From positions 124,001 through 188,000 of the forward strand of contig JAAEPF010000024.1 in NCBI GenBank assembly GCA_024222295.1: a stretch of DNA of 64,000 bases, given 5' to 3'. The DNA comes from Actinomycetes bacterium (GTDB taxonomy: Bacteria > Actinomycetota > Acidimicrobiia > Acidimicrobiales > Microtrichaceae). Shown piece after piece: positions 1 through 64,000 of this stretch. Both the position numbers and the translations under genes were made by a program. The notes below the pieces were generated by a model. The model saw only the letters and a program-made list of their open reading frames with translations. It made no database searches and was not told the origin of the DNA. Position 1 is the stretch's first letter. The number at the start of each line of letters is the position of its first letter.

Positions 1-820
1 GCTGCTTGTCGCGTGAGGTGACGGTCCAGCCGTCGTCCCACATCTCGAGGCGGTGGCTGCCGATGTTGATCATCGGCTCGATGGTGAAGGTCATGCCCGG
101 CAACAGCACCGTGTCGTTGCGGGGGTCGTAGTAGTGGGGGATCTGCAGGCTGGTGTGGAACTGGTCGCCGATTCCGTGCCCGATGAACTCGCGCACCACG
201 GAGAATCCCCGGGGCTTCGCGATCCCCTCGATGGCCCGGCCGATTTCCCATATCCGGGCCTCGGGCCGCACCACGTCGATCCCGGCGTGCAGGGCATCGC
301 GGGATGCGGCCACCACGTCGCGGGAGCGCTGGTCGACCTCGCCGACCAGGAACGTGGCGGATGTGTCTCCGTGCACGCCGCCGATGAACGCGGTGACGTC
401 GACGTTGACGATGTCGCCCTCGGCCAGCGGGCGGGCGTCGGGTATCCCGTGGCAGATCACCTCGTTGACCGACGTGCACAGCGACTTCGGGTATCCCCGG
501 TAGTTGAGCGTGGAGGGGTACGCCCCGGCTTCGACCATTGCGTCGTGGCCGATCCGGTCCAGTTCGTCGGTGGTGACGCCAGGTGCGACGTGCCGGCCGA
601 CCTCCACGAGGGCGTCGGCGGCCACCCGGCCGGCGACCCTCATGGCCTCGATCTCGTCGTCGGTGCGTATCGCCCGACTTGCGCGCTCGGATGGTTGCCC
701 GGTGGCTGCATAGTCGGGCCGCTCGACCTCGGAGGGCACGGTGCGGGTGGGACTGACCAGCCCGGCGCGCACGGGTGGCGAAGGCGGAGGTGCCATCTTC
801 TTTCGCTTCCGCTTTGCCAT
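1..820 (-). CDS. map: Type I methionine aminopeptidase (type Ic), 3' part outside window
   Basis: This gene removes the initiator methionine from nascent proteins in the cytoplasm and needs two metal ions. At least 273 residues are visible and the C-terminus runs off the left edge. After a basic start (MAKRKRKKMAPPPSPP) the protein has a proline-rich segment, typical of actinobacterial type Ic enzymes, where it is thought to contact the ribosome. The catalytic domain follows, with GAYPSTLNYRGYPKS, TSVNEVICHGIPD, the metal-ligand segment NVDVTAFIGGVHGDTSATF, and GHGIGDQFH near the cut end. The start at 820 is supported by a TATCAT box 7 nt upstream, which suggests a leaderless transcript. The poly-basic extreme N-terminus is unusual and could be an RNA contact. 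Confidence 0.95.
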   Translation of the reverse strand, partial: MAKRKRKKMAPPPSPPVRAGLVSPTRTVPSEVERPDYAATGQPSERASRAIRTDDEIEAMRVAGRVAADALVEVGRHVAPGVTTDELDRIGHDAMVEAGAYPSTLNYRGYPKSLCTSVNEVICHGIPDARPLAEGDIVNVDVTAFIGGVHGDTSATFLVGEVDQRSRDVVAASRDALHAGIDVVRPEARIWEIGRAIEGIAKPRGFSVVREFIGHGIGDQFHTSLQIPHYYDPRNDTVLLPGMTFTIEPMINIGSHRLEMWDDGWTVTSRDKQ

Positions 821-827
821 GGCCTCG

Positions 828-833
828 ATGATA
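828..833 (-). promoter_or_regulatory. -10 box of leaderless map
   Basis: TATCAT lies 7 nt upstream of the ATG at 820, the spacing expected when transcription starts at the start codon. No Shine-Dalgarno sequence fits in the gap. Confidence 0.55.
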
Positions 834-888
834 CGTGGCCGGGGGACGCGGTCGCACCGCCACCACCGGGTCGCGCGACCCGGTGGGC

Positions 889-1200
889 TCAGTCAGCGCC
901 GGTGGCTGAGCTTGCGGACGTCTTGGAGTCCGTCGAGCTGGAGCTCGAGCTGGAGCTGGAGCTGCTCGAGTCGCCCGAATCCGACGAGCTCGATCCGCTC
1001 GAGGAGGATCCCGATGTGCGCGATCCGGCCGAGTCGTTCTTGTAGAAGCCGGAGCCCTTGAAGGAGATGCCCACGGGCGCGAAGACCTTGCGCAGTGACC
1101 CTGAGCACTCCGGGCACTCCGTGAGGGTGTCCGCGGAGATCGACTGCTGGATCTCGAACTCGTGTCCGCAGTCGCGGCAGCGGTAGTCGTAGAGAGGCAT
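889..1200 (-). CDS. FmdB-family zinc ribbon protein with Ser-rich tail
   Basis: This 103-residue protein starts MPLYDYRCRDCGHEFE, the standard opening of the FmdB/CxxC_CXXC_SSSS putative regulatory family. Four cysteines (C8, C11, C29, C32) form a zinc ribbon. The segment VGISFKGSGFYKNDS is the usual end of the family domain. The tail from about residue 57 is almost only Ser, Gly, Thr and Asp and is probably disordered. The family is named after a formamidase regulator, but its biochemical role is not settled. A GGAG sequence lies upstream of the ATG. The gene is divergent from galU. Confidence 0.85.
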   Translation of the reverse strand: MPLYDYRCRDCGHEFEIQQSISADTLTECPECSGSLRKVFAPVGISFKGSGFYKNDSAGSRTSGSSSSGSSSSDSGDSSSSSSSSSSSSTDSKTSASSATGAD

Positions 1201-1403
1201 TCGTGGTCTCCGGTCATGCCCGTGCATCTGGCACTCGGGCTTCGCGACTGCCAACGGTACCGGGTTGGTGGGCCGTCTCCCAGTTGAGGCCGAGACGTCC
1301 CGCATTGCGCTGTCGCAACCGCGAGCCCGCCCGTTACAGTCGATACGGCGCCTGTGGCGGGTAGCGAGGGCGCAGCCAACTGATATTCGCCCAGGGGATG
1401 AAG
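1201..1403. promoter_or_regulatory. Divergent intergenic region between FmdB-like gene and galU
   Basis: This stretch holds no gene. On the plus strand it has a possible -10 box TACAGT (1335-1340) without a convincing -35, and an AGGGG Shine-Dalgarno sequence at 1393-1397. The AGGGG is 6 nt from the ATG at 1404 but abuts the ATG at 1398, which favours 1404 as the galU start. Confidence 0.4.
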
Positions 1404-2300
1404 ATGACATCAGAGTACCGAAGGGTCACCAAGGCGGTGATTCCGGCAGCAGGACTGGGGACCCGGTTCCTTCCCGCCACGAAAGCGCAACCCAAGGAGA
1501 TGTTGCCGGTGGTGGACCGCCCCGCCATCCAGTATGTGGTCGAAGAAGCGGTGAGGGCCGGACTCGATGACCTGCTGATCATCACCGGTCGTTCCAAGCG
1601 CAGCCTCGAGGACCACTTCGACCGCAACTTCGAGCTCGAACAGCAGCTGCGCGACAAGGGCAAGGACGTCGACCTGGCCGATGTCGTTCAGCTCGCGGAC
1701 CTGGCCGACTTCCACTACGTGCGCCAGGGCGAGCCTCTCGGGCTCGGCCACGCTGTGTCCGTGGCCCGCAAGCACGTGGGCAATGAGCCCTTCGTGGTGA
1801 TGCTCGGCGACGACATCATGGTCGACGACTCCGAGGTGCTGTCGGGGATGATCCAGGCCCACCAGGAGACCGGGGCCTCGGTCGTGGCGCTCATGGAGGT
1901 GCCGCGTGAGGAGATCGGTGCGTACGGTTGCGCAGCGGTCGACACCGACGACGGCGTGTTGCGGCGCATCACCGAGATCGTGGAAAAGCCCGACCCTTCA
2001 GTGGCGCCGTCCAATCTGGCGGTGATGGGCCGGTACCTGTTCACGTCCTCGATCTTTGACAAGATCGACAAGCTCGAGCCCGGCGTCGGTGGTGAGATCC
2101 AGCTCACTGATGCCATCTCGGACCTGCTGGCCGACGAGCCCGTCTACGGCTACACCTTCTCGAAGGGTCGCTTCGACATCGGCAAGAAGATCGACTACCT
2201 GCGGGCCACAGTGGAGTTGGCACTCGAGCGCGACGACCTCCGCAAGGATTTCCTCGAGGTGCTCGACACCGTGGCGCGCCGCGAGAACCTCAACCGCTGA
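1404..2300 (+). CDS. galU: UTP-glucose-1-phosphate uridylyltransferase
   Basis: GalU makes UDP-glucose from UTP and glucose-1-phosphate for envelope polysaccharides and glycolipids. The 298-residue protein has the family length. It shows the nucleotide-binding loop IPAAGLGTRFLPATKAQPKE near the N-terminus, then PVVDRPAIQYVVEEA, GLGHAV and GDDIMV. The segments EKPDPSVAPSNLAVMGRY and GGEIQLTDAI, with the C-terminal RFDIGKKIDYL, complete the set. An in-frame ATG at 1398 would add two residues, but the AGGGG motif fits the ATG at 1404 better. The gene is followed by moeA, the galU-glp order seen in many actinobacteria. Confidence 0.96.
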   Translation: MTSEYRRVTKAVIPAAGLGTRFLPATKAQPKEMLPVVDRPAIQYVVEEAVRAGLDDLLIITGRSKRSLEDHFDRNFELEQQLRDKGKDVDLADVVQLADLADFHYVRQGEPLGLGHAVSVARKHVGNEPFVVMLGDDIMVDDSEVLSGMIQAHQETGASVVALMEVPREEIGAYGCAAVDTDDGVLRRITEIVEKPDPSVAPSNLAVMGRYLFTSSIFDKIDKLEPGVGGEIQLTDAISDLLADEPVYGYTFSKGRFDIGKKIDYLRATVELALERDDLRKDFLEVLDTVARRENLNR

Positions 2301-2305
2301 GCGCC

Positions 2306-2341
2306 TTCCCCGCTTCGCAGCCGCATTCCCCGCTTCGCAGC
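2306..2341 (+). repeat. Two 16-nt direct repeats upstream of moeA
   Basis: TTCCCCGCTTCGCAGC occurs at 2306-2321 and again at 2326-2341, a 20-nt period. The second copy ends 8 nt before the putative -10 box of moeA, so the pair covers the -35 region. It may be an operator or a chance duplication. Confidence 0.5.
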
Positions 2342-2348
2342 GGAGGCC

Positions 2349-2354
2349 TAGGGT
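2349..2354 (+). promoter_or_regulatory. -10 box of leaderless moeA
   Basis: TAGGGT lies 6 nt upstream of the ATG at 2361, leaving no room for a ribosome binding site. Confidence 0.5.
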
Positions 2355-2360
2355 GCCGCG

Positions 2361-3587
2361 ATGGCACTTGTCAGCTACGAAGACGCGTTCGCCCGGGTCG
2401 AGGCACGCCTCGCGAGGACAGAAGAGGTCGAAGTCGCCATCGCGGACTCTGTCGGGCTGGTGACCACCCGCGACCTTCATGCCGTCGAGCACGTGCCACC
2501 GTTCGACAACACCGCGGTCGACGGGTTCGCAGTGCGCTCCGTTGACGTGCAGTCGGTGCCCGTCCAGCTGGCGGTGACCGCGACCGTCGCGGCGGGCAGC
2601 AGCCCGAGCATCGAGCTGGCCGAGGCGACCTGTGCGCGGATCATGACCGGCGCCGTCATCCCCGCCGGAGCCGACGCGGTCGTCATGGTGGAGGACTCGT
2701 CGCCTGTTGGCGACAGTGGCGGCGGAGGCGCGGGTTCCGAGGCGGTGCGGATCCACAAGGCGGCCACCGCGGGCCAGCACATCCGCCCCGCCGGCGATGA
2801 CCTGCAGGCCGGCGACACGGCGATCGAGGCCGGCACGCGCCTGGCCCCGGGTCACGTCGGGTTGCTCGCCACGCTCGGGCTCACCAAGGCCCCCGTGCGT
2901 CGCCGGCCGCGGGTCGGGGTCATCTCCACCGGCGACGAACTCGTCGGCCCGGGTGGCCCGCTGGCGCCGGGTCAGATCCGCGATTCCAACAGGGTGATGC
3001 TGCTCGCCCTGTGCGAGCAGGCAGGGGTCACCGGAATCGACCTCGGGCTGGTCGCCGACGACGAGCAGTTGATCGAGCGGGCCCTGCTGGCAGGGGCATC
3101 GGACTGCGATGCGATCGTCACCAGCGGCGGCGTGTCGATGGGCGACTACGACTACGTGAAGGCGGTGCTCGGGCGCATCGGCGACATGGAGTGGATGCAG
3201 GTCGCCATCAAGCCGGCCAAGCCGTTCGCATTCGGCACGATCGGCGCCACCCCCGTGTTCGGCCTGCCCGGCAACCCTGTTTCGTCACTGGTCAGCTTCG
3301 AGCTGTTCGCCCGGCCCGGCCTGCGTGTGATGGTGGGAGACAGCAAGCCGCACCGCACTCGGCTCACTGCGGTAGCCGGCAGCGACATCCGTCGCCGCTC
3401 GGACTCAAAGGTTCACTTCGTGCGTGTGAACCTGTCGCGCGGGGCCGGGGGGCTGGTTGCCACCCCGACCGGAAGCCAGGGTTCCCATCAGTTGGCGGCG
3501 TCGGCCGGAGCCGACGGTCTCGCGGTGGTTCCCGACGGCGACGGGGTGCCGGTCGGCGGGGCGCTGGACGTGATCCCGCTGGGGTGA
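2361..3587 (+). CDS. moeA: Molybdopterin molybdotransferase MoeA / gephyrin-like Glp
   Basis: MoeA inserts molybdate into adenylylated molybdopterin, the last general step of cofactor synthesis. The 408-residue protein has all MoeA landmarks: PPFDNTAVDGFAV, the segment ARIMTGAVIPAGADAVVMVED, the MoCF-type domain with VGVISTGDELVGPGG and PGQIRDSN, the loop VTSGGVSMGDYDY, and GLPGNPVSSLVSFELF. A C-terminal domain IV is present. In actinobacteria a MoeA paralogue called Glp, next to galU, works in cell division with the membrane receptor GlpR. The galU neighbour and a GlpR-like gene 5 kb downstream raise that possibility here. The nearby moaA and moaC genes equally support a cofactor role, and one protein might do both. 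Confidence 0.93.
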   Translation: MALVSYEDAFARVEARLARTEEVEVAIADSVGLVTTRDLHAVEHVPPFDNTAVDGFAVRSVDVQSVPVQLAVTATVAAGSSPSIELAEATCARIMTGAVIPAGADAVVMVEDSSPVGDSGGGGAGSEAVRIHKAATAGQHIRPAGDDLQAGDTAIEAGTRLAPGHVGLLATLGLTKAPVRRRPRVGVISTGDELVGPGGPLAPGQIRDSNRVMLLALCEQAGVTGIDLGLVADDEQLIERALLAGASDCDAIVTSGGVSMGDYDYVKAVLGRIGDMEWMQVAIKPAKPFAFGTIGATPVFGLPGNPVSSLVSFELFARPGLRVMVGDSKPHRTRLTAVAGSDIRRRSDSKVHFVRVNLSRGAGGLVATPTGSQGSHQLAASAGADGLAVVPDGDGVPVGGALDVIPLG

Positions 3588-3603
3588 CCAGCCCACTCGG
3601 TCC

Positions 3604-3609
3604 TACGAT
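3604..3609 (+). promoter_or_regulatory. -10 box of leaderless moaA
   Basis: TACGAT abuts the GTG at 3610 but is 6 nt from the GTG at 3616. If it is a -10 box, 3616 is the start codon and the first transcribed base. Confidence 0.5.
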
Positions 3610-3615
3610 GTGGCT

Positions 3616-4611
<996 letters not shown>

Positions 4612-4614
4612 CGC

Positions 4615-5265
4615 TCACTCGCCCGCTCGGCCGCCCGCCGGCGTCGGCAGCGACCAGTCCCCCTTCATGGCGAGGAGCCTCACCGCCATGGTGACGCACA
4701 CCGACATCCAGGTGGCCACGGCAGCGTTGACGCCGTTGGTCAACAGCAGCACCTGGAGCGAGGCGCCGCAGACAGCGGCCAGCGCGTAGATCTGACCGGT
4801 CAGCACCAGCGGAGGACGGTTGACGAGCACGTCGCGGATGATGCCGCCGCCGGTGCCCGTGAGCACGCCCAGCGCCACCGCGGCCCAGCCGGGCGCCCCG
4901 GCGGTGATGGCGGTGTCTGCCCCCAGGGCCGCGAACACGGCGAGGCCGGCGGCGTCGGCCACCAGCACCACCCGCCATGTGTCGGCCGCCTGGCCGCGCG
5001 GGTGGGAGATGAGCAACACGGTCAGCGCTGCGACGAGTGACAACAGCAGCTGCCACGGCTGTTCCAGCCACCATGCCGGCTGGGCGAGAATCAGGTCGCG
5101 AAGCGTGCCGCCACCAACCGACACCACCCAGGCCAGCACGATCACCCCGAACCAGTCGAGCTTGTGGCGGATCCCTGCCATCGCGCCCGAGATCGAAAAG
5201 GCAACCACCCCGACGAGCTCGAGCACGTACTGAAAGGTCTGCGCGCCTGCCTCCAGGGTTTCCAC
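4615..5265 (-). CDS. TRIC/UPF0126 family small membrane channel
   Basis: This polytopic membrane protein belongs to the UPF0126/TRIC family, whose bacterial members are cation channels or, as in YicG, linked to glycine uptake. It has two similar halves of three helices each, with the family glycines in FSISGAMAGIRHKLDWFGV and VSVGGGTLRDLIL, repeated as GVLTGTGGGIIRDVLVN. Reading can be extended upstream to ATG 5340, 5385 or 5418, but the added residues are not family-like. GTG 5265 gives 216 residues, close to the usual length, with AAGACT 6 nt upstream as a weak leaderless -10. The gene is divergent from the amidohydrolase at 5406. Confidence 0.8.
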   Translation of the reverse strand: METLEAGAQTFQYVLELVGVVAFSISGAMAGIRHKLDWFGVIVLAWVVSVGGGTLRDLILAQPAWWLEQPWQLLLSLVAALTVLLISHPRGQAADTWRVVLVADAAGLAVFAALGADTAITAGAPGWAAVALGVLTGTGGGIIRDVLVNRPPLVLTGQIYALAAVCGASLQVLLLTNGVNAAVATWMSVCVTMAVRLLAMKGDWSLPTPAGGRAGE

Positions 5266-5405
5266 CACAAGAGTCTTGCCAACCAGCGGTCCGCCGCGGG
5301 TGACCCTGTGCAGGGCCGGCCTGACTGCCGCAACCGGCATCCGCTGGGCCGCTGCGCGGTACACGGGCCACAATGGGTGCAACATCGGGGCACCAAGGGG
5401 AACAG

Positions 5406-6611
5406 ATGACAGAGCCACTCGGCGGCGATCCCGGTCACCCGGTCATCGACGCCGACAACCACTACTACGAGGCCCTCGACGCCTTCACGCGCCATCTCGA
5501 TCCGGCGTGGGGGCAGAGGTGCGTGCAGTGGTGCGACATCGACGGCCGCAAGTACCACGTGGTGGGTGGACGGGTCAGCCGCGCCGTCACCAACGCCACA
5601 TTCGACCCGATCGCGAAGGCTGGTGCACTGCACGACTACTTCCGCGGCAACCCCGACGGCCGGGATCCGTTGTCGATGCTCTCCGAGCGCGAGTCGATCC
5701 GGCCCGAGTACCGCGACCGCGATGCACGCGTGGCGGTGCTCGACGAGCAGGGCCTGGAGTCCTGCTGGATGTTCCCCACACTGGGGATGATCTACGAGGA
5801 GCTGCTCGCGGACGACCCCGAGGCGACGTGTGTGACGTTTCGTGCGTTCAACCGCTGGCTCGCAGAGGACTGGGGTCTGTCGTACCGCGACCGGATCTTC
5901 TCCGGCCCGTACATCACGCTGGCCGATCCGGACTGGGCGGTCGAGGAACTGAACTGGGCAGTCGAGTCCGGGGCGCGGCTGGTGGTGATGCGCCCGGCCG
6001 CACCCAACACGATCACCGGCAAACGTTCCCCGTTCGATGAGTCCTATGACAGGTTCTGGTCGCTACTCGAGGAGTCCGGCGTGACCCTCGTGCTGCACGC
6101 CGGCGACGGGGGAGTGGGCTTCAACGGCTACGCGAAGGAAGGCTTCGCAGCGTCGTTCTCCGGGGCGTTCAAGCCATCGATCAAGTTCTTCGCGATCGAG
6201 CAGGCCATTCGCGACTGGTTGATCTCGATGATGTTCGAGAACCACCTGGTGAGGTACCCGGGGCTGCGCATCGCGTCGGTGGAGAACGGCGCCGAGTTCC
6301 TCGGCGACCTGTTCAGGAAGCTCGGCTCGACTGCCGCGAAGATGCCCGGTTACTACCCCGAGGATCCGGTGGAGATGTTCCGTCGTAACGTCTGGATCAA
6401 CCCGTTCTGGGAAGACGACGTGAACACGGTCGTTGAGCTGATGGGCGCGCAGCGGGTGCTGTTCGGCAGCGACTGGCCACACATCGAGGGCATGCCCCAG
6501 CCGCTCGACTACCTGCCGGAGCTCAGCAAGCTCACGGACGACCAGCGGCGATCGGTGCTGTACGACAACGCGGCTGAACTGATCCGCCCGGCCGCGGCCC
6601 CCGGCAGCTGA
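5406..6611 (+). CDS. Amidohydrolase-2 family metal-dependent hydrolase
   Basis: This 401-residue TIM-barrel hydrolase belongs to the amidohydrolase-2 family, which includes decarboxylases and lactonases acting on aromatic or cyclic acids. The N-terminal motif is VIDADNHYYE, so the usual first HxH is replaced by DxNH, as in many actinobacterial members. Further metal or catalytic positions are VLHAGDGG and the late Asp in FGSDWPHIEG. The start at 5406 has a good Shine-Dalgarno sequence (AGGGGAAC). The F420-type oxidoreductase follows 13 bp downstream, so the two probably share an operon and a catabolic pathway. The substrate cannot be named from sequence. Confidence 0.85.
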   Translation: MTEPLGGDPGHPVIDADNHYYEALDAFTRHLDPAWGQRCVQWCDIDGRKYHVVGGRVSRAVTNATFDPIAKAGALHDYFRGNPDGRDPLSMLSERESIRPEYRDRDARVAVLDEQGLESCWMFPTLGMIYEELLADDPEATCVTFRAFNRWLAEDWGLSYRDRIFSGPYITLADPDWAVEELNWAVESGARLVVMRPAAPNTITGKRSPFDESYDRFWSLLEESGVTLVLHAGDGGVGFNGYAKEGFAASFSGAFKPSIKFFAIEQAIRDWLISMMFENHLVRYPGLRIASVENGAEFLGDLFRKLGSTAAKMPGYYPEDPVEMFRRNVWINPFWEDDVNTVVELMGAQRVLFGSDWPHIEGMPQPLDYLPELSKLTDDQRRSVLYDNAAELIRPAAAPGS

Positions 6612-6624
6612 AGGCGCCGGCGCG

Positions 6625-7629
6625 GTGGAGGTCGACACATCCATCTACAGCCTCGCAGGAGCGGGGGAGCGCGCCCGCGAACTCGAAGCGGTCGGCTTCG
6701 ACGGCGTGTGCACGTTCGAGGGGCCACACGACGTGTTCGTGCCGCTCGCTCTCGCAGCGGCCGCAACCGAGATGCGCGTGTGGTCCAACGTGGCGATCGC
6801 CTTTCCGCGCAACCCGATTCACCTCGCCCACACCGCCCGTGACATCCAGGAACTGGCAGGGGGCCGCTTCGCGCTGGGCCTCGGCACACAGATACGAACC
6901 CACGTCGAGCGCCGTTTCGGAGCCGAGTTCGACCGGCCGGTCGAACGCATGGCCGACCTGGTGGGGGCGCTGCGTGCGATCTTCGCCGCGTTCGAGACGG
7001 GGGAGCCACTGGCCCACGAAGGGCCGTACTATTCGCACACGCTCATGTCGCCGATGTTCAATCCGGGGCCGAGCCAGTGGGGTGCGCCGCCGATCCATGT
7101 GGGCGCCCTCGGGCCACGGCTGACCGAGATGGTGGCTGCCGAGGCAGACGGGCTCCTGGTCATGCCGTTCACGTCCCGCCGGTTCTTCGAGGGCCACACC
7201 CTCGAGGCGGTCGCCCGCGGCACGGCTCGCCGTCGCCCGGGTCTCGCACCGCTCGAAGTCGTGCCCGAGCTGATCGTGTGCACCGGCCGCAACGAGGCGG
7301 AGCTGGCTACGGCCGATGCCGGCTGTCGCGCACTGCTCGGCTTCTACGGCTCGACCCCCGCCTACCGTCCGGTTCTCGACGCCGAGGACCGCGGGGGTCT
7401 CCAGCCCCGGCTGCGTGACATGTCACGCGAGGGGCGGTGGGACGAGATGTCGCAGCTGATAGACGACGAGCTCCTGCGCACGATCGCCGTGCGGGGCACC
7501 CCGGCCGAGGTCGCGCAGCAGGTGGCGGACCGCTATGGGGCCCATGCCACCCGCGTGGCGGTGTACATGCCCTATGACACGGCCGATGACCTCCTGGGTG
7601 AGCTGCTCGACGCGCTGCACTCCATCTGA
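6625..7629 (+). CDS. LLM-class F420-dependent oxidoreductase (TIGR03617-like)
   Basis: This 334-residue protein has the luciferase-like TIM barrel of F420-dependent oxidoreductases. It opens with VDTSIYSLAGAGERARELEAVGFDGVCTFEGPHDVFVPLALAA and contains the family segment GGRFALGLGTQIRTHVERRFG. PPIHVGALGPRLTEMVAAEADGLLVMPF marks the cofactor-binding end. It resembles the TIGR03617 group known from mycobacteria, whose substrates are mostly unknown. The start is a GTG with no clear Shine-Dalgarno sequence, 13 bp after the amidohydrolase stop, consistent with translational coupling. F420 use is inferred from the family. Confidence 0.87.
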   Translation: MEVDTSIYSLAGAGERARELEAVGFDGVCTFEGPHDVFVPLALAAAATEMRVWSNVAIAFPRNPIHLAHTARDIQELAGGRFALGLGTQIRTHVERRFGAEFDRPVERMADLVGALRAIFAAFETGEPLAHEGPYYSHTLMSPMFNPGPSQWGAPPIHVGALGPRLTEMVAAEADGLLVMPFTSRRFFEGHTLEAVARGTARRRPGLAPLEVVPELIVCTGRNEAELATADAGCRALLGFYGSTPAYRPVLDAEDRGGLQPRLRDMSREGRWDEMSQLIDDELLRTIAVRGTPAEVAQQVADRYGAHATRVAVYMPYDTADDLLGELLDALHSI

Positions 7630-7643
7630 GAGCGGCGCTCGCC

Positions 7644-7649
7644 TACGAT
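7644..7649 (+). promoter_or_regulatory. -10 box of leaderless moaC
   Basis: TACGAT lies 8 nt upstream of the ATG at 7658. It is the same hexamer as in front of moaA. Confidence 0.5.
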
Positions 7650-7657
7650 TGTCGGCC

Positions 7658-8194
7658 ATGACAGATCGCGGCCTCACCCATCTGGACCCACTCGGACGAG
7701 CCCGGATGGTGGACGTCACCCCCAAGGAGCAGACCCATCGCAGGGCCATTGCCCGTGGACGCGTCCACATGGGGACCGAGACCACCTCGCTGGTGGCCCG
7801 CGGGGCGATCAACAAGGGCGACGTACTGTCGGTTGCCCGCGTCGCCGGCATCCAAGCAGCCAAGCGCGCATCCGAGCTGATTCCGTTGTGCCACCCGGTC
7901 ATGGTGGGCGCCGTACTGGTCAACTTCCGGATCGAGGACAACTTCATCGAGGTGGAGTCCCAGGTCGAAACCGTCGACCGCACCGGTGTCGAGATGGAGG
8001 CCCTCACTGCGGTGAGCGTGGCCTGCCTGACGATCTACGACATGTGCAAGTCGGTCGACCGGTCCATGGAGATCGGCGACGTGACCCTGTGGGAGAAGAC
8101 CGGCGGCCGCTCCGGGGTGTACCGCAGGTCATCGGAGGATTCCCTCGACGCGCGCCTCGATGCCCTCGAAAAGGGCACATTCGGCGATGTGTGA
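7658..8194 (+). CDS. moaC: Cyclic pyranopterin monophosphate synthase MoaC
   Basis: MoaC converts the MoaA product into cyclic pyranopterin monophosphate. The 178-residue protein matches the family throughout: MVDVTPKEQTHRRAIARG, GAINKGDVLSVARVAGI, AAKRASELIPLCHPVMV, and the catalytic block TGVEMEALTAVSVACLTIYD followed by MCKSVDRSMEI and GGRSG. The start is the ATG preceded by TACGAT. With moeA and moaA this gives three cofactor genes in 7 kb, separated by unrelated genes. moaB, moaD and moaE are not in the window. Confidence 0.96.
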   Translation: MTDRGLTHLDPLGRARMVDVTPKEQTHRRAIARGRVHMGTETTSLVARGAINKGDVLSVARVAGIQAAKRASELIPLCHPVMVGAVLVNFRIEDNFIEVESQVETVDRTGVEMEALTAVSVACLTIYDMCKSVDRSMEIGDVTLWEKTGGRSGVYRRSSEDSLDARLDALEKGTFGDV

Positions 8195-8433
8195 CCCTTC
8201 ATTGTGACAAGGGTCCCAACCCGCCCCGATCTCGAGGTATCCGCTCTGTAGCAGGGCAAACGCCCGTCGGGTGACGGCGTATGGCAGAATCACAACAGTG
8301 TCATTCCGTCAACTACTTGTAACACTCGCCGCAACATTGTTAGCTTCTTCGGGACCGCCCGGACTGTTCTGCCGGGACCTGTTCGCAACATGAACCTCCA
8401 CCGAGTCCCCCGATCCGTCTTCTCGGAGGCCAA
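8195..8433 (+). promoter_or_regulatory. Intergenic region with promoter for the GlpR/SepX-like gene
   Basis: No gene is seen in these 239 bases. A plausible promoter is TTGTAA (8317-8322) and TAGCTT (8341-8346) with an 18-nt spacer. A GGAGG Shine-Dalgarno sequence (8425-8429) lies 4 nt before the GTG at 8434. The region is less GC-rich than its surroundings near 8280-8345. Confidence 0.4.
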
Positions 8434-9006
8434 GTGATACCAATTCTCGTAATTCTCGGGCTGGCAGTCGTCTGGGCAATAGTGCTCTTTCCCGACGTCT
8501 TCCGCTGGGTGTCCAACAACCGGCGCGGCGACACGATCCGCTCGTTCAACAACCAGCTCTCGTCCCTGCGCCACTCGAGCCCGGTGGGCCGAGGTGACAA
8601 CGTGATCGACCTGCGCGACCGCATGGTCGCTACGGCCCGCCCCGCCGGTTCAGTGACCGGCTCTGCGGGCCGCGGCCCGGCGGGCGCAGACTCCCGGCCA
8701 CGTCCGGCGTCGCCCGCCATGCGCAAGCGTCGCCAGGACGTACTGGTGGCCCTGGGCTCCGCGGCGCTGCTCACACTGCTGGCCACCCTCGCCTTCGGTT
8801 CGGCCTTCCTGTACCTGCACCTGCTCGTCGACGCACTCCTCGTCGGCTACCTGGTGCTGCTGCAGCGTGTCGTTGCCCTCGGCCAGCCGGTTCGTCGCCC
8901 GAGGGAGCGCACGAAGCCATCGGCGGGATCGATGGGTCAACTTGCGCCGCTCAGCGGGCCCATGGGGCGCACCCACACGGTCGAGCCGCGCCGCATCGCC
9001 AACTGA
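8434..9006 (+). CDS. GlpR/SepX-like three-helix membrane protein
   Basis: This 190-residue membrane protein has an N-terminal helix (about 2-20) followed by FPDVFRWVSNNRRGDTIRSF, a cytosolic loop of about 70 residues, a helical pair (about 97-145) and a basic tail. This topology, and the aromatic/Pro-Arg junction after the first helix followed by an 'F..L' segment, resemble the actinobacterial divisome proteins SepX (Streptomyces) and GlpR (Corynebacterium, Mycobacterium). Those are encoded near galU and the moeA-like glp, as here. Similarity is by pattern and context only, and low-complexity drift makes it uncertain. A role as receptor for the MoeA/Glp protein in cell division is an inference. 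Confidence 0.55.
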   Translation: MIPILVILGLAVVWAIVLFPDVFRWVSNNRRGDTIRSFNNQLSSLRHSSPVGRGDNVIDLRDRMVATARPAGSVTGSAGRGPAGADSRPRPASPAMRKRRQDVLVALGSAALLTLLATLAFGSAFLYLHLLVDALLVGYLVLLQRVVALGQPVRRPRERTKPSAGSMGQLAPLSGPMGRTHTVEPRRIAN

Positions 9007-9100
9007 GCCGGCCAACGCCTTGAGACAAGAATCGAGGTCTCGGCTTGCCGCGCCCTCCCCACTTTTCCTACGATCCGTAGCGTAAAGAAGGGGGCGCCTG

Positions 9101-10621
9101 ATGGGCACCGGTTCGAAGAGCAACACCACGACCACGCCGACACCCACCCACGGGGACCGCCTCGCTTCGGGGTCACACCACCGGGTGGTGATCATCGGCG
9201 CCGGATTCGCGGGACTGGGCATGGCCATCCAGTGCCAGCAGCAGGGAATCTCCGACTGGGTGCTACTCGAGAAGGCCGACGACGTCGGCGGCACATGGCG
9301 CGACAACCATTACCCCAACTGCCAGTGCGACGTGCCGTCCAACCTCTATTCCTTCTCGTTCGCGCTCAAGCCTGACTGGTCGCGTTCGTTCGGCTGGGCC
9401 GAGGAGATCCACCAGTACCTGCAGCAGTGCACGCAGGACTTCGGGCTGAACCCGGGAATCCGGTTCGACTCGGAGGTCACCGCAGCGCAGTGGGACGACG
9501 CCGGCTCGTGCTGGAGGATCACCACCGCAGATGGCTGGCACTGCACCGCAGATGTGATGGTGTCGGGCCATGGCCCGTTGTCGGCACCGGCGGTGCCCGA
9601 CATCGCTGGTCTCGACGAGTTCTCAGGACCGGTGTTCCACTCCGCGCACTGGGACCACTCGGTCGATCTCGAGGGCAAGAAGGTTGCGGTCATCGGAACG
9701 GGTGCATCCTCGGTCCAGATCGTGCCCGGAATCCAGCCCGAGGTCGACGAGCTGCTCGTGTTCCAGCGAAGTGCCCCCTGGGTGGTGCCGCGGCCCGACC
9801 GTCCGGTGAGCGAGCGACGCAAGGCCATCTACAGGCGGTTCCCGGCCCTGCAGCGACTGGTTCGACAAGCCATCTACTGGAGCCGGGAACTGCTGGTGGT
9901 GCCGATGGCATACCGGCCGTCACTGCTGGGGGCGGGAGAGGCGCAGGCCAGGGCCCACCTCGCCCGCCAGGTTCGTGACCCGGAGCTGCGGGCGAAGCTC
10001 GAGCCCGATTACTCGATGGGCTGCAAGCGGGTCCTGTTGAGCAACGACTACTACCCGGCGCTGGCGGCCGACAACACCTCCCTGGTGGACGAACGGATCG
10101 ACAAGGTCGGGACAGGGTCGATCCTCACTGCCGACGGGGTGGAGCACGAGGTCGACGTGATCGTGCTGGCCACCGGCTTCCACGTGACGGACCATCCGAT
10201 GGCAGATCGCGTTCGTGGTCGCGACGGGCGGACGCTCAACGAGCACTGGTCCGAGTCACAGTCGGCCTACCTGGGCACTTCGGTGACGGGCTTTCCCAAC
10301 ATGTTCATGATCATCGGCCCCAACACCGGGCTCGGCCACACCTCCATGATCGTGATGATGGAAGCGCAGTTCGCCTACATCCTCGGGGCCTTCGACCACA
10401 TGCGTCGAACCGGCACGGAGGTGATCGAGGTGCGCCCACAGGTGCAGCGCTCCTTCAACGAGGAACTCCAGCAGAAGCTCGACGGCACCGTGTGGGCATC
10501 GGGCTGCGCGTCCTGGTACCTCGACGACGACGGCCGCAACACCACGCTCTGGCCCGACTTCACGTTCAGGTTCCGCCGGCGCCTGGCCCGCTTCGATCCC
10601 GGCTCCTACACGCAGCGCTGA
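9101..10621 (+). CDS. Flavin-binding monooxygenase, Baeyer-Villiger type
   Basis: This 506-residue class B flavoprotein monooxygenase would insert oxygen into ketones using FAD, NADPH and O2. It has the FAD Rossmann motif GAGFAGLG (33-40), the type I Baeyer-Villiger fingerprint FSGPVFHSAHWD (174-185), and the NADPH motif GTGASS (199-204). DVGGTWRDNHYPNCQCDVPS is the usual FAD contact segment and VDVIVLATGFH the linker motif. A GAAGGGGG Shine-Dalgarno sequence precedes the ATG. Two -10-like boxes, TACGAT (9069-9074) and TAGCGT (9078-9083), lie upstream. The substrate is unknown. Confidence 0.92.
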   Translation: MGTGSKSNTTTTPTPTHGDRLASGSHHRVVIIGAGFAGLGMAIQCQQQGISDWVLLEKADDVGGTWRDNHYPNCQCDVPSNLYSFSFALKPDWSRSFGWAEEIHQYLQQCTQDFGLNPGIRFDSEVTAAQWDDAGSCWRITTADGWHCTADVMVSGHGPLSAPAVPDIAGLDEFSGPVFHSAHWDHSVDLEGKKVAVIGTGASSVQIVPGIQPEVDELLVFQRSAPWVVPRPDRPVSERRKAIYRRFPALQRLVRQAIYWSRELLVVPMAYRPSLLGAGEAQARAHLARQVRDPELRAKLEPDYSMGCKRVLLSNDYYPALAADNTSLVDERIDKVGTGSILTADGVEHEVDVIVLATGFHVTDHPMADRVRGRDGRTLNEHWSESQSAYLGTSVTGFPNMFMIIGPNTGLGHTSMIVMMEAQFAYILGAFDHMRRTGTEVIEVRPQVQRSFNEELQQKLDGTVWASGCASWYLDDDGRNTTLWPDFTFRFRRRLARFDPGSYTQR

Positions 10622-10677
10622 GCACCATCTGGCGCAGACGCGCCCGATGGCACTCACCAGCGGCCACACTTGTCGCA

Positions 10678-12576
10678 ATGAACGAGGAGGTCGTGCTCGC
10701 CACGGCGGTGATCCTGGCGCTCGGCGTCGTGGCGCACTGGGTCGGTTGGCGCCTTCGCGTGCCGTCGATCGTGTTCCTGCTGGCCGCGGGCTTGTTGATC
10801 GGGCCTGTCACCGGCCTGCTGCAGCCCGACGACATCCTCGGCGACGCCCTGTTCCCGGTGGTGTCCATGGCGGTCGCCGTGATCCTCTTCGAAGGGGCGC
10901 TCGGCCTGGGCGTCAAGGGAATCCGCGAGGCCGGCACAACGGTCGTGATGCTCCTGACCCTGGGCGCCGGCATCACACTCGCCGCCACCGCAGTCACCGC
11001 ACGGGTGGTCTTCGACGTGGACTGGTCACTCGCGTGGTTGCTGGCCTCGGTGCTGGTGGTCACAGGCCCAACGGTGGTCGGGCCGCTTGTTCGCGCCATC
11101 GGCCTGCACGGACGCGTCGCCTCGATCCTCGAGGCGGAAGGGACGCTCATCGACCCGATCGGCGCCATCCTCGCAGCGGTCCTGTTCGGCGTGTTCTTCG
11201 AGCCCGAGGCCGCAGGCGCGTGGCCCATGGAGATCTTCCTGACCCTGTTCGTGGGAGCGGTCGCGGGTGGGCTCGGGGCACTGCTGATCACCTTCACGTT
11301 CAGCCGCTATCTCGTGCCCGACCAACTCCACAACGTGATGACCCTGGCCGTGGTGCTGACGGTCTTCGCGATCGCCGACCATCTGCAGCCGGAAGCCGGG
11401 CTCGTCGCCGTGACATTGATGGGGGTGGGAGTAGCCACGCAGGAACGCGAGAGCGTGGAGGGAGTATTGGAGTTCAACGAGACGCTCCGCACGCTATTCA
11501 TCGCCGGGTTGTTCATACTGCTGGGCGCCCGGATCGCCCCGGAGACGCTGTCCAACCTCGGCTGGAAGAACGTCCTGTTCCTCCTCGTCCTCATCGCCAT
11601 CGTGCGGCCGCTGGCAGTGTTCGCCTCGACGATCCGCTCCGACCTCAACCTCGGTGAGCGAACCTTCATCGCGCTGACCGCACCCCGGGGCATCGTGGCC
11701 GCTGCCATCGCCTCGATCTTCTCGCTGCGGCTGGTGGAGGACGGCTTCGAGGGCGACCAGATCCTCGTGGCGGCAACATTCACCGTCATCGCGGGCACGG
11801 TCCTGTTCAGCGGCGCCGTGTCGCGCCCGCTCACCCGGCGCCTGGGCCTGGTCGACGACTCGAGCTTCCGCGCCGTGGTGCTCGGCTCCAACCGCATGGC
11901 ACGCGAGCTTGCCCACGTGCTGGCACGAGAGGACATCGACGTCACCCTCGTGGGCATGGACCGACGAAACCTCACCAGCGCACGTATGGACGGCCTCACC
12001 ACCCACTACGGCTCGGTGGTCGACGACGAAACCTGGGATGGAGTGGAGGTGGGCCAGTCGGATGTGTTCCTGGCCATGAGTTCCCAGGAGGAGATCAACG
12101 CCCTCGCCACACGCCGCGCCGCCCAGCTGATCGGTCGCCGCAACGTGTTCCAACTCGTGCCGCGCAGCCGGTCCCGCTCGGTTCCTGCCACCCGGGGCGT
12201 CTTCGGCCGGCCACTGTTCTCCAAGCGGGCGACCGTGGAGCTCCTCGAATCGCGCCTCGACGACGGCTGGATGGTGAGCGCCACGAAGCTGACCGATGAG
12301 TTCCGCGCCAAGGACTACTTCTCCGAGCATCCGGCGGCCCTGGTGTTGGGGGCGAAGCGGCGGGGAGCGCTGCTCATGCACGATGCCGGGCAGCGCATCG
12401 CACTGCGTCGTGGCGACACGGTGATCAGCCTCGTGCCGGCGCGGGACCGCGACGAACGAGAGGCGCGCCGTCAGCGAAGCCGCGAGAACCGTGGCGAGCG
12501 TGCCCCCGGCACCTACACGCAACGCCTCGCCCAGGCCCAGGAGTCACGGGACGCGTCCGAGCGGCCGGATGGGTAG
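10678..12576 (+). CDS. Cation:proton antiporter with C-terminal TrkA-N domain
   Basis: This 632-residue protein joins a CPA-type antiporter membrane domain of about 12 helices (residues about 1-400) to a cytosolic Rossmann domain of the TrkA-N/RCK type. The membrane part contains the charged motif EAEGTLIDPIGAILA expected for ion exchange and GPTVVGPLVRAIG. The regulatory part starts at VVLGSNRMARELAHVLA, followed by a second nucleotide-fold strand, and ends with a TrkA-C-like segment. Such proteins exchange Na+ or K+ for protons under nucleotide control. The ATG at 10678 is preceded by CACACT with a 7-nt gap, a weak leaderless box. The C-terminal 40 residues are highly charged. Confidence 0.9.
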   Translation: MNEEVVLATAVILALGVVAHWVGWRLRVPSIVFLLAAGLLIGPVTGLLQPDDILGDALFPVVSMAVAVILFEGALGLGVKGIREAGTTVVMLLTLGAGITLAATAVTARVVFDVDWSLAWLLASVLVVTGPTVVGPLVRAIGLHGRVASILEAEGTLIDPIGAILAAVLFGVFFEPEAAGAWPMEIFLTLFVGAVAGGLGALLITFTFSRYLVPDQLHNVMTLAVVLTVFAIADHLQPEAGLVAVTLMGVGVATQERESVEGVLEFNETLRTLFIAGLFILLGARIAPETLSNLGWKNVLFLLVLIAIVRPLAVFASTIRSDLNLGERTFIALTAPRGIVAAAIASIFSLRLVEDGFEGDQILVAATFTVIAGTVLFSGAVSRPLTRRLGLVDDSSFRAVVLGSNRMARELAHVLAREDIDVTLVGMDRRNLTSARMDGLTTHYGSVVDDETWDGVEVGQSDVFLAMSSQEEINALATRRAAQLIGRRNVFQLVPRSRSRSVPATRGVFGRPLFSKRATVELLESRLDDGWMVSATKLTDEFRAKDYFSEHPAALVLGAKRRGALLMHDAGQRIALRRGDTVISLVPARDRDEREARRQRSRENRGERAPGTYTQRLAQAQESRDASERPDG

Positions 12577-12585
12577 GTCGACCGC

Positions 12586-12602
12586 ATCGCCGCCGCGGCG
12601 AT
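12586..12602. terminator. Small hairpin between convergent genes
   Basis: ATCGCCG and CGGCGAT form a 7-bp stem with a 3-nt loop in the 25-bp gap between the antiporter and penicillin acylase stops. There is no T-tract, so it is only a candidate terminator. Confidence 0.3.
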
Positions 12603-14980
12603 CAGGCGAGCAAGCGGAGCCGTTGCAGCTCGGGTGAGGCGTTGATCTCGGCGTCGCTGAATCGGAGGGGCCGTGGTTCGCGCGCCGAGTAGGCGAGCGT
12701 GCCGTCGACGTGGCGTGGCGAGTCCTCGTTGCTGCTCTGGCCGTAGGCCATGAGCCCGAGCGCTCGCGGACCGTTGGCCCTGAACTCGAGCGCCATCAGG
12801 AAGCTTGTGCCATAGGTGACCCGGTAGCCGCCTTCGACGAGCCCCGTGCGCTCGCGGCCGGGAACCTGCACCGGCGACGCCGGCATCGGGTCCAGTGACG
12901 ACGGAGGCAGCGCACCCGAGGGCGCGAGCACGTTGAGCATTCCCTCTCCCTCACCACCCCCGTGCACGGGCACGCGGCGCTCGCCGCGGTCGGCCCACTG
13001 CACGTCGCCGAGCGGTGCGTCGAGGGCGATGCCTGCGGCGGCCAGCACTCGCATTGCGTGGCCCATCGAGCGCGTCACCGGATCCTCGCCGGACTCCGGT
13101 GGAGGTGCCAGGTCGCGGGGCGTGTTGAGTGGGTCCTCGGGGTCGAAGTCGGTCGCGAACAGAGGCCCTGCGCCCAGCCATGCCGACTCCGGGAATCCAG
13201 CCATGAACTCACGCCAGAGCACAGCCCCGCGGCTGTCGAGGTTGAAACGGCCGTCCCAGGCCTCGAGCACGTCGGCTGCCGCGGCCAGGTCTCCCTCGTG
13301 ACCTTCCACCACGATGCGCCCCTTGCCGGCCTCGACCGCCCCGCGGCATCGCTGCACCACATCGGCGCACAGCATCTCGGCGCTCAGTGATTCGTTGTCG
13401 AACACCGCTTCGAGCAAGTCGTCGAGGGTGACGGCACCGCGTTCGGCCAGCGCCGCTGCGGCCTGCAGGTTCTTGCGTGTGCGCAGCGAGCGGGCGGTGC
13501 GCTCCAGCCCTCCGAGCACCGAGTGCCCTTCGAGGGGGTGGCCGGGTGAGTTGAGCCAATGCGAGTCGTTGGCATTGACGACGATGTCGCAGCCGCGCAG
13601 CTCGGGCAGTGCAGAGGGCGGCTCGATGCCGGGTGAGCGGGCCTCCGGGTGGTCCTGCCAGTCGTCGTCGGGGTCGGATCCATCCAGCAACGCGATGCGG
13701 TTCTCGAAGAGCAGCCCGGCGATCAGGTCGTCGCCGATCCGTGCCCGGAACCGCTCTGCGGCACCCGAAGTCAGCCTGGGTGTTGCGGAGCCGTCGGTGT
13801 ACCAGGCGGCACCTCCGCTGTCGGCCGCCATCGTGTTGACCCATGGCATCCCACGGACCTCGTGGAACACCTTCCTCATCTCGTGGACATCGGATGCCAT
13901 GCCCATCGCCAGGAACTGCTCGAGCACCCTGTGGTTGCCCTCGTTGGCGTCACGGAAGGTGAAGCCCGTGTCGTTGCCCCAGCCGATCAACGGCATGTTG
14001 AGCATCGGCCCGTGGTGGCTGCGCCACAGTGTGCGCTCCGCTTCGCCGGTGGAGCCGTCGTCCAGGCGCACATCGACCGAGTGGGTCGTGGGCTCCATGT
14101 CGAGCACCCGGTCGCCATGGCGGTAGCGGGTGGGGTCGGCCGGGTCGAGTTCCAGGCCGGCAACGGTGAACCGGTGGCCCCTCGAGAAGGTGTGTGCCCA
14201 TCCGAGTGACGAGTTGAAGCCCATCTGGATGCCGGGCGTGCCCAGCAGTGAGACCCCGTAGACGTCGTATGTGCCGGGTATGCGCAGGTGGCACTCCCAG
14301 AACCGGGCCTCCCCGTACCAGGGGAAGTGGGGGTTCGCGAGCACCATCCCGCCGCCGCTCTCGCTCAGTGCACCCGACAGCGCCCAGCCGTTGCTGGCCG
14401 CGGGGGGTGGGCCGAGAGCGTCGGCAGGGGAGGGTGGTGCCGGCCCGTCGGGTCCGGGTGCCTCAGCCCTCCCGATCAGCTGCACCAGGTTGCGTCCGCT
14501 CGCCATGAGGGCGACATCGCCGATGTGCACCCACAGGTCGAGCTCATCGAGTGGGCGGACCCAGTCGGCTCCGCGTGCCCAGCGCGGCAGGTCCTCGGGG
14601 GTCATCTCCGCCAGCGCCCTGTTGTAGCCCGCCCGGTATCCGTCGACGAGGTTGCGGATCCAGTCGGGCTGGGCGTTGCGGAGTGCCTCTGCCCGGCCGA
14701 CAAGGTCGAGCACCCGGTATCCGAAGTCGCCGGCTACGTGGTGGTCACCGCTGCCGCGGCCCCAGTACCTGGCGCGTTCTCCACGGGCCTTGGTGACCTG
14801 GTCCACGATCACTGCAGCGTTGTCGCGGGCGCACCCCCAGCCCTGCCCGAAGCCGAGCGATCCCCAGTCGGCGGCCGTCACGTGCACGACGCCGTGCTCG
14901 GTGATGACGATGTCCGCCTCGTGACGGGCGTCGCCGACCGCGTCCCTGCGATCAGTGCCAGCACCCTTGCCGTTGCCCAT
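12602..14980 (-). CDS. Penicillin acylase family Ntn-hydrolase, no signal peptide
   Basis: This 792-residue protein belongs to the penicillin acylase family, which hydrolyses amides such as beta-lactam side chains, N-acyl homoserine lactones or lipopeptide acyl chains. After VVHVTAADWGSLGFGQGWGCARD comes an alpha-chain region and a spacer. The expected nucleophile Ser196 lies in AASNGWALSG, followed by ANPHFPW, the invariant segment after the cleavage site. Other family motifs are GTPGIQMGFNSSLGWAHTFS and NANDSHWLNS. No signal peptide or lipobox is visible, whereas most family members are exported, so this one may be cytosolic or lack its original leader. It is paralogous to the lipoprotein at 57934. 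GGT-like and SDR genes lie upstream on the same strand. Confidence 0.88.
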   Translation of the reverse strand: MGNGKGAGTDRRDAVGDARHEADIVITEHGVVHVTAADWGSLGFGQGWGCARDNAAVIVDQVTKARGERARYWGRGSGDHHVAGDFGYRVLDLVGRAEALRNAQPDWIRNLVDGYRAGYNRALAEMTPEDLPRWARGADWVRPLDELDLWVHIGDVALMASGRNLVQLIGRAEAPGPDGPAPPSPADALGPPPAASNGWALSGALSESGGGMVLANPHFPWYGEARFWECHLRIPGTYDVYGVSLLGTPGIQMGFNSSLGWAHTFSRGHRFTVAGLELDPADPTRYRHGDRVLDMEPTTHSVDVRLDDGSTGEAERTLWRSHHGPMLNMPLIGWGNDTGFTFRDANEGNHRVLEQFLAMGMASDVHEMRKVFHEVRGMPWVNTMAADSGGAAWYTDGSATPRLTSGAAERFRARIGDDLIAGLLFENRIALLDGSDPDDDWQDHPEARSPGIEPPSALPELRGCDIVVNANDSHWLNSPGHPLEGHSVLGGLERTARSLRTRKNLQAAAALAERGAVTLDDLLEAVFDNESLSAEMLCADVVQRCRGAVEAGKGRIVVEGHEGDLAAAADVLEAWDGRFNLDSRGAVLWREFMAGFPESAWLGAGPLFATDFDPEDPLNTPRDLAPPPESGEDPVTRSMGHAMRVLAAAGIALDAPLGDVQWADRGERRVPVHGGGEGEGMLNVLAPSGALPPSSLDPMPASPVQVPGRERTGLVEGGYRVTYGTSFLMALEFRANGPRALGLMAYGQSSNEDSPRHVDGTLAYSAREPRPLRFSDAEINASPELQRLRLLA

Positions 14981-15005
14981 GGCGCCAGATCATGGCACGA
15001 CAGCG

Positions 15006-15026
15006 CCGCTGCGCGGGTCGCAGCGG
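15006..15026. terminator. Hairpin between GGT-like and penicillin acylase genes
   Basis: CCGCTGCG and CGCAGCGG pair over 8 bp around the loop CGGGT, in the 62-bp gap between the two minus-strand genes. It may be an attenuator or weak terminator; no T-run follows. Confidence 0.35.
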
Positions 15027-15042
15027 CTCAGGTCACGTCGGC

Positions 15043-16488
15043 TCAGGTCGCGGCGGTGACCGTGGCGCCCACCCCGCCACGGCGCGGGTCGGGTCCGACG
15101 CGGCCGTCGTCGGCGACCAGGTGCGCACCGCCGAAGTAGAGGTCGCGGCCCTGCCACACGTTGACAGGCCAGCGTGATGACAGCGCGTCGAGCACGCCAC
15201 CGGACCACCCGGGTTCCACCTGCATGGTCGATCCGTCCCAGTGGATCCGCGGGGCCCTGACCGCCTCGTCGGCGGTGGCTCCCGCCGACAGTCGCTCGAC
15301 CAGCTGGGTGATGGTGGAACGGATCCGCTCGGAGCCGCCGGAACCGAGTGCCACGTGGCCCTCGGGCAGCGTGAGTATCCCGGGCGCCATCATCGAGCCG
15401 ATGCGCTGCCCCGGGGTCGCGGAGCCGAAGCCACCCGGGTGCAGGTCCGACTCGCCCATCATGTTGTTGAGCTGCACACCCAGGCCGGACGCGAACTCGC
15501 CCGAGCAGCTCCCGTTCGAAGTGGTGAGGGCGACGGTGTTGCCGTCGTGGTCGATCACACCCATGTGCGTCGTGCCCCGCGACGTTCCCTCGCCCAGCGT
15601 GCTGCGGTAGCCGTGAAGCGACTCCAACGCTCCTGCGAGGGCCAGGGCCGCGTCCGGTCCGTCCACACCTGTGAGTCGGGGGGCATCCGCCAGCTGTTCG
15701 AGCGCATGGGCGACGAGTCGGCCCCCGAAGCTGGGCGCTGGGTTGATGGCCAGCAGGCCGCCGCCGTGGGGTACCTGCAGGGGTTCGCGCCACTCGACGC
15801 TCCACGACTCGAGGTCGGCCCCGGTCACCTGACCACCCAGCTCACCGGCACGGAACCCGTGTCGCGCGCCGGCGCCGATGTCGTCGAGGAACTGGGCGAG
15901 CGCCGGGTTGACCATCCGGCTTCCGGCACCCAGCAGCGTGCCCGTGTCGTCGAAGAAGAGCTCCCTGCCCTCCGGGTTTCTCGCAAGGATCGGCTCGAGG
16001 AGCGTGAGTACGTGTGCCTGCCAGCGGTCGATCTCGACGCCACTGCGGGCCAGCCGGACTGCAGGTGCGACCACCCGCGCGAGTTCCATGCGGCCGTGGC
16101 GCTCATGCACTGCCAGGTAACCGGGGAGACAGCCCGGCACGGCCACTGAGGCCGCTCCGACGTGGAAGTCCTGCACAGCGCCGCCGAAGTGCACGGGCAC
16201 AGCCACGAGTTCGTTCGGGTCATGGGCGCCCTCGGCGTCGATGCCGGGAACCGACACGAAGAAGTCGGCCACGAACTGTTCGCCGTCCGACTTCCGGGCG
16301 GTCATGAACCCGCCGCCGGCGAGCGATGTGAGCGCTGGTTCGGCGACACCCGCCGCCAGACCGCCGGCAACGGCGGCGTCGAAGGCGTTGCCACCCTCGC
16401 TGAGCACCTCGGTCGCCGCTGCCACCGTGGCCGCGCTGCCGCCCGCCACCACCGCGCCCGTCGATGAGTCCGTACCGGGTGTTGCCAC
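15043..16488 (-). CDS. Gamma-glutamyltransferase family Ntn-hydrolase
   Basis: This 481-residue protein is a gamma-glutamyltransferase homologue, an autoprocessing enzyme that cleaves gamma-glutamyl bonds. It shows the large-subunit motif GGNAFDAAVA and, at the small-subunit start, GTTHMGVIDHDGNTVALTTS with probable catalytic Thr306. LNNMMGESDL and GGSERIRSTITQL match the loop and substrate-binding segments. It is shorter than the typical 530-580 residues and has no signal peptide. GTG 16488, two bases after the upstream SDR stop, is chosen as start; the reading frame continues upstream but only as sequence antisense-like to the SDR. The true acyl substrate may differ from glutathione. Confidence 0.87.
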   Translation of the reverse strand: MATPGTDSSTGAVVAGGSAATVAAATEVLSEGGNAFDAAVAGGLAAGVAEPALTSLAGGGFMTARKSDGEQFVADFFVSVPGIDAEGAHDPNELVAVPVHFGGAVQDFHVGAASVAVPGCLPGYLAVHERHGRMELARVVAPAVRLARSGVEIDRWQAHVLTLLEPILARNPEGRELFFDDTGTLLGAGSRMVNPALAQFLDDIGAGARHGFRAGELGGQVTGADLESWSVEWREPLQVPHGGGLLAINPAPSFGGRLVAHALEQLADAPRLTGVDGPDAALALAGALESLHGYRSTLGEGTSRGTTHMGVIDHDGNTVALTTSNGSCSGEFASGLGVQLNNMMGESDLHPGGFGSATPGQRIGSMMAPGILTLPEGHVALGSGGSERIRSTITQLVERLSAGATADEAVRAPRIHWDGSTMQVEPGWSGGVLDALSSRWPVNVWQGRDLYFGGAHLVADDGRVGPDPRRGGVGATVTAAT

Positions 16489-16490
16489 GC

Positions 16491-17300
16491 CTAGAGCACC
16501 CAGGTGCCGTCGTCGTGGCGTCGCTTCCAGCCGGATGCTGCGAGCGTTCCGCCGTCGACGTGCACGGTCGTGCCGGTCACGAAGCCGCTCATGGGGGAGC
16601 ACAGCCAGGCGATTGCACCGGCCACGTCCTCGGGTCGCCCTTGCTCCGGCCAGGGTGTCATGGCCCACTGCGATGCACCGGTCATGGCGCCCGCCGCATC
16701 GGCCAGCCCCTCGTCACCCGGTGTGGGGATCATGTCCGGAGCGACCGCATTGACGCGGATCCGTTTCGGAGCCAACTCGAGGGCCAGTGTGCGGGTCAGG
16801 TTCTCCACGCCGGCCTTCATGGCCGAGTAGATGCCGAATCCGGGTCCGGCGCGGTGCCCCTCCACCGAGGTCACGTTGACCAAGGACCCGCCGTTGTGCA
16901 TGAGGGGAACGCACTTCACGGTCACGTCGGCCACCTGGGTGAAGTTCTCGGCGATGAGGGCGGCTCGGCCCTTCGGGCTCACATCGAGCACCGGGGCGAA
17001 GAACCCTCCACCTGCGTTGTTGACCACGATGTCGAGCCGACCCCAGTCATCGGCCAACCTGCCGACGAAGTCGCTCACCGCCGGCTCGTCACGCACGTCG
17101 AGGCAACCGGTTATCACCTCCGCGCCGGTCTCGCGCACCGACGCCGCCGACTCCTCCATCTCCGCCTCGAGCCGGTCACAGATGGCGACGTCGGCGCCGA
17201 GTGAGCCGAGTGCCTCAGCGGTGGCTCGCCCGATGCCGCGTGCGCCGCCGGTCACCAGCGCCCTCTTGCCGGTGAGGCGTATGTCGTCTGGGGTGATCAC
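16491..17300 (-). CDS. SDR family NAD(P)-dependent oxidoreductase
   Basis: This is a classical short-chain dehydrogenase of 269 residues. It has the nucleotide motif TGGARGIG, the acidic Asp after the second strand (ICDRLEAE), NNAG, the catalytic YSAMK, and the C-terminal VTGTTVHVDGG. The segment after YxxxK, VRVNAVAPDMIPTP, is typical. The GTG start is preceded by TAGCTT at 7 nt. The gene overlaps or abuts the GGT-like gene downstream, so the three minus-strand genes probably form one transcription unit. Its substrate is not evident. Confidence 0.92.
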   Translation of the reverse strand: MITPDDIRLTGKRALVTGGARGIGRATAEALGSLGADVAICDRLEAEMEESAASVRETGAEVITGCLDVRDEPAVSDFVGRLADDWGRLDIVVNNAGGGFFAPVLDVSPKGRAALIAENFTQVADVTVKCVPLMHNGGSLVNVTSVEGHRAGPGFGIYSAMKAGVENLTRTLALELAPKRIRVNAVAPDMIPTPGDEGLADAAGAMTGASQWAMTPWPEQGRPEDVAGAIAWLCSPMSGFVTGTTVHVDGGTLAASGWKRRHDDGTWVL

Positions 17301-17307
17301 CGCGGCG

Positions 17308-17313
17308 AAGCTA
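17308..17313 (-). promoter_or_regulatory. -10 box of leaderless SDR gene
   Basis: TAGCTT lies 7 nt upstream of the GTG at 17300 on the minus strand. Confidence 0.5.
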
Positions 17314-17346
17314 GTGCGCGCTCAGCCCCAGCCCCCCAAAACGCCG

Positions 17347-17393
17347 AAATCGCCGACCATTGTCAACAGGACCGTGACAATGGTCGGCGATTT
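17347..17393. terminator. Perfect 19-bp inverted repeat downstream of the multicopper oxidase
   Basis: The arms 17347-17365 (AAATCGCCGACCATTGTCA) and 17375-17393 are exact reverse complements around a 9-nt loop. On the minus strand the stem follows the multicopper oxidase stop by 7 nt and ends in ATTT, then GTTTT shortly after. It most likely terminates that gene and insulates the SDR promoter. The length and perfection are unusual for a terminator, so a protein-binding role is possible. Confidence 0.7.
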
Positions 17394-17399
17394 GGCTGG

Positions 17400-18830
17400 T
17401 CAGGAGACGACGACCGCCGTCACCATGCCGAACATGCCGTCTTCGCGCTCGGCGTGGTTGAGGATGTGGCAGTGCCAGACCCACACACCGGTGCGGGCGG
17501 TCTGGAACAGCACCGAATAGCGCTCGCCGGGCGCCACGTTGACCGTGTCGGCCCAGTAGGGCTGGTCGAGCTTGATGCCGTCCTTTGCGTACACCAGCTG
17601 CGGGAACTGGTGCAGGTGCATCGGATGAATCTGCAGGCCCTCGTTGTAGTAGTGGAAGGCCGACCAGTCGCCGACATTTAATTCGTAGCCCTGGGTTCCG
17701 GGGAAGCTCTTGCCATTGAGCGAGAGGCCGATCGTGCCCGCATCGTTGAGCACCATCACATCTTCCATGGCGAGCGTGAGGTCCGCCGGGATCTCGACAC
17801 CACTCACGGTCTCGCCGCGGGGGAGCAGGTCATCTGTCTGCACCAGCAGCGCGCCCCACATGCCGTTGGGGATGGCAAGGTAGCCATGGGCGTGGGGGTG
17901 GTACATGCCGACTGCGGGTTCGATTGCGGTGAACTCGTAGTCGAACGTATCGCCCTGCATCGTGAGGTCCTGGGTGAGCGGAGCCACTCCGTCGAACTCG
18001 TTGTCCTTGCGGATGCCGTGCAGGTGGATGTCGGTGCCGAGCGGCAGGCGGTTGATCAGGCGGATGCGCACCTTGTCGCCCACGTTGACCCGGATGGTCG
18101 GGCCGGGCACCGTGCCATTGAAGGTCCAGGCTTCCACGACGTTGCCGGGCTCGGTCTCCCACTCGCCGATCTCCGCGACGAGGTCGAAGCGCTTGTAGCC
18201 ATCGGGGTCGATCACCGGCTCCATCGGCTGTGCGCCGATGCCCTCGGTGTTGGCCTCGCCGCTGGTGAGCTGGTCGACGAAGGGCTGGAACGAGTCGAGC
18301 ATGTCGGTGTCGAGCTGTGCGAAGTCGGGGTTGGCGCCGGCGTGCGGATCCTCGCCCGAGATCTCCGCACCCTCCTCGATCGTCATCGAGGTCTCCATGC
18401 CGGCCTCACGGTGCCCCGCTATGTCGCAGTAGACCTCGTAGGTACCGGTCTCGAGACCGCTCAGGCTCAGGACTTCGCTCTCGCCGCTGGCGAGGTCCGC
18501 GGTGCGTCCATCGCCCTCGATGACCAGGTTGTGGACCTGGGAGCCCTCATTGACCACGCCGAGCGACGCGCCTGGAGGAACCACGAGGTTGCCGTCGATG
18601 GCGAACTCGGACAGAACCACGGGCGCGGCATTGCCTGCAGTAGCGGTGTCACCCGAGGAGCCGTCGTCGTCGCCGGCGTTGGCCACAAGTCCGATTGCGA
18701 AGATGACCAGTGCCAATGCCACGCCCCCACCGATGATCGCCAGCAGCATGGCGTAGGGGTTGTGCGGCTTGGGAGGGGAGCCTTCGGCGGGCGCCTTCGC
18801 TGGGGGCTGGTCGGTCACGTCGTCACTCAC
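17400..18830 (-). CDS. Membrane-anchored multicopper oxidase with extra N-terminal cupredoxin
   Basis: This 476-residue protein has a cytosolic proline-rich N-terminus, one transmembrane helix (about 28-52) and three cupredoxin domains outside. Domain 1 has a full type 1 copper set (H100, C135, H140, M145 in this numbering). Domains 2 and 3 have the trinuclear-site motifs DIHLHG, MYHPHAHGY, HPMHLHQF and WHCHILNHAEREDGM, the last also holding type 1 ligands. The fusion of an electron-transfer cupredoxin to a two-domain oxidase suggests internal electron delivery. The HCHxxxHxxxxM pattern argues for an oxidase rather than nitrite reductase. GTG 18830 has AAAGG 7 nt upstream; ATG 18857 is an alternative. 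Confidence 0.88.
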   Translation of the reverse strand: MSDDVTDQPPAKAPAEGSPPKPHNPYAMLLAIIGGGVALALVIFAIGLVANAGDDDGSSGDTATAGNAAPVVLSEFAIDGNLVVPPGASLGVVNEGSQVHNLVIEGDGRTADLASGESEVLSLSGLETGTYEVYCDIAGHREAGMETSMTIEEGAEISGEDPHAGANPDFAQLDTDMLDSFQPFVDQLTSGEANTEGIGAQPMEPVIDPDGYKRFDLVAEIGEWETEPGNVVEAWTFNGTVPGPTIRVNVGDKVRIRLINRLPLGTDIHLHGIRKDNEFDGVAPLTQDLTMQGDTFDYEFTAIEPAVGMYHPHAHGYLAIPNGMWGALLVQTDDLLPRGETVSGVEIPADLTLAMEDVMVLNDAGTIGLSLNGKSFPGTQGYELNVGDWSAFHYYNEGLQIHPMHLHQFPQLVYAKDGIKLDQPYWADTVNVAPGERYSVLFQTARTGVWVWHCHILNHAEREDGMFGMVTAVVVS

Positions 18831-19052
18831 CAATGTGCCTTTCGTCCTTAGTGGCATCGCCGGGTTCGGGGAGCCTCCGGGAGTCTGCCAGCCAAGCCGT
18901 TGCGTTGTCGACTATTGGCGAGAGTCGAATGCGCGGACTCGGCGAGAGCAGGGTCTGCACCGGGGGCGAGCACGGCGTCGTGCGAACCGTATCGGCTGGC
19001 CGAGGACGTGGATCACACCGCTGACCACGGCGGTAGTTACGCTCGGATCGCA
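18831..19052. promoter_or_regulatory. Divergent intergenic region, multicopper oxidase / AMP-binding gene
   Basis: These 222 bases hold no convincing gene. On the plus strand TACGCT (19038-19043) lies 9 nt before the ATG at 19053 and may give a very short leader. No clear operator is visible. Confidence 0.35.
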
Positions 19053-20588
19053 ATGCTCAGCGAGGCTGTCGCGCAAGCGGCCCACCGACATGGCCACACC
19101 CCCGCGGTGATGGTCGACGGCTCCGGGGCGACCTGGGGCGAGGTGCACTTGGCGTCCGAGGCCCTTGCCGCCATGCTCTCAGCGCGAGGCATCGGTGCGC
19201 CCCAAGTGGTTGGCCTCGCCATGCGCCCCGGACCGATGTGGCTCGTCGCGGCCACCGCTGTCGACCGTACCGGCGCAGCGTTTGCCGGGCTGTCACCCAT
19301 CGCCACCGCCCCGGAGCGAGCGGCCATGGTGAAGAGCATTGAACCGGCGTTGGTGCTGGCGGAACCGGATCTCGCCGACGGCCTTCCCCTTCGCACACAG
19401 GTTGTGGTGCTCGAGAGCGACGGTGCGGGACTCGACTCGATGGGGGTCACCAAGGCGGTTGCCGCACTCGGAGCCACCGGCGAGGCCGCCGCGCCGGGCG
19501 CCGTCGCCAGTCATGGGCGCACCGACGAGCGCCGCTACGCCATCTGCTTCACCTCGGGGACGACGGGCGATCCCAGGCCTGCGGAGTACCGCGTGGGAGC
19601 CGCACGCGCAGTCGAGCGCATCGACCTGGGCAGCTCGGCTGCGCAGTCGGGGGGCAGCGGGTTCGAGATGATCTCGTCGACCCAGTTCGCACACGTGGGG
19701 TTCACCCTGAAGGTGCCCTGGTACGCCCGGCTCGGGTGCACGATGCACGTGATGCCGCGCTGGCGTGCCGATGATGCGATCGAGCTGGTGGCCGGACGCC
19801 ACATGGCGACGCTGGGGGTGGTCGCCCCCCAGCTCGCGCTGATCCTCGCGTCGGACCTGCTCAACGAGCGCGACCTGTCGGCGCTGCGGCTGGTGATAGC
19901 CGGTGGGGCGCCGTCGCCCCCTGCGCTCATAGCGGAGGCACGCAGTCGCCTGGGCGTCGACTACTCGATCAGGTACTCCTCCACGGAGTCGGGAGGGGTC
20001 GGTCTCTCGGCGCTTGTCGACGATGACAACCCCGACGCGGTCGGCACGATCGGCGTGCCCCGTCCGGGAGTGCAGGCCCGGGTGGCCGAGCCCGACGGTT
20101 CACCGGCTCCCGCCGGTGAGGTGGCAGAGTTGCAGATCCTCTCGCCCGCCACCATGACCGGCTACCTCGGTGCGCCCGAGGCCACTGCAGCGGCCTTCAC
20201 CGCTGACGGGTGGCTGCGCACGGGAGACCTGGCGCTCGTGCGCGAGGACGGCCGGTTCGTGCTGGCCGGGCGCGGCAGCGACATGTACATCCGTGGCGGC
20301 TACAACGTGCACCCCGAGGAGGTCGAGGCCGTATTGGGCACACATCCCGCAGTGGCGGCGGTTGCAGTCGCCGCCCGCCCCGATGACGTGATGGGCGAGG
20401 TGGGGGTGGCTGTGGTCGTGCCTGCGGCGGGAAGCACACCTCCGACGCTCGAGCAGCTCCGCGCCCACGCAGCTGGTGAGCTCGCCCGCCACAAGCTGCC
20501 CGAGGGCTTGGTGGTCGCGTCGAGCCTGCCACTCAACGACGCGGAGAAACTCGACCGCAGGCGGTTGGCTGAGATGTTGGGCTCGTGA
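19053..20588 (+). CDS. AMP-binding (class I adenylate-forming) enzyme
   Basis: This 511-residue protein has the acyl-CoA synthetase/adenylation fold, activating a carboxylate with ATP. The P-loop is FTSGTTGDPRPAEY, in which the usual PKG is replaced by PRP. The A5 motif YSSTESGG, A7 WLRTGDLA, hinge GRGSDMYIRGGYNVHPEEVE, and C-terminal catalytic Lys in NDAEKLDRRRL are present. Activity is therefore likely but the altered P-loop may change ATP handling. Its stop overlaps the start of the prepilin peptidase gene (GTGA), so the two are translated together. The natural substrate is unknown; context with lipid-type enzymes suggests a fatty or aromatic acid. Confidence 0.85.
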   Translation: MLSEAVAQAAHRHGHTPAVMVDGSGATWGEVHLASEALAAMLSARGIGAPQVVGLAMRPGPMWLVAATAVDRTGAAFAGLSPIATAPERAAMVKSIEPALVLAEPDLADGLPLRTQVVVLESDGAGLDSMGVTKAVAALGATGEAAAPGAVASHGRTDERRYAICFTSGTTGDPRPAEYRVGAARAVERIDLGSSAAQSGGSGFEMISSTQFAHVGFTLKVPWYARLGCTMHVMPRWRADDAIELVAGRHMATLGVVAPQLALILASDLLNERDLSALRLVIAGGAPSPPALIAEARSRLGVDYSIRYSSTESGGVGLSALVDDDNPDAVGTIGVPRPGVQARVAEPDGSPAPAGEVAELQILSPATMTGYLGAPEATAAAFTADGWLRTGDLALVREDGRFVLAGRGSDMYIRGGYNVHPEEVEAVLGTHPAVAAVAVAARPDDVMGEVGVAVVVPAAGSTPPTLEQLRAHAAGELARHKLPEGLVVASSLPLNDAEKLDRRRLAEMLGS

Positions 20589-21379
20589 GCGACGTGGTCG
20601 CGCTGGTTGCATCCCTGGTCGGCCTGGTGATCGCCTGGCTCTTGACGGTGCCGCTGTTCCGATTCAAGGAAATGCGGCCGATGACTCCACGCGACGTGTC
20701 CAACGAAGCGGGCCTCGAGATCCGCGCTGTCGTGCGCCATGCCCGGTGTCCGAAGTGTCACCGCGACCACGGCCCGGCCGACGTGCTGCCCGTCGTGTCG
20801 TGGCTGCGTGGCTGTCCCGGGTGTGGGCTGCGTCTGCCTGCGACGGTCGCGGTGTTCCAGTTGGCGCTACCGCTCGCCGCGGCCATCACGGCGATCGTGT
20901 TCGACCCGGTGTGGGTGGTGGTGCTCTTCGTGTGGTTCGCGGTGGTGGTCACCTCGGTTGCCGTTGTGGATGCCCGGGTGTGGCTGATTCCGTGGTGGGC
21001 GCCGTGGGTGGGATCCGCTGTCGGGGCGGTGCTGATGGTGATTGCGTCGCTCTCGGTGGACGACACCCAGCGCCTGGTGTGGGCGTTGGCCGGGGCTGTC
21101 GGTGCGTTCGTCGTGTTCTTCGTGCTCTGGTTCGTGGCGCCGGGAAGGCTGGGTTTCGGCGACGTGCGCCTGTCGTTCATGATCGGGCTGTTCCTGGGCT
21201 GGATCGACCCACTTCTCGTCGTGTGGGGACTGCTGTTCGGCAGCGTGGTCGGGCTGATCGTCGGCCTGTGGACCCTTGTGGTGCGCAAGGGCGGGCATTT
21301 CGCGTTCGGTCCGGCACTGGGCATCGGCGCGTTGTTGGCCGTGTGGCTGCAGGACTACCTGCTGGTCTCGGCGGGGTAG
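20585..21379 (+). CDS. A24 family prepilin peptidase
   Basis: This 264-residue membrane protease resembles PilD/GspO-type prepilin peptidases that cut and often methylate type IV pilin-like precursors. After a first helix it has the cytosolic zinc module CPKC...CPGC. The two catalytic aspartates lie in VVDARVWLIP and GFGDVRL (GxGD motif). About eight hydrophobic segments are seen. The length matches bifunctional enzymes. It is coupled to the AMP-binding gene by a GTGA overlap, and no pilin, PilB or PilC gene is in the window, so its substrate must be encoded elsewhere, unless the secreted protein just downstream is one, for which I see no prepilin cleavage motif. Confidence 0.88.
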   Translation: MSDVVALVASLVGLVIAWLLTVPLFRFKEMRPMTPRDVSNEAGLEIRAVVRHARCPKCHRDHGPADVLPVVSWLRGCPGCGLRLPATVAVFQLALPLAAAITAIVFDPVWVVVLFVWFAVVVTSVAVVDARVWLIPWWAPWVGSAVGAVLMVIASLSVDDTQRLVWALAGAVGAFVVFFVLWFVAPGRLGFGDVRLSFMIGLFLGWIDPLLVVWGLLFGSVVGLIVGLWTLVVRKGGHFAFGPALGIGALLAVWLQDYLLVSAG

Positions 21380-21411
21380 TGAGTCGGCCCCGGGAAAATT
21401 CCTGATCGGTA

Positions 21412-21442
21412 TTCACTTTTCGGAAGCTACCGCGCGTAGAAT
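21412..21442 (+). promoter_or_regulatory. Possible promoter of the secreted-protein/ABC operon
   Basis: TTCACT (21412-21417) and TAGAAT (21437-21442) are spaced by 19 nt in the 144-bp gap before the gene at 21524. The gap also has a locally AT-rich patch, unusual here. Confidence 0.35.
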
Positions 21443-21523
21443 AATCGGCCTGAGGGGGCTCGGTCCGGGCGGGGCGGCCCGGAATGTGCCGGAAAGCAAG
21501 ACTGAGACCAAGGGGGACCGGGA

Positions 21524-23095
21524 ATGGGGGTTCGTCGTGTACCCACCTCACGGTGGATACGTCGTGGCGCGGTTGCTGCCCTGTGCGCAATCGGGCTGAG
21601 CACCCTCGGCACCGCTGTGACCGCCGGCGCCCAGCAGGATGACGCGTCAGGCAAGGTCGTTCGCGGGGGCGCCAACGCGGCCGCGGACTCCATGGCCTTC
21701 AACATCGCCAGCGCCGGAGCGTCACTCGGATGGACGTTCGGCCGCTCGCTGGCGGGCTACCAGGACCTGACCACCACCGGAGAGGGCAGGGGGGTCGACC
21801 TCGGTGCCCTTGCCTCGCTGTTCGCCCTGCCGCAGTGCGATGGTGAACTCCCGCCGGCGCTCGACACCGACACGCTTCCCGAACTCACGGTGGCCGAATC
21901 GTTCGGGCAGGGTCCACAGGGGCCATTCGAATCCGAGGTCAACCTGCCCCAGATGGCAGAAGACAAGTCCTCGCCCACGGCTCTCGGCACCCAGAGCGCG
22001 CAGAGCACGAACGATCGCGCAGAGGGCTCGACAACCACGCTCACGCAGGACTTCGGCTTCTTCAGGGTCAACGACGCAAGCTCACGGGCGTGGGTGTCGT
22101 TCGAGGACGGCGTGCGAACGGCCCACGCCGTGTCGCGGGCCGACCGCATCGAGATCCTCGGACAGGTCGTGTTCGTTGATCCGGTGTGGTCCGCCACCGC
22201 GAAGTCGGGTGCCGAGGAACTCGCCGAGGGTTCCTTCACCTTCCGTGGCGCATCCGTGTACGGCAACTGGTTGTCGGGGCGGGCGCTGGAGCAGAACCTC
22301 GACCTGTTCAAGTGGATCAACGAGACGTTCCTTGGTCCGCTCGGGCTCCGCATCTCCTTTCCAGAGGTGACCACCCCCGAGATCGGCGACGGGGTGACAG
22401 TCACCCCGCTCAAGGTCGACCTGATCGATTCCCCGTTGGCAAAGGACCTGCTGTTCCCACTGCTCGACACGGACCTGCTGGAGACCTACCGCGAGGACTC
22501 GGTCAGTGAGGACTGCCGCCGGGAGACCTTCTGGACCGTGATCGACAACCTGCGCTACGCGCTCGGGGGGCGGGGTGCGCTGGAGACCCATATCGGAGGC
22601 GTCGAGGTAACCACCGACGACACCGATTACTCCGCGGATCAGTTCGTATTCGGCGATGGCGGGGAGCCGGGCCCCCCTACTGAACCGGTCGTGCTGCCGC
22701 CTCTGCAGGAGCCGCCCCCCACAGTGCGTGACGGCTTCGAGTTCGGCGACGGATCCGACGACATCGGCTCGTTCGACGAGTTCGACGACTTCGACAGCGG
22801 TGACGGCGACTTCTCCGGCGGCTTCGACTCCGGTGGGGACTTCGAGGCCGGGATCACCGAGGCGGGCCTGTCCGAGCAAGCACCGGCCGAGGCCGAGGTG
22901 GCACAGGAGGAGCCCGAGGATGTTGTCGACAGCCGGGAGGTCGCATCAGGCGCACAACCGGACGGGTCGGCGAGCAACGCGGCAGCGGTGACCCTCGGCA
23001 TCCTCGCGCTGCTTGGCGCGATGGGCCTGTCACTTGGCGACAGGTTCATGGGCATCCGCGCCAAGCACGTCATCGACGAGCCGGGTGACTCGTGA
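21524..23095 (+). CDS. Secreted, C-terminally anchored protein of unknown function
   Basis: I do not recognise this 523-residue protein. It has a signal peptide with an Arg-rich start (MGVRRVPTSRWIRRGAVAAL) ending near TAGAQQ. A folded region follows (about 40-375) with several Trp/Phe-rich strands and a few Cys. Then comes a Pro-rich stretch, an acidic Asp/Phe/Gly-rich linker (about 400-450), and a single C-terminal helix before a short basic tail. It would sit outside the cell, anchored at its C-terminus. It lies 34 bp ahead of the solute-binding protein gene and may act with the transporter, for instance as an accessory receptor. No LPXTG-like motif is present. Confidence 0.75.
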   Translation: MGVRRVPTSRWIRRGAVAALCAIGLSTLGTAVTAGAQQDDASGKVVRGGANAAADSMAFNIASAGASLGWTFGRSLAGYQDLTTTGEGRGVDLGALASLFALPQCDGELPPALDTDTLPELTVAESFGQGPQGPFESEVNLPQMAEDKSSPTALGTQSAQSTNDRAEGSTTTLTQDFGFFRVNDASSRAWVSFEDGVRTAHAVSRADRIEILGQVVFVDPVWSATAKSGAEELAEGSFTFRGASVYGNWLSGRALEQNLDLFKWINETFLGPLGLRISFPEVTTPEIGDGVTVTPLKVDLIDSPLAKDLLFPLLDTDLLETYREDSVSEDCRRETFWTVIDNLRYALGGRGALETHIGGVEVTTDDTDYSADQFVFGDGGEPGPPTEPVVLPPLQEPPPTVRDGFEFGDGSDDIGSFDEFDDFDSGDGDFSGGFDSGGDFEAGITEAGLSEQAPAEAEVAQEEPEDVVDSREVASGAQPDGSASNAAAVTLGILALLGAMGLSLGDRFMGIRAKHVIDEPGDS

Positions 23096-23129
23096 GCACC
23101 ATGCGTTACCGAGTGGTGGGAGGCGGCAG

Positions 23130-24881
23130 ATGAAGGACAGGCTGTTTCGCGGCTACGGACCCCTGATCGGGTTCACGGCCCTGTTCCTGGCCGTGGTGCT
23201 GCTGGTGCCCAGCAAGGCGCCAGAGGAAGTCGACCCCGAGGGCGGTGACGTCTCCGGCGTGTTGGACATGATCGGAGAAGACGGCAGCGAGCTCCGCTAC
23301 GACGAGGACGGCAACCTCATCGACCCCGAGACCGGAGAGGTCGATCCCACGGTCGCCGGTGCCGCTGACTCGACCGGTTCGGGCTCCTCGGGTTCGACGG
23401 GAGGCTCGGGCAGCGGGTCATCCGGCGGGTCCGGCTCCGGGGGCGGCAGCGGGACTGGCAACGGCGCGGCTGGTGGCAACGCTGCCGGTGGCGCCAACAA
23501 GGGCCCCACGAAGGTGGCCGGATGCGGCGGGGTACAGGTCAAGGGCGACCCCTACTCGCCACCTTGTGTTCAGTTCTCGGGTTCCAACGGAGGTGCAACC
23601 CATCGCGGTGTCAGCGACTCGGAGATCGTGGTCACCGTTCGCATCGATGGCTTCGACAGCGGCCTGGTGGACGCCGTCACCAAGGCCGCCAGCACCGCAG
23701 GCAAGATCCCGAGTGAGCCCCGCGAGAAGGTGGAGCGCACCATCACGGGGCTGGTCGAGTACTTCAATCAGCGCTTCCAGTTCTACGGCCGCAAGATCAA
23801 GATGGTCATCTACGACGGCAAGGGCGACCCGCTCAACGAGATCATCGGCAACGGCCAGGAGGGTGCACGCGCCGATGCCGTGAAGGTGGCCAAGGAGATC
23901 GGTGCGTTCGCCGACGTGTCCGCCATCACAGCGCCATATGCGTCGTCGCTTGCCTCCGAGGGCGTCATCAATGTCGGCGCCCCGTACGTGCCGCGTGACT
24001 GGCTGACCCAGCGCCGCCCGTACTCCTGGACGCCCCTCACCGACTGCACAACCGTGGTGGAGGCCACTTCGTCCTACTACGCAACGAAGATGTTCGGAAA
24101 GCCTGCGGTCAATGCCCAGGGAGCCCTGAAGGACAAGCCCCGCCGGCTCGTCGTGGTTGCTCCGGAAAACAAGGAGTACCAGGACTGCGTGAGTGCAGGC
24201 ATCGCCATGCTCAACCAGCGCGGCGCCGGTTCGGAGCTGGTGGGTCGCTATGAGTACAAGATCGACGTCAACAACACAGGCACGGCTCGTGACGTGGCGA
24301 CCAAGCTCGTGGCCGACGAGGCCACCACCCTGATGTGCGGCTGTGACCCTGTCTTCCTCAACTACCTGGCCCAGGAGATCCGCGCGGCCAACATCAGCCC
24401 GGAGATGATCATGGTCGGCGTCGCACTGGTGGACACAGACCTGGTCGGCCAGCTCTTCCAGCAGGATGTCTGGCGCAACGCATTTGGTATCTCCTTTCAG
24501 GGCGCGACCGCACCACAGCGCTCCACGATCGCCTACGCCGCCTACAAGGCGGTGCGACCCGATGAGCCATCGATCACGGTCGACATCCTCTACAACCAGC
24601 TCTACATGCTCGCGATCGGCATCCAGATGGCCGGACCCGACCTGAATCCCCTGAGCTTCGAGAAAGGCATGTTCTCCTACCCGAAACGGTCAGGTCCCTA
24701 CGGCAGCTGGGGATTCGGCCCCAACGACTACAGCACCTCCGATGACGTCCGCGAGGTGTTCTGGAACCCGGGAGCCCAGTCGGTGTTCAACCGGGCCGCC
24801 GGTGCCTACCAGAATCCCAACGGCGACGCTCGCTTCCCGATCGGCAAGTGGCCGGGCGGCCAGCCCCGGGCAGCGGGGTGA
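23130..24881 (+). CDS. Membrane-anchored ABC solute-binding protein (LivJ-like)
   Basis: This 583-residue protein has an N-terminal membrane helix (about 10-28) without a lipobox, an acidic spacer, a Gly/Ser linker (about 78-125), and a type I periplasmic binding-protein domain (about 145-560). The domain shows typical elements such as KIKMVIYDGKGDP, ADVSAITAPYASSLASEGVINVG, RRLVVVAPEN and TVDILYNQLYMLAIGI. It binds an extracellular solute for the fused transporter encoded next, whose GTG start overlaps its stop. Using a membrane helix and flexible tether instead of a lipid anchor is uncommon. ATG 23130 has GGGAGG just upstream. The ligand is unknown; the family includes amino acid and amide binders. 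Confidence 0.85.
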   Translation: MKDRLFRGYGPLIGFTALFLAVVLLVPSKAPEEVDPEGGDVSGVLDMIGEDGSELRYDEDGNLIDPETGEVDPTVAGAADSTGSGSSGSTGGSGSGSSGGSGSGGGSGTGNGAAGGNAAGGANKGPTKVAGCGGVQVKGDPYSPPCVQFSGSNGGATHRGVSDSEIVVTVRIDGFDSGLVDAVTKAASTAGKIPSEPREKVERTITGLVEYFNQRFQFYGRKIKMVIYDGKGDPLNEIIGNGQEGARADAVKVAKEIGAFADVSAITAPYASSLASEGVINVGAPYVPRDWLTQRRPYSWTPLTDCTTVVEATSSYYATKMFGKPAVNAQGALKDKPRRLVVVAPENKEYQDCVSAGIAMLNQRGAGSELVGRYEYKIDVNNTGTARDVATKLVADEATTLMCGCDPVFLNYLAQEIRAANISPEMIMVGVALVDTDLVGQLFQQDVWRNAFGISFQGATAPQRSTIAYAAYKAVRPDEPSITVDILYNQLYMLAIGIQMAGPDLNPLSFEKGMFSYPKRSGPYGSWGFGPNDYSTSDDVREVFWNPGAQSVFNRAAGAYQNPNGDARFPIGKWPGGQPRAAG

Positions 24882-27800
24882 ACACCGTGCCGCCCGGCGG
24901 TACGCCGGTCGCTCCGACCGATCCCCCCCAGCCTGCGAGCGACCCCGACGAATTGGTCGACGGTGGGTGGGTCTGGCTGCCATCCGGGGCGGCTCGCTGG
25001 GCCGCAGCCACAGCCGTGGTCCTGGCTGCGGCCTGGCTCACTGCCTCGCTTGTGCTGCCCCGCGGGCTTCCGCCGGGCATCGTGTTGCTCGGGTTGGTCT
25101 ACGGGTCGACCACCGGGCTCACCGCTGTGGGACTCATCCTGGTGTGGCGCGCGAACCGGGTCATCAACTTCGCCAACATCGCCATCGCAGGGCTGGCCGG
25201 CACGGCGGTCGTGCGGGCATTCCTGCAGTGGGACTTCCCGTGGTGGCTGGCGCTTGTAGCCGCGCCGCTAGCCGGTCTGGGGGTAGGGGCCCTGGCGGAG
25301 GTAACCGTGATCAGGCGGTTCGCCAACGCGCCGAAGCTGGTCCTCACCGTTGCGACGATCGGACTCGCCCAATTGCTGGGCGGTCTCGAACTGGTCATGG
25401 CCGAGACGCTGTACCCGGACGTGCCGCTGATCGTGACCCCGTTCGAAACCCCGCTGTCGTCGTGGCAGTTCAATCTCGGGCCGGTGAAGCTCAGCGGCAA
25501 CGACATGCTGCCATTGCTGGTCGTGCCCGTGATCGTCGGCGCGCTCGCCTGGTTCATGCAGCGAACCTTGGCCGGCCAAGCCGTTCGCGCTGCCGCGGAG
25601 AACACCGACCGTGCACGCCTGCTCGGCATTCCTGTGAGGCGGCTCGTCACCCTGGTATGGGCTCTCGCCGGCCTGCTGGCGGCGGCCACGCTGGTCCTGA
25701 GGGCACCGGCACTCGGAATCAGCCCGTCGGCGGCGATGGGCCCCACCATTCTGCTACCGGCGCTGGCCGCGGCAATCGTCGCGCGAATGGAGTCGATGCC
25801 GGTCGCGTTCGCCGCCGCAATGGTGATCGGCGTCATCGAGCGCACCGTGAGCTGGAACAGCGAGACGCCATCGTTCAACACGGTCGTGGTGCTGGCCCTG
25901 ATCCTCGGAGCACTCCTGTTCCAGCGGCGGGGGGCATCGCGTGCATTCGATTCCGATGGCGGCTGGAAGGAAGCGGAGCTGATAGCGAAGCTCCACCCAC
26001 GGATCGCCAAGCTGAGCCTGGTCAGGCTGGCCAAGGCGGGTCTGTTGGTCCTCGTGGTTGCCGCGGCGGTGCTGGTGCCGCTGCTGTTGCAGCCGGGGGC
26101 CTCGTTCACCGCGTCGATCATGGCCGTGTGGGCGATCGTCGGTGTGAGCCTGGTGGTTCTCACCGGTTGGGGTGGCCAGATCAGCCTCGGCCAATTCGGC
26201 ATCGTCGGCGCGGCGGCCATGGTCGGCGGCAACCTGATCAGCCACTGGAACACCGACCTGTTCGTGATGCTCGCGGGAGCCACGACGGCGGGGGTGTTGG
26301 TTGCGCTACTGATCGGGCTGCCGGCGTTGCGCATCCAGGGGCCGTTCCTCGCAGTGGTGACCCTGGCGTTCGCGGTGATGCTCGACGAGTTCGTGCTCAA
26401 CCCGACCGTCTTCCCGGCCATCGTGCCCGACTCGATTGCCCGCCCGGTGTTGTTCGAGCGCATCGACCTCGGCTCCGAGCGCGCAATGCTCTACTTCTCC
26501 CTGGCGGTGCTCGCCTTCGCGGTCGTTCTCACCCTCGGTGTCCGCAAGTCCCGCTCCGGCCGCCTGTTGCTCGCCAGCCGCGACAACCTCAAGGCGGCCG
26601 AGGCGGCCTCGGTGCACTCGATCTGGATCCGGCTGAGCGCGTTCATGTTCGCAGGCGCCCTCGCGGGCCTCGCCGGCGGGTTGCACATGCTCGTCAACAA
26701 CGGTGCGCGGGCGGGTTCCTACACGCCGGCGATGTCCGTGGACGTTTTTGCCCTCACCACGATCGGCGGTCTCGGCTCGGTTCCAGGCGCCGTGTTCGGG
26801 GCGGGCGGTGGCCGCGGCCTGCAGGACGCGAGCGACATCCTGCGACTGACCGCCTCGGGTCTCGGCGTGCTGCTGGTGCTGTGGCTTGTCCCATCGGGCG
26901 TGGCCGGCATCGCAGCGAGGGTTCGCGACCGGCTCGTGCGCCCCCTCGCGGCGCGCCATGGCATGGACCTCGAGGGTCGGCCGGTGGGGCCGGCCAAGCC
27001 AGTCGAGGCAAGCCCCAAGGACCGGCCGCCTGAGCCACCGGACACACCGGCACCGCCGGGCCCGGCGACGCCACCACCGTTCGACCCTGCGCGCATCCAG
27101 ACCGTCGGGGCGCCAACCGCCGCTGGCGCGGAAGCGACGGTTCCCGCAGTGGCGACACCCACCGGGGCGGCGGCCAACGGCAACGGTCATCACATGGCCG
27201 CGGCGCCCCTGCTCCAGGGGTCACAACTCCGCAGCGACCCTCCGGCCGCCCTGCTGGCCGCGAGTGGAGTTGACGTGTCCTATGGCCAGTTGCAGATCCT
27301 GTTCGACGTCGCCCTCGACGTCGCCGACGGAGAGATCGTGGCCCTTCTCGGCACCAACGGGGCAGGCAAGTCCACGATCCTCAAGGCCATCTGCGGCCTC
27401 GCTCCGCACAACGGCAAGGTCCGCATCGGCGACGTCGACCTGTCCAACAAGTCCGCCGAGCAGATCGTGCGCGATGGCGTCGCACTGATGCCGGGCGGCA
27501 AGGCGATCTTCCCGACCATGTCGGTCGACGACCATCTCCGCCTGTCCACCTGGACGTTCCGCAAGGACTCCCAGCGGATCGAGGACTCACTCGAGGACGT
27601 CCACCGCCTCTTTCCCGTGTTGTCGCGCCGGGGCAGCCAGCTGGCGGGCGACCTGTCGGGAGGTGAGCAGCAGCAGCTGGCCATGGCGATGACCCTCATG
27701 CTCCGTCCCCGGGTCATGCTCATCGACGAGTTGTCACTCGGGCTCTCCCCGATGATCGTGGCCGCGCTGTGCGACGTGGTGCGGATGATGCGCGACAACC

Positions 27801-28873
27801 GCATCACGATCGTTGTGGTGGAGCAGTCCATCAACGTTGCGCTCACGCTCGCCGAGCGGGCCGTGTTCATGGAGAAGGGCACGGTGCGTTTCGAGGGTCC
27901 CACCCGCGAGTTGCTGGAGCGTCCCGACCTCCTGCGTTCGGTGTTCATCGAGGGTGCCGGAGGTTCGTCCGATGACTCCGACGACGATGATGAGGGAGTG
28001 AGGGCGATCACGTCGATCGACCTCACACGCCTCGAGGCTGCGCCCCACGACGACATCCCCGTCGAGGAGCGCGATCCGATCCTGGTGTGCTCCGACCTCA
28101 CGAAGCGTTTCGGTGGAGTCAATGCCCTCAGCCATGTCGACCTGGAGGTGAGACCCGGCGAGATCGTCGGACTGATCGGTCAGAACGGTGCCGGCAAGAC
28201 GACACTCATGGACTGCATCTCCGGGTTCCACAGCGTGGATTCCGGCAGGGTGTTGTTCCGCGACACCGACATCACCGACTGGGCTCCCAACGAGCGGGCC
28301 CGTGGTCGGCTCGGACGTTCGTTCCAGGAGGCGAGGCTGTTCCCATCGCTCACCACCAGTGAGGTGATCGCGGTGGCGTGCGAAAGGACTGTGCTCAACC
28401 GCTCGCTGGTGGCCGACGCCACCCGCCAGCCCGCGTCGTACGTGGCCGAGGAGAAGACCCTCGAGAAGGTCAGGGGTCTGGTCGACATGCTCGGTCTCGA
28501 CCCGTACGCGAACACGCCGGTGGCGGCGCTTTCCACGGGCACCCGGCGCATCGTGGAACTCGCCTGCCTGCTGGCCGAGGAACCGATGCTCATGTGCCTG
28601 GATGAGCCCTCCGCAGGCGTGGCCCAGAAGGAGACGGAGGCACTGGGCCCGCTGCTGCGCCAGATCTGTGAGCACACCGGTGCCGGGATGCTCGTGATCG
28701 AACACGACATGCCGTTGCTCGCCGGGCTTTGTGACCGGCTCGTGGCGATGGAGCTCGGCGAGATCCTGGTGCAGGGCCCCCCTTCGGAGGTGCTGGACCA
28801 TCCTGCTGTGATCGCTGCCTACCTCGGCACTGATGCAGCCGCGATCAACCGCTCGGGAGCAACGGTGTCCTGA
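24878..28873 (+). CDS. Four-domain fused branched-chain-amino-acid-type ABC transporter (LivH-LivM-LivF-LivG)
   Basis: One 1331-residue chain carries the whole membrane and ATPase part of a HAAT-family importer. In order: LivH-type permease (about 67-347), LivM-type permease (about 386-687), a Pro/Ala-rich linker (about 688-787), a LivF-type ATPase (about 788-1027; Walker A GTNGAGKST at 825, signature LSGGE at 926, Walker B VMLIDE), an acidic linker (SSDDSDDDDEG), and a LivG-type ATPase (about 1066-1327; Walker A GQNGAGKTT at 1101, Walker B LMCLDE). The LivG signature reads LSTGT (1218-1222) instead of LSGGQ. The start GTG overlaps the binding-protein stop. Two- and three-part fusions occur in actinobacteria; a full four-part chain is notable. 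Confidence 0.92.
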   Translation: MNTVPPGGTPVAPTDPPQPASDPDELVDGGWVWLPSGAARWAAATAVVLAAAWLTASLVLPRGLPPGIVLLGLVYGSTTGLTAVGLILVWRANRVINFANIAIAGLAGTAVVRAFLQWDFPWWLALVAAPLAGLGVGALAEVTVIRRFANAPKLVLTVATIGLAQLLGGLELVMAETLYPDVPLIVTPFETPLSSWQFNLGPVKLSGNDMLPLLVVPVIVGALAWFMQRTLAGQAVRAAAENTDRARLLGIPVRRLVTLVWALAGLLAAATLVLRAPALGISPSAAMGPTILLPALAAAIVARMESMPVAFAAAMVIGVIERTVSWNSETPSFNTVVVLALILGALLFQRRGASRAFDSDGGWKEAELIAKLHPRIAKLSLVRLAKAGLLVLVVAAAVLVPLLLQPGASFTASIMAVWAIVGVSLVVLTGWGGQISLGQFGIVGAAAMVGGNLISHWNTDLFVMLAGATTAGVLVALLIGLPALRIQGPFLAVVTLAFAVMLDEFVLNPTVFPAIVPDSIARPVLFERIDLGSERAMLYFSLAVLAFAVVLTLGVRKSRSGRLLLASRDNLKAAEAASVHSIWIRLSAFMFAGALAGLAGGLHMLVNNGARAGSYTPAMSVDVFALTTIGGLGSVPGAVFGAGGGRGLQDASDILRLTASGLGVLLVLWLVPSGVAGIAARVRDRLVRPLAARHGMDLEGRPVGPAKPVEASPKDRPPEPPDTPAPPGPATPPPFDPARIQTVGAPTAAGAEATVPAVATPTGAAANGNGHHMAAAPLLQGSQLRSDPPAALLAASGVDVSYGQLQILFDVALDVADGEIVALLGTNGAGKSTILKAICGLAPHNGKVRIGDVDLSNKSAEQIVRDGVALMPGGKAIFPTMSVDDHLRLSTWTFRKDSQRIEDSLEDVHRLFPVLSRRGSQLAGDLSGGEQQQLAMAMTLMLRPRVMLIDELSLGLSPMIVAALCDVVRMMRDNRITIVVVEQSINVALTLAERAVFMEKGTVRFEGPTRELLERPDLLRSVFIEGAGGSSDDSDDDDEGVRAITSIDLTRLEAAPHDDIPVEERDPILVCSDLTKRFGGVNALSHVDLEVRPGEIVGLIGQNGAGKTTLMDCISGFHSVDSGRVLFRDTDITDWAPNERARGRLGRSFQEARLFPSLTTSEVIAVACERTVLNRSLVADATRQPASYVAEEKTLEKVRGLVDMLGLDPYANTPVAALSTGTRRIVELACLLAEEPMLMCLDEPSAGVAQKETEALGPLLRQICEHTGAGMLVIEHDMPLLAGLCDRLVAMELGEILVQGPPSEVLDHPAVIAAYLGTDAAAINRSGATVS

Positions 28874-28914
28874 GCGGTCGGGTCGTGCTCCTGATCGGCT
28901 GCCGCGGGAACACG

Positions 28915-28946
28915 CAGAAGGCCCACCCGAAAGGGTGGGCCTTCTG
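28915..28946. terminator. Strong hairpin terminator between ABC gene and tRNA-Ala
   Basis: A perfect 14-bp stem (28915-28928 with 28933-28946) is closed by a GAAA tetraloop. It follows the ABC gene stop by about 40 bp and also lies just past the 3' end of the convergent tRNA, so it can serve both strands. Confidence 0.85.
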
Positions 28947-28950
28947 TCGT

Positions 28951-29027
28951 TGGTGGAGGCGATGGGAGTCGAACCCACGACCTCCTCGATGCGACCGAGG
29001 CGCTCTAGCCAGCTGAGCTACGCCCCC
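28951..29027 (-). tRNA. tRNA-Ala (anticodon CGC)
   Basis: The minus strand folds as a 77-nt tRNA with an encoded CCA end. The acceptor stem is GGGGGCG/CGCCTCC with A73, the D arm is GCTC/GAGC, the anticodon stem CCTCG/CGAGG encloses GTCGCAT, and the T arm is GTGGG TTCGACT CCCAT. The anticodon CGC reads GCG. The G3:U70 wobble pair, the main alanine identity element, is present. The tRNA serves a codon that is common in this GC-rich genome. Confidence 0.96.
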
Positions 29028-29102
29028 AACGGACTGCCCATGTTATGCGTTCGCGCTGCCCCGCCCGGAATCGGTTCGGGGCACTCCTCGGCTCGAGCCG
29101 GC

Positions 29103-29558
29103 TCAGCCCTTGCGGCGGCGTCGGCGCCACTGTGGGGTGGCGCGCGCCTCCACTTCCTTCGCCCCGGCGAGGTCGAAACTGAACCGGCCGGCGTCGAAGC
29201 GCAACCGGGCGACCGGAACCCCTCCGACCGCCCTGTCGGTCACGATGACGACGTCGTTGCCGTTGGCGCGCACCTGCTCCACAACAGCGCAGACCCAGCC
29301 GTCAGGCCCGTCCACGGTGCCGGCGGGCGCACACACGATGTCGCGGCTCACGATGTCGCGCTCGAAGGCGTCCTGCTCGGAATCGGGGAGGGCCCACTTG
29401 ATGGAGGCGTCCGCGACGACTGCAACCTGCACGTCGGGATGCTGGCGCACCAGGTCTGCGCGGGCCCGGTGCAGCTGCTCGAGCGAGGGTGACTGTCGGC
29501 GCCAGCCCGCGACCGTATCGGCATCGAGCAGCACCACGAGTCTCTTGCTGTCTGTCAT
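29103..29558 (-). CDS. Small protein, possible NYN/PIN-like nuclease
   Basis: This 151-residue protein is not clearly recognised. It opens with KRLVVLLDADTVAGW, and has VAVVADASIKWALPDSEQDAF and GNDVVIVTDRAVGG, giving three Asp-bearing strand ends as in NYN or PIN-like RNase domains. EQDAFERDIVSRDIVCAPAGTVDGPD would lie over the active site. The C-terminus is strongly basic (WRRRRRKG), suiting nucleic acid binding. The gene lies between tRNA-Ala and the sterol-desaturase-like gene, on the same strand as both. The nuclease idea is inference; an uncharacterised Rossmann-like protein is the alternative. Confidence 0.6.
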   Translation of the reverse strand: MTDSKRLVVLLDADTVAGWRRQSPSLEQLHRARADLVRQHPDVQVAVVADASIKWALPDSEQDAFERDIVSRDIVCAPAGTVDGPDGWVCAVVEQVRANGNDVVIVTDRAVGGVPVARLRFDAGRFSFDLAGAKEVEARATPQWRRRRRKG

Positions 29559-29573
29559 GGCGGCGAACTCTGC

Positions 29574-30779
29574 TCAGACCGGGGCCGGTTCCAGCGGTGC
29601 CGCTTCCGCTCCGGGTGGCTGTGAGAGTCCGAGTTCGTCACGGCGTGCATACGCCCAACCGGGTCCCCGCACCACGAACCCGATCCGGTCGTCCCAGTTG
29701 TCGGACCTGGCGACGTCGCTGACGATGTCGACGTACTCGTGGGTGGCGACCCGCAGCGGGTTGAACGTGTCGATGTTCTTGGTGAGCCCGTAGCGCACCG
29801 GCTCGTCCTCGGGCTCGAATGTGCCGAACAGCTTGTCCCAGATGATGAGGATGCTGCCGTGGTTGCGGTCGAGGTACTGGCGATTCGCGCCGTGGTGCAC
29901 CCGGTGGTGCGACGGCGTGTTGAGGACCTTCTCGAGCGGGCCGAGGGTGCGGATCACCTCGGTGTGGATCCAGTACTGGTAGATGAGATTGACCCCGCGG
30001 GCCTGTTCGATGAGGTCCGGCCTGATGCCGAGCAGGGCCATCAATCCGTACGGAACGAATGTGCCGAGTGCATCAGCCACCGGCTGGCGCAGCGCCGTGG
30101 ACAGGTTGTAGTGCTCCGAGGAGTGGTGCACCACGTGAATCGCCCACAGGTAGCGTGCCTCGTGCTGAATGCGGTGGTTCCAGTAGTAGATGGCGTCCCA
30201 GGCGAAGACTGCGGCGAGGGCGGCTGCCGGGCCTGATCCCCAATCGGGCAGCAGCCTTCGTTCGAACGCCTTGTGTGCCATCGTGCGGTTGGCCCAGGTG
30301 CCGGCCACGACCGCACCGGCAGACGCAATGGCGGCCATCGCGGCCGAGCCGCCGACGCGCCGGGCGAGCCGACGCACCCTGTCGCGCCGCCGCTCGCGGC
30401 TGGGGCCGGGTTCGGCGTGCCCTTCGGGTTCAGCGGATTCGGCAGCTTCGGTGCTGCTGGTCGGCAATTCCCCGGGTTCGACGTCGGTCGCGCGGGCGAC
30501 CGCATCCGCCGCTGCGGCGGTGAGGGCGGCCCCTGCTGCCACTCCCAGCGCCACCTTCCGCCACCGTCCGCCGGCGATGTCGAAGTTGCGCATGGGCGGA
30601 CGGGTTGCGAGCGGGACCACAAGGCTTCCGAGACCCATGGCGAGGCTGGCGATGGTGTCGTTGCGCTCGTAGTCGCCGGGCGCGGCGCCGCCGTCTTCGC
30701 GTCGCTTGCGCCACCATGCCGCTTCAGCACCCATGGTGCCGAAGTAGAACGGGATCGCGGCAACAGTTAGGTCAACCAT
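29574..30779 (-). CDS. Sterol desaturase / fatty acid hydroxylase family protein
   Basis: This 401-residue membrane di-iron enzyme has the histidine boxes of the fatty acid hydroxylase superfamily: NHRIQHE, HVVHHSSEHYN and HHRVHHG, plus the later HEYVD. The family hydroxylates or desaturates lipids such as sterols, hopanoids or fatty acids. Between the first membrane helices and the catalytic core lies a hydrophilic insert of about 40 residues (SSTEAAESAEPEGHAEPG and an Arg-rich run), which is unusual. Its start overlaps the stop of the enoyl-CoA hydratase gene by 8 nt, so the pair is probably co-translated. The substrate is unknown. Confidence 0.9.
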   Translation of the reverse strand: MVDLTVAAIPFYFGTMGAEAAWWRKRREDGGAAPGDYERNDTIASLAMGLGSLVVPLATRPPMRNFDIAGGRWRKVALGVAAGAALTAAAADAVARATDVEPGELPTSSTEAAESAEPEGHAEPGPSRERRRDRVRRLARRVGGSAAMAAIASAGAVVAGTWANRTMAHKAFERRLLPDWGSGPAAALAAVFAWDAIYYWNHRIQHEARYLWAIHVVHHSSEHYNLSTALRQPVADALGTFVPYGLMALLGIRPDLIEQARGVNLIYQYWIHTEVIRTLGPLEKVLNTPSHHRVHHGANRQYLDRNHGSILIIWDKLFGTFEPEDEPVRYGLTKNIDTFNPLRVATHEYVDIVSDVARSDNWDDRIGFVVRGPGWAYARRDELGLSQPPGAEAAPLEPAPV

Positions 30780-31500
30780 CTGAGCCTCCTGACATGGCGC
30801 CGATCAGTTCGACGAACTTCGCCGACTCTGCCACGCGAGCTTCGCGCACCGCGTCGAGCCGGCCCCGGGTGAGCAGCGTCTTGGTGGCCATCAGCGGCCC
30901 CAACGGCAGCGCTCCGATGTGGTGGGCGATCTCCATCGTCTCGGGCATCAGTCGGTCGGGAGCCACAGCCCGCAGCGCCAGGCCGTCGGCCACCGCCTGC
31001 TCGGCGCTGACCCACGGCTCGGTGTAGAGGACCTCGGCTGCCCTTTGGCGGCCCATCGCGGCCGGCAGCAGCAAGCTGGCAGAGGCCTCGGTGGTGACAC
31101 CGAGGGAGATGAACGGTGCCTTGAGGCGTGCCTCGGTGGAGATCAGCGCGATGTCGCAGTGCAGCAGCAAGGTCAGTCCGATACCGACACCGAGGCCGTT
31201 GACCGCGGCGATCAGGGGCTTGGGGAACTCCTCGACCACGGGCATCAGGCGTTCGTAGCCAGGCTCTGAGTCCTCGAACACCGTGGGGTCGGACATCTCG
31301 TCGAGGTCCTGGCCCGCAGTGAAGGCCCTTCCTGTGCCGGTGAGCACAACACAACGCACCGAGTCGTCGGCGGCCGCGTCCTCCAGGGCCGCGGCCAGCG
31401 AGTACCAGAGCACCTGATTGAAGGCGTTCAGCGCATCCGGTCGGTTCAGGGTGAGCACCCGGGCGCCACCGGAATCCTCACTCAGCAAGAGGTCGTCCAT
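30772..31500 (-). CDS. Enoyl-CoA hydratase/isomerase family protein
   Basis: This 242-residue crotonase-fold protein would act on acyl-CoA thioesters. It shows RPDALNAFN, the oxyanion segment GTGRAFTAGQDL, and NGLGVGIGLTLLLHCDIALIS. The second catalytic Glu lies in LGVTTEASASLLLP. At the position of the first catalytic Glu the sequence reads KAPFISLG, without Glu, so the protein may be an isomerase or a hydratase with altered mechanism. A TAGCGT box lies 6 nt before the ATG, suggesting a leaderless transcript that continues into the sterol-desaturase-like gene. Confidence 0.87.
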   Translation of the reverse strand: MDDLLLSEDSGGARVLTLNRPDALNAFNQVLWYSLAAALEDAAADDSVRCVVLTGTGRAFTAGQDLDEMSDPTVFEDSEPGYERLMPVVEEFPKPLIAAVNGLGVGIGLTLLLHCDIALISTEARLKAPFISLGVTTEASASLLLPAAMGRQRAAEVLYTEPWVSAEQAVADGLALRAVAPDRLMPETMEIAHHIGALPLGPLMATKTLLTRGRLDAVREARVAESAKFVELIGAMSGGSDG

Positions 31501-31506
31501 CCCCGA

Positions 31507-31512
31507 ACGCTA
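31507..31512 (-). promoter_or_regulatory. -10 box of leaderless enoyl-CoA hydratase gene
   Basis: TAGCGT on the minus strand lies 6 nt upstream of the ATG at 31500. Confidence 0.5.
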
Positions 31513-31598
31513 CGCCACCGGTTGCCACCCGCGACAGGCGCTGCGACGCTGTGTGGCCCCTCCCGGGCGCGAGGGCCGATCCGATACCCGAGGTGAAC

Positions 31599-32939
31599 AT
31601 GACCAGCAACGCCGAAGCGACCGCAGCCGACAAGAGGTCTGTATTCCATTCGTGGTCAGCGCAGGACCTGATTTCGCCACTGCCGGTGGCCGGCGGCGAA
31701 GGCGTGAGGTTCTGGGACGAGGACGGCAACACATACCTCGACTTCTCGTCGCAGCTGGTCAACCTCAACCTTGGCCACCAGCACCCGCGCATGGTCGAGG
31801 CGATCCGCGAGCAGGCGGGTGTGCTCTGCACGATCGCACCGACCTTCGCCAATGCCACACGTTCCGAGGCTGCCGAACTGATCATCTCGCACGCTCCCGC
31901 CGGGCTGGAGAAGGTGTTCTTCACCAATGGCGGCGCCGAGGCGGTCGAGAACGCCCTGCGGATGGCCAAGATCCACACAGGTCGCCACAAGGTGCTGTCC
32001 GCCTACCGCAGCTACCACGGCGCTACCGCCGGGGCGATTGCCTCCACCGGCGAACCGCGCCGCTGGGGTAGCGAGCCGACCGTGCCGGGTGCGGTGCACT
32101 TCTTCGGGCCCTACCAGTACCGCTCGGAGTTCGGATCGAGCACGGAGGCAGAAGAGCGTGAACGCGCACTCGAGCACCTGGGCTCCGTCGTGGCCATGGA
32201 GGGCCCTCACACGATCGCGGCGATCATCCTCGAAACGGTCGTGGGCACCAACGGCGTGCTCGTGCCACCCGAGGGCTACCTGGCCGGAGTGCGCGAGCTG
32301 TGTGACCGCCACGGGATCCTGATGATCTCCGACGAGGTCATGGTCGGATTCGGCCGGCTGGGCACCTGGTTCGGTGTCGATCACTGGGGGGTGCGTCCGG
32401 ACCTGATCACGTTCGCCAAGGGAGTGAACTCGGGATACGTGCCCCTGGGCGGTGTGCTGATCTCAGCGGACGTGGCGGCGACGTTCGGTGAGCTTCCGTA
32501 CCCGGGTGGCCTCACCTACAGCGGTCATCCCCTCGCTTGTGCGGCCGCTGTGGAGTCGATCCGGGTCTTCGAAGACGACGACATCTGCGGCCGCGTCGCA
32601 CGGCTCGGTGAGCAGGTGTTCCGCCCGCGGCTCCGCCAGATCGCCGATCGCCACCCATCGGTCGGTGAAACCCGCGGACTGGGCTGCTTCTTCGCCATCG
32701 AGCTGGTGCGCGATCCGGGCACGCGGGAGCCGCTCGTGCCGTTCAATGCCTCCGGTGATGAGGCCGCGCCGATGAATGCCGTGCTCGCAGCCTGCCGGGA
32801 GCGCGGCGTGTGGCCCTTCGCGCACTTCAACCGCCTGCAGCTCGCGCCGCCGTTGGTGATATCCGAGGACGATCTCGTCGCTGGCCTCGACGCCATCGAC
32901 GAGGCGCTCGAGGTGGCTGACGCTTACGTGGGGTCCTGA
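31599..32939 (+). CDS. Class III PLP-dependent aminotransferase
   Basis: This 446-residue enzyme belongs to the class III aminotransferases, which transfer amino groups from or to omega-amines such as beta-alanine, GABA or putrescine. Landmarks are YLDFSSQLVNLNLGH, FFTNGGAEAVENALRMAK, SYHGATAGAI, the PLP-Asp segment LMISDEVMVGFGRLGTWFG, and the Schiff-base Lys in TFAKGVNSGYVPLGG, then THSG-like TYSGHPLACAAA. The ATG at 31599 has GAGGTG at a good distance; a longer reading from 31551 adds a non-homologous leader. The substrate is not evident, and the closest-looking group is the beta-alanine-pyruvate type. Confidence 0.9.
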   Translation: MTSNAEATAADKRSVFHSWSAQDLISPLPVAGGEGVRFWDEDGNTYLDFSSQLVNLNLGHQHPRMVEAIREQAGVLCTIAPTFANATRSEAAELIISHAPAGLEKVFFTNGGAEAVENALRMAKIHTGRHKVLSAYRSYHGATAGAIASTGEPRRWGSEPTVPGAVHFFGPYQYRSEFGSSTEAEERERALEHLGSVVAMEGPHTIAAIILETVVGTNGVLVPPEGYLAGVRELCDRHGILMISDEVMVGFGRLGTWFGVDHWGVRPDLITFAKGVNSGYVPLGGVLISADVAATFGELPYPGGLTYSGHPLACAAAVESIRVFEDDDICGRVARLGEQVFRPRLRQIADRHPSVGETRGLGCFFAIELVRDPGTREPLVPFNASGDEAAPMNAVLAACRERGVWPFAHFNRLQLAPPLVISEDDLVAGLDAIDEALEVADAYVGS

Positions 32940-32961
32940 GCCGGGCCTTTGCGGGCGGCGA

Positions 32962-32967
32962 TAGGAT
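32962..32967 (+). promoter_or_regulatory. -10 box of leaderless Ddn-like gene
   Basis: TAGGAT lies 7 nt upstream of the ATG at 32975. Confidence 0.5.
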
Positions 32968-32974
32968 CGACCCC

Positions 32975-33415
32975 ATGGCCGACGAACTGGACTCCGACTA
33001 CGAGCCGAGCCCGTGGGACCCGATCGCGGACCACGTGCGTCGCTACCTCGACACCGATGGTGCAGACGGTTTCGAGTGGGAAGGCGCCCAGGTGATCATC
33101 CTGTCGACCACGGGCCGCTCCAGCGGCCGCGTGCGACGCACGCCTCTGATACGCATCGCTGACGGCGACCGCTACATCGTGATCGCCTCGATGGGCGGGG
33201 CCCCGGAGCACCCGAAGTGGTACCTCAATCTGGTCGACAATCCTGAGGTCACCATCCAGGACCGTGGCGACCTCCATGAACTGCGTGCACGCACCGCCGA
33301 CGCGGAGGAAAAGGCACGCCTCTGGCCCCTGGCAGTGGCTCAGTGGCCCGACTACGAGGCCTACCAGGAAGCCACGGAACGAGACATCCCACTTGTGCTC
33401 TGCGAGCCGCGCTGA
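32975..33415 (+). CDS. Ddn-family deazaflavin-dependent nitroreductase-like protein
   Basis: This 146-residue protein matches the F420-binding Ddn family (split beta-barrel). The typical segment ILSTTGRSSGRVRRTPLI is followed by GDRYIVIASMGGAPEHPKWYLNLVDNPEV, which is the family signature. In mycobacteria such proteins reduce quinones or activate nitroimidazoles using reduced F420. Together with the LLM protein at 6625 it suggests that the host makes F420. It appears monocistronic and leaderless. Confidence 0.93.
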   Translation: MADELDSDYEPSPWDPIADHVRRYLDTDGADGFEWEGAQVIILSTTGRSSGRVRRTPLIRIADGDRYIVIASMGGAPEHPKWYLNLVDNPEVTIQDRGDLHELRARTADAEEKARLWPLAVAQWPDYEAYQEATERDIPLVLCEPR

Positions 33416-33466
33416 CCCTACGGTCGCCGCGGCGGCGCCAACTCAGGGCTGACTGCGCGCGCGGGG

Positions 33467-33472
33467 TAGCTT
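33467..33472 (+). promoter_or_regulatory. -10 box of leaderless ClC gene
   Basis: TAGCTT lies 6 nt upstream of the GTG at 33479. Confidence 0.5.
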
Positions 33473-33478
33473 CGCTCC

Positions 33479-34759
33479 GTGACACTTCCCCAGTGGTGGT
33501 ACGACGAGCTGCGCAGCCTCGCCGTGCGCTCGCGCCAGGTGGTGTTCCTCTCGGCGTTGACCGGTGCCATCACGGGGGTGGCCGTGGCCGCCTACGAGAG
33601 CATCGTGGTAGAGGTGCTGATCGAGACCGTGCTCGAGGCGCCCGTTTGGGCCCAGGGCCTCATCCCCGTGGTCGGGCTGGCGCTCACGGCCGTGATCCTG
33701 CGCTACGGGGGGCCCAATGCCACGCCCTCCACCTCCGATGAGTACATAAAGAAGTTCCATGACCCGGGCACGAAGCTGCCGATCCGCCAGGCAGGCGCAC
33801 GGCTGCTGGCCTCGGTGGCGACCCTCGGCTCGGGTGGTGCGCTGGGTCTCGAGGGTCCTTCGATATACATGGGTGCCACGATCGGGTCGCGCATCCACTA
33901 CCGGCTGCCCCCCAAGTTCCGTGGAAACGCCCGCACCCTGCTGGTCGCGGGAGCGGCGGCCGGCGTTGCCGCGATCTTCAAGGCCCCTGCGACCGGGGCC
34001 CTGTTCGCCCTCGAGGCCCCCTACCGCGACGATCTCGGCCGGCGGTCCCTGCTTCCCGCTCTAGTTGCCGCCGCGTCGGGTTACCTGGTGTTCGTGACGA
34101 TCAAGGGCACGGCGCCCTTGTTGCCCATCGAGGGACTGCGCGGGTTCGAGGGAAAGAACCTGGTCGCAGCGGGTGTGGTCGGCGTGCTCGCCGGGTTGGC
34201 CGCGCGGGGCTTCTCTGCGGCAATGCGCTGGGCGAAGAGGTTCGCCACCGACACCAACCCGGCGGTGCGCGTCGCGTTGTCGGGCATGGCGATCATCGCC
34301 GCCTTCGTGGCCGTGAGGCAGGTGGCCGACGAAAGCCTGACGCTCGAGAACGGCCTGGGGGTCGTCAACTGGGCGCTCGATCCGAGCCTCGCAGTCTGGT
34401 TGCTGGTGGTGGTGTTCGGGCTGCGGTTCATCGCCACCACGGCCTCGGTCGCTGGGGGCGGTGTGGGCGGCCTGTTCATCCCACTGGTCGTGGCCGGCGC
34501 ATTGCTCGGCCGGGCCGTCGGCGGCCTTGCGTCGTCGTCGGAGGAATCGCTGTTCGTGGTCGTCGGCATCGCGGCGTTCCTCTCGGCGGGCTACCGGGTC
34601 CCACTCGCGGCAATCATGTTCGTGGCGGAGACCACGGGCCGGGCCACGTTCGTGATCCCGGGAGTGATAGCGGCTGTGGCGGCCGAGCTGGTGGCCGGCA
34701 ACTCATCGGTGACCGCGTACAAGCGGGCTCCCGACTACCTCGGCACCTCCGAGAGCTGA
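33479..34759 (+). CDS. ClC family chloride channel/transporter
   Basis: This 426-residue polytopic protein belongs to the ClC family, which moves chloride or other small anions passively or in exchange for protons. The selectivity-filter segments are GSGGALGLEGPSIYMGA, GVAAIFKAPATGALFALE, and GGGVGGLFIPLVVAGALLG. In the first motif the usual GREGP is GLEGP. The Glu of EGP, the gating or proton Glu, is kept. No CBS domains follow. The start is a GTG behind a leaderless -10 box. Confidence 0.92.
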   Translation: MTLPQWWYDELRSLAVRSRQVVFLSALTGAITGVAVAAYESIVVEVLIETVLEAPVWAQGLIPVVGLALTAVILRYGGPNATPSTSDEYIKKFHDPGTKLPIRQAGARLLASVATLGSGGALGLEGPSIYMGATIGSRIHYRLPPKFRGNARTLLVAGAAAGVAAIFKAPATGALFALEAPYRDDLGRRSLLPALVAAASGYLVFVTIKGTAPLLPIEGLRGFEGKNLVAAGVVGVLAGLAARGFSAAMRWAKRFATDTNPAVRVALSGMAIIAAFVAVRQVADESLTLENGLGVVNWALDPSLAVWLLVVVFGLRFIATTASVAGGGVGGLFIPLVVAGALLGRAVGGLASSSEESLFVVVGIAAFLSAGYRVPLAAIMFVAETTGRATFVIPGVIAAVAAELVAGNSSVTAYKRAPDYLGTSES

Positions 34760-34793
34760 TCCAGTGCCTGCGGGCCAATGCCCCGGCGGTTCC

Positions 34794-34799
34794 TAGACT
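34794..34799 (+). promoter_or_regulatory. -10 box of leaderless menB
   Basis: TAGACT lies 7 nt upstream of the ATG at 34807. Confidence 0.5.
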
Positions 34800-34806
34800 G
34801 CCGCCC

Positions 34807-35730
34807 ATGAGCGTGTCTGAGACCTTCGACGATTCCGCGTGGCGAGAGGTGGAGGGCTTCGAACTCACCGACCTCACCTACCACCGCGCGGCCGACTGTG
34901 GTGTGGTGAGGATCGCCTTCGACAGGCCCGAGGTACGCAACGCCTTCAGGCCCAACACGGTCGACGAGCTGTACCGCTGTCTCGACCATGCCCGGCAGAG
35001 CTCCGACGTGGGTTGTGTGTTGCTGACCGGCAACGGCCCCAGCCCCCGAGATGGTGTCTGGTCGTTCTGCTCCGGTGGCGACCAGCGGATCCGAGGTCGC
35101 GATGGGTACCGCTACACGGAGTCGGATGACTCCGGCGCCCTCGCCGAGACCGCCGAGGCGATCGACCCCGCTCGCACCGGCAGGCTCCACATCCTCGAGG
35201 TCCAGCGTCTGATCCGCACCATGCCCAAGGTCGTCATCGCGGTGGTGAACGGCTGGGCAGCCGGTGGGGGGCACAGCCTGCACGTGGTGTCGGACCTCAC
35301 GCTTGCGAGTGAGGAGCATGCGCGCTTCAAGCAGACCGATGCTGATGTCGCCAGCTTCGACGGGGGCTTCGGTTCCGCCTACCTGGCACGACAGGTGGGC
35401 CAGAAGTTCGCCCGGGAGATCTTCTTCCTCGGCGATGAGTACAGCGCGGCGGATGCCCACCGGATGGGCATGGTCAACGCGGTGGCGCCGCACGCCGAAC
35501 TGGAGGGCCTCGCACTCGAGTGGGGGCGCAAGGTGCTGGGCAAGAGCCCCACGGCGCAGCGGATGCTGAAGTACTCGTTCAATCTGATCGATGACGGGCT
35601 CGTCGGCCAGCAGGTGTTCGCCGGTGAGGCGACGAGGCTCGCCTACATGACAGATGAGGCTGCCGAGGGCCGCGACTCCTTCCTCGAGAAGCGCGACCCC
35701 GACTGGTCGCCCTTCCCCTGGCACTTCTGA
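34807..35730 (+). CDS. menB: 1,4-dihydroxy-2-naphthoyl-CoA synthase MenB
   Basis: MenB closes the naphthoquinone ring in menaquinone synthesis. The 307-residue protein has the crotonase fold and MenB-specific segments: RPEVRNAFRP, WSFCSGGDQRIRGRDGY, NGWAAGGGHSLHVVSDLTLAS, FDGGFGSAYLARQVGQKFAR, EIFFLG, and the C-terminal tail FLEKRDPDWSPFPWHF. The length suits the actinobacterial form with its N-terminal extension. No other men gene is in the window. A very long inverted repeat follows the stop. Confidence 0.95.
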   Translation: MSVSETFDDSAWREVEGFELTDLTYHRAADCGVVRIAFDRPEVRNAFRPNTVDELYRCLDHARQSSDVGCVLLTGNGPSPRDGVWSFCSGGDQRIRGRDGYRYTESDDSGALAETAEAIDPARTGRLHILEVQRLIRTMPKVVIAVVNGWAAGGGHSLHVVSDLTLASEEHARFKQTDADVASFDGGFGSAYLARQVGQKFAREIFFLGDEYSAADAHRMGMVNAVAPHAELEGLALEWGRKVLGKSPTAQRMLKYSFNLIDDGLVGQQVFAGEATRLAYMTDEAAEGRDSFLEKRDPDWSPFPWHF

Positions 35731-35739
35731 GTCTCGGTT

Positions 35740-35788
35740 GCTTTGCTGGTGCTGAATCACCCCAGGGGTGATTCAGCACCAGCAAAGC
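35740..35788. terminator. 24-bp perfect inverted repeat between convergent genes
   Basis: The arms 35740-35763 and 35765-35788 are exact reverse complements separated by one base (A35764). The hairpin begins 10 bp after the menB stop and ends 11 bp before the stop of the convergent small membrane gene. It probably terminates both. Cruciform-scale symmetry without a real loop is unusual; the tips must open to form a CCCAGGG-type loop. Confidence 0.75.
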
Positions 35789-35798
35789 GAGCGCGAGC

Positions 35799-36122
35799 TC
35801 AGTCGAGGGTCGAGATGCGCTTGGCGCGGCGGAGCCGCAGGAGCACCGGGAAGCCCCACATGAACGTGGACAGTCCCCAGCGAACCGGGTGCTCGAGGCC
35901 GTTGTTGCGCGCTGCGCGCCACGCGGCGGCACCTTCGAGCGCATGGAGCGCCACCGTGCCCGTGAACAGGCCCCGGATGGTGTCGCGGCTGATCGAGCGG
36001 CCGGTGGCCTCGTCGAATGCCTCCCACGCGTTGTCGTCGATGCTGACCACCGCGGAGGTGCCGACACCGACGAGCACGAGCAGTCGCCAGAACAGGTTGG
36101 GTTTGCGTGAGCTTGCCGCCAT
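35799..36122 (-). CDS. Small membrane protein (DUF4499/TMEM254-like)
   Basis: This 107-residue protein has a first hydrophobic segment (LFWRLLVLVGVGTSAVV), a polar region with ISRDTIRGLFTGTVALHALEGAAAWRAARNNGL, and a C-terminal segment WGLSTFMWGFPVLLRLRR. The His-x-x-Glu in the middle helix and the Gly-Phe-Pro in the last recall DUF4499, a family of unknown function; this is a tentative match. ATG 36122 is chosen because TACCTT lies 7 nt upstream; longer readings to 36236 have no homology-like features. Confidence 0.65.
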   Translation of the reverse strand: MAASSRKPNLFWRLLVLVGVGTSAVVSIDDNAWEAFDEATGRSISRDTIRGLFTGTVALHALEGAAAWRAARNNGLEHPVRWGLSTFMWGFPVLLRLRRAKRISTLD

Positions 36123-36129
36123 GGGGCCG

Positions 36130-36135
36130 AAGGTA
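36130..36135 (-). promoter_or_regulatory. -10 box of leaderless DUF4499-like gene
   Basis: TACCTT on the minus strand lies 7 nt upstream of the ATG at 36122 and fixes that start. Confidence 0.5.
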
Positions 36136-36330
36136 GCGCGCTGCGGGCCGCCCTGGCGGGCCGTGGTCGAGGCGACGCGGGACTGCCCGGGTGTCCACTG
36201 GTGCCTTTCGGCCACTCTTGGCGCACCACACCTCACTCAGGCCTGGTGAGTCGATGTTCACATGGGCCATGTCCTCCCAGCACCCGCAGGGTCTCGCCAT
36301 CTGCGATCCTGAACGGTGTAGATCTAGGGC

Positions 36331-37080
36331 GTGGACGATCGACGTGTACTCGTGACCGGCGCAGGGTCAGGAATCGGTGCGGGCATCGCATCGGTGCTGG
36401 CCGATCGAGGCTGGCAGGTGGCGGTCAACGACATCGATGTCGATCCCGCCTCGGAGATGGCAGCCCAGGTCGACGGGGTGGCAGTCCCCGGTGATGTGGG
36501 GTCCGGAATCGAGGCGATCGTGGATGGTGCGGCCGAGGCCCTGGGTGGCCTCGATGCACTCGTCTCCAACGCCGGGATCCACCGGCGCACCCCGCTGGCG
36601 GAGGCGACCGCCGACCAACTCGACGACGTGTACTCGGTGGACCTTCGGGCGGTCGTGCTGGGAGCGTCGGCAGCCCTGCGCCATATTGCCCCCGGAGGAG
36701 CGATTGTGAACGTCTCCTCGATCGCGGCCATCACGCCGCAGATGGGGGTGGGGCTCTACACCGCCGCCAAGGCGGGCGTGAGCGCGTTCACAGCCCAGGC
36801 TGCGGTGGAGTTCGCGGACCGCGGCGTGCGCGTCAACGCCGTCGCTCCGGGGATGGTGCGCACCGCCATGGCCGAGGCCGTCTACGCCGATGAGGCACTG
36901 CACGAGAGACGCCGCGCGATGGTGCCTTCGGGGCGGATCGGCACTCCGCAAGACATCGGCAGGGTCGTGGCCTTCCTGCTGTCCGACGACGCGTCATATG
37001 TCAACGGACAGACGATCGTGGTCGACGGCGGGTTCACCAACGTGCTGATCGACCAGCTCCCGCACCCAGAACCTTCGTAA
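36331..37080 (+). CDS. SDR family oxidoreductase
   Basis: This 249-residue classical SDR has TGAGSGIG, NDIDVD after the second strand, SNAG, the catalytic YTAAK and the closing VNGQTIVVDGG. NAVAPGMVRTAM follows the active site as in 3-oxoacyl-ACP-reductase-like members. The GTG start has TAGATCT close upstream, which does not fit the TANNNT rule exactly. It is divergent from the small membrane gene, with a 208-bp gap in which I see nothing else. The substrate is unknown. Confidence 0.9.
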   Translation: MDDRRVLVTGAGSGIGAGIASVLADRGWQVAVNDIDVDPASEMAAQVDGVAVPGDVGSGIEAIVDGAAEALGGLDALVSNAGIHRRTPLAEATADQLDDVYSVDLRAVVLGASAALRHIAPGGAIVNVSSIAAITPQMGVGLYTAAKAGVSAFTAQAAVEFADRGVRVNAVAPGMVRTAMAEAVYADEALHERRRAMVPSGRIGTPQDIGRVVAFLLSDDASYVNGQTIVVDGGFTNVLIDQLPHPEPS

Positions 37081-37100
37081 CCGCTGTGCATCGAGCGGGC

Positions 37101-38438
37101 TCACCAGGGTGTGAGCAGACGCCACTCGAGCACGATGCCGAGCGCCATGGTCACCGCCGCCCAGCCCGCCCGGGGACGCCAGTGGCGGATGGACGAGGCG
37201 GCGAGCACCACCCATGGCACCGCGGGCAGCCAGATCCGCTCGACCTCACCCTTTGACATCCCCGACAGGTCTGCGATGGCCACGCCGGCGAATGCACCAC
37301 CGACCAGCCACCACAGCTCGCGCCGGCGCAGCGTTGCGATCCCTCCGACCGCCGCGGGGCCGATCACGATCAGGAACGCTGCGAGGTTGGAGAACAGGAA
37401 GTACCACCAGGGCCGCACGCTTCCGACGCCGGCCAGGTACTCGCCGCGCACCGCGGAGACTCCTTCGATCCAGTCGAAACCGGCCAAGACCATTGCCACC
37501 GGCAATACGGCGGCGCCGGCCAGCGTCACGCCGGCCTCGACCCCGCGCCGGCGGGCGATCAACACCACCCAGAGCACGCCCAGCGGTCCGAGCAACACGA
37601 CGGCACCCCACGACATGCAGACGGCGCCACCGGCGAGAACCCCAGCTCCGCCGCCGGCCACGATCGCGGCCCACCCCCGTAGCGCGACTGCGAGCGCGGC
37701 GAGGGCGATCGCCCAGGCGATGACGGCGGTGAACAGGGCGTCCGACGAGGTTGCGATCCAGATTGCAGCCGGCGCCATCCCGACGAACACAGCCGCCCGG
37801 CGTGCTGTCGCCTCGTCGGCCAGGGCACGCACGGCGATGAGCACGGCCGGCCCGGCGGATGCCGCGATGGCGAGCACTCCGAAAGCCATCCACGCGTCTG
37901 TCGGCAGCACCTTGTCGAGTCCCCAGAAAGCCAGCACGGCGCCGGGTGGGTGTCCGCGCACATGTGTCGGCAGCTCCGCGATGCGGTCGATGAATCCGGA
38001 CACGAACTCCGCTGGCGAGTCGATCTCACGCGCCAACGGCAGGTACTCGAACCGCTCCTCGACGAGCGGGTCGACCAGACGGCTCGTTCCCCGCATCGCC
38101 GCGAGTGACGCGGGCCAAGCGAGTCCGAGCAGCCATGAGCCACCCAGCACGAACCCCCAGCGGATGTGGCCCACAACCCGTGCCCACCACAGGGGGACAG
38201 CGAGTGCGAGGCCGATCGCCGCGGCCACCGCCGGCCACCAGGCAGAGGGTTCCGCACCGGTTCCGATCGCCCGCCACCATGCGTACAGCGGCGGTGCTCC
38301 GAGGTGCAGTATCCGGCCGTCGGCAAGCAACTGGTCGCCCCACCAGCCGGCCAACGCCACTACCAGAGCAGCCAGGCCGACCACGACGACCCTGCGGCGG
38401 GCGTCGCTGCTCACGTCGACCTGCTGTATGGCCGTCAC
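37101..38438 (-). CDS. GT-C-type polytopic membrane glycosyltransferase (MtxT-like candidate)
   Basis: This 445-residue protein has about 11 transmembrane helices and the look of a GT-C glycosyltransferase using a polyprenyl-phosphate sugar donor. The first large outer loop holds Asp/Glu residues (RLVDPLVEERFEYLPLAREI), and a second has RGHPPGAVLAFW, a His-Pro-Pro-Gly motif seen in such enzymes. Its GTG start overlaps the stop of the epimerase gene (GTGA), so the two are co-translated. With the adjacent GT2 and DUF2064 genes it recalls the mycobacterial Rv0536-Rv0541c region, whose membrane member transfers methylthio-xylose to lipoglycan. The assignment is by context and topology. Confidence 0.65.
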   Translation of the reverse strand: MTAIQQVDVSSDARRRVVVVGLAALVVALAGWWGDQLLADGRILHLGAPPLYAWWRAIGTGAEPSAWWPAVAAAIGLALAVPLWWARVVGHIRWGFVLGGSWLLGLAWPASLAAMRGTSRLVDPLVEERFEYLPLAREIDSPAEFVSGFIDRIAELPTHVRGHPPGAVLAFWGLDKVLPTDAWMAFGVLAIAASAGPAVLIAVRALADEATARRAAVFVGMAPAAIWIATSSDALFTAVIAWAIALAALAVALRGWAAIVAGGGAGVLAGGAVCMSWGAVVLLGPLGVLWVVLIARRRGVEAGVTLAGAAVLPVAMVLAGFDWIEGVSAVRGEYLAGVGSVRPWWYFLFSNLAAFLIVIGPAAVGGIATLRRRELWWLVGGAFAGVAIADLSGMSKGEVERIWLPAVPWVVLAASSIRHWRPRAGWAAVTMALGIVLEWRLLTPW

Positions 38439-39493
38439 TCGTGCACCGGCGCTCGCATCGGCGCCGAGACGAACTCGGCGAAGCCGTCCGCGGGCATGAC
38501 CGCAGCGCTGAATCCGATGGCCCGCTCCGCTGCCTCGGGGCTGCCGACCACGTGGCGCACATCTCCGAGCCGGTAGCCACCGACGACTTCGGGTTGGATC
38601 CCGCGGCCGTCAGCAGCGCACAGCTGGCTGGCCGCCTCGAACAGTGTCATCGGCTGCCCCGAGGCGACGTTCAGCGGACCGTCGTGGGGAGCCGAAGCCT
38701 TGAGCGCCGCGAGGTTGGCGGCAGCGACGTCCCTCACGTGCACGAAGTCGCGCAACTGCCCGCCGTCTTCGAACACTGCGGGCCGGCGCCTCTCGCGCAG
38801 CGCACTGGCGAAGATGGACATCACTCCTGCATAGGGCGTGTTGCGTGGCATCCGGGGCCCGTACACGTTGTGGTAGCGGAGAGAGGTGACGGCTTTCGCG
38901 TGCTCGCGTGACCACGCCGAGGCGAGGACCTCCTGGTTGAGCTTGGTCATCGCGTACACGTTGCGCGGGTCGGTCGGAGCGCTCTCGGTCACCGGTTCCG
39001 GTGCCAGCGGGGCACCGCACTGCGGGCACGGAGGTTCGAAGTCGCCGGCATCCATCACCTCCGGGACCCGCGCTCCTGGCCTGACGACCCCGTGGCGATC
39101 GCATCGGTATCGGCCCTCGCCGTACACGACCATCGAAGATGCCTGCACGACCGGGCCTTCGAAGCCCGACTCGTGCAGGGCCGACAGCAGCACTGTCGTG
39201 CCCACTGTGTTGTTGGACACGTAGTCGCCGGCGTCGCCGAAGTCGACGCCGAGTCCCACCTTTGCGGCTTGGTGGCACACAGCGTCGGCGCCCGGAAGGA
39301 GGTCCGTCCATGTGGCGGGGTCGCGCACATCGCGCTCATGCCACTGCGCGCCTTCGGCCAGCCATCCGGGCCTCTCTTGGTGGGCGCCGGGATCCAGATT
39401 GTCGACCGCCACTACATCGTCGCCCTGGGCCAAGAGGGAGTCCACGATGTGCGACCCGATGAAACCGGCAGCACCGGTGACGATGACCCTCAT
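38435..39493 (-). CDS. NAD-dependent nucleotide-sugar epimerase with Cys-rich insert
   Basis: This 352-residue extended SDR has TGAAGFIGSHI, SSMVVYG, the catalytic YAMTK and RYHNVYGPRMPRNTPYAG. Between the Ser and Tyr active-site segments lies an insert with RCDRHG and PCPQCG, a likely zinc knuckle. The insert and FEDGGQLRDFVHVRDVA are features I associate with the dTDP-L-rhamnose 4-epimerase family. It would epimerise a nucleotide- or lipid-linked sugar for the neighbouring glycosyltransferases. ATG 39493 has AGGTGG upstream; the frame extends to 39553 without family features. It is divergent from the GT2 gene, 35 bp apart. Confidence 0.88.
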   Translation of the reverse strand: MRVIVTGAAGFIGSHIVDSLLAQGDDVVAVDNLDPGAHQERPGWLAEGAQWHERDVRDPATWTDLLPGADAVCHQAAKVGLGVDFGDAGDYVSNNTVGTTVLLSALHESGFEGPVVQASSMVVYGEGRYRCDRHGVVRPGARVPEVMDAGDFEPPCPQCGAPLAPEPVTESAPTDPRNVYAMTKLNQEVLASAWSREHAKAVTSLRYHNVYGPRMPRNTPYAGVMSIFASALRERRRPAVFEDGGQLRDFVHVRDVAAANLAALKASAPHDGPLNVASGQPMTLFEAASQLCAADGRGIQPEVVGGYRLGDVRHVVGSPEAAERAIGFSAAVMPADGFAEFVSAPMRAPVHE

Positions 39494-39528
39494 GTCGCCA
39501 CCACCTGACGTGCAGCACACTGTTGGAC

Positions 39529-40182
39529 GTGATCGATGTGATCCTGCCGGCACTCGACGAGGCCCGCGCCCTGCCTTCGGTGCTGGGCGCGATGCCTGCC
39601 GGCTACCGGGCCATCGTGGTCGACAACGGGTCGAGTGATGGCACCGCCGGTGTTGCCGCCGAGTGCGGGGCGACGGTCATCCAGGAGCCGGTGCGGGGGT
39701 TCGGCTCGGCCTGTTTCGCGGGCCTCACCGCGGCGGACGCCGACGTCGTTTGCTTCATGGACGCTGACGCCAGCTTCGACGCGAGCCAGCTCCCGCGGGT
39801 GGCCAACCCTGTCGTGGCGGGCGTGGCCGACCTGGTGCTCGGTGCGCGGGTCGCAAGTCCCGGCTCGTGGCCCTGGCACGCTCGGGTGTCCAACCGGGCG
39901 CTTGCCTTCGAGTTGCGCCGACGCACCGGAGCGAGGCTGACCGACCTGGGCCCCATGCGGGCGGCGAAGCGGCAAGCGCTGCTGGACCTGTCGCTGGTCG
40001 ACCGCCGCTCCGGCTGGCCACTCGAGATGGTGCTCGCGGCAGGTGCAGCTGGTTGGCGGATCCAGGAGGTCGGAGTCGACTACCGCCCGCGCGTCGGACA
40101 GTCGAAGGTGACCGGCACATTCCTCGGCACGGCCCGCGCCATTGGTGACATGGGCGGGCTGCTGGCCCGGCACCGGGGCTGA
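39529..40182 (+). CDS. GT2 glycosyltransferase, polyprenyl-phosphate-sugar synthase-like
   Basis: This 217-residue GT-A-fold protein resembles dolichol-phosphate-mannose synthase-type enzymes without membrane helices. It has ILPALDEARALPSVL, VDNGSSDGTAGVA, GFGSACFAGL, the metal-binding CFMDADAS (DxD), and GWPLEMVLAAGAAGWRIQEV. Such enzymes charge polyprenyl phosphate with a sugar for a GT-C transferase, which the gene at 37101 could be. GTG 39529 is preceded by CACACT at 7 nt and is preferred over TTG 39523. It ends 5 bp from the convergent histidine kinase stop. Confidence 0.88.
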   Translation: MIDVILPALDEARALPSVLGAMPAGYRAIVVDNGSSDGTAGVAAECGATVIQEPVRGFGSACFAGLTAADADVVCFMDADASFDASQLPRVANPVVAGVADLVLGARVASPGSWPWHARVSNRALAFELRRRTGARLTDLGPMRAAKRQALLDLSLVDRRSGWPLEMVLAAGAAGWRIQEVGVDYRPRVGQSKVTGTFLGTARAIGDMGGLLARHRG

Positions 40183-40187
40183 GCAAT

Positions 40188-41441
40188 TCAACCGGTAGCT
40201 CCATCGGTGGTGGCGAGGGGTATCTCGACGGTGAAGCAGCAGCCACCTTCGTGGTTGGCCACGGCGATCGACCCTTCCTGGGCTTCGGCCAGACCCTTGG
40301 CGATGGCGAGGCCGAGCCCCCCACCTGCATCGGAGCGCGAACGCGCGGCATCCCCACGGAACGCGACGTCGAAGACCTGCTCCAGGTCGTCGGCGGGTAT
40401 TCCTCCGCATTCGTCGATCACCGACACCGCCGCAGTGCGCGCGGTTGTCGAGACTTCGACCGACACGACTCCGCCGGCGGGCGTGTGGCGGATCGCGTTG
40501 TCGAGCAGGTTGCCCAGCACGCGGACCGTCTCGGCCTCCGATGCGCACACCGTGGGCAGGTTCGCGGAGTCAACGCCGGACGGAAGCCGTAGGTCGACCC
40601 GGGCGGCCTCGGCGACAGGGCCCGCGCCCCTGGCACCGGCAAGCACGAGGTCGGCCAGCGACACCGCACGGGCATCGACCCCCGCCAGACCCGAGGTGAC
40701 CCGGCTCAACTCGAACAGGTCGTCGACAAGCTGGGCGAGTCGCGACGTCTCCTCGCCTATGGATCGCAGGTAGCGGGCCACGTCCTCGGGCTCGGTCACC
40801 ACCCCGTCCTCCATGGCCTCGGCCATCGCGCGGATGCCCGCGAGGGGACTGCGCAGGTCGTGCGAAACCCACGCGACCAGCTCCCGTCGTGACCTCTCCA
40901 GTGTCAGCTCCCGCTGGTGTGCCTCGGCGAGCCGGTCCGCCATCGCAACGAGGTCGTCTCCGAGGCGGTCGAGCTCAGCCACCTCGGAGTGGGTCGACGC
41001 AGGGCGTTCACCGCGAGCCAGTTCCTCGCTCAGCTCGGTCAACTCGGTCACGTCGCGGTCGATGCGGCTGCCGAGCTGCCACGCCACTGCCAGGCCGGCG
41101 CCGGTGGCCGTGGCAACGATGACCCCGAGTGCGGTCAGGTCATGAGCAGAGATGAACATCGCCCTGGCGCCGACGACCACGCCCACCGTGGTGGCGCTCA
41201 CCGACACGAGAGCGACAGCAGCCGTGTGTGTGGCGATTCCGCTGCTGTGGCGCAACCGCGTGACCAGCATGACCACGAGCACGGCTGCAGCGGCGCCACC
41301 GAGGGCAAGCGCGACGAGGCTCACCGAATCCCTGGCCGACGCACCGCCGATCCACGCGAGAAGCGCTGCGACCGCCACCGCCGCAGCGAGTATCGCCAGC
41401 GGCATCCACTTGCGTACCCGCGGTCGGCGCGCCGGCCTCAT
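40188..41441 (-). CDS. Sensor histidine kinase
   Basis: This 417-residue kinase has four or more N-terminal helices (about 12-125) with little extracellular sequence, a HAMP-like linker (QLGSRIDRDVTELTELSEEL), the phosphoacceptor His in WVSHDLRSPLAGIRAMAE, and a catalytic domain with NLLDNAIRHT (N box), DECGGIP (G1) and GGGLGLAIAKGL (G2). The sensor region is mostly membrane-embedded, suggesting that it reads the membrane state or a neighbouring protein. Its ATG overlaps the response-regulator stop (ATGA). Confidence 0.95.
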   Translation of the reverse strand: MRPARRPRVRKWMPLAILAAAVAVAALLAWIGGASARDSVSLVALALGGAAAAVLVVMLVTRLRHSSGIATHTAAVALVSVSATTVGVVVGARAMFISAHDLTALGVIVATATGAGLAVAWQLGSRIDRDVTELTELSEELARGERPASTHSEVAELDRLGDDLVAMADRLAEAHQRELTLERSRRELVAWVSHDLRSPLAGIRAMAEAMEDGVVTEPEDVARYLRSIGEETSRLAQLVDDLFELSRVTSGLAGVDARAVSLADLVLAGARGAGPVAEAARVDLRLPSGVDSANLPTVCASEAETVRVLGNLLDNAIRHTPAGGVVSVEVSTTARTAAVSVIDECGGIPADDLEQVFDVAFRGDAARSRSDAGGGLGLAIAKGLAEAQEGSIAVANHEGGCCFTVEIPLATTDGATG

Positions 41442-42142
41442 GGCTCGAAGCGGTATCCACCCGCCACGGTCACCAGGTGCCCGGGTGCTGCCGGGTCCGA
41501 CTCGACCTTCGTTCGCAGACGGCGTACATGGACGGTGACGGTCGCGGTGTCGCCCCATGTCCATCCCCAAACTGCCTGCATCAGCTCCTCGCGCGAGAAG
41601 GCGACCCTCGGGTTGCGCATCAGGTGGGCGAGCAGGTCGAACTCCTTGACGGTCAGGTGGACCGCCTCGCCGTCGACGGTGACCTCGCGTGACATCGGGT
41701 CGAGCTTCACCGCCCCGGCATGCAGGGCGGGCAGGTCCTTGTCGGAGCCGGGGGTGCCGGCTTCGCTTCGCCGCAGTACCGCGCCGATCCGCGCGGTGAG
41801 CTCGCGCGGGGAGAACGGCTTGGTCACGTAGTCATCCGCTCCCAGTTCGAGTCCCAGCACCCGGTCGTCCTCGGTGGAGCGGGCGGTGAGCATGACCACG
41901 GGAATGGGTGCGCTGCGCCTCAGCCGCTGGCACACCTCGAGACCGTCGATGCCTGGAAGCATGATGTCGAGCACCACGAGGTCGGGCTGCCAATCGAGCG
42001 CCTTCGACAGCCCGGACTCACCCGTGCATTCCACGGCCACGTCGTAGCCCTCGCGGCTCAGGTACCGCGACACGACCTCGGACAGCGTGTCGTCGTCCTC
42101 CACCACGAGGATCCGCCGGTCCTGCCCGGCAGCGGTTGCCAT
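41438..42142 (-). CDS. OmpR/PhoB-family response regulator
   Basis: This 234-residue regulator has an N-terminal receiver domain (VVEDDDTLSEV, phosphoacceptor Asp in DLVVLDIMLPG, MLTARST, and the Lys of DYVTKPFSPREL) and a C-terminal winged helix ending in VTVHVRRLRTKVE and TVAGGYRFEP. It is co-transcribed with the kinase. A TAGCAT box lies 7 nt before its ATG, and back to back lies the leaderless promoter of the molybdoenzyme gene, so the pair may control that operon. Confidence 0.96.
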   Translation of the reverse strand: MATAAGQDRRILVVEDDDTLSEVVSRYLSREGYDVAVECTGESGLSKALDWQPDLVVLDIMLPGIDGLEVCQRLRRSAPIPVVMLTARSTEDDRVLGLELGADDYVTKPFSPRELTARIGAVLRRSEAGTPGSDKDLPALHAGAVKLDPMSREVTVDGEAVHLTVKEFDLLAHLMRNPRVAFSREELMQAVWGWTWGDTATVTVHVRRLRTKVESDPAAPGHLVTVAGGYRFEP

Positions 42143-42149
42143 GCCTCAG

Positions 42150-42155
42150 ATGCTA
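42150..42155 (-). promoter_or_regulatory. -10 box of leaderless response regulator gene
   Basis: TAGCAT on the minus strand lies 7 nt upstream of the ATG at 42142. Confidence 0.5.
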
Positions 42156-42242
42156 CGGCGGCGAGCATGCCGCACGGCTGCGTGGGCGCTTTGTTCAGCG
42201 ATCCGTAACAAGTTCTGCCGCCCTGGTTCAGCCGCCGCTGGT

Positions 42243-42248
42243 TAGCCT
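42243..42248 (+). promoter_or_regulatory. -10 box of leaderless molybdoenzyme gene
   Basis: TAGCCT lies 7 nt upstream of the GTG at 42256 and fixes that start. It lies 88 bp from the divergent regulator box, so the regulator could bind between. Confidence 0.5.
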
Positions 42249-42255
42249 CGGCAGG

Positions 42256-43482
42256 GTGATCGACCGGATCGACGCCCTGGAGGAACGCCGCCAGGTCGTT
42301 GCTGCCCGCGACGTGCACTCCGAGCGCCTTGCCGCCCAACTCGGTGCGCTGCTCGGTGCTGCGTTCACGATCTGCCTGGTTACCGGGCTGTTGTCGCACC
42401 TGCACCAGTACCCGCCCGACTGGCTTTCGATCCCCACTGTCCCAGCGGGCGCCTACAGGGTGAGTCAGGGGTTGCACGTGGCGACGGGCCTGGCGAGCAT
42501 TCCGTTGCTGCTGGGCAAGCTCTATGTGGTTTCGCCGCAGTTGCCACGGTGGCCTCCGGTCGACAGCGTGGTCGATGCTATGGCCCGTCTGGCGCTGCTC
42601 CCGCTGGTTGGCGGGTCGATCTTCCTGCTGGTGAGTGGAACGGCCAACATCGCCGGTTGGTATCCCTGGGAGTTCTTCTTTCCCACCGGCCACTGGTGGG
42701 CCGCATGGCTCGTGCTCGGCGCCCTCATGGTGCACGTTGCCCTCCAGGCCCCCGTGTTGCGGCGCCTCTGGTGGCCGGGCCAGGTGCCCGACCAGGAGCG
42801 GGTGCGCTGGGATGACCCCGACGGCCACCGAACCGCGGCACCCGCGCCCGATGACACGTCCGATCCGGAGCGCCCCGTGGTTTCGATGACCCGACGCGGC
42901 CTGATCGCCGTGGTGGCCGCCGCAGTGGGCCTGATCACCTTGTTGACCGCCGGCCAGACGTTCCCGCCGTTGCGGCGCTTCACCGCCCTGGCGCCGCGCG
43001 ATGCGGACTTCGGTCCGCAAGGCTTTCCGGTCAACCGAACTGCTGCTGCGGCGCGTACCGAGGGTCTGGCCGACGATCCCGACTACAGGCTCGTGGTCGT
43101 CGATCCGCTGGGCACCGAGGTGCCCTTCACGCTCGAACAGTTGCGCTCGATGACCCAGGTCACCCATGAGCTTCCCATCGCGTGTGTGGAGGGCTGGTCC
43201 GCGTCGGTGGTCTGGACCGGTGTGCCCATGGCCACCGTGCTGGAAGCGGCCGGTCTGGAGGCCGGTGACTTCGACGTGGTGGTGCGGTCCGCGCAGGAGA
43301 GCGGCCTGTACCGCAGCTCGGTGGTGGGTGCGCCGCTGGCCGCACGGGATGACTGCCTGCTGGCCATGCAGGTCGACGACGAACCACTTCACGAAGACCA
43401 CGGAGCGCCCGTGCGGCTGGTCGCACCCAACCGACCCGGCGTGATGCAGACCAAGTGGGTCACTCGGTTGGAGGTCGCATGA
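42256..43482 (+). CDS. Membrane-bound sulfite-oxidase-family molybdopterin oxidoreductase
   Basis: This 408-residue protein joins an N-terminal cytochrome-b-like membrane region of four to five helices, with several His (LSHLHQY, GLHVATG, GHWWAAW, MVHVALQ) that could bind haem, to a C-terminal sulfite-oxidase-type molybdopterin domain. The molybdenum-ligating Cys is in LPIACVEGWSASVVW. The fusion resembles MsrP plus its haem partner MsrQ in one chain, so sulfoxide reduction or another oxygen-atom transfer on the outer face is likely. moeA, moaA and moaC earlier in the window would make its cofactor. It heads a compact operon of four or five genes. Confidence 0.88.
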   Translation: MIDRIDALEERRQVVAARDVHSERLAAQLGALLGAAFTICLVTGLLSHLHQYPPDWLSIPTVPAGAYRVSQGLHVATGLASIPLLLGKLYVVSPQLPRWPPVDSVVDAMARLALLPLVGGSIFLLVSGTANIAGWYPWEFFFPTGHWWAAWLVLGALMVHVALQAPVLRRLWWPGQVPDQERVRWDDPDGHRTAAPAPDDTSDPERPVVSMTRRGLIAVVAAAVGLITLLTAGQTFPPLRRFTALAPRDADFGPQGFPVNRTAAAARTEGLADDPDYRLVVVDPLGTEVPFTLEQLRSMTQVTHELPIACVEGWSASVVWTGVPMATVLEAAGLEAGDFDVVVRSAQESGLYRSSVVGAPLAARDDCLLAMQVDDEPLHEDHGAPVRLVAPNRPGVMQTKWVTRLEVA

Positions 43483-43922
43483 GCGAGCGACACCTGGCGC
43501 GTCCCGGCCCTGTGGCGTGGCTGGTGATCCTGGCCGGCTTCGCGGTGATGGCCTGGTCGATCGCGGGTGTGTTCGCCGAGGCTGAGCGCACCGCCCCGGC
43601 CTCCTGGTTCACATGGCTCATCGGCGGAGCGTTGGTTCACGACCTGGTCGTGCTGCCGCTCGTGCTCCTGGTGGGAGCCGGCTTCGCCTCACTGGGACGC
43701 CCCGGCCTGGCGCGCAGCCTCCGCTGGGCGGTGGCCGTCGGTGCGATCATCACGGTGGCCTCCATCCCGGTCATCGGGCGCTTTGGCGAGCGCAGCGACA
43801 ACCCGACCGTCCTTCCGCTTCCGGCCGGCCGCAACCTCGCACTGGTGTGGCTGGGCCTGCTGGTCGCCGCAGTGGTGGTCGGACTCATCTGGGACCGGCG
43901 GTTGCACAAGGAGTCCGCGTGA
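43479..43922 (+). CDS. Four-helix membrane protein of unknown function
   Basis: I do not recognise a named family. The 147-residue protein has four hydrophobic segments (about 11-33, 44-67, 82-100, 118-138), a loop with GRFGERSDNPTVLPLPAGRN, and a basic C-terminus. Its ATG overlaps the molybdoenzyme stop (ATGA) and its stop overlaps the methyltransferase start, so it is part of the operon. It may be a subunit of the molybdoenzyme or of a glycan assembly complex. Confidence 0.75.
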   Translation: MSERHLARPGPVAWLVILAGFAVMAWSIAGVFAEAERTAPASWFTWLIGGALVHDLVVLPLVLLVGAGFASLGRPGLARSLRWAVAVGAIITVASIPVIGRFGERSDNPTVLPLPAGRNLALVWLGLLVAAVVVGLIWDRRLHKESA

Positions 43923-44503
43923 CGGCCTCGCTCGAGTGCGCTGACACCGGGCTGCGTACGCCGCTGGCTGTGGGCGACTGGTCGCGCCCGGCCACCGCAG
44001 CCGAACTCGAGGTGCTTGAGGCGGTGGAGCCGACGGTGCTGGATGTGGGGTGTGGCCCCGGACGGATCGCGCACGCGCTGGGTGCAAGGGGAGTGCCGTC
44101 GCTTGGCATCGATGTTGCACCTTCGGCGCTGCGCTGCGCGTCGCAGGCCGGCGTGGCGGTGCTCGAACGGTCGGTGTTCGACCCACTCCCGGGCGAGGGC
44201 CGGTGGGGTACCGCCCTGTTGCTCGACGGCAACATCGGGATCGGCGGTGACCCCGTGGCGCTCCTCGCCCGGGTGTCCGAGCTGGTGCTCGACGGCGGGC
44301 GCCTGCTGGTCGAGCTCGGCGCGCCGGGCGCGCGCACGGCAACCACCACCGTGCGCGTCGTGGTCGAGTGCCAGCCGCCCGGGCCGTGGTTCTCATGGGC
44401 GACCGTGTCGGTCGACGACGTCGAGCCCATCGCCTGTTGCGCGGGGCTCCAGGTCGACGCGGTGCGTGTGGCCGACTCGCGGTACTTCGCGTGGCTGCGC
44501 TGA
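43919..44503 (+). CDS. Class I SAM-dependent methyltransferase
   Basis: This 194-residue protein has the SAM motif I VLDVGCGPGRIAHAL, the acidic end of strand 2 (SLGIDVAPSAL), and LLLDGNIGIGGDP at motif IV. RLLVELGAPG is motif VI-like. It is shorter than many family members, with a reduced C-terminal half. The GTG start overlaps the preceding stop (GTGA). Its target could be the sugar or lipid made by the neighbouring enzymes. Confidence 0.88.
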   Translation: MTASLECADTGLRTPLAVGDWSRPATAAELEVLEAVEPTVLDVGCGPGRIAHALGARGVPSLGIDVAPSALRCASQAGVAVLERSVFDPLPGEGRWGTALLLDGNIGIGGDPVALLARVSELVLDGGRLLVELGAPGARTATTTVRVVVECQPPGPWFSWATVSVDDVEPIACCAGLQVDAVRVADSRYFAWLR

Positions 44504-45180
44504 TCGAACCCGGCGCGGTCACCGTGGCGGTGATCGCAAAGGAGCCGTTGCCGGGGCGCGCCAAGACGCGGTTGTGTCCTCCTTGCTCCCCGGCAGAAGC
44601 GGCCCGGGTGGCCGAGGCCGCCCTGCACGACACACTCGAGGCCGTCACCGGGGCCAACACGCGCCGGCGCGTCCTGTTCCTCGAGGGTGAGCCCGGCAGT
44701 TGGATGCCAACGGGTTTCGAGGTGGTGCCGCAGGTGGACGGCGGCCTCGGTGCGCGTCTCGACGCCGTGTTCGCCCATGTGGACGGGCCGGGCGTGGTCG
44801 TGGGCATGGACACTCCCCAGCTCGGGGCGCGGTCGGTCGACGCCGCTTGCCGGGCGTTGACCGACGGGGCGGCCGACGCCGTACTCGGGCCTGCCGCCGA
44901 CGGTGGCTATTGGACCATCGGGTTTCGCTCACATGTGGATGGCGCGTTCGACGACGTACCCATGAGCCGGGCTGACACCCGGGTCGTGCAGGAGGCGAGG
45001 CTCGCATCGCTCGGCCTTCAGGTCGCGGTGGTGCACGAGTTGCGCGACATCGATCACTGGTCAGATGCGCTGGCCATTGCCGGTGAGTTCCCGGACCTGC
45101 GAACCTCGGCAGTGGTGCGGTCGATCAGCGGCGCTGCTGGCGACGGAGTTGTGGATGGGAGCGTTGCAGATGGCAGATGA
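44491..45180 (+). CDS. DUF2064 / TIGR04282-type glycosyltransferase-like protein
   Basis: This 229-residue protein has the GT-A-like fold of the DUF2064 family. It opens with VTVAVIAKEPLPGRAKTRLCP, a signature shared with TIGR04282 and with nucleotidyltransferases such as CofC. VVVGMDTPQLG and VLGPAADGGYWTIGF are the other conserved segments. The name 'arsenosugar biosynthesis glycosyltransferase' is attached to TIGR04282, but no arsenic gene is nearby. In mycobacteria a DUF2064 protein (Rv0540, from memory) sits with the methylthio-xylose genes. GTG 44491 overlaps the methyltransferase by 13 nt. Confidence 0.87.
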   Translation: MAALIEPGAVTVAVIAKEPLPGRAKTRLCPPCSPAEAARVAEAALHDTLEAVTGANTRRRVLFLEGEPGSWMPTGFEVVPQVDGGLGARLDAVFAHVDGPGVVVGMDTPQLGARSVDAACRALTDGAADAVLGPAADGGYWTIGFRSHVDGAFDDVPMSRADTRVVQEARLASLGLQVAVVHELRDIDHWSDALAIAGEFPDLRTSAVVRSISGAAGDGVVDGSVADGR

Positions 45181-46504
45181 GGACCAGCACGGGAGTGTGG
45201 AACTCGTGCGTGCGGCCTGGGTCGTGCCCGTGGAGGGCGACGTGGTCACCGATGGTGCGGTCGCGATCAGCGGAGCGGATCTGGTGGCAGTGGGGCCATT
45301 CGGGGAGGTCCGCGCACAGTTCCCCGATGCGCCGGTGGAGCACCTGCGCAGCCACGCCCTGATCCCGGGGCTGGTCAACGCCCACACGCACCTGGGGATG
45401 ACCATGTTCCGCGGGGTCGCCGATGACCGGACCCTCGCCGAGTTCCTCGACACCGTCATCCCGCTCGAGGGGCGGCTGCTCGGTGCCGAGCGAGTCGGCA
45501 CGGCGACGCGTGCCGCGCTCGTCGAGTCGCACCTGGGCGGGGTGACCACGGCGCTCGACATGTACTTCTTCGCACCGGCGGTCCTCGAGGCGGCCGAGGA
45601 GACCGGCGGCCGTGTGTTCACCGGTCCGGTGATCCTGGACGCGGCCGGCCCCGACGCACCGCCCGGTTCGTGGGACAAGCGTATGCATTGGGCGGCGTCG
45701 TTCTTCGACGAGCATCCGGCCGTTGACGGGTGGCGACCGGTGGTCGGGCCTCACACGATCTACACCGTCGAGCCACCACACCTGCGCGAGGCGGCAGACC
45801 TCGCCCGCTCGGTGGGCGCCGTGATGCACATCCATGCCGGCGAGACAGCGGACGAGGTCGAGATGGTCACGGGCACCTACGGCGCCCGGCCCCTCGAGCT
45901 GCTCGGCGACCTGGGCGTGCTGGGCGGTGACACGGTCATTGCCCACGGCGTGCACCTGCTCGACCACGAGATCGAACTGCTGGCCTCCACGGGCACCTCG
46001 GTGGCGCACTGCCCGGCGAGCAACCTCAAGCTCGCATCCGGCATCGCCCCGGTGCAGCGGCTGCGCAACGCGGGAGTGACGGTTGCCCTCGGTACCGACG
46101 GGGCGGCTTCGTCCAACGACCTTGACCTTCTCGGAGCGGCCCGCCTCGCCGCCTTGCTGCACAAGGCCGCCGGCCCCGATGGGCCCGATGCGACCATTCT
46201 GGCCGCCCCGGAGGTGCTCGACATGGCGACTCGCCAGGGCGCCGAGGCGCTTGGCGTCGCCGACCGGCTCGGATCGCTCACGCCGGGGCGTCTGGCGGAC
46301 GTGGTGGCGCTCGACCTGGACCGGGCGGCCACCCAGCCCGTGCATGACGTGTGCTCCGCGATCGTGTACGCAGCGGGCCGCGACAACGTGACCGATGTTT
46401 GGTCATCCGGTCGCCGGGTCGTGCGCGGCGGTCGGCACCAGCTCGTCGACGAGGCCGACGTAGTACGCGACCTGCGCTCCCTCGGTGCCGTCGTCGAGGG
46501 GTGA
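45170..46504 (+). CDS. 5'-methylthioadenosine / S-adenosylhomocysteine deaminase family amidohydrolase
   Basis: This 444-residue amidohydrolase resembles MTA/SAH deaminases, which convert 5'-methylthioadenosine or S-adenosylhomocysteine to the inosine forms. It has ALIPGLVNAHTHLGMTMFRG (HxH metal site), the TALDMYFF segment, HIHAGETADEVE, VIAHGVHL, and the metal Asp in LGTDGAASSNDLDLL, all in family order. ATG 45170 overlaps the end of the DUF2064 gene by 11 nt, tying it to the operon. Acting next to a methyltransferase and sugar enzymes, it may recycle SAH or route the methylthio-ribose moiety of MTA into a sugar. Other adenosine-like or guanine-like deamination is possible. Confidence 0.87.
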   Translation: MADEDQHGSVELVRAAWVVPVEGDVVTDGAVAISGADLVAVGPFGEVRAQFPDAPVEHLRSHALIPGLVNAHTHLGMTMFRGVADDRTLAEFLDTVIPLEGRLLGAERVGTATRAALVESHLGGVTTALDMYFFAPAVLEAAEETGGRVFTGPVILDAAGPDAPPGSWDKRMHWAASFFDEHPAVDGWRPVVGPHTIYTVEPPHLREAADLARSVGAVMHIHAGETADEVEMVTGTYGARPLELLGDLGVLGGDTVIAHGVHLLDHEIELLASTGTSVAHCPASNLKLASGIAPVQRLRNAGVTVALGTDGAASSNDLDLLGAARLAALLHKAAGPDGPDATILAAPEVLDMATRQGAEALGVADRLGSLTPGRLADVVALDLDRAATQPVHDVCSAIVYAAGRDNVTDVWSSGRRVVRGGRHQLVDEADVVRDLRSLGAVVEG

Positions 46505-47521
46505 TCAGCTCTCTGGTTCGTCCGGCCCGTCGAGTTCGGTGGCGAAGAGGTGTGGGAACACCCTTGACACCTTCGCGGTGAGGTAGTCGCCGTACACCGT
46601 CGGGCCCTCGAAGACGCTTTCACCATCCCACCGGGTCGATATGCGCGGATCCCGACTGCCCGCCCCGTCCAACGCTGCGATCGGCTCGACCACCGCGTCC
46701 CAGGACGGGTCGAGGAACAGCGGCATGGATATCCGGTCCCTCTCGGGCCGCGACACGCGGTGCGGAGTCGAGCGATACCGCCCGCCGGTGACGCGTTCGA
46801 TCATGTCGCCGAGATTGCACACGAGTGCGTCGGGATCCGGCGGCACGTCCAACCAGCCGTCGGGACCGTGGACCTGCAGGCCGCCGGTGTCGTCCTGGGC
46901 GAGCAGTGTGAGCAGTCCGTAGTCGGTGTGCTCGGCAACGCCCCAGTCCGAGTCGGCGAGGGCCGGTGCCGCCGGGTAGTGGAAGATCCTGAACAGCACG
47001 ACTGGATCTGCGCACCACCGCTCGAAGTGGTCCTCTGCCAGGCCCAGCCCGAGGGCCATCGCCCGCAACACGACCATGCCCACCTCGCTCACCTGCTGGA
47101 TCCACTGCTCCACCAGCGGTCCGAGCCGTTGTGGGTGGCTGGGGTGCAGGTTGGGGCCATGCATGGGCAGCTGCTGGCGGACGGCCGGGTGCGTAGCGTC
47201 GAGGTGTCTGCCGAAGTAGTAGCCCTCCTTGGCATCCGGCACACCGGAGGTGAGTTCGCCGCCCGGCGGAAACCAGCCGCGCCAGGCCCTCCCTCCGTGC
47301 GCCATAGAGACCCGCTGCTTCTCGGCCGCCGGCAGGGCGAAGAACTCCTTCGAGGCGTCCAGGAGGGACCGGCGCAGGGCCGGGTCGATGTCGTGGCCGA
47401 CCACCTGGAAGAACCCGATGCCCGAGCAGGCTCGCGCGATCCGCTTCACGGCCGAGGACCGTGAAGTAGATGTGCTCCCGGCACCGTGGAAGTCCCGGAG
47501 GTCTATTGTCGGAACAAGCAT
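46505..47521 (-). CDS. 2-oxoglutarate/Fe(II)-dependent oxygenase (isopenicillin N synthase-like)
   Basis: This 338-residue oxygenase has the DIOX_N start VPTIDLRDF, GFFQVVGHDID, and a 2OG-FeII domain. Its iron ligands are the His and Asp of EHTDYGLLTLLAQDD and the His of STPHRVSRPERDRISMPLF, with the Arg and Ser of the RxS motif for 2-oxoglutarate. The fold family hydroxylates or cyclises small molecules. ATG 47521 or ATG 47551 may be the start; I prefer the former because family homology begins there. The reading frame continues far upstream only because it runs antisense to a threonine repeat. It abuts the deaminase gene stop to stop. Confidence 0.9.
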   Translation of the reverse strand: MLVPTIDLRDFHGAGSTSTSRSSAVKRIARACSGIGFFQVVGHDIDPALRRSLLDASKEFFALPAAEKQRVSMAHGGRAWRGWFPPGGELTSGVPDAKEGYYFGRHLDATHPAVRQQLPMHGPNLHPSHPQRLGPLVEQWIQQVSEVGMVVLRAMALGLGLAEDHFERWCADPVVLFRIFHYPAAPALADSDWGVAEHTDYGLLTLLAQDDTGGLQVHGPDGWLDVPPDPDALVCNLGDMIERVTGGRYRSTPHRVSRPERDRISMPLFLDPSWDAVVEPIAALDGAGSRDPRISTRWDGESVFEGPTVYGDYLTAKVSRVFPHLFATELDGPDEPES

Positions 47522-47632
47522 CGGAGTTGGAGCCTTGCACAGTGCTGCCATGGCTTGACGTGGTGCACGCGGGGTAGTCAGACTTGTGGTTCGGTCCTTC
47601 TCGGGCGAGTCGGGCCTTCGGAGGGAATCGCT

Positions 47633-49213
47633 GTGTCTGCACTGCGTTTGCGGGGAAGAATCGGGATCGCGCTGGTTGCCAGCGCGCTGTTGGCCGCGCT
47701 GATGGTGCCCGGCGCCGATGCTGCCGTCGTGGCCGAGCCCGGACCGATCCAGATCGTTCCCTACTCGGGCTACCTGAAGCTCAAGGACACGATGATCGAC
47801 CTCACGCCCACCGGTCTGCCCCAGTGTTCCAACTTCGGAGACGACGACGGCGACAACCTGCCTGACCTCCTCGATCCGGGTTGCGCGGTCGGCCCCAATG
47901 GTGAACCGGCCGAGGCTGACGACTCCGAGCTCGTGGCCGGCCACCAGCCCATGGAGGAAACGGTGCTCATCGGCTCGATCGACGCCGATGGCAACGTAGT
48001 GATGCCCAAGTCCACGGTCCAGTTCCCAAAGGCGTTCATCGCGGTGCAGGGCAGCGTGGTGACCGCTCAGGTCATCCCCACCCATGACGCCGAGGGCACG
48101 GTCAACCCCGTGACCGGCGCGGGCACGCTTCGTGTACGCCTCAGGGTGAAGCTGGAGGGCGCTCCGCTGGGTGTTCCTCTCGGCAACGCCTGCACGATCG
48201 GCACCAACAACAACCCGATAGACGTGACCTTCACGACCGGAGTGAGCACGGCCCCCAATGGTTCGACCCTCGCCGGCACCTACAACGTCAACCTGGGCAT
48301 CCTGTCGATCGTCAACAACAACTTCGTAGTCCCGGGCGCATGGGGCTGTGGGCAGTTCGTCAACCTGAACTCGACCATCAACGGCGCCGTCGGTGTGCCC
48401 TCCTGGTCCGGCCTCAACGAGGCCAAGCTCGTCGGAGAGGTGATGCCCAACCCGCAGGCCCCGGTCAGCACCACCACCACGGCGACTACGACGACTGCTC
48501 CGACGACGACGACTACGACTACGACGACTGCTCCGCCGCCGACGACGACTACGACGACTGCGCCGCCGACCACGACGACTGCTCCGCCGACCACGACCAC
48601 GACTACGACGACTGCGCCGCCGACCACGACCACGACCACGACCACGACTACGACGACTGCGCCGCCGACCACGACCACGACCACGACTACGACCACGACT
48701 ACGACGACTGCGCCGCCGACCACGACGACTACGACGACTGCTCCGCCGACCACGACCACGACTACGACGACTGCTCCGCCGACCACGACGACTACGACGA
48801 CTGCTCCGCCGACCACGACCACCACAACGGTTCCCGGTCCGGCCAGCGATGAGATGTCGGTCGAGATCTCGGGTGCGACTACCTACTCCGCCGGCGGACC
48901 GTTCAGCCCGGGGATCGTCAACGTCTCCCAGGGTGGCAACCGTGTCGGTGCCGTCGGCTCGGTGGAAGGCCCCGAAGGTGGGTCTGCCCGCCTCGGAGCC
49001 CGCGTCATTCCGGTGCCGTGGCTGAGGCTCAGCATTGGCCGGGTATGGGTGTCTGACCGGTCCGCCGGTGTCCACCTCGTCCTGCCATACGTCGGCCGCC
49101 CCAACGTGGATGGTGACACCGTGTCCGGTGTTGCCAAGGGTCTGCAGTGGGTCGACGGGCCGCGGTACGTTGCGCCGGTGGAGATTGCCTGGACCGTCCG
49201 CGACCTGGACTGA
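47633..49213 (+). CDS. Secreted protein with Thr-rich linker, unknown function
   Basis: I do not recognise the family. The 526-residue protein has a signal peptide (MSALRLRGRIGIALVASALL, cleavage near ADA30). An Asp-rich, possibly calcium-binding segment FGDDDGDNLPDLLDPGC follows, then a beta-rich domain (about 60-275). A Thr/Pro/Ala tract of 120 codons comes next (48470-48829), then a C-terminal domain of about 125 residues rich in Gly and Val. No C-terminal anchor is seen, so it is probably released or wall-associated. The tract is likely an extended, perhaps O-glycosylated stalk. The GTG start has GGAGGGA 8 nt upstream. Confidence 0.78.
   Translation: MSALRLRGRIGIALVASALLAALMVPGADAAVVAEPGPIQIVPYSGYLKLKDTMIDLTPTGLPQCSNFGDDDGDNLPDLLDPGCAVGPNGEPAEADDSELVAGHQPMEETVLIGSIDADGNVVMPKSTVQFPKAFIAVQGSVVTAQVIPTHDAEGTVNPVTGAGTLRVRLRVKLEGAPLGVPLGNACTIGTNNNPIDVTFTTGVSTAPNGSTLAGTYNVNLGILSIVNNNFVVPGAWGCGQFVNLNSTINGAVGVPSWSGLNEAKLVGEVMPNPQAPVSTTTTATTTTAPTTTTTTTTTAPPPTTTTTTAPPTTTTAPPTTTTTTTTAPPTTTTTTTTTTTTAPPTTTTTTTTTTTTTTAPPTTTTTTTAPPTTTTTTTTAPPTTTTTTTAPPTTTTTTVPGPASDEMSVEISGATTYSAGGPFSPGIVNVSQGGNRVGAVGSVEGPEGGSARLGARVIPVPWLRLSIGRVWVSDRSAGVHLVLPYVGRPNVDGDTVSGVAKGLQWVDGPRYVAPVEIAWTVRDLD
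48470..48829 (+). repeat. Thr-codon low-complexity tract
   Basis: About 120 codons are almost only Thr (ACG, ACC, ACT) broken by Ala-Pro-Pro, in irregular units of 6-15 codons. The unequal units indicate slippage or unequal exchange. On the opposite strand the tract leaves a long false reading frame rich in Arg/Ser or Val. Confidence 0.95.
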
Positions 49214-49216
49214 CAG

Positions 49217-50389
49217 GTGTCGGGTGACGCAGGCCCACTCGCGGGCATCCGCGTTGTCGAAATAGGAGCGATCGGTCCCGGACCGTTCGCAGCCATGGTG
49301 CTCGCCGACCTCGGCGCGGAGGTCTTGCGCATAGACCGGCCCGATGCGCGGCCGATCACCCCTGACGCAGGCGTGCCCGATGTGGGTCGGACCAACGGCT
49401 ACGACGTGCTCAACCGGTCGCGGCACCGGGTGGCGGTGGACCTGCGCTCAGCAGAGGGTGCGGCGCTGGTTCTCGACCTCGTGGAGAACGCGGATGTGCT
49501 GATCGAGGGTTTCCGCCCAGGTGTGACGGAGCGCTACGGCATCGGTCCCGAGGACTGCGCCGCGCGCAACCCGGGCCTCGTCTACGGACGAATGACCGGG
49601 TGGGGCCAGGACGGACCGATGGCCGAGCGTGCGGGCCACGACATCAACTACCTGTCGCTCTCGGGTGCGCTCGCGCACATCGGCCGAGCTGGGCAGGCGC
49701 CCACACCGCCGCTCAACCTCGTCGCTGATTTCGGCGGGGGAGGGATGTTCCTGGTCGCGGGCGTGCTCGCCGCGTTGGTCGAGAGGGCGACGTCGGGCAA
49801 GGGCCAGGTTGTGGATGCCGCGATGGTCGACGGATCGGCAGTTCTCATGGCTCCGTTGTTCGGTGCGTTCGCCTCCGGGTTCTGGAGTGCGGAGCGAGGC
49901 ACCAACCTGCTCGACTCGGGCGCACCGTTCTATGACTGCTATCGCTGTTCCGACGGCGGATATGTGGCGGTGGGGGCAATCGAGGCGAAGTTCTACGCCC
50001 AGTTGCTCGAGGGGCTCGGCCTCGCCGGCGAGCAGCTACCGGATCAGCACGACCAGTCCGGATGGACCGAGTTGCGGAGCCGCTTTAGCGAGGTGTTCGC
50101 CACCCGCACGCGCGACGAGTGGGATGCCCACTTCGCCGACCTGGAGGCGTGTGTGACCCCGGTGCTCGACATGGGTGAGGCGACGCAGGGCGACCTCGGA
50201 GTGCAGCGAGCCATGTTCCCCGAGGTCGACGGTGTGGCACAGCCCGCTCCCGCTCCCCGGTTCAGCCGCACCTCGAACCCCGAGCCGACCCCGGCGGTCG
50301 AGATCGACGATCCGGTGGAGGTCCTTTCCGGCTGGGGTATCGACCCAGTACGCGGGGAAGCACTGCTAGACGAGAATGTGATTGGCTAG
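49217..50389 (+). CDS. CaiB/BaiF CoA-transferase family, alpha-methylacyl-CoA racemase-like
   Basis: This 390-residue protein belongs to family III CoA transferases and most resembles alpha-methylacyl-CoA racemase, which epimerises 2-methyl-branched acyl-CoAs during breakdown of sterol side chains or branched lipids. Characteristic segments are GIRVVEIGAIGPGPFAAMVLADLGAEVLR, then GHDINYLSLSGAL with the catalytic His, NLVADFGGGGMFLV with the catalytic Asp, and GAPFYDCYRCSDGGYVAVGAIE with the Glu. The GTG start lies 3 bp after the preceding secreted-protein stop, probably by chance of packing rather than shared function. Confidence 0.92.
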   Translation: MSGDAGPLAGIRVVEIGAIGPGPFAAMVLADLGAEVLRIDRPDARPITPDAGVPDVGRTNGYDVLNRSRHRVAVDLRSAEGAALVLDLVENADVLIEGFRPGVTERYGIGPEDCAARNPGLVYGRMTGWGQDGPMAERAGHDINYLSLSGALAHIGRAGQAPTPPLNLVADFGGGGMFLVAGVLAALVERATSGKGQVVDAAMVDGSAVLMAPLFGAFASGFWSAERGTNLLDSGAPFYDCYRCSDGGYVAVGAIEAKFYAQLLEGLGLAGEQLPDQHDQSGWTELRSRFSEVFATRTRDEWDAHFADLEACVTPVLDMGEATQGDLGVQRAMFPEVDGVAQPAPAPRFSRTSNPEPTPAVEIDDPVEVLSGWGIDPVRGEALLDENVIG

Positions 50390-50538
50390 GGGCGTCCGGT
50401 TAACACCGGAAACCACAAGACAGCCTTGCCGCTGTCGCCGAACCTGCCGTACGATCTGCATATACGAAATGCCGTTCCGCTGTGCGGAACGGGGGTGGTG
50501 CAGCTGGCGCGGGGCCGGCGGGGAGACAGAGGGAACAG
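50390..50538 (+). promoter_or_regulatory. Promoter and hairpin ahead of the LAFTG protein gene
   Basis: TTGCCG (50426-50431) and TACGAT (50450-50455) form a plausible promoter with an 18-nt spacer. About 17 nt downstream a 9-bp hairpin (50472-50480 with 50484-50492, loop TGT) falls in the 5' leader. An AGAGGGA Shine-Dalgarno sequence precedes the ATG at 50539. The hairpin may affect leader stability. Confidence 0.5.
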
Positions 50539-52596
50539 ATGAAGCTCTTGGGACGGCTGTTACTGGTAACGGCAATGCTCACCTCCGTGACCGCGTTCAT
50601 CGGCAACGGCGGAGCCAGTGCCGGCGAGAGCAAGGTCAGGGCCGATTCGGTGACTTGCGGCTTCTTGCTGTTCGGCAATCCGGGTAGTCCGATCCCTGCT
50701 TCGAATGTGGACATCACGCTCACAGCCCCGGACTCTGTCCCAACGGGTGGTGATGTCGACTACGAGGTGACCGTGGATGGCGAACCTGGCTTTGTGAATG
50801 GGCCGGTTCCGTTCTCCGACGGGCAGACCACCGTGTACCTGGCAGTCAACGGTGACATGGACAACCAGGTCGCGTCCCCCACGCTCCCACTTGGGCCAAC
50901 CATCCCTGCTGACACCAAGATCGAATTCCCCACCTTCAACGGTTCGCTCGGCCCGATCAACGAGACGACGACACTGGAAGTTGTGCGGGTTCGGTACTTC
51001 AACGACCTCGCCTCGCTGAACTGTCCGATCCCCGAGGGCAAGCGCGCCAACGTCACTGTCGACGCCGGTGGCAGCGCAACCACGACCACGACGGCGGCTC
51101 CGACCACATCGGCGGCTCCGACCACAACGGCGGCTCCGACCACGACGGCGGCTCCGACCACGACGGCGGCTCCGACCACGACGGCGGCTCCGACCACAAC
51201 GGCGGCTCCGACCACAACGGCGGCTCCGACCACAACGGCGGCTCCGACCACGACGGCGGCTCCGACCACAACGGCGGCTCCGACCACAACGGCGGCTCCG
51301 ACCACGACGGAACCGCAGCCTGGTCAGGCAACGCTCGTATCTGAAACGCGTGCGGTCAATTACCTGTGTCAGGTGGTCTACGAGAGCGGCACGACCATTC
51401 CCAACCAGCCGAGCCCTGTCGAGGTGACCATCTCGGCGCCGGACAAGGCCACAGCCGGTTCCACCTTCGACATCTTCATGGACATCAAACCGGGGATGCA
51501 GAACGGGCCGGTGGAGCTGCCGGCCAATTCGATCTCGGGCATCTACACCTCGATTCTCGTCGGAGACGGTGGGTCGCCGGATCTGCTCGAGACAACTCAT
51601 CCGGCATATGGGCCGGTTGTTCCGGCCAACGGGTCGATACCGGTGCCCCAACAGGTTGCGCAGGTGACAGCTACCGGCGCTGTTGGTGACACGATCAGCT
51701 ACAAGCCCGGCACCGTGATCACGAGCACGGTCACCGTGCCAGGTACCGCTCTGACCAGCCCTGGAGCCGTCACCTGTGATGCCACCGTGGAGGACTTCGG
51801 GTCGACCGAGATCGTCGAAGAAGAGCTGGCCGATCCCACCGGCCCGCCACCAACGGCACCGCCCGCTTCCACGACGACCACCACTACAGCGGCGCCAGCC
51901 GGTGACAGCGGTACGACTACCACCGCAGCGCCGATCGCGCCGGCGTCGTCCGGTCCGCAGGCGCAGGTGTTGGAGCAGTCGGCCCAGGTCGACTTCGTCT
52001 GCACGATCAGTGTGGGTCCGAACCCGCTTCCCGACCAGGACGATCCGCAGACCGTGACGATCAAGACCGTCGACAAGGTCGCCCCCGGCGGCAACCTCGC
52101 ATTCCAGGTGACCCTCGACCCCGGACCGCGCACCGGTCCCGTGGCGCTGCCCAACGGCGTCGAGGACTTCAAGCTCAACGTGGCCGCCGGTGGAGCCGGC
52201 AGCCCGAGCGACGTGGTCGTCTCGGTCGGAAACGTGCCCGGCCGTGTCGAAACCAACTCGAGCATCAAGGTCCCGACCGCCAGCGGTTCTGTCACCGCAG
52301 CCGGGGCTGACGGCGACCAGGTGACGCTCACGGTCAAGAGCATGTCGTTCGCGACCTCGAGTCCGCAGAGCACCACCAACTGTGTGGCAGCCAACCCGCC
52401 TGTGATCACCACCACCCAGATCGTCGAGGGAGTCGAGGTCGCCGCGGAGACTGCAGAACAGCTCGCCTTCACCGGCAACTCACGTGGATGGCTGCTGCCG
52501 TTCGCAGCGCTGCAGCTGATCCTCGGCCTTGGTCTGGTCGCCTTCGCGGCCCGCAACCGTCGCACACGGTCCTCGTGGAGCTACGTCAGGTTCTGA
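50539..52596 (+). CDS. Wall-anchored protein with three repeated domains and LAFTG sorting signal
   Basis: This 685-residue surface protein has a signal peptide (cleavage near GASA28) and three related domains of about 130 residues (roughly 34-175, 268-425, 480-620). Each starts with an aromatic/Val segment and one Cys (VTCGFL, NYLCQV, DFVCTI), has a central NGPV or TGPV turn, and ends near a second Cys, so each probably has a disulfide. Thr/Ala/Pro linkers separate them, the first built of twelve 18-bp units. The C-terminus is LAFTG (642-646), a hydrophobic helix and RNRRTR, a sorting signal of the LAXTG type used by class E sortases. No sortase gene is in the window. The function is unknown; adhesion or a wall stalk is plausible. 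Confidence 0.85.
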   Translation: MKLLGRLLLVTAMLTSVTAFIGNGGASAGESKVRADSVTCGFLLFGNPGSPIPASNVDITLTAPDSVPTGGDVDYEVTVDGEPGFVNGPVPFSDGQTTVYLAVNGDMDNQVASPTLPLGPTIPADTKIEFPTFNGSLGPINETTTLEVVRVRYFNDLASLNCPIPEGKRANVTVDAGGSATTTTTAAPTTSAAPTTTAAPTTTAAPTTTAAPTTTAAPTTTAAPTTTAAPTTTAAPTTTAAPTTTAAPTTTAAPTTTEPQPGQATLVSETRAVNYLCQVVYESGTTIPNQPSPVEVTISAPDKATAGSTFDIFMDIKPGMQNGPVELPANSISGIYTSILVGDGGSPDLLETTHPAYGPVVPANGSIPVPQQVAQVTATGAVGDTISYKPGTVITSTVTVPGTALTSPGAVTCDATVEDFGSTEIVEEELADPTGPPPTAPPASTTTTTTAAPAGDSGTTTTAAPIAPASSGPQAQVLEQSAQVDFVCTISVGPNPLPDQDDPQTVTIKTVDKVAPGGNLAFQVTLDPGPRTGPVALPNGVEDFKLNVAAGGAGSPSDVVVSVGNVPGRVETNSSIKVPTASGSVTAAGADGDQVTLTVKSMSFATSSPQSTTNCVAANPPVITTTQIVEGVEVAAETAEQLAFTGNSRGWLLPFAALQLILGLGLVAFAARNRRTRSSWSYVRF
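51091..51306 (+). repeat. Twelve 18-bp tandem repeats encoding TAAPTT
   Basis: The unit ACGGCGGCTCCGACCACR is repeated twelve times with only A/G changes at the last base, and one early unit with TCG for ACG. Near-identity points to recent expansion; copy number may vary between strains. Confidence 0.95.
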
Positions 52597-52715
52597 TTGC
52601 GCCACGAAAGGGACAACCGGGCAAAGCTGGCCGGGCCACCCTGAGTGAACGTAGAGTGTCGCCCAGCTGAACTTGATCCGAACCACAGGGTTCGGGCAAC
52701 TCGTCTGGGGGGACA

Positions 52716-54275
52716 ATGCAGCGACGCGACCTACTCCGCATGGGTCTGGGCGGATCCGCAGTCGGAGCCGTTGGAACGGCCACGGCATGTGCACCCACGA
52801 CCGCCCCGACGCGCGTGTTCTCAGAGGGCGTGGCCAGTGGCCTGCACAGCGACACCGAAGTGGTCCTGTGGACCCGCGTGTCGCCCCAGCAGGCCAACGG
52901 GCAGTTCACGATCGGGTGGGAGGTTGCCACCGACCAGGGCTTCACCAACGTCGTCGCCTCGGGCAACGCCACGGCGTCGGCCGCCGCCGACCACACAGTC
53001 AAGGTGCTCGCGGGTGGCCTCGGCGCCGACCAGCAGTACTGGTACCGCTTCATCCACCCCAACGAAGGCTCAACCGTGGGCCGGGCCCGCACCATGCCCG
53101 CACCGGGTGCCACCACGTCCTCGTTGAAGCTGGCATTTGCGAGCTGCCAGTCGTACAACAGCGGGTGGTACACATCGTGGCGCGACATCGCCCAGCGTGA
53201 CCTCGATGCCGTGCTGTTCCTGGGCGACTACATCTACGAGGCGTTCTCGATCAACCTGCTCGGAGCCGTCCGGGCAGGCGATCCCACAGCCGAGGCCAAG
53301 ACCCTCAACGACTACCGCACCAAGTACCGGGTCTACCGCAGCGACCCCGACCTCCAGGCCGCCCACGCCGCGCACCCGTTCGTGTCGATCTGGGACGACC
53401 ACGAGATAGTCAACGACTACGACGCCACGATCTTCAGCACCGATCCGGCACGCTCGTCGGCTGCCTACCAGGCGTGGTTCGAGTACATGCCGACCTGGCC
53501 GATCTCCGCCAACCGGATCTACCGCGACCTGCAGTGGGGCAGCGTGGGGTCGATCTTCATGCTCGACGGTCGCCAGTACCGCGATCCCAACACCGCCAAC
53601 GTGCCCCTGTTCGGCCCGGTCGAGTTGACGTCGTTCGAGGCGGCCACGGGGCGCACCATGCTGGGAGCCACGCAGCGCCAGTGGTTGTTCGACGGGCTAA
53701 CCGATGCCCAGGCCAATGCAACCTGGAAGGTGATCGGCAACCCGGTGATGATCGCCCCGTTGCGCATGGAGGACCACGACACCCCGGAGGCCCGGGCGGA
53801 GAACCCGAACCTGCCCCTTCACGCCGGCCTGTACACCAACCCGATGGACTCCTTCGACGGCTACACGTGGGAACGCGACCAGATTCTCGGGCACCTGGCG
53901 GCCAACTCGATCGACAACACCGTGTTCGTGACCGGCGACTACCACAGCTTCTGGGCGGCGACGCTCACATCCGACATGGACGACCCTGTGGCACCCAAGG
54001 TCGCCAACGAGTTCGCCGCCGGTGCGATCTCATCAGCAGGTGGCGCGGTCAACGAGAACTACATCTTCAGCAACGCAGCGTGGGGTACCTGGGAGCCCGG
54101 GTTCAACTACATCGATGGCCTGCGCAACGGATTCGGCCTGGTGGAATGCGACCCGAGCGAGATGGAGGTCTCGTTCTGGGCCCACAGCGCCCTGTCGAAG
54201 TTCTCCCAGCCAGTCGAGGCCGCGAGGTTCACGATGACCGATGGTGATCCGGACCCGGCCATCCAGGTGTTCTGA
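52716..54275 (+). CDS. phoD: PhoD-family alkaline phosphatase/phosphodiesterase, Tat-exported
   Basis: PhoD releases phosphate from esters outside the cell and uses Fe and Ca. The 519-residue protein has a twin-arginine signal (QRRDLLRMGLGG) followed by ATAC25, a possible lipobox, so it may be a Tat lipoprotein. After the N-terminal beta domain (FSEGVASGLHSDTEVVLWTR) come the metal-site segments FASCQSY, FLGDYIYE, SIWDDHEIVNDYD and VTGDYHSFWAA. GGGGGGAC precedes the ATG. I see no convincing Pho box in the 119-bp upstream gap. Confidence 0.92.
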   Translation: MQRRDLLRMGLGGSAVGAVGTATACAPTTAPTRVFSEGVASGLHSDTEVVLWTRVSPQQANGQFTIGWEVATDQGFTNVVASGNATASAAADHTVKVLAGGLGADQQYWYRFIHPNEGSTVGRARTMPAPGATTSSLKLAFASCQSYNSGWYTSWRDIAQRDLDAVLFLGDYIYEAFSINLLGAVRAGDPTAEAKTLNDYRTKYRVYRSDPDLQAAHAAHPFVSIWDDHEIVNDYDATIFSTDPARSSAAYQAWFEYMPTWPISANRIYRDLQWGSVGSIFMLDGRQYRDPNTANVPLFGPVELTSFEAATGRTMLGATQRQWLFDGLTDAQANATWKVIGNPVMIAPLRMEDHDTPEARAENPNLPLHAGLYTNPMDSFDGYTWERDQILGHLAANSIDNTVFVTGDYHSFWAATLTSDMDDPVAPKVANEFAAGAISSAGGAVNENYIFSNAAWGTWEPGFNYIDGLRNGFGLVECDPSEMEVSFWAHSALSKFSQPVEAARFTMTDGDPDPAIQVF

Positions 54276-54296
54276 GCCCGGGCCGGCCAGCGACTC

Positions 54297-55466
54297 TCAG
54301 GTCGTGTAGTCGGCGTTGATGCGCACGTATCCGTCGGAGAGGTCACAGCCGTAGACCTCCCACCGAGCGTGCCCGATACCGAGGTCGACGCCGATGTGGA
54401 CCTCGCCGCCGCGCAGGTACTCCTCCAGCGCGCCGAGGTCGGCGCCGGCCGCGCTGGGGTAGACCTGCGTGTCGCCGAAGGTGATCCTCACGTGGTCGGG
54501 CTCGATGTCGGTGTCGTCGCTGCACTTGCCCACTGCCATCGCGACCCGTCCCCAGTTGGGGTCGGCTCCGTGTACCGCTGTCTTCACCAGCGGTGAGTTG
54601 AGCACGGCCTTGGCCACGCGCTTGGCCTGTGTGTCGTCGCGGGCGCCGGTGGCCTCCACGACCAGCAGCTTCGTGGCCCCCTCACCGTCGGCGGCCAGCT
54701 GGCGGGTCAGCTCGGTGCACACCGCTGCCAGCTCCAGGTTGAACAGGTGCGGCTCCACCGCGCCGGCTGCTCCGCTGGCCAGCACAGCAGCTGTGTCTGA
54801 GGTGGAGGTGTCGGTGTCGACCGACAGGCTGTTGAATGTGCGGTCCACGACGTGGCGGAACCCGTCGTTCAGCTCCATGAGTGGGACCTCGGCATCGGTG
54901 AACACGAACGCCAGCATCGTGGCCATGTCGGGCTCGATCATCCCCACGCCCTTGGCCACGCCGACGATGGAAGCCGTTGCGCCGTCTTCTGTGGGCACGG
55001 TGGCGAACGCGACCTTGGGGTGCGTGTCGGTGGTCATCATCGCCGTCGCCACGTCCGTGGCATCCCGGAGCGCCGTGGGCTTGGGAAGCTGCGAGATGTA
55101 CTCGCGGATCCGGTCCATCGGGTAGGGCACGCCGATGACCCCGGTCGAGGCGACGAGCACGTCGCGCTCCTCGCACCCCGTGGCGCCTGCAACGAGCGTG
55201 GCCAACTCCCTTGCGTGGCGGTCGCCGGCCGCGCCGGTCGCCACGTTGGCGTTCTTCGACACGACGGCCACCGCCTGCAGGGCGCCATCGGCGGCGTGGT
55301 CACGCGACACGGTCACAGACGGTCCGGAGAACCGTGAACGGGTGAACACCGCGGAGGCGGCGCATGGCTGGTCGGCCACGACCACCGCGAAGTCGGCGCT
55401 GGAGTCCTTGATGCCGATGTTGCCGGCATGTGCGCTGAAGCCGGCGGGCAGGGGCACTGGTGTCAT
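54297..55466 (-). CDS. argJ: Glutamate N-acetyltransferase / amino-acid acetyltransferase ArgJ
   Basis: ArgJ transfers acetyl from N-acetylornithine to glutamate in arginine synthesis, and bifunctional forms also use acetyl-CoA. The 389-residue precursor self-cleaves before Thr in KGVGMIEPDMATMLAF, giving alpha and beta chains; that motif is intact. Also seen are VSKNANVATG, DTDTSTSDTAAVLASG, the segment NSPLVKTAVHGADPNWGR, and the C-terminal YVRINADYTT. ATG 55466 is chosen; AAGAAT lies 7 nt upstream. No other arg gene is in the window, an unusual isolation for argJ. Confidence 0.96.
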   Translation of the reverse strand: MTPVPLPAGFSAHAGNIGIKDSSADFAVVVADQPCAASAVFTRSRFSGPSVTVSRDHAADGALQAVAVVSKNANVATGAAGDRHARELATLVAGATGCEERDVLVASTGVIGVPYPMDRIREYISQLPKPTALRDATDVATAMMTTDTHPKVAFATVPTEDGATASIVGVAKGVGMIEPDMATMLAFVFTDAEVPLMELNDGFRHVVDRTFNSLSVDTDTSTSDTAAVLASGAAGAVEPHLFNLELAAVCTELTRQLAADGEGATKLLVVEATGARDDTQAKRVAKAVLNSPLVKTAVHGADPNWGRVAMAVGKCSDDTDIEPDHVRITFGDTQVYPSAAGADLGALEEYLRGGEVHIGVDLGIGHARWEVYGCDLSDGYVRINADYTT

Positions 55467-55564
55467 GGCGGCGATTCTTCCAGACCGCGGCCCACTGTTC
55501 GCACGCATATGGCACCTCTGGCATGATCGTCGCCGCGGGCGGGGCGCACCATCGAGGAGTACAC

Positions 55565-56368
55565 GTGACCGAAGCCAATGCAGATCTGGAAGGCCTGAAG
55601 GTGCTTGTCACCGGCGGCGCGCAAGGCGTGGGGGCCCGGATTGCAGCCCAGGTCGTGCACGGGGGTGGCACCGTCGCCATCGGGGACATCCAGGTGGACC
55701 GCGTCGCCGGGGTCGCCGAGTCGCTGGGCACCGCTGCATCATCGTTCGAACTCGACGTCACCGATGCCGACTCCTGGGCCGAGGGCGTGGCCACGGCTGC
55801 CGGCCAGATGGGTGGATTGGACGCTCTGGTCAACAACGCCGCGATCCTGCACCTCGGCCCGCTCGAGGACATGGACCCGGGCCACATCGAGACCCTCATC
55901 AAGGTCAACCTGGTCGGCCCCACGCTCGGAATCCGCGCTGTTGCGCCCATGCTGCGCGACAACGGAGGGGGGTCGATCGTCAACATCTCCTCGGTCGCCG
56001 GACTCGAGGGACGCAACGCCACGATCGCCTACACGGCATCGAAGTGGGGAGTACGCGGACTCACCAAGTCGTCCGCTGTCGAGTACGGCCGCGACGGCAT
56101 CCGCATCAACGCGGTGTGTCCCTCCATGGGCAACCCGGAGATGTTCGCCCCGTTCCTCGACCAGTTCGACATCGACCGCTTCATGAGCGGCACGCCGCAA
56201 CCGAAGCTGCATGTCGACGGCCAGCCACGCGAGACCGAGATGGGCGACGTCGCCTCGATGGTCACCTGGTTGCTCTCGCCCGCTGCGCTGCCGTGCACGG
56301 GGGCGGACTTCGTGGTGGACGCGGGTTGGACCGCCGGCACGTTCGCGCCCGGCATGCCGGGGTTCTGA
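55565..56368 (+). CDS. SDR family oxidoreductase
   Basis: This 267-residue classical SDR has TGGAQGVG, IGDIQVDR, NNAA in place of NNAG, ISSVAGLEG, the catalytic YTASK, and a late TGADFVVDAGWTAG. The segment INAVCPSMGNPEMFAP is typical of 3-alpha/20-beta-hydroxysteroid-like members. The GTG at 55565 has GAGGAG upstream. It is 3 bp ahead of the aldehyde dehydrogenase gene, so the two enzymes may act in series on an alcohol via its aldehyde. Confidence 0.9.
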   Translation: MTEANADLEGLKVLVTGGAQGVGARIAAQVVHGGGTVAIGDIQVDRVAGVAESLGTAASSFELDVTDADSWAEGVATAAGQMGGLDALVNNAAILHLGPLEDMDPGHIETLIKVNLVGPTLGIRAVAPMLRDNGGGSIVNISSVAGLEGRNATIAYTASKWGVRGLTKSSAVEYGRDGIRINAVCPSMGNPEMFAPFLDQFDIDRFMSGTPQPKLHVDGQPRETEMGDVASMVTWLLSPAALPCTGADFVVDAGWTAGTFAPGMPGF

Positions 56369-56371
56369 GAG

Positions 56372-57895
56372 ATGCCACCCGTCGAGGCCGTGGAGCTCTC
56401 GTCCTTCGACGCTTCGGGAAGCGTGGGCGGCGACGGTTCGGGCGGGTGGATCGAACGGGTCAACCCGGCGCGGTTCTCCCAGGTGGTCGGCCGGGTAGCG
56501 GCAGTCGGCACAGCGGGCGCCGACACCGCAGTGGTTGCCGCGCATGGGGCTTTCGACGCCTGGTCGGAGATGTCGGTCGACGAGCGTCTGGAGCTGCTCG
56601 AGGAAGCCGCGGATGCGGTGGCCGCAACATCCGACGACCTCGGCCCCTTGCTGGCCCGGGAGCTTGGCAAGGTGGTGGCCGACTGTTCCGGCGAGATGGG
56701 CTTCGCGGCGGCCTACCTGCGGCACGCAATCGCGGCGACCCGACGCGTAGGGGTCGACGATGAGCTCGACGACGACATGGGTCGGCTGCGGATCATCCGC
56801 CGTCCATACGGAGTCTGCGTGGCGATCGTTCCATGGAACGCGCCGCTGATCCTCTCGATTCTCAAGGTCGCGCCGGCCCTGGCTACTGGAAACACGATCG
56901 TGGTGAAGCCGTCACCGCTGGCTCCCCTCGCAGTCACCGCTGCGCTGCACACGATCGCCGCCGTGTTGCCACCCGGCGTGCTGTCCGTGCTGCATGGCGA
57001 CGCAGAAGTGGGCGAGACCCTCGTGGGGCACCCGCTGGTGCGCAAGGTGGCCTTCACCGGTGGCGGCACCGTGGCACGCATGGTGGCAACCACCGCGGCC
57101 ACCAACGTGACTCCGGTGGTGCTGGAGCTGGGCGGCAACGACGCTGCTGTTGTGCTCGACGACGCGCCCCTCGACGACGAGCTGTTCGAGCGGCTCGTTT
57201 GGGGCACCTTCCTCACGAGCGGGCAGGTTTGCATGGCCGCCAAGCGGCTGTTCGTGCACTCGTCGCGCCTGGCCGAGTTCGAGCAGGGTTACCTGGCAGC
57301 AGCCGAGCGCCTACTGGTGATGGGTGACCCACTCGACCCGCAGGTCACCGTCGGACCGATGGTGTCGGCGCAGCAACGCGACTTCGTGGCGGGCCTGGTC
57401 GCCGACTCGGCATCGCGCGGCGGCGTCGTGCACGAGCTGGGCACGGTCAGCGACGGCATCGATGTCGATGGGGGATGGTTCTGCCGGCCAACACTCGTGA
57501 CGGGTGCTGCGGACGACTGGCCCGTGGTGGCCGAGGAACAGTTCGGACCCACGGTGCCACTGCTCGGCTTCGACGAGATCGACGAGGTGGTCGACCGGGT
57601 CAACGCCGACCAGTACGGCCTGGCCTCGTCGGTGTGGAGTGAGGACGAAGACCGTGCCTTCGCAATCGCGGAGCGGATCGAGGCGGGGTTCACGTTCGTC
57701 AACTGCCACAACCGGGCGGGGATGTCCCTGCGGGCGCCGTTCGGCGGGTGGAAGCAGTCCGGCTACGGACGCGAGTTCGGCGATGCCGGGGTGGCGGAGT
57801 ACCTGCAGACGCACTCGATCCATGTACCGACCGCGATGCGCCTTGGCGACCGTGCACCGGAGTATTCCACCGGTGCCGACGCCTACCCGAGCTGA
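56372..57895 (+). CDS. Aldehyde dehydrogenase family protein
   Basis: This 507-residue NAD(P)-dependent aldehyde dehydrogenase has VPWNAPLILSILKVAPALATGN, VKPSPLAPL, FTGGGTVARMV, the catalytic Glu in VLELGGNDAAVVL, and the catalytic Cys in TSGQVCMAAKRLFV. EEQFGPTVPLLGF and the C-terminal PFGGWKQSGYGRE are also standard. The N-terminal 25 residues are Gly/Ser-rich and non-conserved. Coupling to the SDR gene suggests successive oxidation of an alcohol to an acid. Confidence 0.95.
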   Translation: MPPVEAVELSSFDASGSVGGDGSGGWIERVNPARFSQVVGRVAAVGTAGADTAVVAAHGAFDAWSEMSVDERLELLEEAADAVAATSDDLGPLLARELGKVVADCSGEMGFAAAYLRHAIAATRRVGVDDELDDDMGRLRIIRRPYGVCVAIVPWNAPLILSILKVAPALATGNTIVVKPSPLAPLAVTAALHTIAAVLPPGVLSVLHGDAEVGETLVGHPLVRKVAFTGGGTVARMVATTAATNVTPVVLELGGNDAAVVLDDAPLDDELFERLVWGTFLTSGQVCMAAKRLFVHSSRLAEFEQGYLAAAERLLVMGDPLDPQVTVGPMVSAQQRDFVAGLVADSASRGGVVHELGTVSDGIDVDGGWFCRPTLVTGAADDWPVVAEEQFGPTVPLLGFDEIDEVVDRVNADQYGLASSVWSEDEDRAFAIAERIEAGFTFVNCHNRAGMSLRAPFGGWKQSGYGREFGDAGVAEYLQTHSIHVPTAMRLGDRAPEYSTGADAYPS

Positions 57896-57933
57896 GGACG
57901 GTCGCCCGGCGGCAGTTGTGCGAGGCTGCCCGC

Positions 57934-60438
57934 ATGAAGACCAGGGGATTCAAGACGCTCTCGGTAGCTGCTGCGTTCGCCGTTCTGGCCGTCGCATGCA
58001 CGGGATCAGATGACGACGATGCGGGCGGCGAAGGCGATGGTGGCCAGCGTGCCATCGACGTCGGCCCTCAGGGCTACGGGGCGGTGATCACGCGCACGAC
58101 TGGCGGCGTGCCACACATCCACGCCGAGAGCCTGGACGGGGTTTCCTTCGGGCAGGGGTGGGCGTCGGCCGAGGACCATCCGTGTGACCTGGTGGACCAG
58201 GTCATCAAGATCCATTCACAGCGTGCAGCCACGTTCGGTCCGGGCGAAGACGGGGAGTACATCGAGAGCGACTTCGGTTGGGCAGCACTCGGCCTCGTGG
58301 ACGTCGCCAACGCCGACTGGGCAGCGGTCGAGGACGACGTGCGCGGCCACGTCGAGGCGTTCACCGCAGGATGGAATGCGTCGTTGGAGGCACAGGGCGT
58401 TGACGGAATCGAGGACTGGTGCAGGGGAGCGGAGTGGATGCGCCCCGTGACCGCCGAAGAGGTCCACGCGTATGCCAGATCGGTGGCGTTGCTGGCGTCG
58501 GGTGCCCGACTCATCGACTTCATCGCGGCCGCCCAGCCTCCCGGCTCGTCCGCTGAGGCAGGTGGCCAGGAGACCGCTCTCGCAACGACCGACCTTTCAG
58601 CATCGAGTCGGGCAAGCCTGGCCTCCAACGGCTGGGCGGTCGGCTCCGAGCTGACCGAGAACGGCTCGGGCGCGCTGATCGGCAACCCCCACTTCCCGTG
58701 GATCGGCGAGCTCCGCTTCTCCGAGGTGCACCTCAGCACCGAGGACGGCATCAACGTCTACGGGGCCCAGTTGCTCGGGCTTCCGGGCGTGGGGATCGGG
58801 TTCACCGAAGGTGTGGCATGGACCCACACCGTGTCGGCAGGCAAGCGGTTCACCGCCTACCAGATGGAACTCGCGCCCGGAGACCCCACCTCATATGTGA
58901 TCGACGGCGAAGCTGTGCCCATGGATTCCAGGGAGATCACCATCGAGGTTCTCGGCGACGACGGCACGACGACGCCGGCAACCCGCACGTACTGGTCGAC
59001 CGAGTTCGGCCCGGTACTCGACTTCCCGGGAGTCGGCTGGACCGACACCGCCACCGTGTCCTACCGCGACGCCAACCTGGCCAATGACCGCACTCTGCCG
59101 CAGTACGCGGCGATGATGCGGGCGGGGTCTCTCGAGGAGCTCCGGGACGCGCACGAGGAGTACCAGGGCGTGCCGCTGTTCAATACGGTGGCCGTCGGTT
59201 CCGACGGCACCACCTGGTACGCCGACACGTCGGCCACTCCCAACCTTTCTCCCGAGGCGATCGAGGCCTACGAGGCCCGGCTGGAACTGGGCGGGCTCAC
59301 CAAGCTGGCAGCGGAGTCCAACGCGGTGCTGCTCGAGGGCAACACGTCGCGGGACCGTTGGGTCGACGATCCCGCGGCCCCGTGGCCAGGCGTGATCCCG
59401 TGGTCTGGCCTGCCGGGTCAGGAGCGCTCCGACTACGTGATGAATGCCAACGACAGCTACTGGATCGCCAACTCGGCTGCGCCGATCGACGGCGACTTCT
59501 CGCCCCTGCAGGGTTCGGCCGACACCGCGCGCAGCGTGCGCACCCGTCAGAACCTGGCAGTGCTCGACCTGAACACACCCGACATGCTCGCCGGCGACGA
59601 CGAACTCTTCAGTGGCGACGAGCTGCGGGCCGCGGCGCTGCACAATGGTGCCTACACAACGGCGCAGTGGCTCGAGGGTGTGGTGCAGCGCTGCAACGCG
59701 GCCACGGCGCCGGTGGCCAGCGAGGAACTGCTCAGTGGCGACGGCGAGCCGGTCGTGGCACCCACCGAAGTCGACTTGTCGCGTGCATGCGCCGTGCTGG
59801 AGGCGTGGGATGGCCTCTACAACGCTGACAGCCAGGGTCCGGTGCTCTGGCGCGAGTTCACCGAGCAGGTGACGTACGGCGACCTGTGGGCCGTGCCGTT
59901 CGACGCCGCCAGCCCTGCGGACACTCCCAACGGGCTCGGCCCTGCTGTCGTCGACGGGGCCGACCAGGTGCTGCTCGGGTTGGCCAACGCCGTGGCGCTC
60001 CTGGACCACGTGGGCATCGCGCTCGATGCCCCGCTCGGGGAGATCCAGTACGACGCCCGTGTCCAGGGTGTTCGCAACCCGGTACCGGGTGGTCTTGGCG
60101 GTGAGGGCATCACGAACGTGGTCAGCGATGGCCGGCAGGCCTACTCCACCGTGCAGCCTCAGCCGGACTGGCCCGAGCGACTTGTCGCCGGCTCCACGCT
60201 CACCGAGGACGGCTACCCGGTCACCTACGGAAGCAGCTTCATGCTTGCGGTGGAGTTCGGTGACGATGGCCCACAGGGTCACTCGATCCTCACCTACGGG
60301 CAGGTGGGCGATGAGTCGAGTCCGTTGTTCGATGTCGGCGTCAAGGAGTTCGCTGCGAAGCAGTGGAAGCCTGCACTGTTCACCCCCGAAGCCGTAGCTT
60401 CTGACCCCTCGGCCACCGTCACCAACGTGTCGGGCTGA
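57934..60438 (+). CDS. Penicillin acylase family lipoprotein (Ntn-hydrolase)
   Basis: This 834-residue protein is the exported paralogue of the gene at 12602. It has a lipoprotein signal ending LAVAC22, then an acidic linker. The mature part has VPHIHAESLDGVSFGQGW, the spacer, and the probable nucleophile Ser231 in LASNGWAVGS followed by GNPHFPW. GLPGVGIGFTEGVAWTHTVS and NANDSYWIANS match family positions. It would cleave amide bonds, such as N-acyl homoserine lactones or lipopeptide acyl chains, outside the membrane. ATG 57934 is chosen because the lipobox follows at once. Beta-lactam action is not implied. Confidence 0.9.
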   Translation: MKTRGFKTLSVAAAFAVLAVACTGSDDDDAGGEGDGGQRAIDVGPQGYGAVITRTTGGVPHIHAESLDGVSFGQGWASAEDHPCDLVDQVIKIHSQRAATFGPGEDGEYIESDFGWAALGLVDVANADWAAVEDDVRGHVEAFTAGWNASLEAQGVDGIEDWCRGAEWMRPVTAEEVHAYARSVALLASGARLIDFIAAAQPPGSSAEAGGQETALATTDLSASSRASLASNGWAVGSELTENGSGALIGNPHFPWIGELRFSEVHLSTEDGINVYGAQLLGLPGVGIGFTEGVAWTHTVSAGKRFTAYQMELAPGDPTSYVIDGEAVPMDSREITIEVLGDDGTTTPATRTYWSTEFGPVLDFPGVGWTDTATVSYRDANLANDRTLPQYAAMMRAGSLEELRDAHEEYQGVPLFNTVAVGSDGTTWYADTSATPNLSPEAIEAYEARLELGGLTKLAAESNAVLLEGNTSRDRWVDDPAAPWPGVIPWSGLPGQERSDYVMNANDSYWIANSAAPIDGDFSPLQGSADTARSVRTRQNLAVLDLNTPDMLAGDDELFSGDELRAAALHNGAYTTAQWLEGVVQRCNAATAPVASEELLSGDGEPVVAPTEVDLSRACAVLEAWDGLYNADSQGPVLWREFTEQVTYGDLWAVPFDAASPADTPNGLGPAVVDGADQVLLGLANAVALLDHVGIALDAPLGEIQYDARVQGVRNPVPGGLGGEGITNVVSDGRQAYSTVQPQPDWPERLVAGSTLTEDGYPVTYGSSFMLAVEFGDDGPQGHSILTYGQVGDESSPLFDVGVKEFAAKQWKPALFTPEAVASDPSATVTNVSG

Positions 60439-60483
60439 GCATCGACTCCCTGGCAGCCGACGCCCCGTGGCACCCTTGGGGAC

Positions 60484-61620
60484 ATGTCGGAACTGCGGAT
60501 CGGCGACATAGCGGTTGACCCGCCTGTGGTCCTCGCGCCCATGGCGGGCGTGACCGACGCGCCGTTCCGGGTGCTGTGCGCCGAGTTCGGCGGCGGGCTG
60601 TTCGTGAACCAGATGGTGACGGCGCGTGCGCTGGTCGAGGGCCACGAGAAGTCCTGGGACCTCGCCCGGTTCCACCCGGCGGAGAAGATCCGTTCGCTCC
60701 AGCTATACGGCACCGACCCCCACTACGTCGCCGAGGCCGTGCGTCGTCTGGTCGGCGGCGGCATGGTCGACCACCTCGACATGAACTTCGGCTGCCCGGC
60801 CCCCAAGGTGACCCGAAACGGTGGGGGAGCGGCTCTTCCGTGGAAGCGCAAGCTGCTCGCCTCCGTGATCGATGCGGCGGTCCGCGCGGCTGATGCCGAG
60901 TCCGCAGGAAGCGTGCCGGTCTCGGTGAAGTTCCGCATGGGCATCGACGACGACCACATCACCTACCTCGATACCGGTCGTATCGCCGCGGACGCCGGGG
61001 CCGCGTCGCTCGCACTGCACGCACGCACTGCGCTCGACCACTACGGCCCGCCGGCGCGGTGGGAGGCCATCGCAGAGCTGAAGCAGAGCATCGGCGGGAT
61101 TCCCGTGCTCGGCAATGGCGACATCACCTGTGCCGGCGATGCTGGTGAGATGGTTGCGCTCACCGGTTGCGACGGTGTGGTGATCGGCCGGGGATGCCTG
61201 GGTCGGCCGTGGCTGTTCGGTGAGCTCGAGGCCCACTTCCGCGGCGAGCCAGTGGCTGGCGGTCCGTCGCTCGGCGAGGTCGCCGAGGTGATCCGGCGCC
61301 ATGCGGGCCTGTTCGTGGAATGGCACGGCAGCGAGCGGCGTCTGCCCGCGTTCCGCAAGCACCTGGCCTGGTACTTCAAGGGCTACCCGGTCGGGTCCGA
61401 ACTGCGCCGGGCAGCCGGCCAGGTGATGACCATCGCCGACATCGAGGCGATCCTCGACAAGTTGGACCCGGATGCCCCCGCTCCGTCGGCCGCAGCCGGG
61501 TTCAACCGCAGCCACTCCAACCCCCTCAAGCGGGTGGCCCTGCCTGACGGCTGGCTGGATGACCGCGACTCCCAACCCGTGCTGGCAGCCGAGCCCGCAG
61601 CGGTCATGTCCGGTGGCTGA
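60484..61620 (+). CDS. dusB: tRNA-dihydrouridine synthase DusB
   Basis: Dus enzymes reduce uridines in the tRNA D loop with FMN and NADPH. The 378-residue protein has VVLAPMAGVTDAPFRVLC, QLYGTDP, the catalytic Cys in MNFGCPAPKVTRNGGGAA, VSVKFRMGIDDDH, LALHARTALDHYG, VLGNGDI, and GCDGVVIGRGCLGRPWLF. The C-terminal helical domain and LPDGWLDD tail are typical of actinobacterial DusB. CACCCT lies 7 nt before the ATG, a weak leaderless box. The stop overlaps maf by 8 nt. Confidence 0.95.
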   Translation: MSELRIGDIAVDPPVVLAPMAGVTDAPFRVLCAEFGGGLFVNQMVTARALVEGHEKSWDLARFHPAEKIRSLQLYGTDPHYVAEAVRRLVGGGMVDHLDMNFGCPAPKVTRNGGGAALPWKRKLLASVIDAAVRAADAESAGSVPVSVKFRMGIDDDHITYLDTGRIAADAGAASLALHARTALDHYGPPARWEAIAELKQSIGGIPVLGNGDITCAGDAGEMVALTGCDGVVIGRGCLGRPWLFGELEAHFRGEPVAGGPSLGEVAEVIRRHAGLFVEWHGSERRLPAFRKHLAWYFKGYPVGSELRRAAGQVMTIADIEAILDKLDPDAPAPSAAAGFNRSHSNPLKRVALPDGWLDDRDSQPVLAAEPAAVMSGG

Positions 61621-62176
61621 GCCCGCACTGGTGCTCGCGTCTGCCTCGCCGCGCCGGCACGAACTGCTGGCGCGGATCGTGGACAGCTTCGACATCGTTT
61701 CCACCGACGTCGACGAGACGCCCCTGCTCGATGAGGAGCCGACCGCCATGGTGGAGCGTCTGGCCATCTCCAAGGCGGAGGCCGGGGCCGCCGCCCGCAC
61801 CGATGCCGTTGTGCTCGGCGCCGACACCACCGTGGCCCTGGATGGCCAGGCGATCGGCAAGCCTGTGGACCCCGCCGATGCGCGGCGCATCCTGCAGGCG
61901 TTGTCCGGACGTACCCATGAGGTGCACACCGCCGTGGCCATGGCGGCGCCCGCTCGGCCGACAGTCGTTCGCACCGTGACAGCCGCCGTCACCTTCGCAG
62001 ACCTCGGCGCCGAGGAGATCGACTGGTACGTCGCCACCGGTGAGCCCATGGGCAAGGCGGGCGCCTATGCGATCCAGGGCGCGGGTGCTGTGCTGGTGGA
62101 ACGGGTGGTGGGTGATCCGTCGACCGTCATCGGCCTGCCGATGCGTGCTGTGTCGCGGCTGCTCGGTGCTCGCTGA
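61613..62176 (+). CDS. maf: Maf-family nucleoside triphosphate pyrophosphatase
   Basis: This 187-residue protein hydrolyses non-canonical or selected nucleoside triphosphates, possibly with effects on division. It has LASASPRRHELLARI, VDETPLLDEEP, VLGADTTVALDGQAIGKP, LSGRTHEVHTAV, and MGKAGAYAIQGAGAVLV. The GTG at 61613 overlaps the dusB stop by 8 nt, so it is co-translated with dusB. It ends one base from the convergent SGNH hydrolase gene. Confidence 0.95.
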   Translation: MAEPALVLASASPRRHELLARIVDSFDIVSTDVDETPLLDEEPTAMVERLAISKAEAGAAARTDAVVLGADTTVALDGQAIGKPVDPADARRILQALSGRTHEVHTAVAMAAPARPTVVRTVTAAVTFADLGAEEIDWYVATGEPMGKAGAYAIQGAGAVLVERVVGDPSTVIGLPMRAVSRLLGAR

Positions 62177-62177
62177 G

Positions 62178-62786
62178 TCAGGGGTGAACTGAATCGTCGA
62201 CGCAGTAGGCGAACCACTGGTAGTCGAGCGGATGCAGGCCGTCGAAGGAGTCGCCGGCCTGCCCGCGACAGTCGATCACGTCCGGGTAGGTGGCGATCAG
62301 GTGGTCATAGATCGGCTGGTAGTTGACCGCGTGCCCCCAGGTTGGTTCGAGCACCCACCGCACCGGCACGCCGAGCGATGCCAGCTCGGCGTCGAATTCG
62401 TCCATGGCCGTGATGATCGCGGCGGCGGTCGTGCCCACCGACAGGTCGTTGACGCCGCCCATTGCGATCACGACGTCCGGCAGGTGGGTCTCGACCCCGG
62501 CGTTGATGACGTTGTCGCGGATTCGCCCGTTGAACAGCGCCGCGTGGTCCACGAACCCGGACGCTCCGGTGGCGGTCAGCCAGAACGGCTCATGGGGCAT
62601 GTGCCGGGCCGTGTGGTGCGCCAACGAGTCACCCGCGAACCACACGGCGGTCTCGGGTGGCGGGCCGGTATAGGGCCCCGGTTCACCACCGGGTCCGTAG
62701 GTGGTGCCAGCTGTGCAGCCGACGCCCATCAGCGTGGCGGCAACAACAGCCACGAACCCCAACGACCTCGCCCCGATGAAACGCAT
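62178..62786 (-). CDS. SGNH/GDSL-type hydrolase, exported
   Basis: This 202-residue protein has a signal peptide ending in a degenerate lipobox (MGVGC24) and a Gly/Pro-rich spacer. The SGNH blocks are FAGDSLAHH (Ser), NAGVETHLPDVVIAMGGVND (Gly, Asn) and DGLHP (Asp, His), all intact. It may deacylate or esterify surface glycans or lipids. TACCCT lies 6 nt upstream of the ATG. Confidence 0.87.
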   Translation of the reverse strand: MRFIGARSLGFVAVVAATLMGVGCTAGTTYGPGGEPGPYTGPPPETAVWFAGDSLAHHTARHMPHEPFWLTATGASGFVDHAALFNGRIRDNVINAGVETHLPDVVIAMGGVNDLSVGTTAAAIITAMDEFDAELASLGVPVRWVLEPTWGHAVNYQPIYDHLIATYPDVIDCRGQAGDSFDGLHPLDYQWFAYCVDDSVHP

Positions 62787-62792
62787 GTGATG

Positions 62793-62798
62793 AGGGTA
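62793..62798 (-). promoter_or_regulatory. -10 box of leaderless SGNH hydrolase gene
   Basis: TACCCT on the minus strand lies 6 nt upstream of the ATG at 62786. Confidence 0.45.
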
Positions 62799-62810
62799 GT
62801 GACCGGGGCC

Positions 62811-64000
62811 TCAGGGTGCAGAGGGCAGGCGGTCGGCCCACTGAACGGCCTGCTCCAGCTGGGCCGCAACACGGATCAATGTGGCCTCGTCGAACGGCGG
62901 TGCCGCCAGTTGCACCCCAACGGGAAGCCCGGCTTCGGACACGTGAACGGGCAGGCTGATCGCCGGCTGGCCCGTCACGTTGAACACGGCTGTGTAGGCG
63001 GCCATCGGAGTGGCGTTGACCATGGGGGCGGTGGGCGACTCGTCGGCGCCGGTCCAGATCCACCCCACCTCCGGTGGCTCGATGGCCATCGTGGGGGTCA
63101 ACAGCAGGTCGAAGTCACGTCCGAACTGCGGTGTGAAGTCCCGCGAGGCCTTCTGGAGCATGATCACCGATTCGGTGTAGGAGATCGAGTCGGTGTCGCG
63201 GGCTCCGGCGAGGCTCTCGCGGTTGTGAGGCTCCAGCAGGTCGAGATCGGTGAGCTCGTACCCCGCCGAGATCGTCGACCAGACAGTCAGGAACCCGCCC
63301 ATGAAGCCGGCGGCGTCGGGCCAGCGGACGTCATCGGTCTGGACTTCGTGGCCGAGTTCCTCGAGCATCCGGGCGGCCGATTCCGCCGCCTCCACACAGG
63401 CGGGCGCCGGATCCACGCCCACTGCGTTGGCGGTGGAGAGGCGGATGCGCAACCGACCCGGGTCGGCGCCCACCTCATCGCTCAGGGGCCGGGCCAGCGG
63501 CGGCGCCACCTCCCACGATGCCTGGTCCAGCTGGGACATCACGTCGACGATCGCGGCCTGGTCGGCCACGTCGCGCGTCACGACGCCCTGGGTTGATGCG
63601 CTGATCATCTTGGTCGGGCCGCTGGTGATCCGGTTGCGGGATGCCTTCAGCCCCACGAGGCCGTTGCAGCTCGAGGGAATCCGGATGGACCCGCCGCCGT
63701 CGGAGGCATGTGCAGCCGGCAGCATGCCGGCGGCAACCGCTGCTCCGGCTCCACCGGAGGACCCGCCGGGCGTGTGGTCGGTGTTCCACGGGTTTCGCGT
63801 GGCGCCCAGTCGCTCTGACTCGGTGACCGACACCGACCCGAACTCCGGAGTGGTGGTCTTGCCCGAGAACACGAACCCGGCGCTGCGCAACCGGGCCACG
63901 GGTGGGTGGTCAGCCTGCTTGGGTGTGTCACTGGATGCTCGGCTTCCGAGCGTGGTCGGCCAGCCCTCGACGTCGTTGAGGTCCTTGATGAGCATCGGGA
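62811..64000 (-). CDS. Amidase signature family protein, 5' end outside window
   Basis: At least 394 residues of an amidase are visible. The Ser-cisSer-Lys triad is complete: the Lys in LIKDLND, the cis-Ser in GGSSGGAGAAVAAG, and the nucleophile Ser in DGGGSIRIPSSCNG. PWNTDHTPGGSSGG and GLVGLKAS are signature segments. The visible sequence begins at the Lys motif, where about 70 residues should precede, so the true start lies beyond the right edge. The C-terminal part, with FNVTGQPAISLPVHVSEAGLPVGVQL, is typical. The substrate, an amide or possibly a cyclic oligoamide, is unknown. Confidence 0.92.
   Translation of the reverse strand, partial: PMLIKDLNDVEGWPTTLGSRASSDTPKQADHPPVARLRSAGFVFSGKTTTPEFGSVSVTESERLGATRNPWNTDHTPGGSSGGAGAAVAAGMLPAAHASDGGGSIRIPSSCNGLVGLKASRNRITSGPTKMISASTQGVVTRDVADQAAIVDVMSQLDQASWEVAPPLARPLSDEVGADPGRLRIRLSTANAVGVDPAPACVEAAESAARMLEELGHEVQTDDVRWPDAAGFMGGFLTVWSTISAGYELTDLDLLEPHNRESLAGARDTDSISYTESVIMLQKASRDFTPQFGRDFDLLLTPTMAIEPPEVGWIWTGADESPTAPMVNATPMAAYTAVFNVTGQPAISLPVHVSEAGLPVGVQLAAPPFDEATLIRVAAQLEQAVQWADRLPSAP

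Follow-up and report, generated by a model that had tools for sequence, protein, structure and literature searches.

The window (the whole 64,000-nucleotide stretch of DNA that was analyzed) contains a long gene preceded by four others on the same strand. In the following feature list and below, H and M denote LivH- and LivM-like permease domains, and F and G denote LivF- and LivG-like ATPase domains.

18900 to 20588, +: enzyme of the AMP-binding (acyl-CoA ligase) type; six of the 15 family loci have it upstream
20585 to 21379, +: putative prepilin-peptidase-like protein; likewise encoded upstream in six of the 15 family loci
21524 to 23095, +: "X", 523 residues, with a signal-like N-terminus and a C-terminal hydrophobic helix; directly upstream of the binding protein
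23130 to 24881, +: substrate-binding protein (Peripla_BP_6) with an N-terminal hydrophobic helix and a stalk rich in Gly and Ser; the stop codon and the start codon of the importer overlap (GTGA)
24878 to 28873, +: putative H-M-F-G importer core, single open reading frame of 1331 residues; 14 other genomes of the family share this architecture
24998 to 25060, +: additional hydrophobic helix near the N-terminus, at approximately residues 41-61 (Kyte-Doolittle scan)
25058 to 25933, +: LivH-like permease domain, residues 61-352 (BPD_transp_2)
26063 to 26947, +: LivM-like permease domain, residues 396-690 (second BPD_transp_2 stretch)
26948 to 27241, +: M-F linker, Pro/Ala-rich, 98 residues (from domain boundaries)
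27242 to 27955, +: LivF-like ATPase (Pfam, NCBIfam, motifs)
27350 to 27376, +: Walker A of the LivF-like ATPase
27653 to 27676, +: signature LSGGEQQQ of the LivF-like ATPase
27713 to 27730, +: Walker B of the LivF-like ATPase
27812 to 27829, +: switch residue Gln (VVVEQS) of the LivF-like ATPase
27956 to 28069, +: F-G linker, acidic, 38 residues, with an IDL motif (from domain boundaries)
28070 to 28852, +: LivG-like ATPase with BCA_ABC_TP_C tail (Pfam, NCBIfam, motifs)
28178 to 28204, +: Walker A of the LivG-like ATPase
28529 to 28558, +: signature LSTGTRRIVE of the LivG-like ATPase
28589 to 28609, +: Walker B of the LivG-like ATPase
28694 to 28711, +: H-loop VIEHDM of the LivG-like ATPase

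Translation of the window yielded one stop-free frame at 24878-28873 (+), and the 1331-residue product was divided using Pfam and NCBIfam into a LivH-like permease, a LivM-like permease, a LivF-like ATPase, and a LivG-like ATPase, in that order. Two BPD_transp_2 stretches, two ABC_tran stretches, and a BCA_ABC_TP_C tail were found with Pfam; the best NCBIfam stretches were UrtE/LivF (residues 792-1023) and UrtD/LivG (residues 1067-1318). These assignments agree with the original prediction that four domains occupy one unbroken frame, with each permease and ATPase occurring once per chain. Walker A, the LSxG signature, and Walker B are present in both ATPases. The longest in-frame start of the open reading frame is a GTG at 24848; the GTG at 24878 gives a 4-nt overlap with the stop of the binding-protein gene, and such an overlap was found in 10 of the 16 members of the fused clade described below.

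The BPD_transp_2 score of the chain was 154.1 bits (cut-off 26.8, two stretches), that of the BCA_ABC_TP_C tail on the LivG-type ATPase was 32.5 bits (cut-off 25.5), and that of the binding protein, encoded directly upstream, against Peripla_BP_6 was 38.8 bits (cut-off 31.7). The locus thereby has what defines a HAAT (Liv/Urt-type) importer: two permeases, LivF/UrtE and LivG/UrtD ATPases, the tail, and a linked Peripla_BP_6 protein. The NCBIfam cut-offs for LivG (275.7 vs. 362 bits) and LivF (255.9 vs. 441 bits) were both missed, although two stretches feed each of these whole-protein scores; the urea equivalogs UrtE (283.0 vs. 285.8 bits) and UrtD (279.2 vs. 304.1 bits) were missed as well. 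The name "LivHMFG" should accordingly be read as denoting a Liv/Urt-type fold, with transport of Leu, Ile, or Val unproven. Against TIGR04406, the model for the lipopolysaccharide export ATPase LptB, the score was 253.0 bits (cut-off 240, set for one ATPase), but this is a whole-protein score to which two stretches contribute; the permeases and the binding protein are of the importer type.

Since related ATPases bear an MFS domain, we considered whether the chain might be an exporter or a membrane ATPase with a regulatory role instead of an importer. The combination of BPD_transp_2 permeases and a Peripla_BP_6 binding protein is, however, typical of ABC importers, and this pairing occurs here in directly adjoining genes; a non-importer function is very improbable.

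Farther upstream, neither Pfam nor NCBIfam gave a match for X at E 0.001; this protein gene precedes the binding-protein gene in 13 of the 15 family loci. The sole PDB match of the binding protein (11cu_A, E 0.0047) covered only stalk residues 57-113 and was set aside.

To survey the family, the best 19 candidates per genome were scored. The single-frame H-M-F-G chain was found in 15 of the 33 same-family genomes searched, in one of which it exits its contig inside G; in three more, a close relative was present but truncated or frame-broken. Beyond the family, the chain was found in the relative L008, and the same four-part chain was present in five Frankiales assemblies, so the architecture occurs elsewhere, as the original prediction had asked to be checked. 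Frequencies outside the family derive from a pattern-based scan in which 80 of 95 loci were kept and which favors relatives with one of six peptides. Three plasmid records matched P0001 at E 1e-60, and 80% coverage was reached by none. The plasmid region inspected was without annotated features.

Because so many family genomes carry the chain, its frame cannot be put down to an accident of assembly. Metagenome assemblies make up many of the records and one (L010/L127) is frame-broken here, as might be expected if an assembly or sequencing artefact had wiped out the stop or frameshift separating two genes. Yet the same frame recurs throughout the 15 family genomes and L008, and one of the carriers (G005) is a single 4.66-Mb contig; moreover, the breaks in L127 are not confined to the importer but also hit X and the binding protein, which is the pattern of indel errors and not of a split gene. 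The artefact reading is extremely improbable and close to refuted.

A quick tree (LG+G4, no bootstrap) was calculated from 60 of 89 rows, duplicate loci having been removed before the count of 89. Excluded were 23 of the 30 MFS-F|H-M-G rows and L017, L049, L053, L055, L084, and L127, which are truncated, broken, or oddly joined. The weak spots of the tree are the long branches of L131, L038, and L079, an unsure join of L130 and L132, and five rows with unusual letter make-up. All 16 fused rows (the 15 from the family and L008) formed one clade with a support of 99, located beside relatives with split H-M and F-G genes. The fused Frankiales chains formed a second clade with L011, weakly supported at 73.8. 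A common origin of the family chain and the Frankiales chain was rejected; there were at least two independent origins.

The fold was modeled with AlphaFold2 on residues 41-1240 of the relative L120 and was judged by scores. The mean pLDDT was 85.2 and the pTM was 0.84, with all parts confidently placed; the model is consistent with the monomer fold that the original prediction proposed to examine, but it pertains to a trimmed relative and not to the window protein, and a pTM is no proof of function. The linkers had pLDDT values under 50, and the M-F linker is likely disordered in the folded relative. In structure comparison, the two ATPase domains of the model resembled ABC ATPases of solved structure such as 1ji0 (Z 31.3) and 1gaj (Z 24.3); the list was filled by ATPase chains, and the permease part was barely compared. 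A search by sequence of the window permease part against solved structures returned no match.

The linkers were then examined at the codon level. Both are in frame with the domains in 15 clade members, despite lengths varying from 40 to 140 residues (M-F) and from 33 to 90 residues (F-G). In 15 of the 16 clade members, no stop occurred in frame in 1659 linker codons (0/962 in M-F, 0/697 in F-G), and the other two frames together contained 43 stops (23 in M-F, 20 in F-G). None of 2000 nucleotide shuffles gave a stop-free set of M-F linkers, nor did any of 2000 for F-G. The retention of frame through the linkers is beyond chance. The F-G linker of the Frankiales clade is too short to inform, as 799 of 2000 shuffles were likewise stop-free. 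Regarding composition, the Pro/Ala-rich and acidic characters that had been noted are both present in the window, but the acidity of the F-G linker extends to a few relatives and is not clade-wide. As read by eye, an [IV]DL motif recurs in this linker in 15 of 15 family members and is absent in L008.

Separate parts could arise from the chain by linker proteolysis or internal initiation; if a chain synthesized in full were then cleaved at the M-F linker, or if some initiation took place there, ordinary separate H-M and F-G pieces would result. The low model confidence and strong variation of the linkers would suit such an outcome, as would the separate encoding of H-M and F-G in relatives. In-frame start codons lie inside the linkers of most members, some preceded by a match resembling a Shine-Dalgarno sequence: in the M-F linker, both features were found in six of the 15 members listed (the window, L114, L115, L116, L121, and L122), and in the F-G linker, in L118, L123, and L124. 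However, no start position common to the clade was seen when the linkers were compared by eye, and the M-F linker of L008 has no in-frame start codon at all. Separate pieces would also give little reason for keeping the frame across linkers of 40-140 residues. We regard this alternative as unlikely and prefer a chain that remains whole.

ABC importers are usually built from separate subunits. The nearest relatives of the window gene, however, are two genes, H-M and F-G, so that the earlier description of "four normally separate subunits" was overstated, and the new step is one join. In these actinobacterial two-gene systems (e.g. L012-L016, L018, L042), the domains, their order, and the extra N-terminal helix are the same as in the window chain. 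In the four examined (L012, L013, L014, L016), the gene upstream encodes a related binding protein. The two-gene systems differ in that a stop and a new start part M from F; in the nine of the 21 such systems that were listed, this stop and start overlap by 4 nt. By Kyte-Doolittle analysis, the extra helix precedes H in most of the H-M-type relatives that are untruncated (exceptions are L024 and L028), and most H-M-G relatives are without it. The F-then-G order is present in the chain as originally described, but it is not peculiar to it, being common to 21 H-M|F-G and 10 H-M|MFS-F-G systems; G precedes F in other Liv systems of the same genome (contig C2).

The wider group includes fusions of an MFS transporter to LivF. 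Relatives of the H-M + MFS-F-G and MFS-F + H-M-G types have homologous H, M, F, and G; in contrast to the window chain, an MFS domain (Pfam MFS_1) stands before F, and the core is divided between two genes. MFS-bearing relatives are held by the window's own genome (L130), Frankia, Parafrankia, Yinghuangia, and Streptomyces, and MFS-LivF units are present in the outgroup and in several H-M branches that split off early in the quick tree. The three-part H-M-G chain shows long Liv fusions to be a recurrent event. It is conceivable, though we hold it only tentatively, that two actinobacterial lineages each made a single-chain Liv-type importer from ancestors that both may have had MFS-LivF, with loss of the MFS domain and joining of M to F. 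If so, the fused chain would be a remnant of an MFS-ABC hybrid importer.

Very probably, judging from its domains and neighbors, the gene encodes in one polypeptide the entire core, membrane and motor parts together, of a Liv/Urt-type (HAAT) ABC importer, which serves an anchored binding protein made as a separate chain. The gene would have arisen by the joining of an H-M and an F-G gene into one frame. Translation would yield the whole chain and be coupled to that of the binding-protein gene via the overlapping stop and start. The H and M pair would form the channel, with the F and G pair beneath it and two ATP sites at the F/G interface; the flexible linkers would merely tether the ATPases, giving exactly one of each per complex. 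With its own N-terminal helix and stalk anchoring it at the cell surface, the binding protein would catch the solute and dock on H-M, and ATP binding and hydrolysis by F-G would drive the solute inward. That the solute is an acid activatable by the neighboring ligase-type enzyme is only a guess.

A single chain fixes one copy per part and makes each ATPase site separately addressable. A natural H-M-F-G chain would be a heteromeric importer of defined composition, allowing a single ATPase site or permease to be mutated at a time without assembly problems. Two independent fusions bear on how such complexes are assembled. In a literature search that covered few subscription journals, no H-M-F-G or MFS-LivF fusion is reported in the titles and abstract openings of the papers found, PMC2821768 and PMC3281065 among them. 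In the Brucella inventory, the IM, ABC, and BP components for branched-chain amino acids are each entered separately (PMC2821768). A possible link to CamABCD, a cholate-metabolite importer of Rhodococcus, is a lead only; for cholate or its metabolites, an ABC system and an MFS one are both described, with no domain data to compare in the text consulted (PMC8399759, PMC6498646, PMC7593942).

With the known Liv/HAAT importers (E. coli LivKHMGF, urea UrtABCDE), the window system has in common the BPD_transp_2 pair, the LivF/UrtE and LivG/UrtD ATPases, BCA_ABC_TP_C, and an adjoining Peripla_BP_6 protein. It differs in that the four core domains are all carried by one chain, the ATPase order is F-G, an extra N-terminal helix is present, and the binding protein has a hydrophobic helix at its N-terminus. 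Full-length ABC transporters like ABCB1 likewise have four core domains in one chain and were among the Foldseek matches; the whole-chain TM-scores of the ABCB1 rows among the matches listed were poor (0.16-0.34). ABCB1 is of the exporter type, with the order TMD-NBD-TMD-NBD, whereas the window chain has the order TMD-TMD-NBD-NBD and importer-type permeases. What is new is the layout; the machine itself is a familiar one and not a new kind.

Translation of the gene at window positions 24878-28873 (+) yielded a single open frame of 1331 residues. Two BPD_transp_2 permease domains, two ABC ATPases and a short BCA_ABC_TP_C tail were located in it using Pfam. The best NCBIfam stretches placed a LivF/UrtE-like ATPase at residues 792-1023 and a LivG/UrtD-like ATPase at residues 1067-1318, with scores that reached none of the curated LivF, LivG, UrtD or UrtE cut-offs. 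Walker A, the LSxG signature and Walker B are retained in both ATPases; the switch residue is Gln in the F-type and His in the G-type domain, the common pattern in LivF and LivG. The original prediction of four domains in one unbroken frame holds, and there is support for its main inference, that a single chain could make up the core of the transporter. The features of the locus are:

21524-23095: X, a protein of 523 residues with a signal-like N-terminus and a C-terminal helix
23130-24881: binding protein, with an N-terminal hydrophobic helix, a Gly/Ser-rich stalk and a Peripla_BP_6 domain
24878-28873, + strand: the importer (LivH-, LivM-, LivF- and LivG-like parts, H-M-F-G; hyphens join parts of one chain, bars separate genes)
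28904-29027, opposite strand: tRNA-Ala (anticodon CGC), just past the importer

The tRNA gene lies behind an inverted repeat that is terminator-like by eye.

The same architecture was sought in relatives, as had been proposed. When the best 19 candidates per genome were scored, 26 of the 33 family genomes gave a match at or below E 1e-120 and seven gave none; in eight, the best match was of a more distant type, MFS-F-G (MFS, a secondary-transporter domain). A close relative of the window system was present in 18 of the 33 (the window's genome counted), and in 15 of these H-M-F-G lies in one frame, including G018, whose importer leaves the contig end inside G. Fusion cannot be assessed in the remaining three, because contig ends cut the importer of G026 (its H-M-F part is still in frame), F-G alone is visible at a contig end in G016, and in G021 the frame breaks across X, the binding protein and the importer alike. 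The assembly of one family genome, G005, consists of a single 4661060-base contig. At locus L127 (same contig as L010), frame changes break X, the binding protein and the importer, most simply as indel errors of that assembly.

The fetched loci held 89 systems: 21 H-M-F-G, 21 H-M|F-G, 10 H-M|MFS-F-G, 30 MFS-F|H-M-G, and seven others (three F|H-M-G, the rest one-off systems that were odd, truncated or broken). A tree was built from 60 of these (1080 columns), on which the H-M-F-G label requires two changes. The window's clade (16 rows, i.e. 15 family members and the outside relative L008; support 99) adjoins the split system L018 and other H-M|F-G rows. The second fused group comprises five Frankiales MAGs that share a naming series (RYN). 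It lies near the MFS-bearing row L030, and its union with L011 is weakly supported (73.8). A single group of all 21 fused rows was rejected (p-AU 5.6e-08). The step is smaller than originally stated, because relatives already fuse H to M and F to G, and some even have three-part H-M-G chains. In the nine split relatives whose junctions were examined, the H-M stop and the F-G start share four bases, so that joining needs a frame change, not merely the loss of a stop. A further Liv-type system in the window's own genome (L131, contig C24, 6115-10463), on the importer's contig and about 57 kb beyond it, comprises LivF and a three-part H-M-G chain.

Both H-M|MFS-F-G and MFS-F|H-M-G systems have an MFS domain fused in frame ahead of LivF. 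It was detected in 52 ORFs using phmmer (duplicates such as L002/L130 included), and Pfam assigned MFS_1 to all five MFS-F-type proteins among eight tested. Isolates with the fusion include Frankia nepalensis, Parafrankia sp. EUN1f, Yinghuangia soli and Streptomyces nymphaeiformis. Because MFS-F occurs in the outgroup and several H-M lineages of the tree, an MFS-bearing ancestor is plausible. In the window's own genome (L130, contig C34, 7807-14912), an H-M gene is followed by a 1012-residue MFS-LivF-LivG fusion and a binding protein. The AlphaFold2 model of that fusion (mean pLDDT 82.0, pTM 0.63) predicts well-formed domains whose mutual placement is uncertain.

Frame maintenance was assessed in 15 members of the window's clade (14 family genomes and L008; G018 was omitted as a near-copy of G017). 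Linker lengths range over 40-140 residues (M-F) and 33-90 residues (F-G), with no in-frame stop in 962 and 697 codons, respectively; the other two frames carry 12 and 11 stops (M-F) and 7 and 13 (F-G). Stop-free nucleotide shuffles numbered 0/2000 for each linker. In the second clade (5 members), the M-F linker has no stop in 379 codons, with 2/2000 shuffles equally stop-free; the short F-G linker (112 codons) carries no information, as 799/2000 shuffles are also stop-free. In-frame start codons, some with SD-like matches, occur in the linkers of most clade members. Judged by eye, no start-codon position is common to the whole clade, and the M-F linker of L008 contains none in frame.

The importer's GTG start and the binding-protein stop share four bases, as in 10 of the 16 clade members overall; among the remaining six, the closest in-frame start overlaps the stop by one base at one extreme (L008) and lies 25 bases past it at the other. 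L008 and 13 of the 15 family loci have the order X, binding protein, importer. In L122 and L129, the other two, the binding protein is present and the contig runs out either ahead of the position of X or inside it. No family was assigned to X at E 0.001 (Pfam, NCBIfam); in an alignment of twelve homologues, 39 columns are invariant, including two cysteines. X is possibly an accessory part of the importer. Upstream, a ligase-type gene (window, L114, L115, L116, L121, L126) and a prepilin-peptidase-like gene (window, L115, L116, L119, L121, L126) were each found in six of 15 family loci. Both are absent from the fetched stretch in, e.g., L117, L118, L120, L123 and L124, so neither is a constant component of the cassette.

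The proposed monomer structure prediction was run with AlphaFold2 on the relative L120 (residues 41-1240). The model (mean pLDDT 85.2, pTM 0.84; linkers below 50) fits four parts in one arrangement, joined by flexible tethers. The whole chain would be produced as one product and would act as an importer together with the anchored binding protein. A PDB sequence search with the window's permease part returned zero matches at E 1. Compared with solved ABC ATPases, the ATPase domains of the L120 model matched 1ji0 (Z 31.3, 237 residues, 2.2 Å), 1gaj (Z 24.3, 231 residues, 2.2 Å) and 8wdb_D, the two-ATPase chain of DppABCD (Z 24.5, 474 residues, 6.2 Å).
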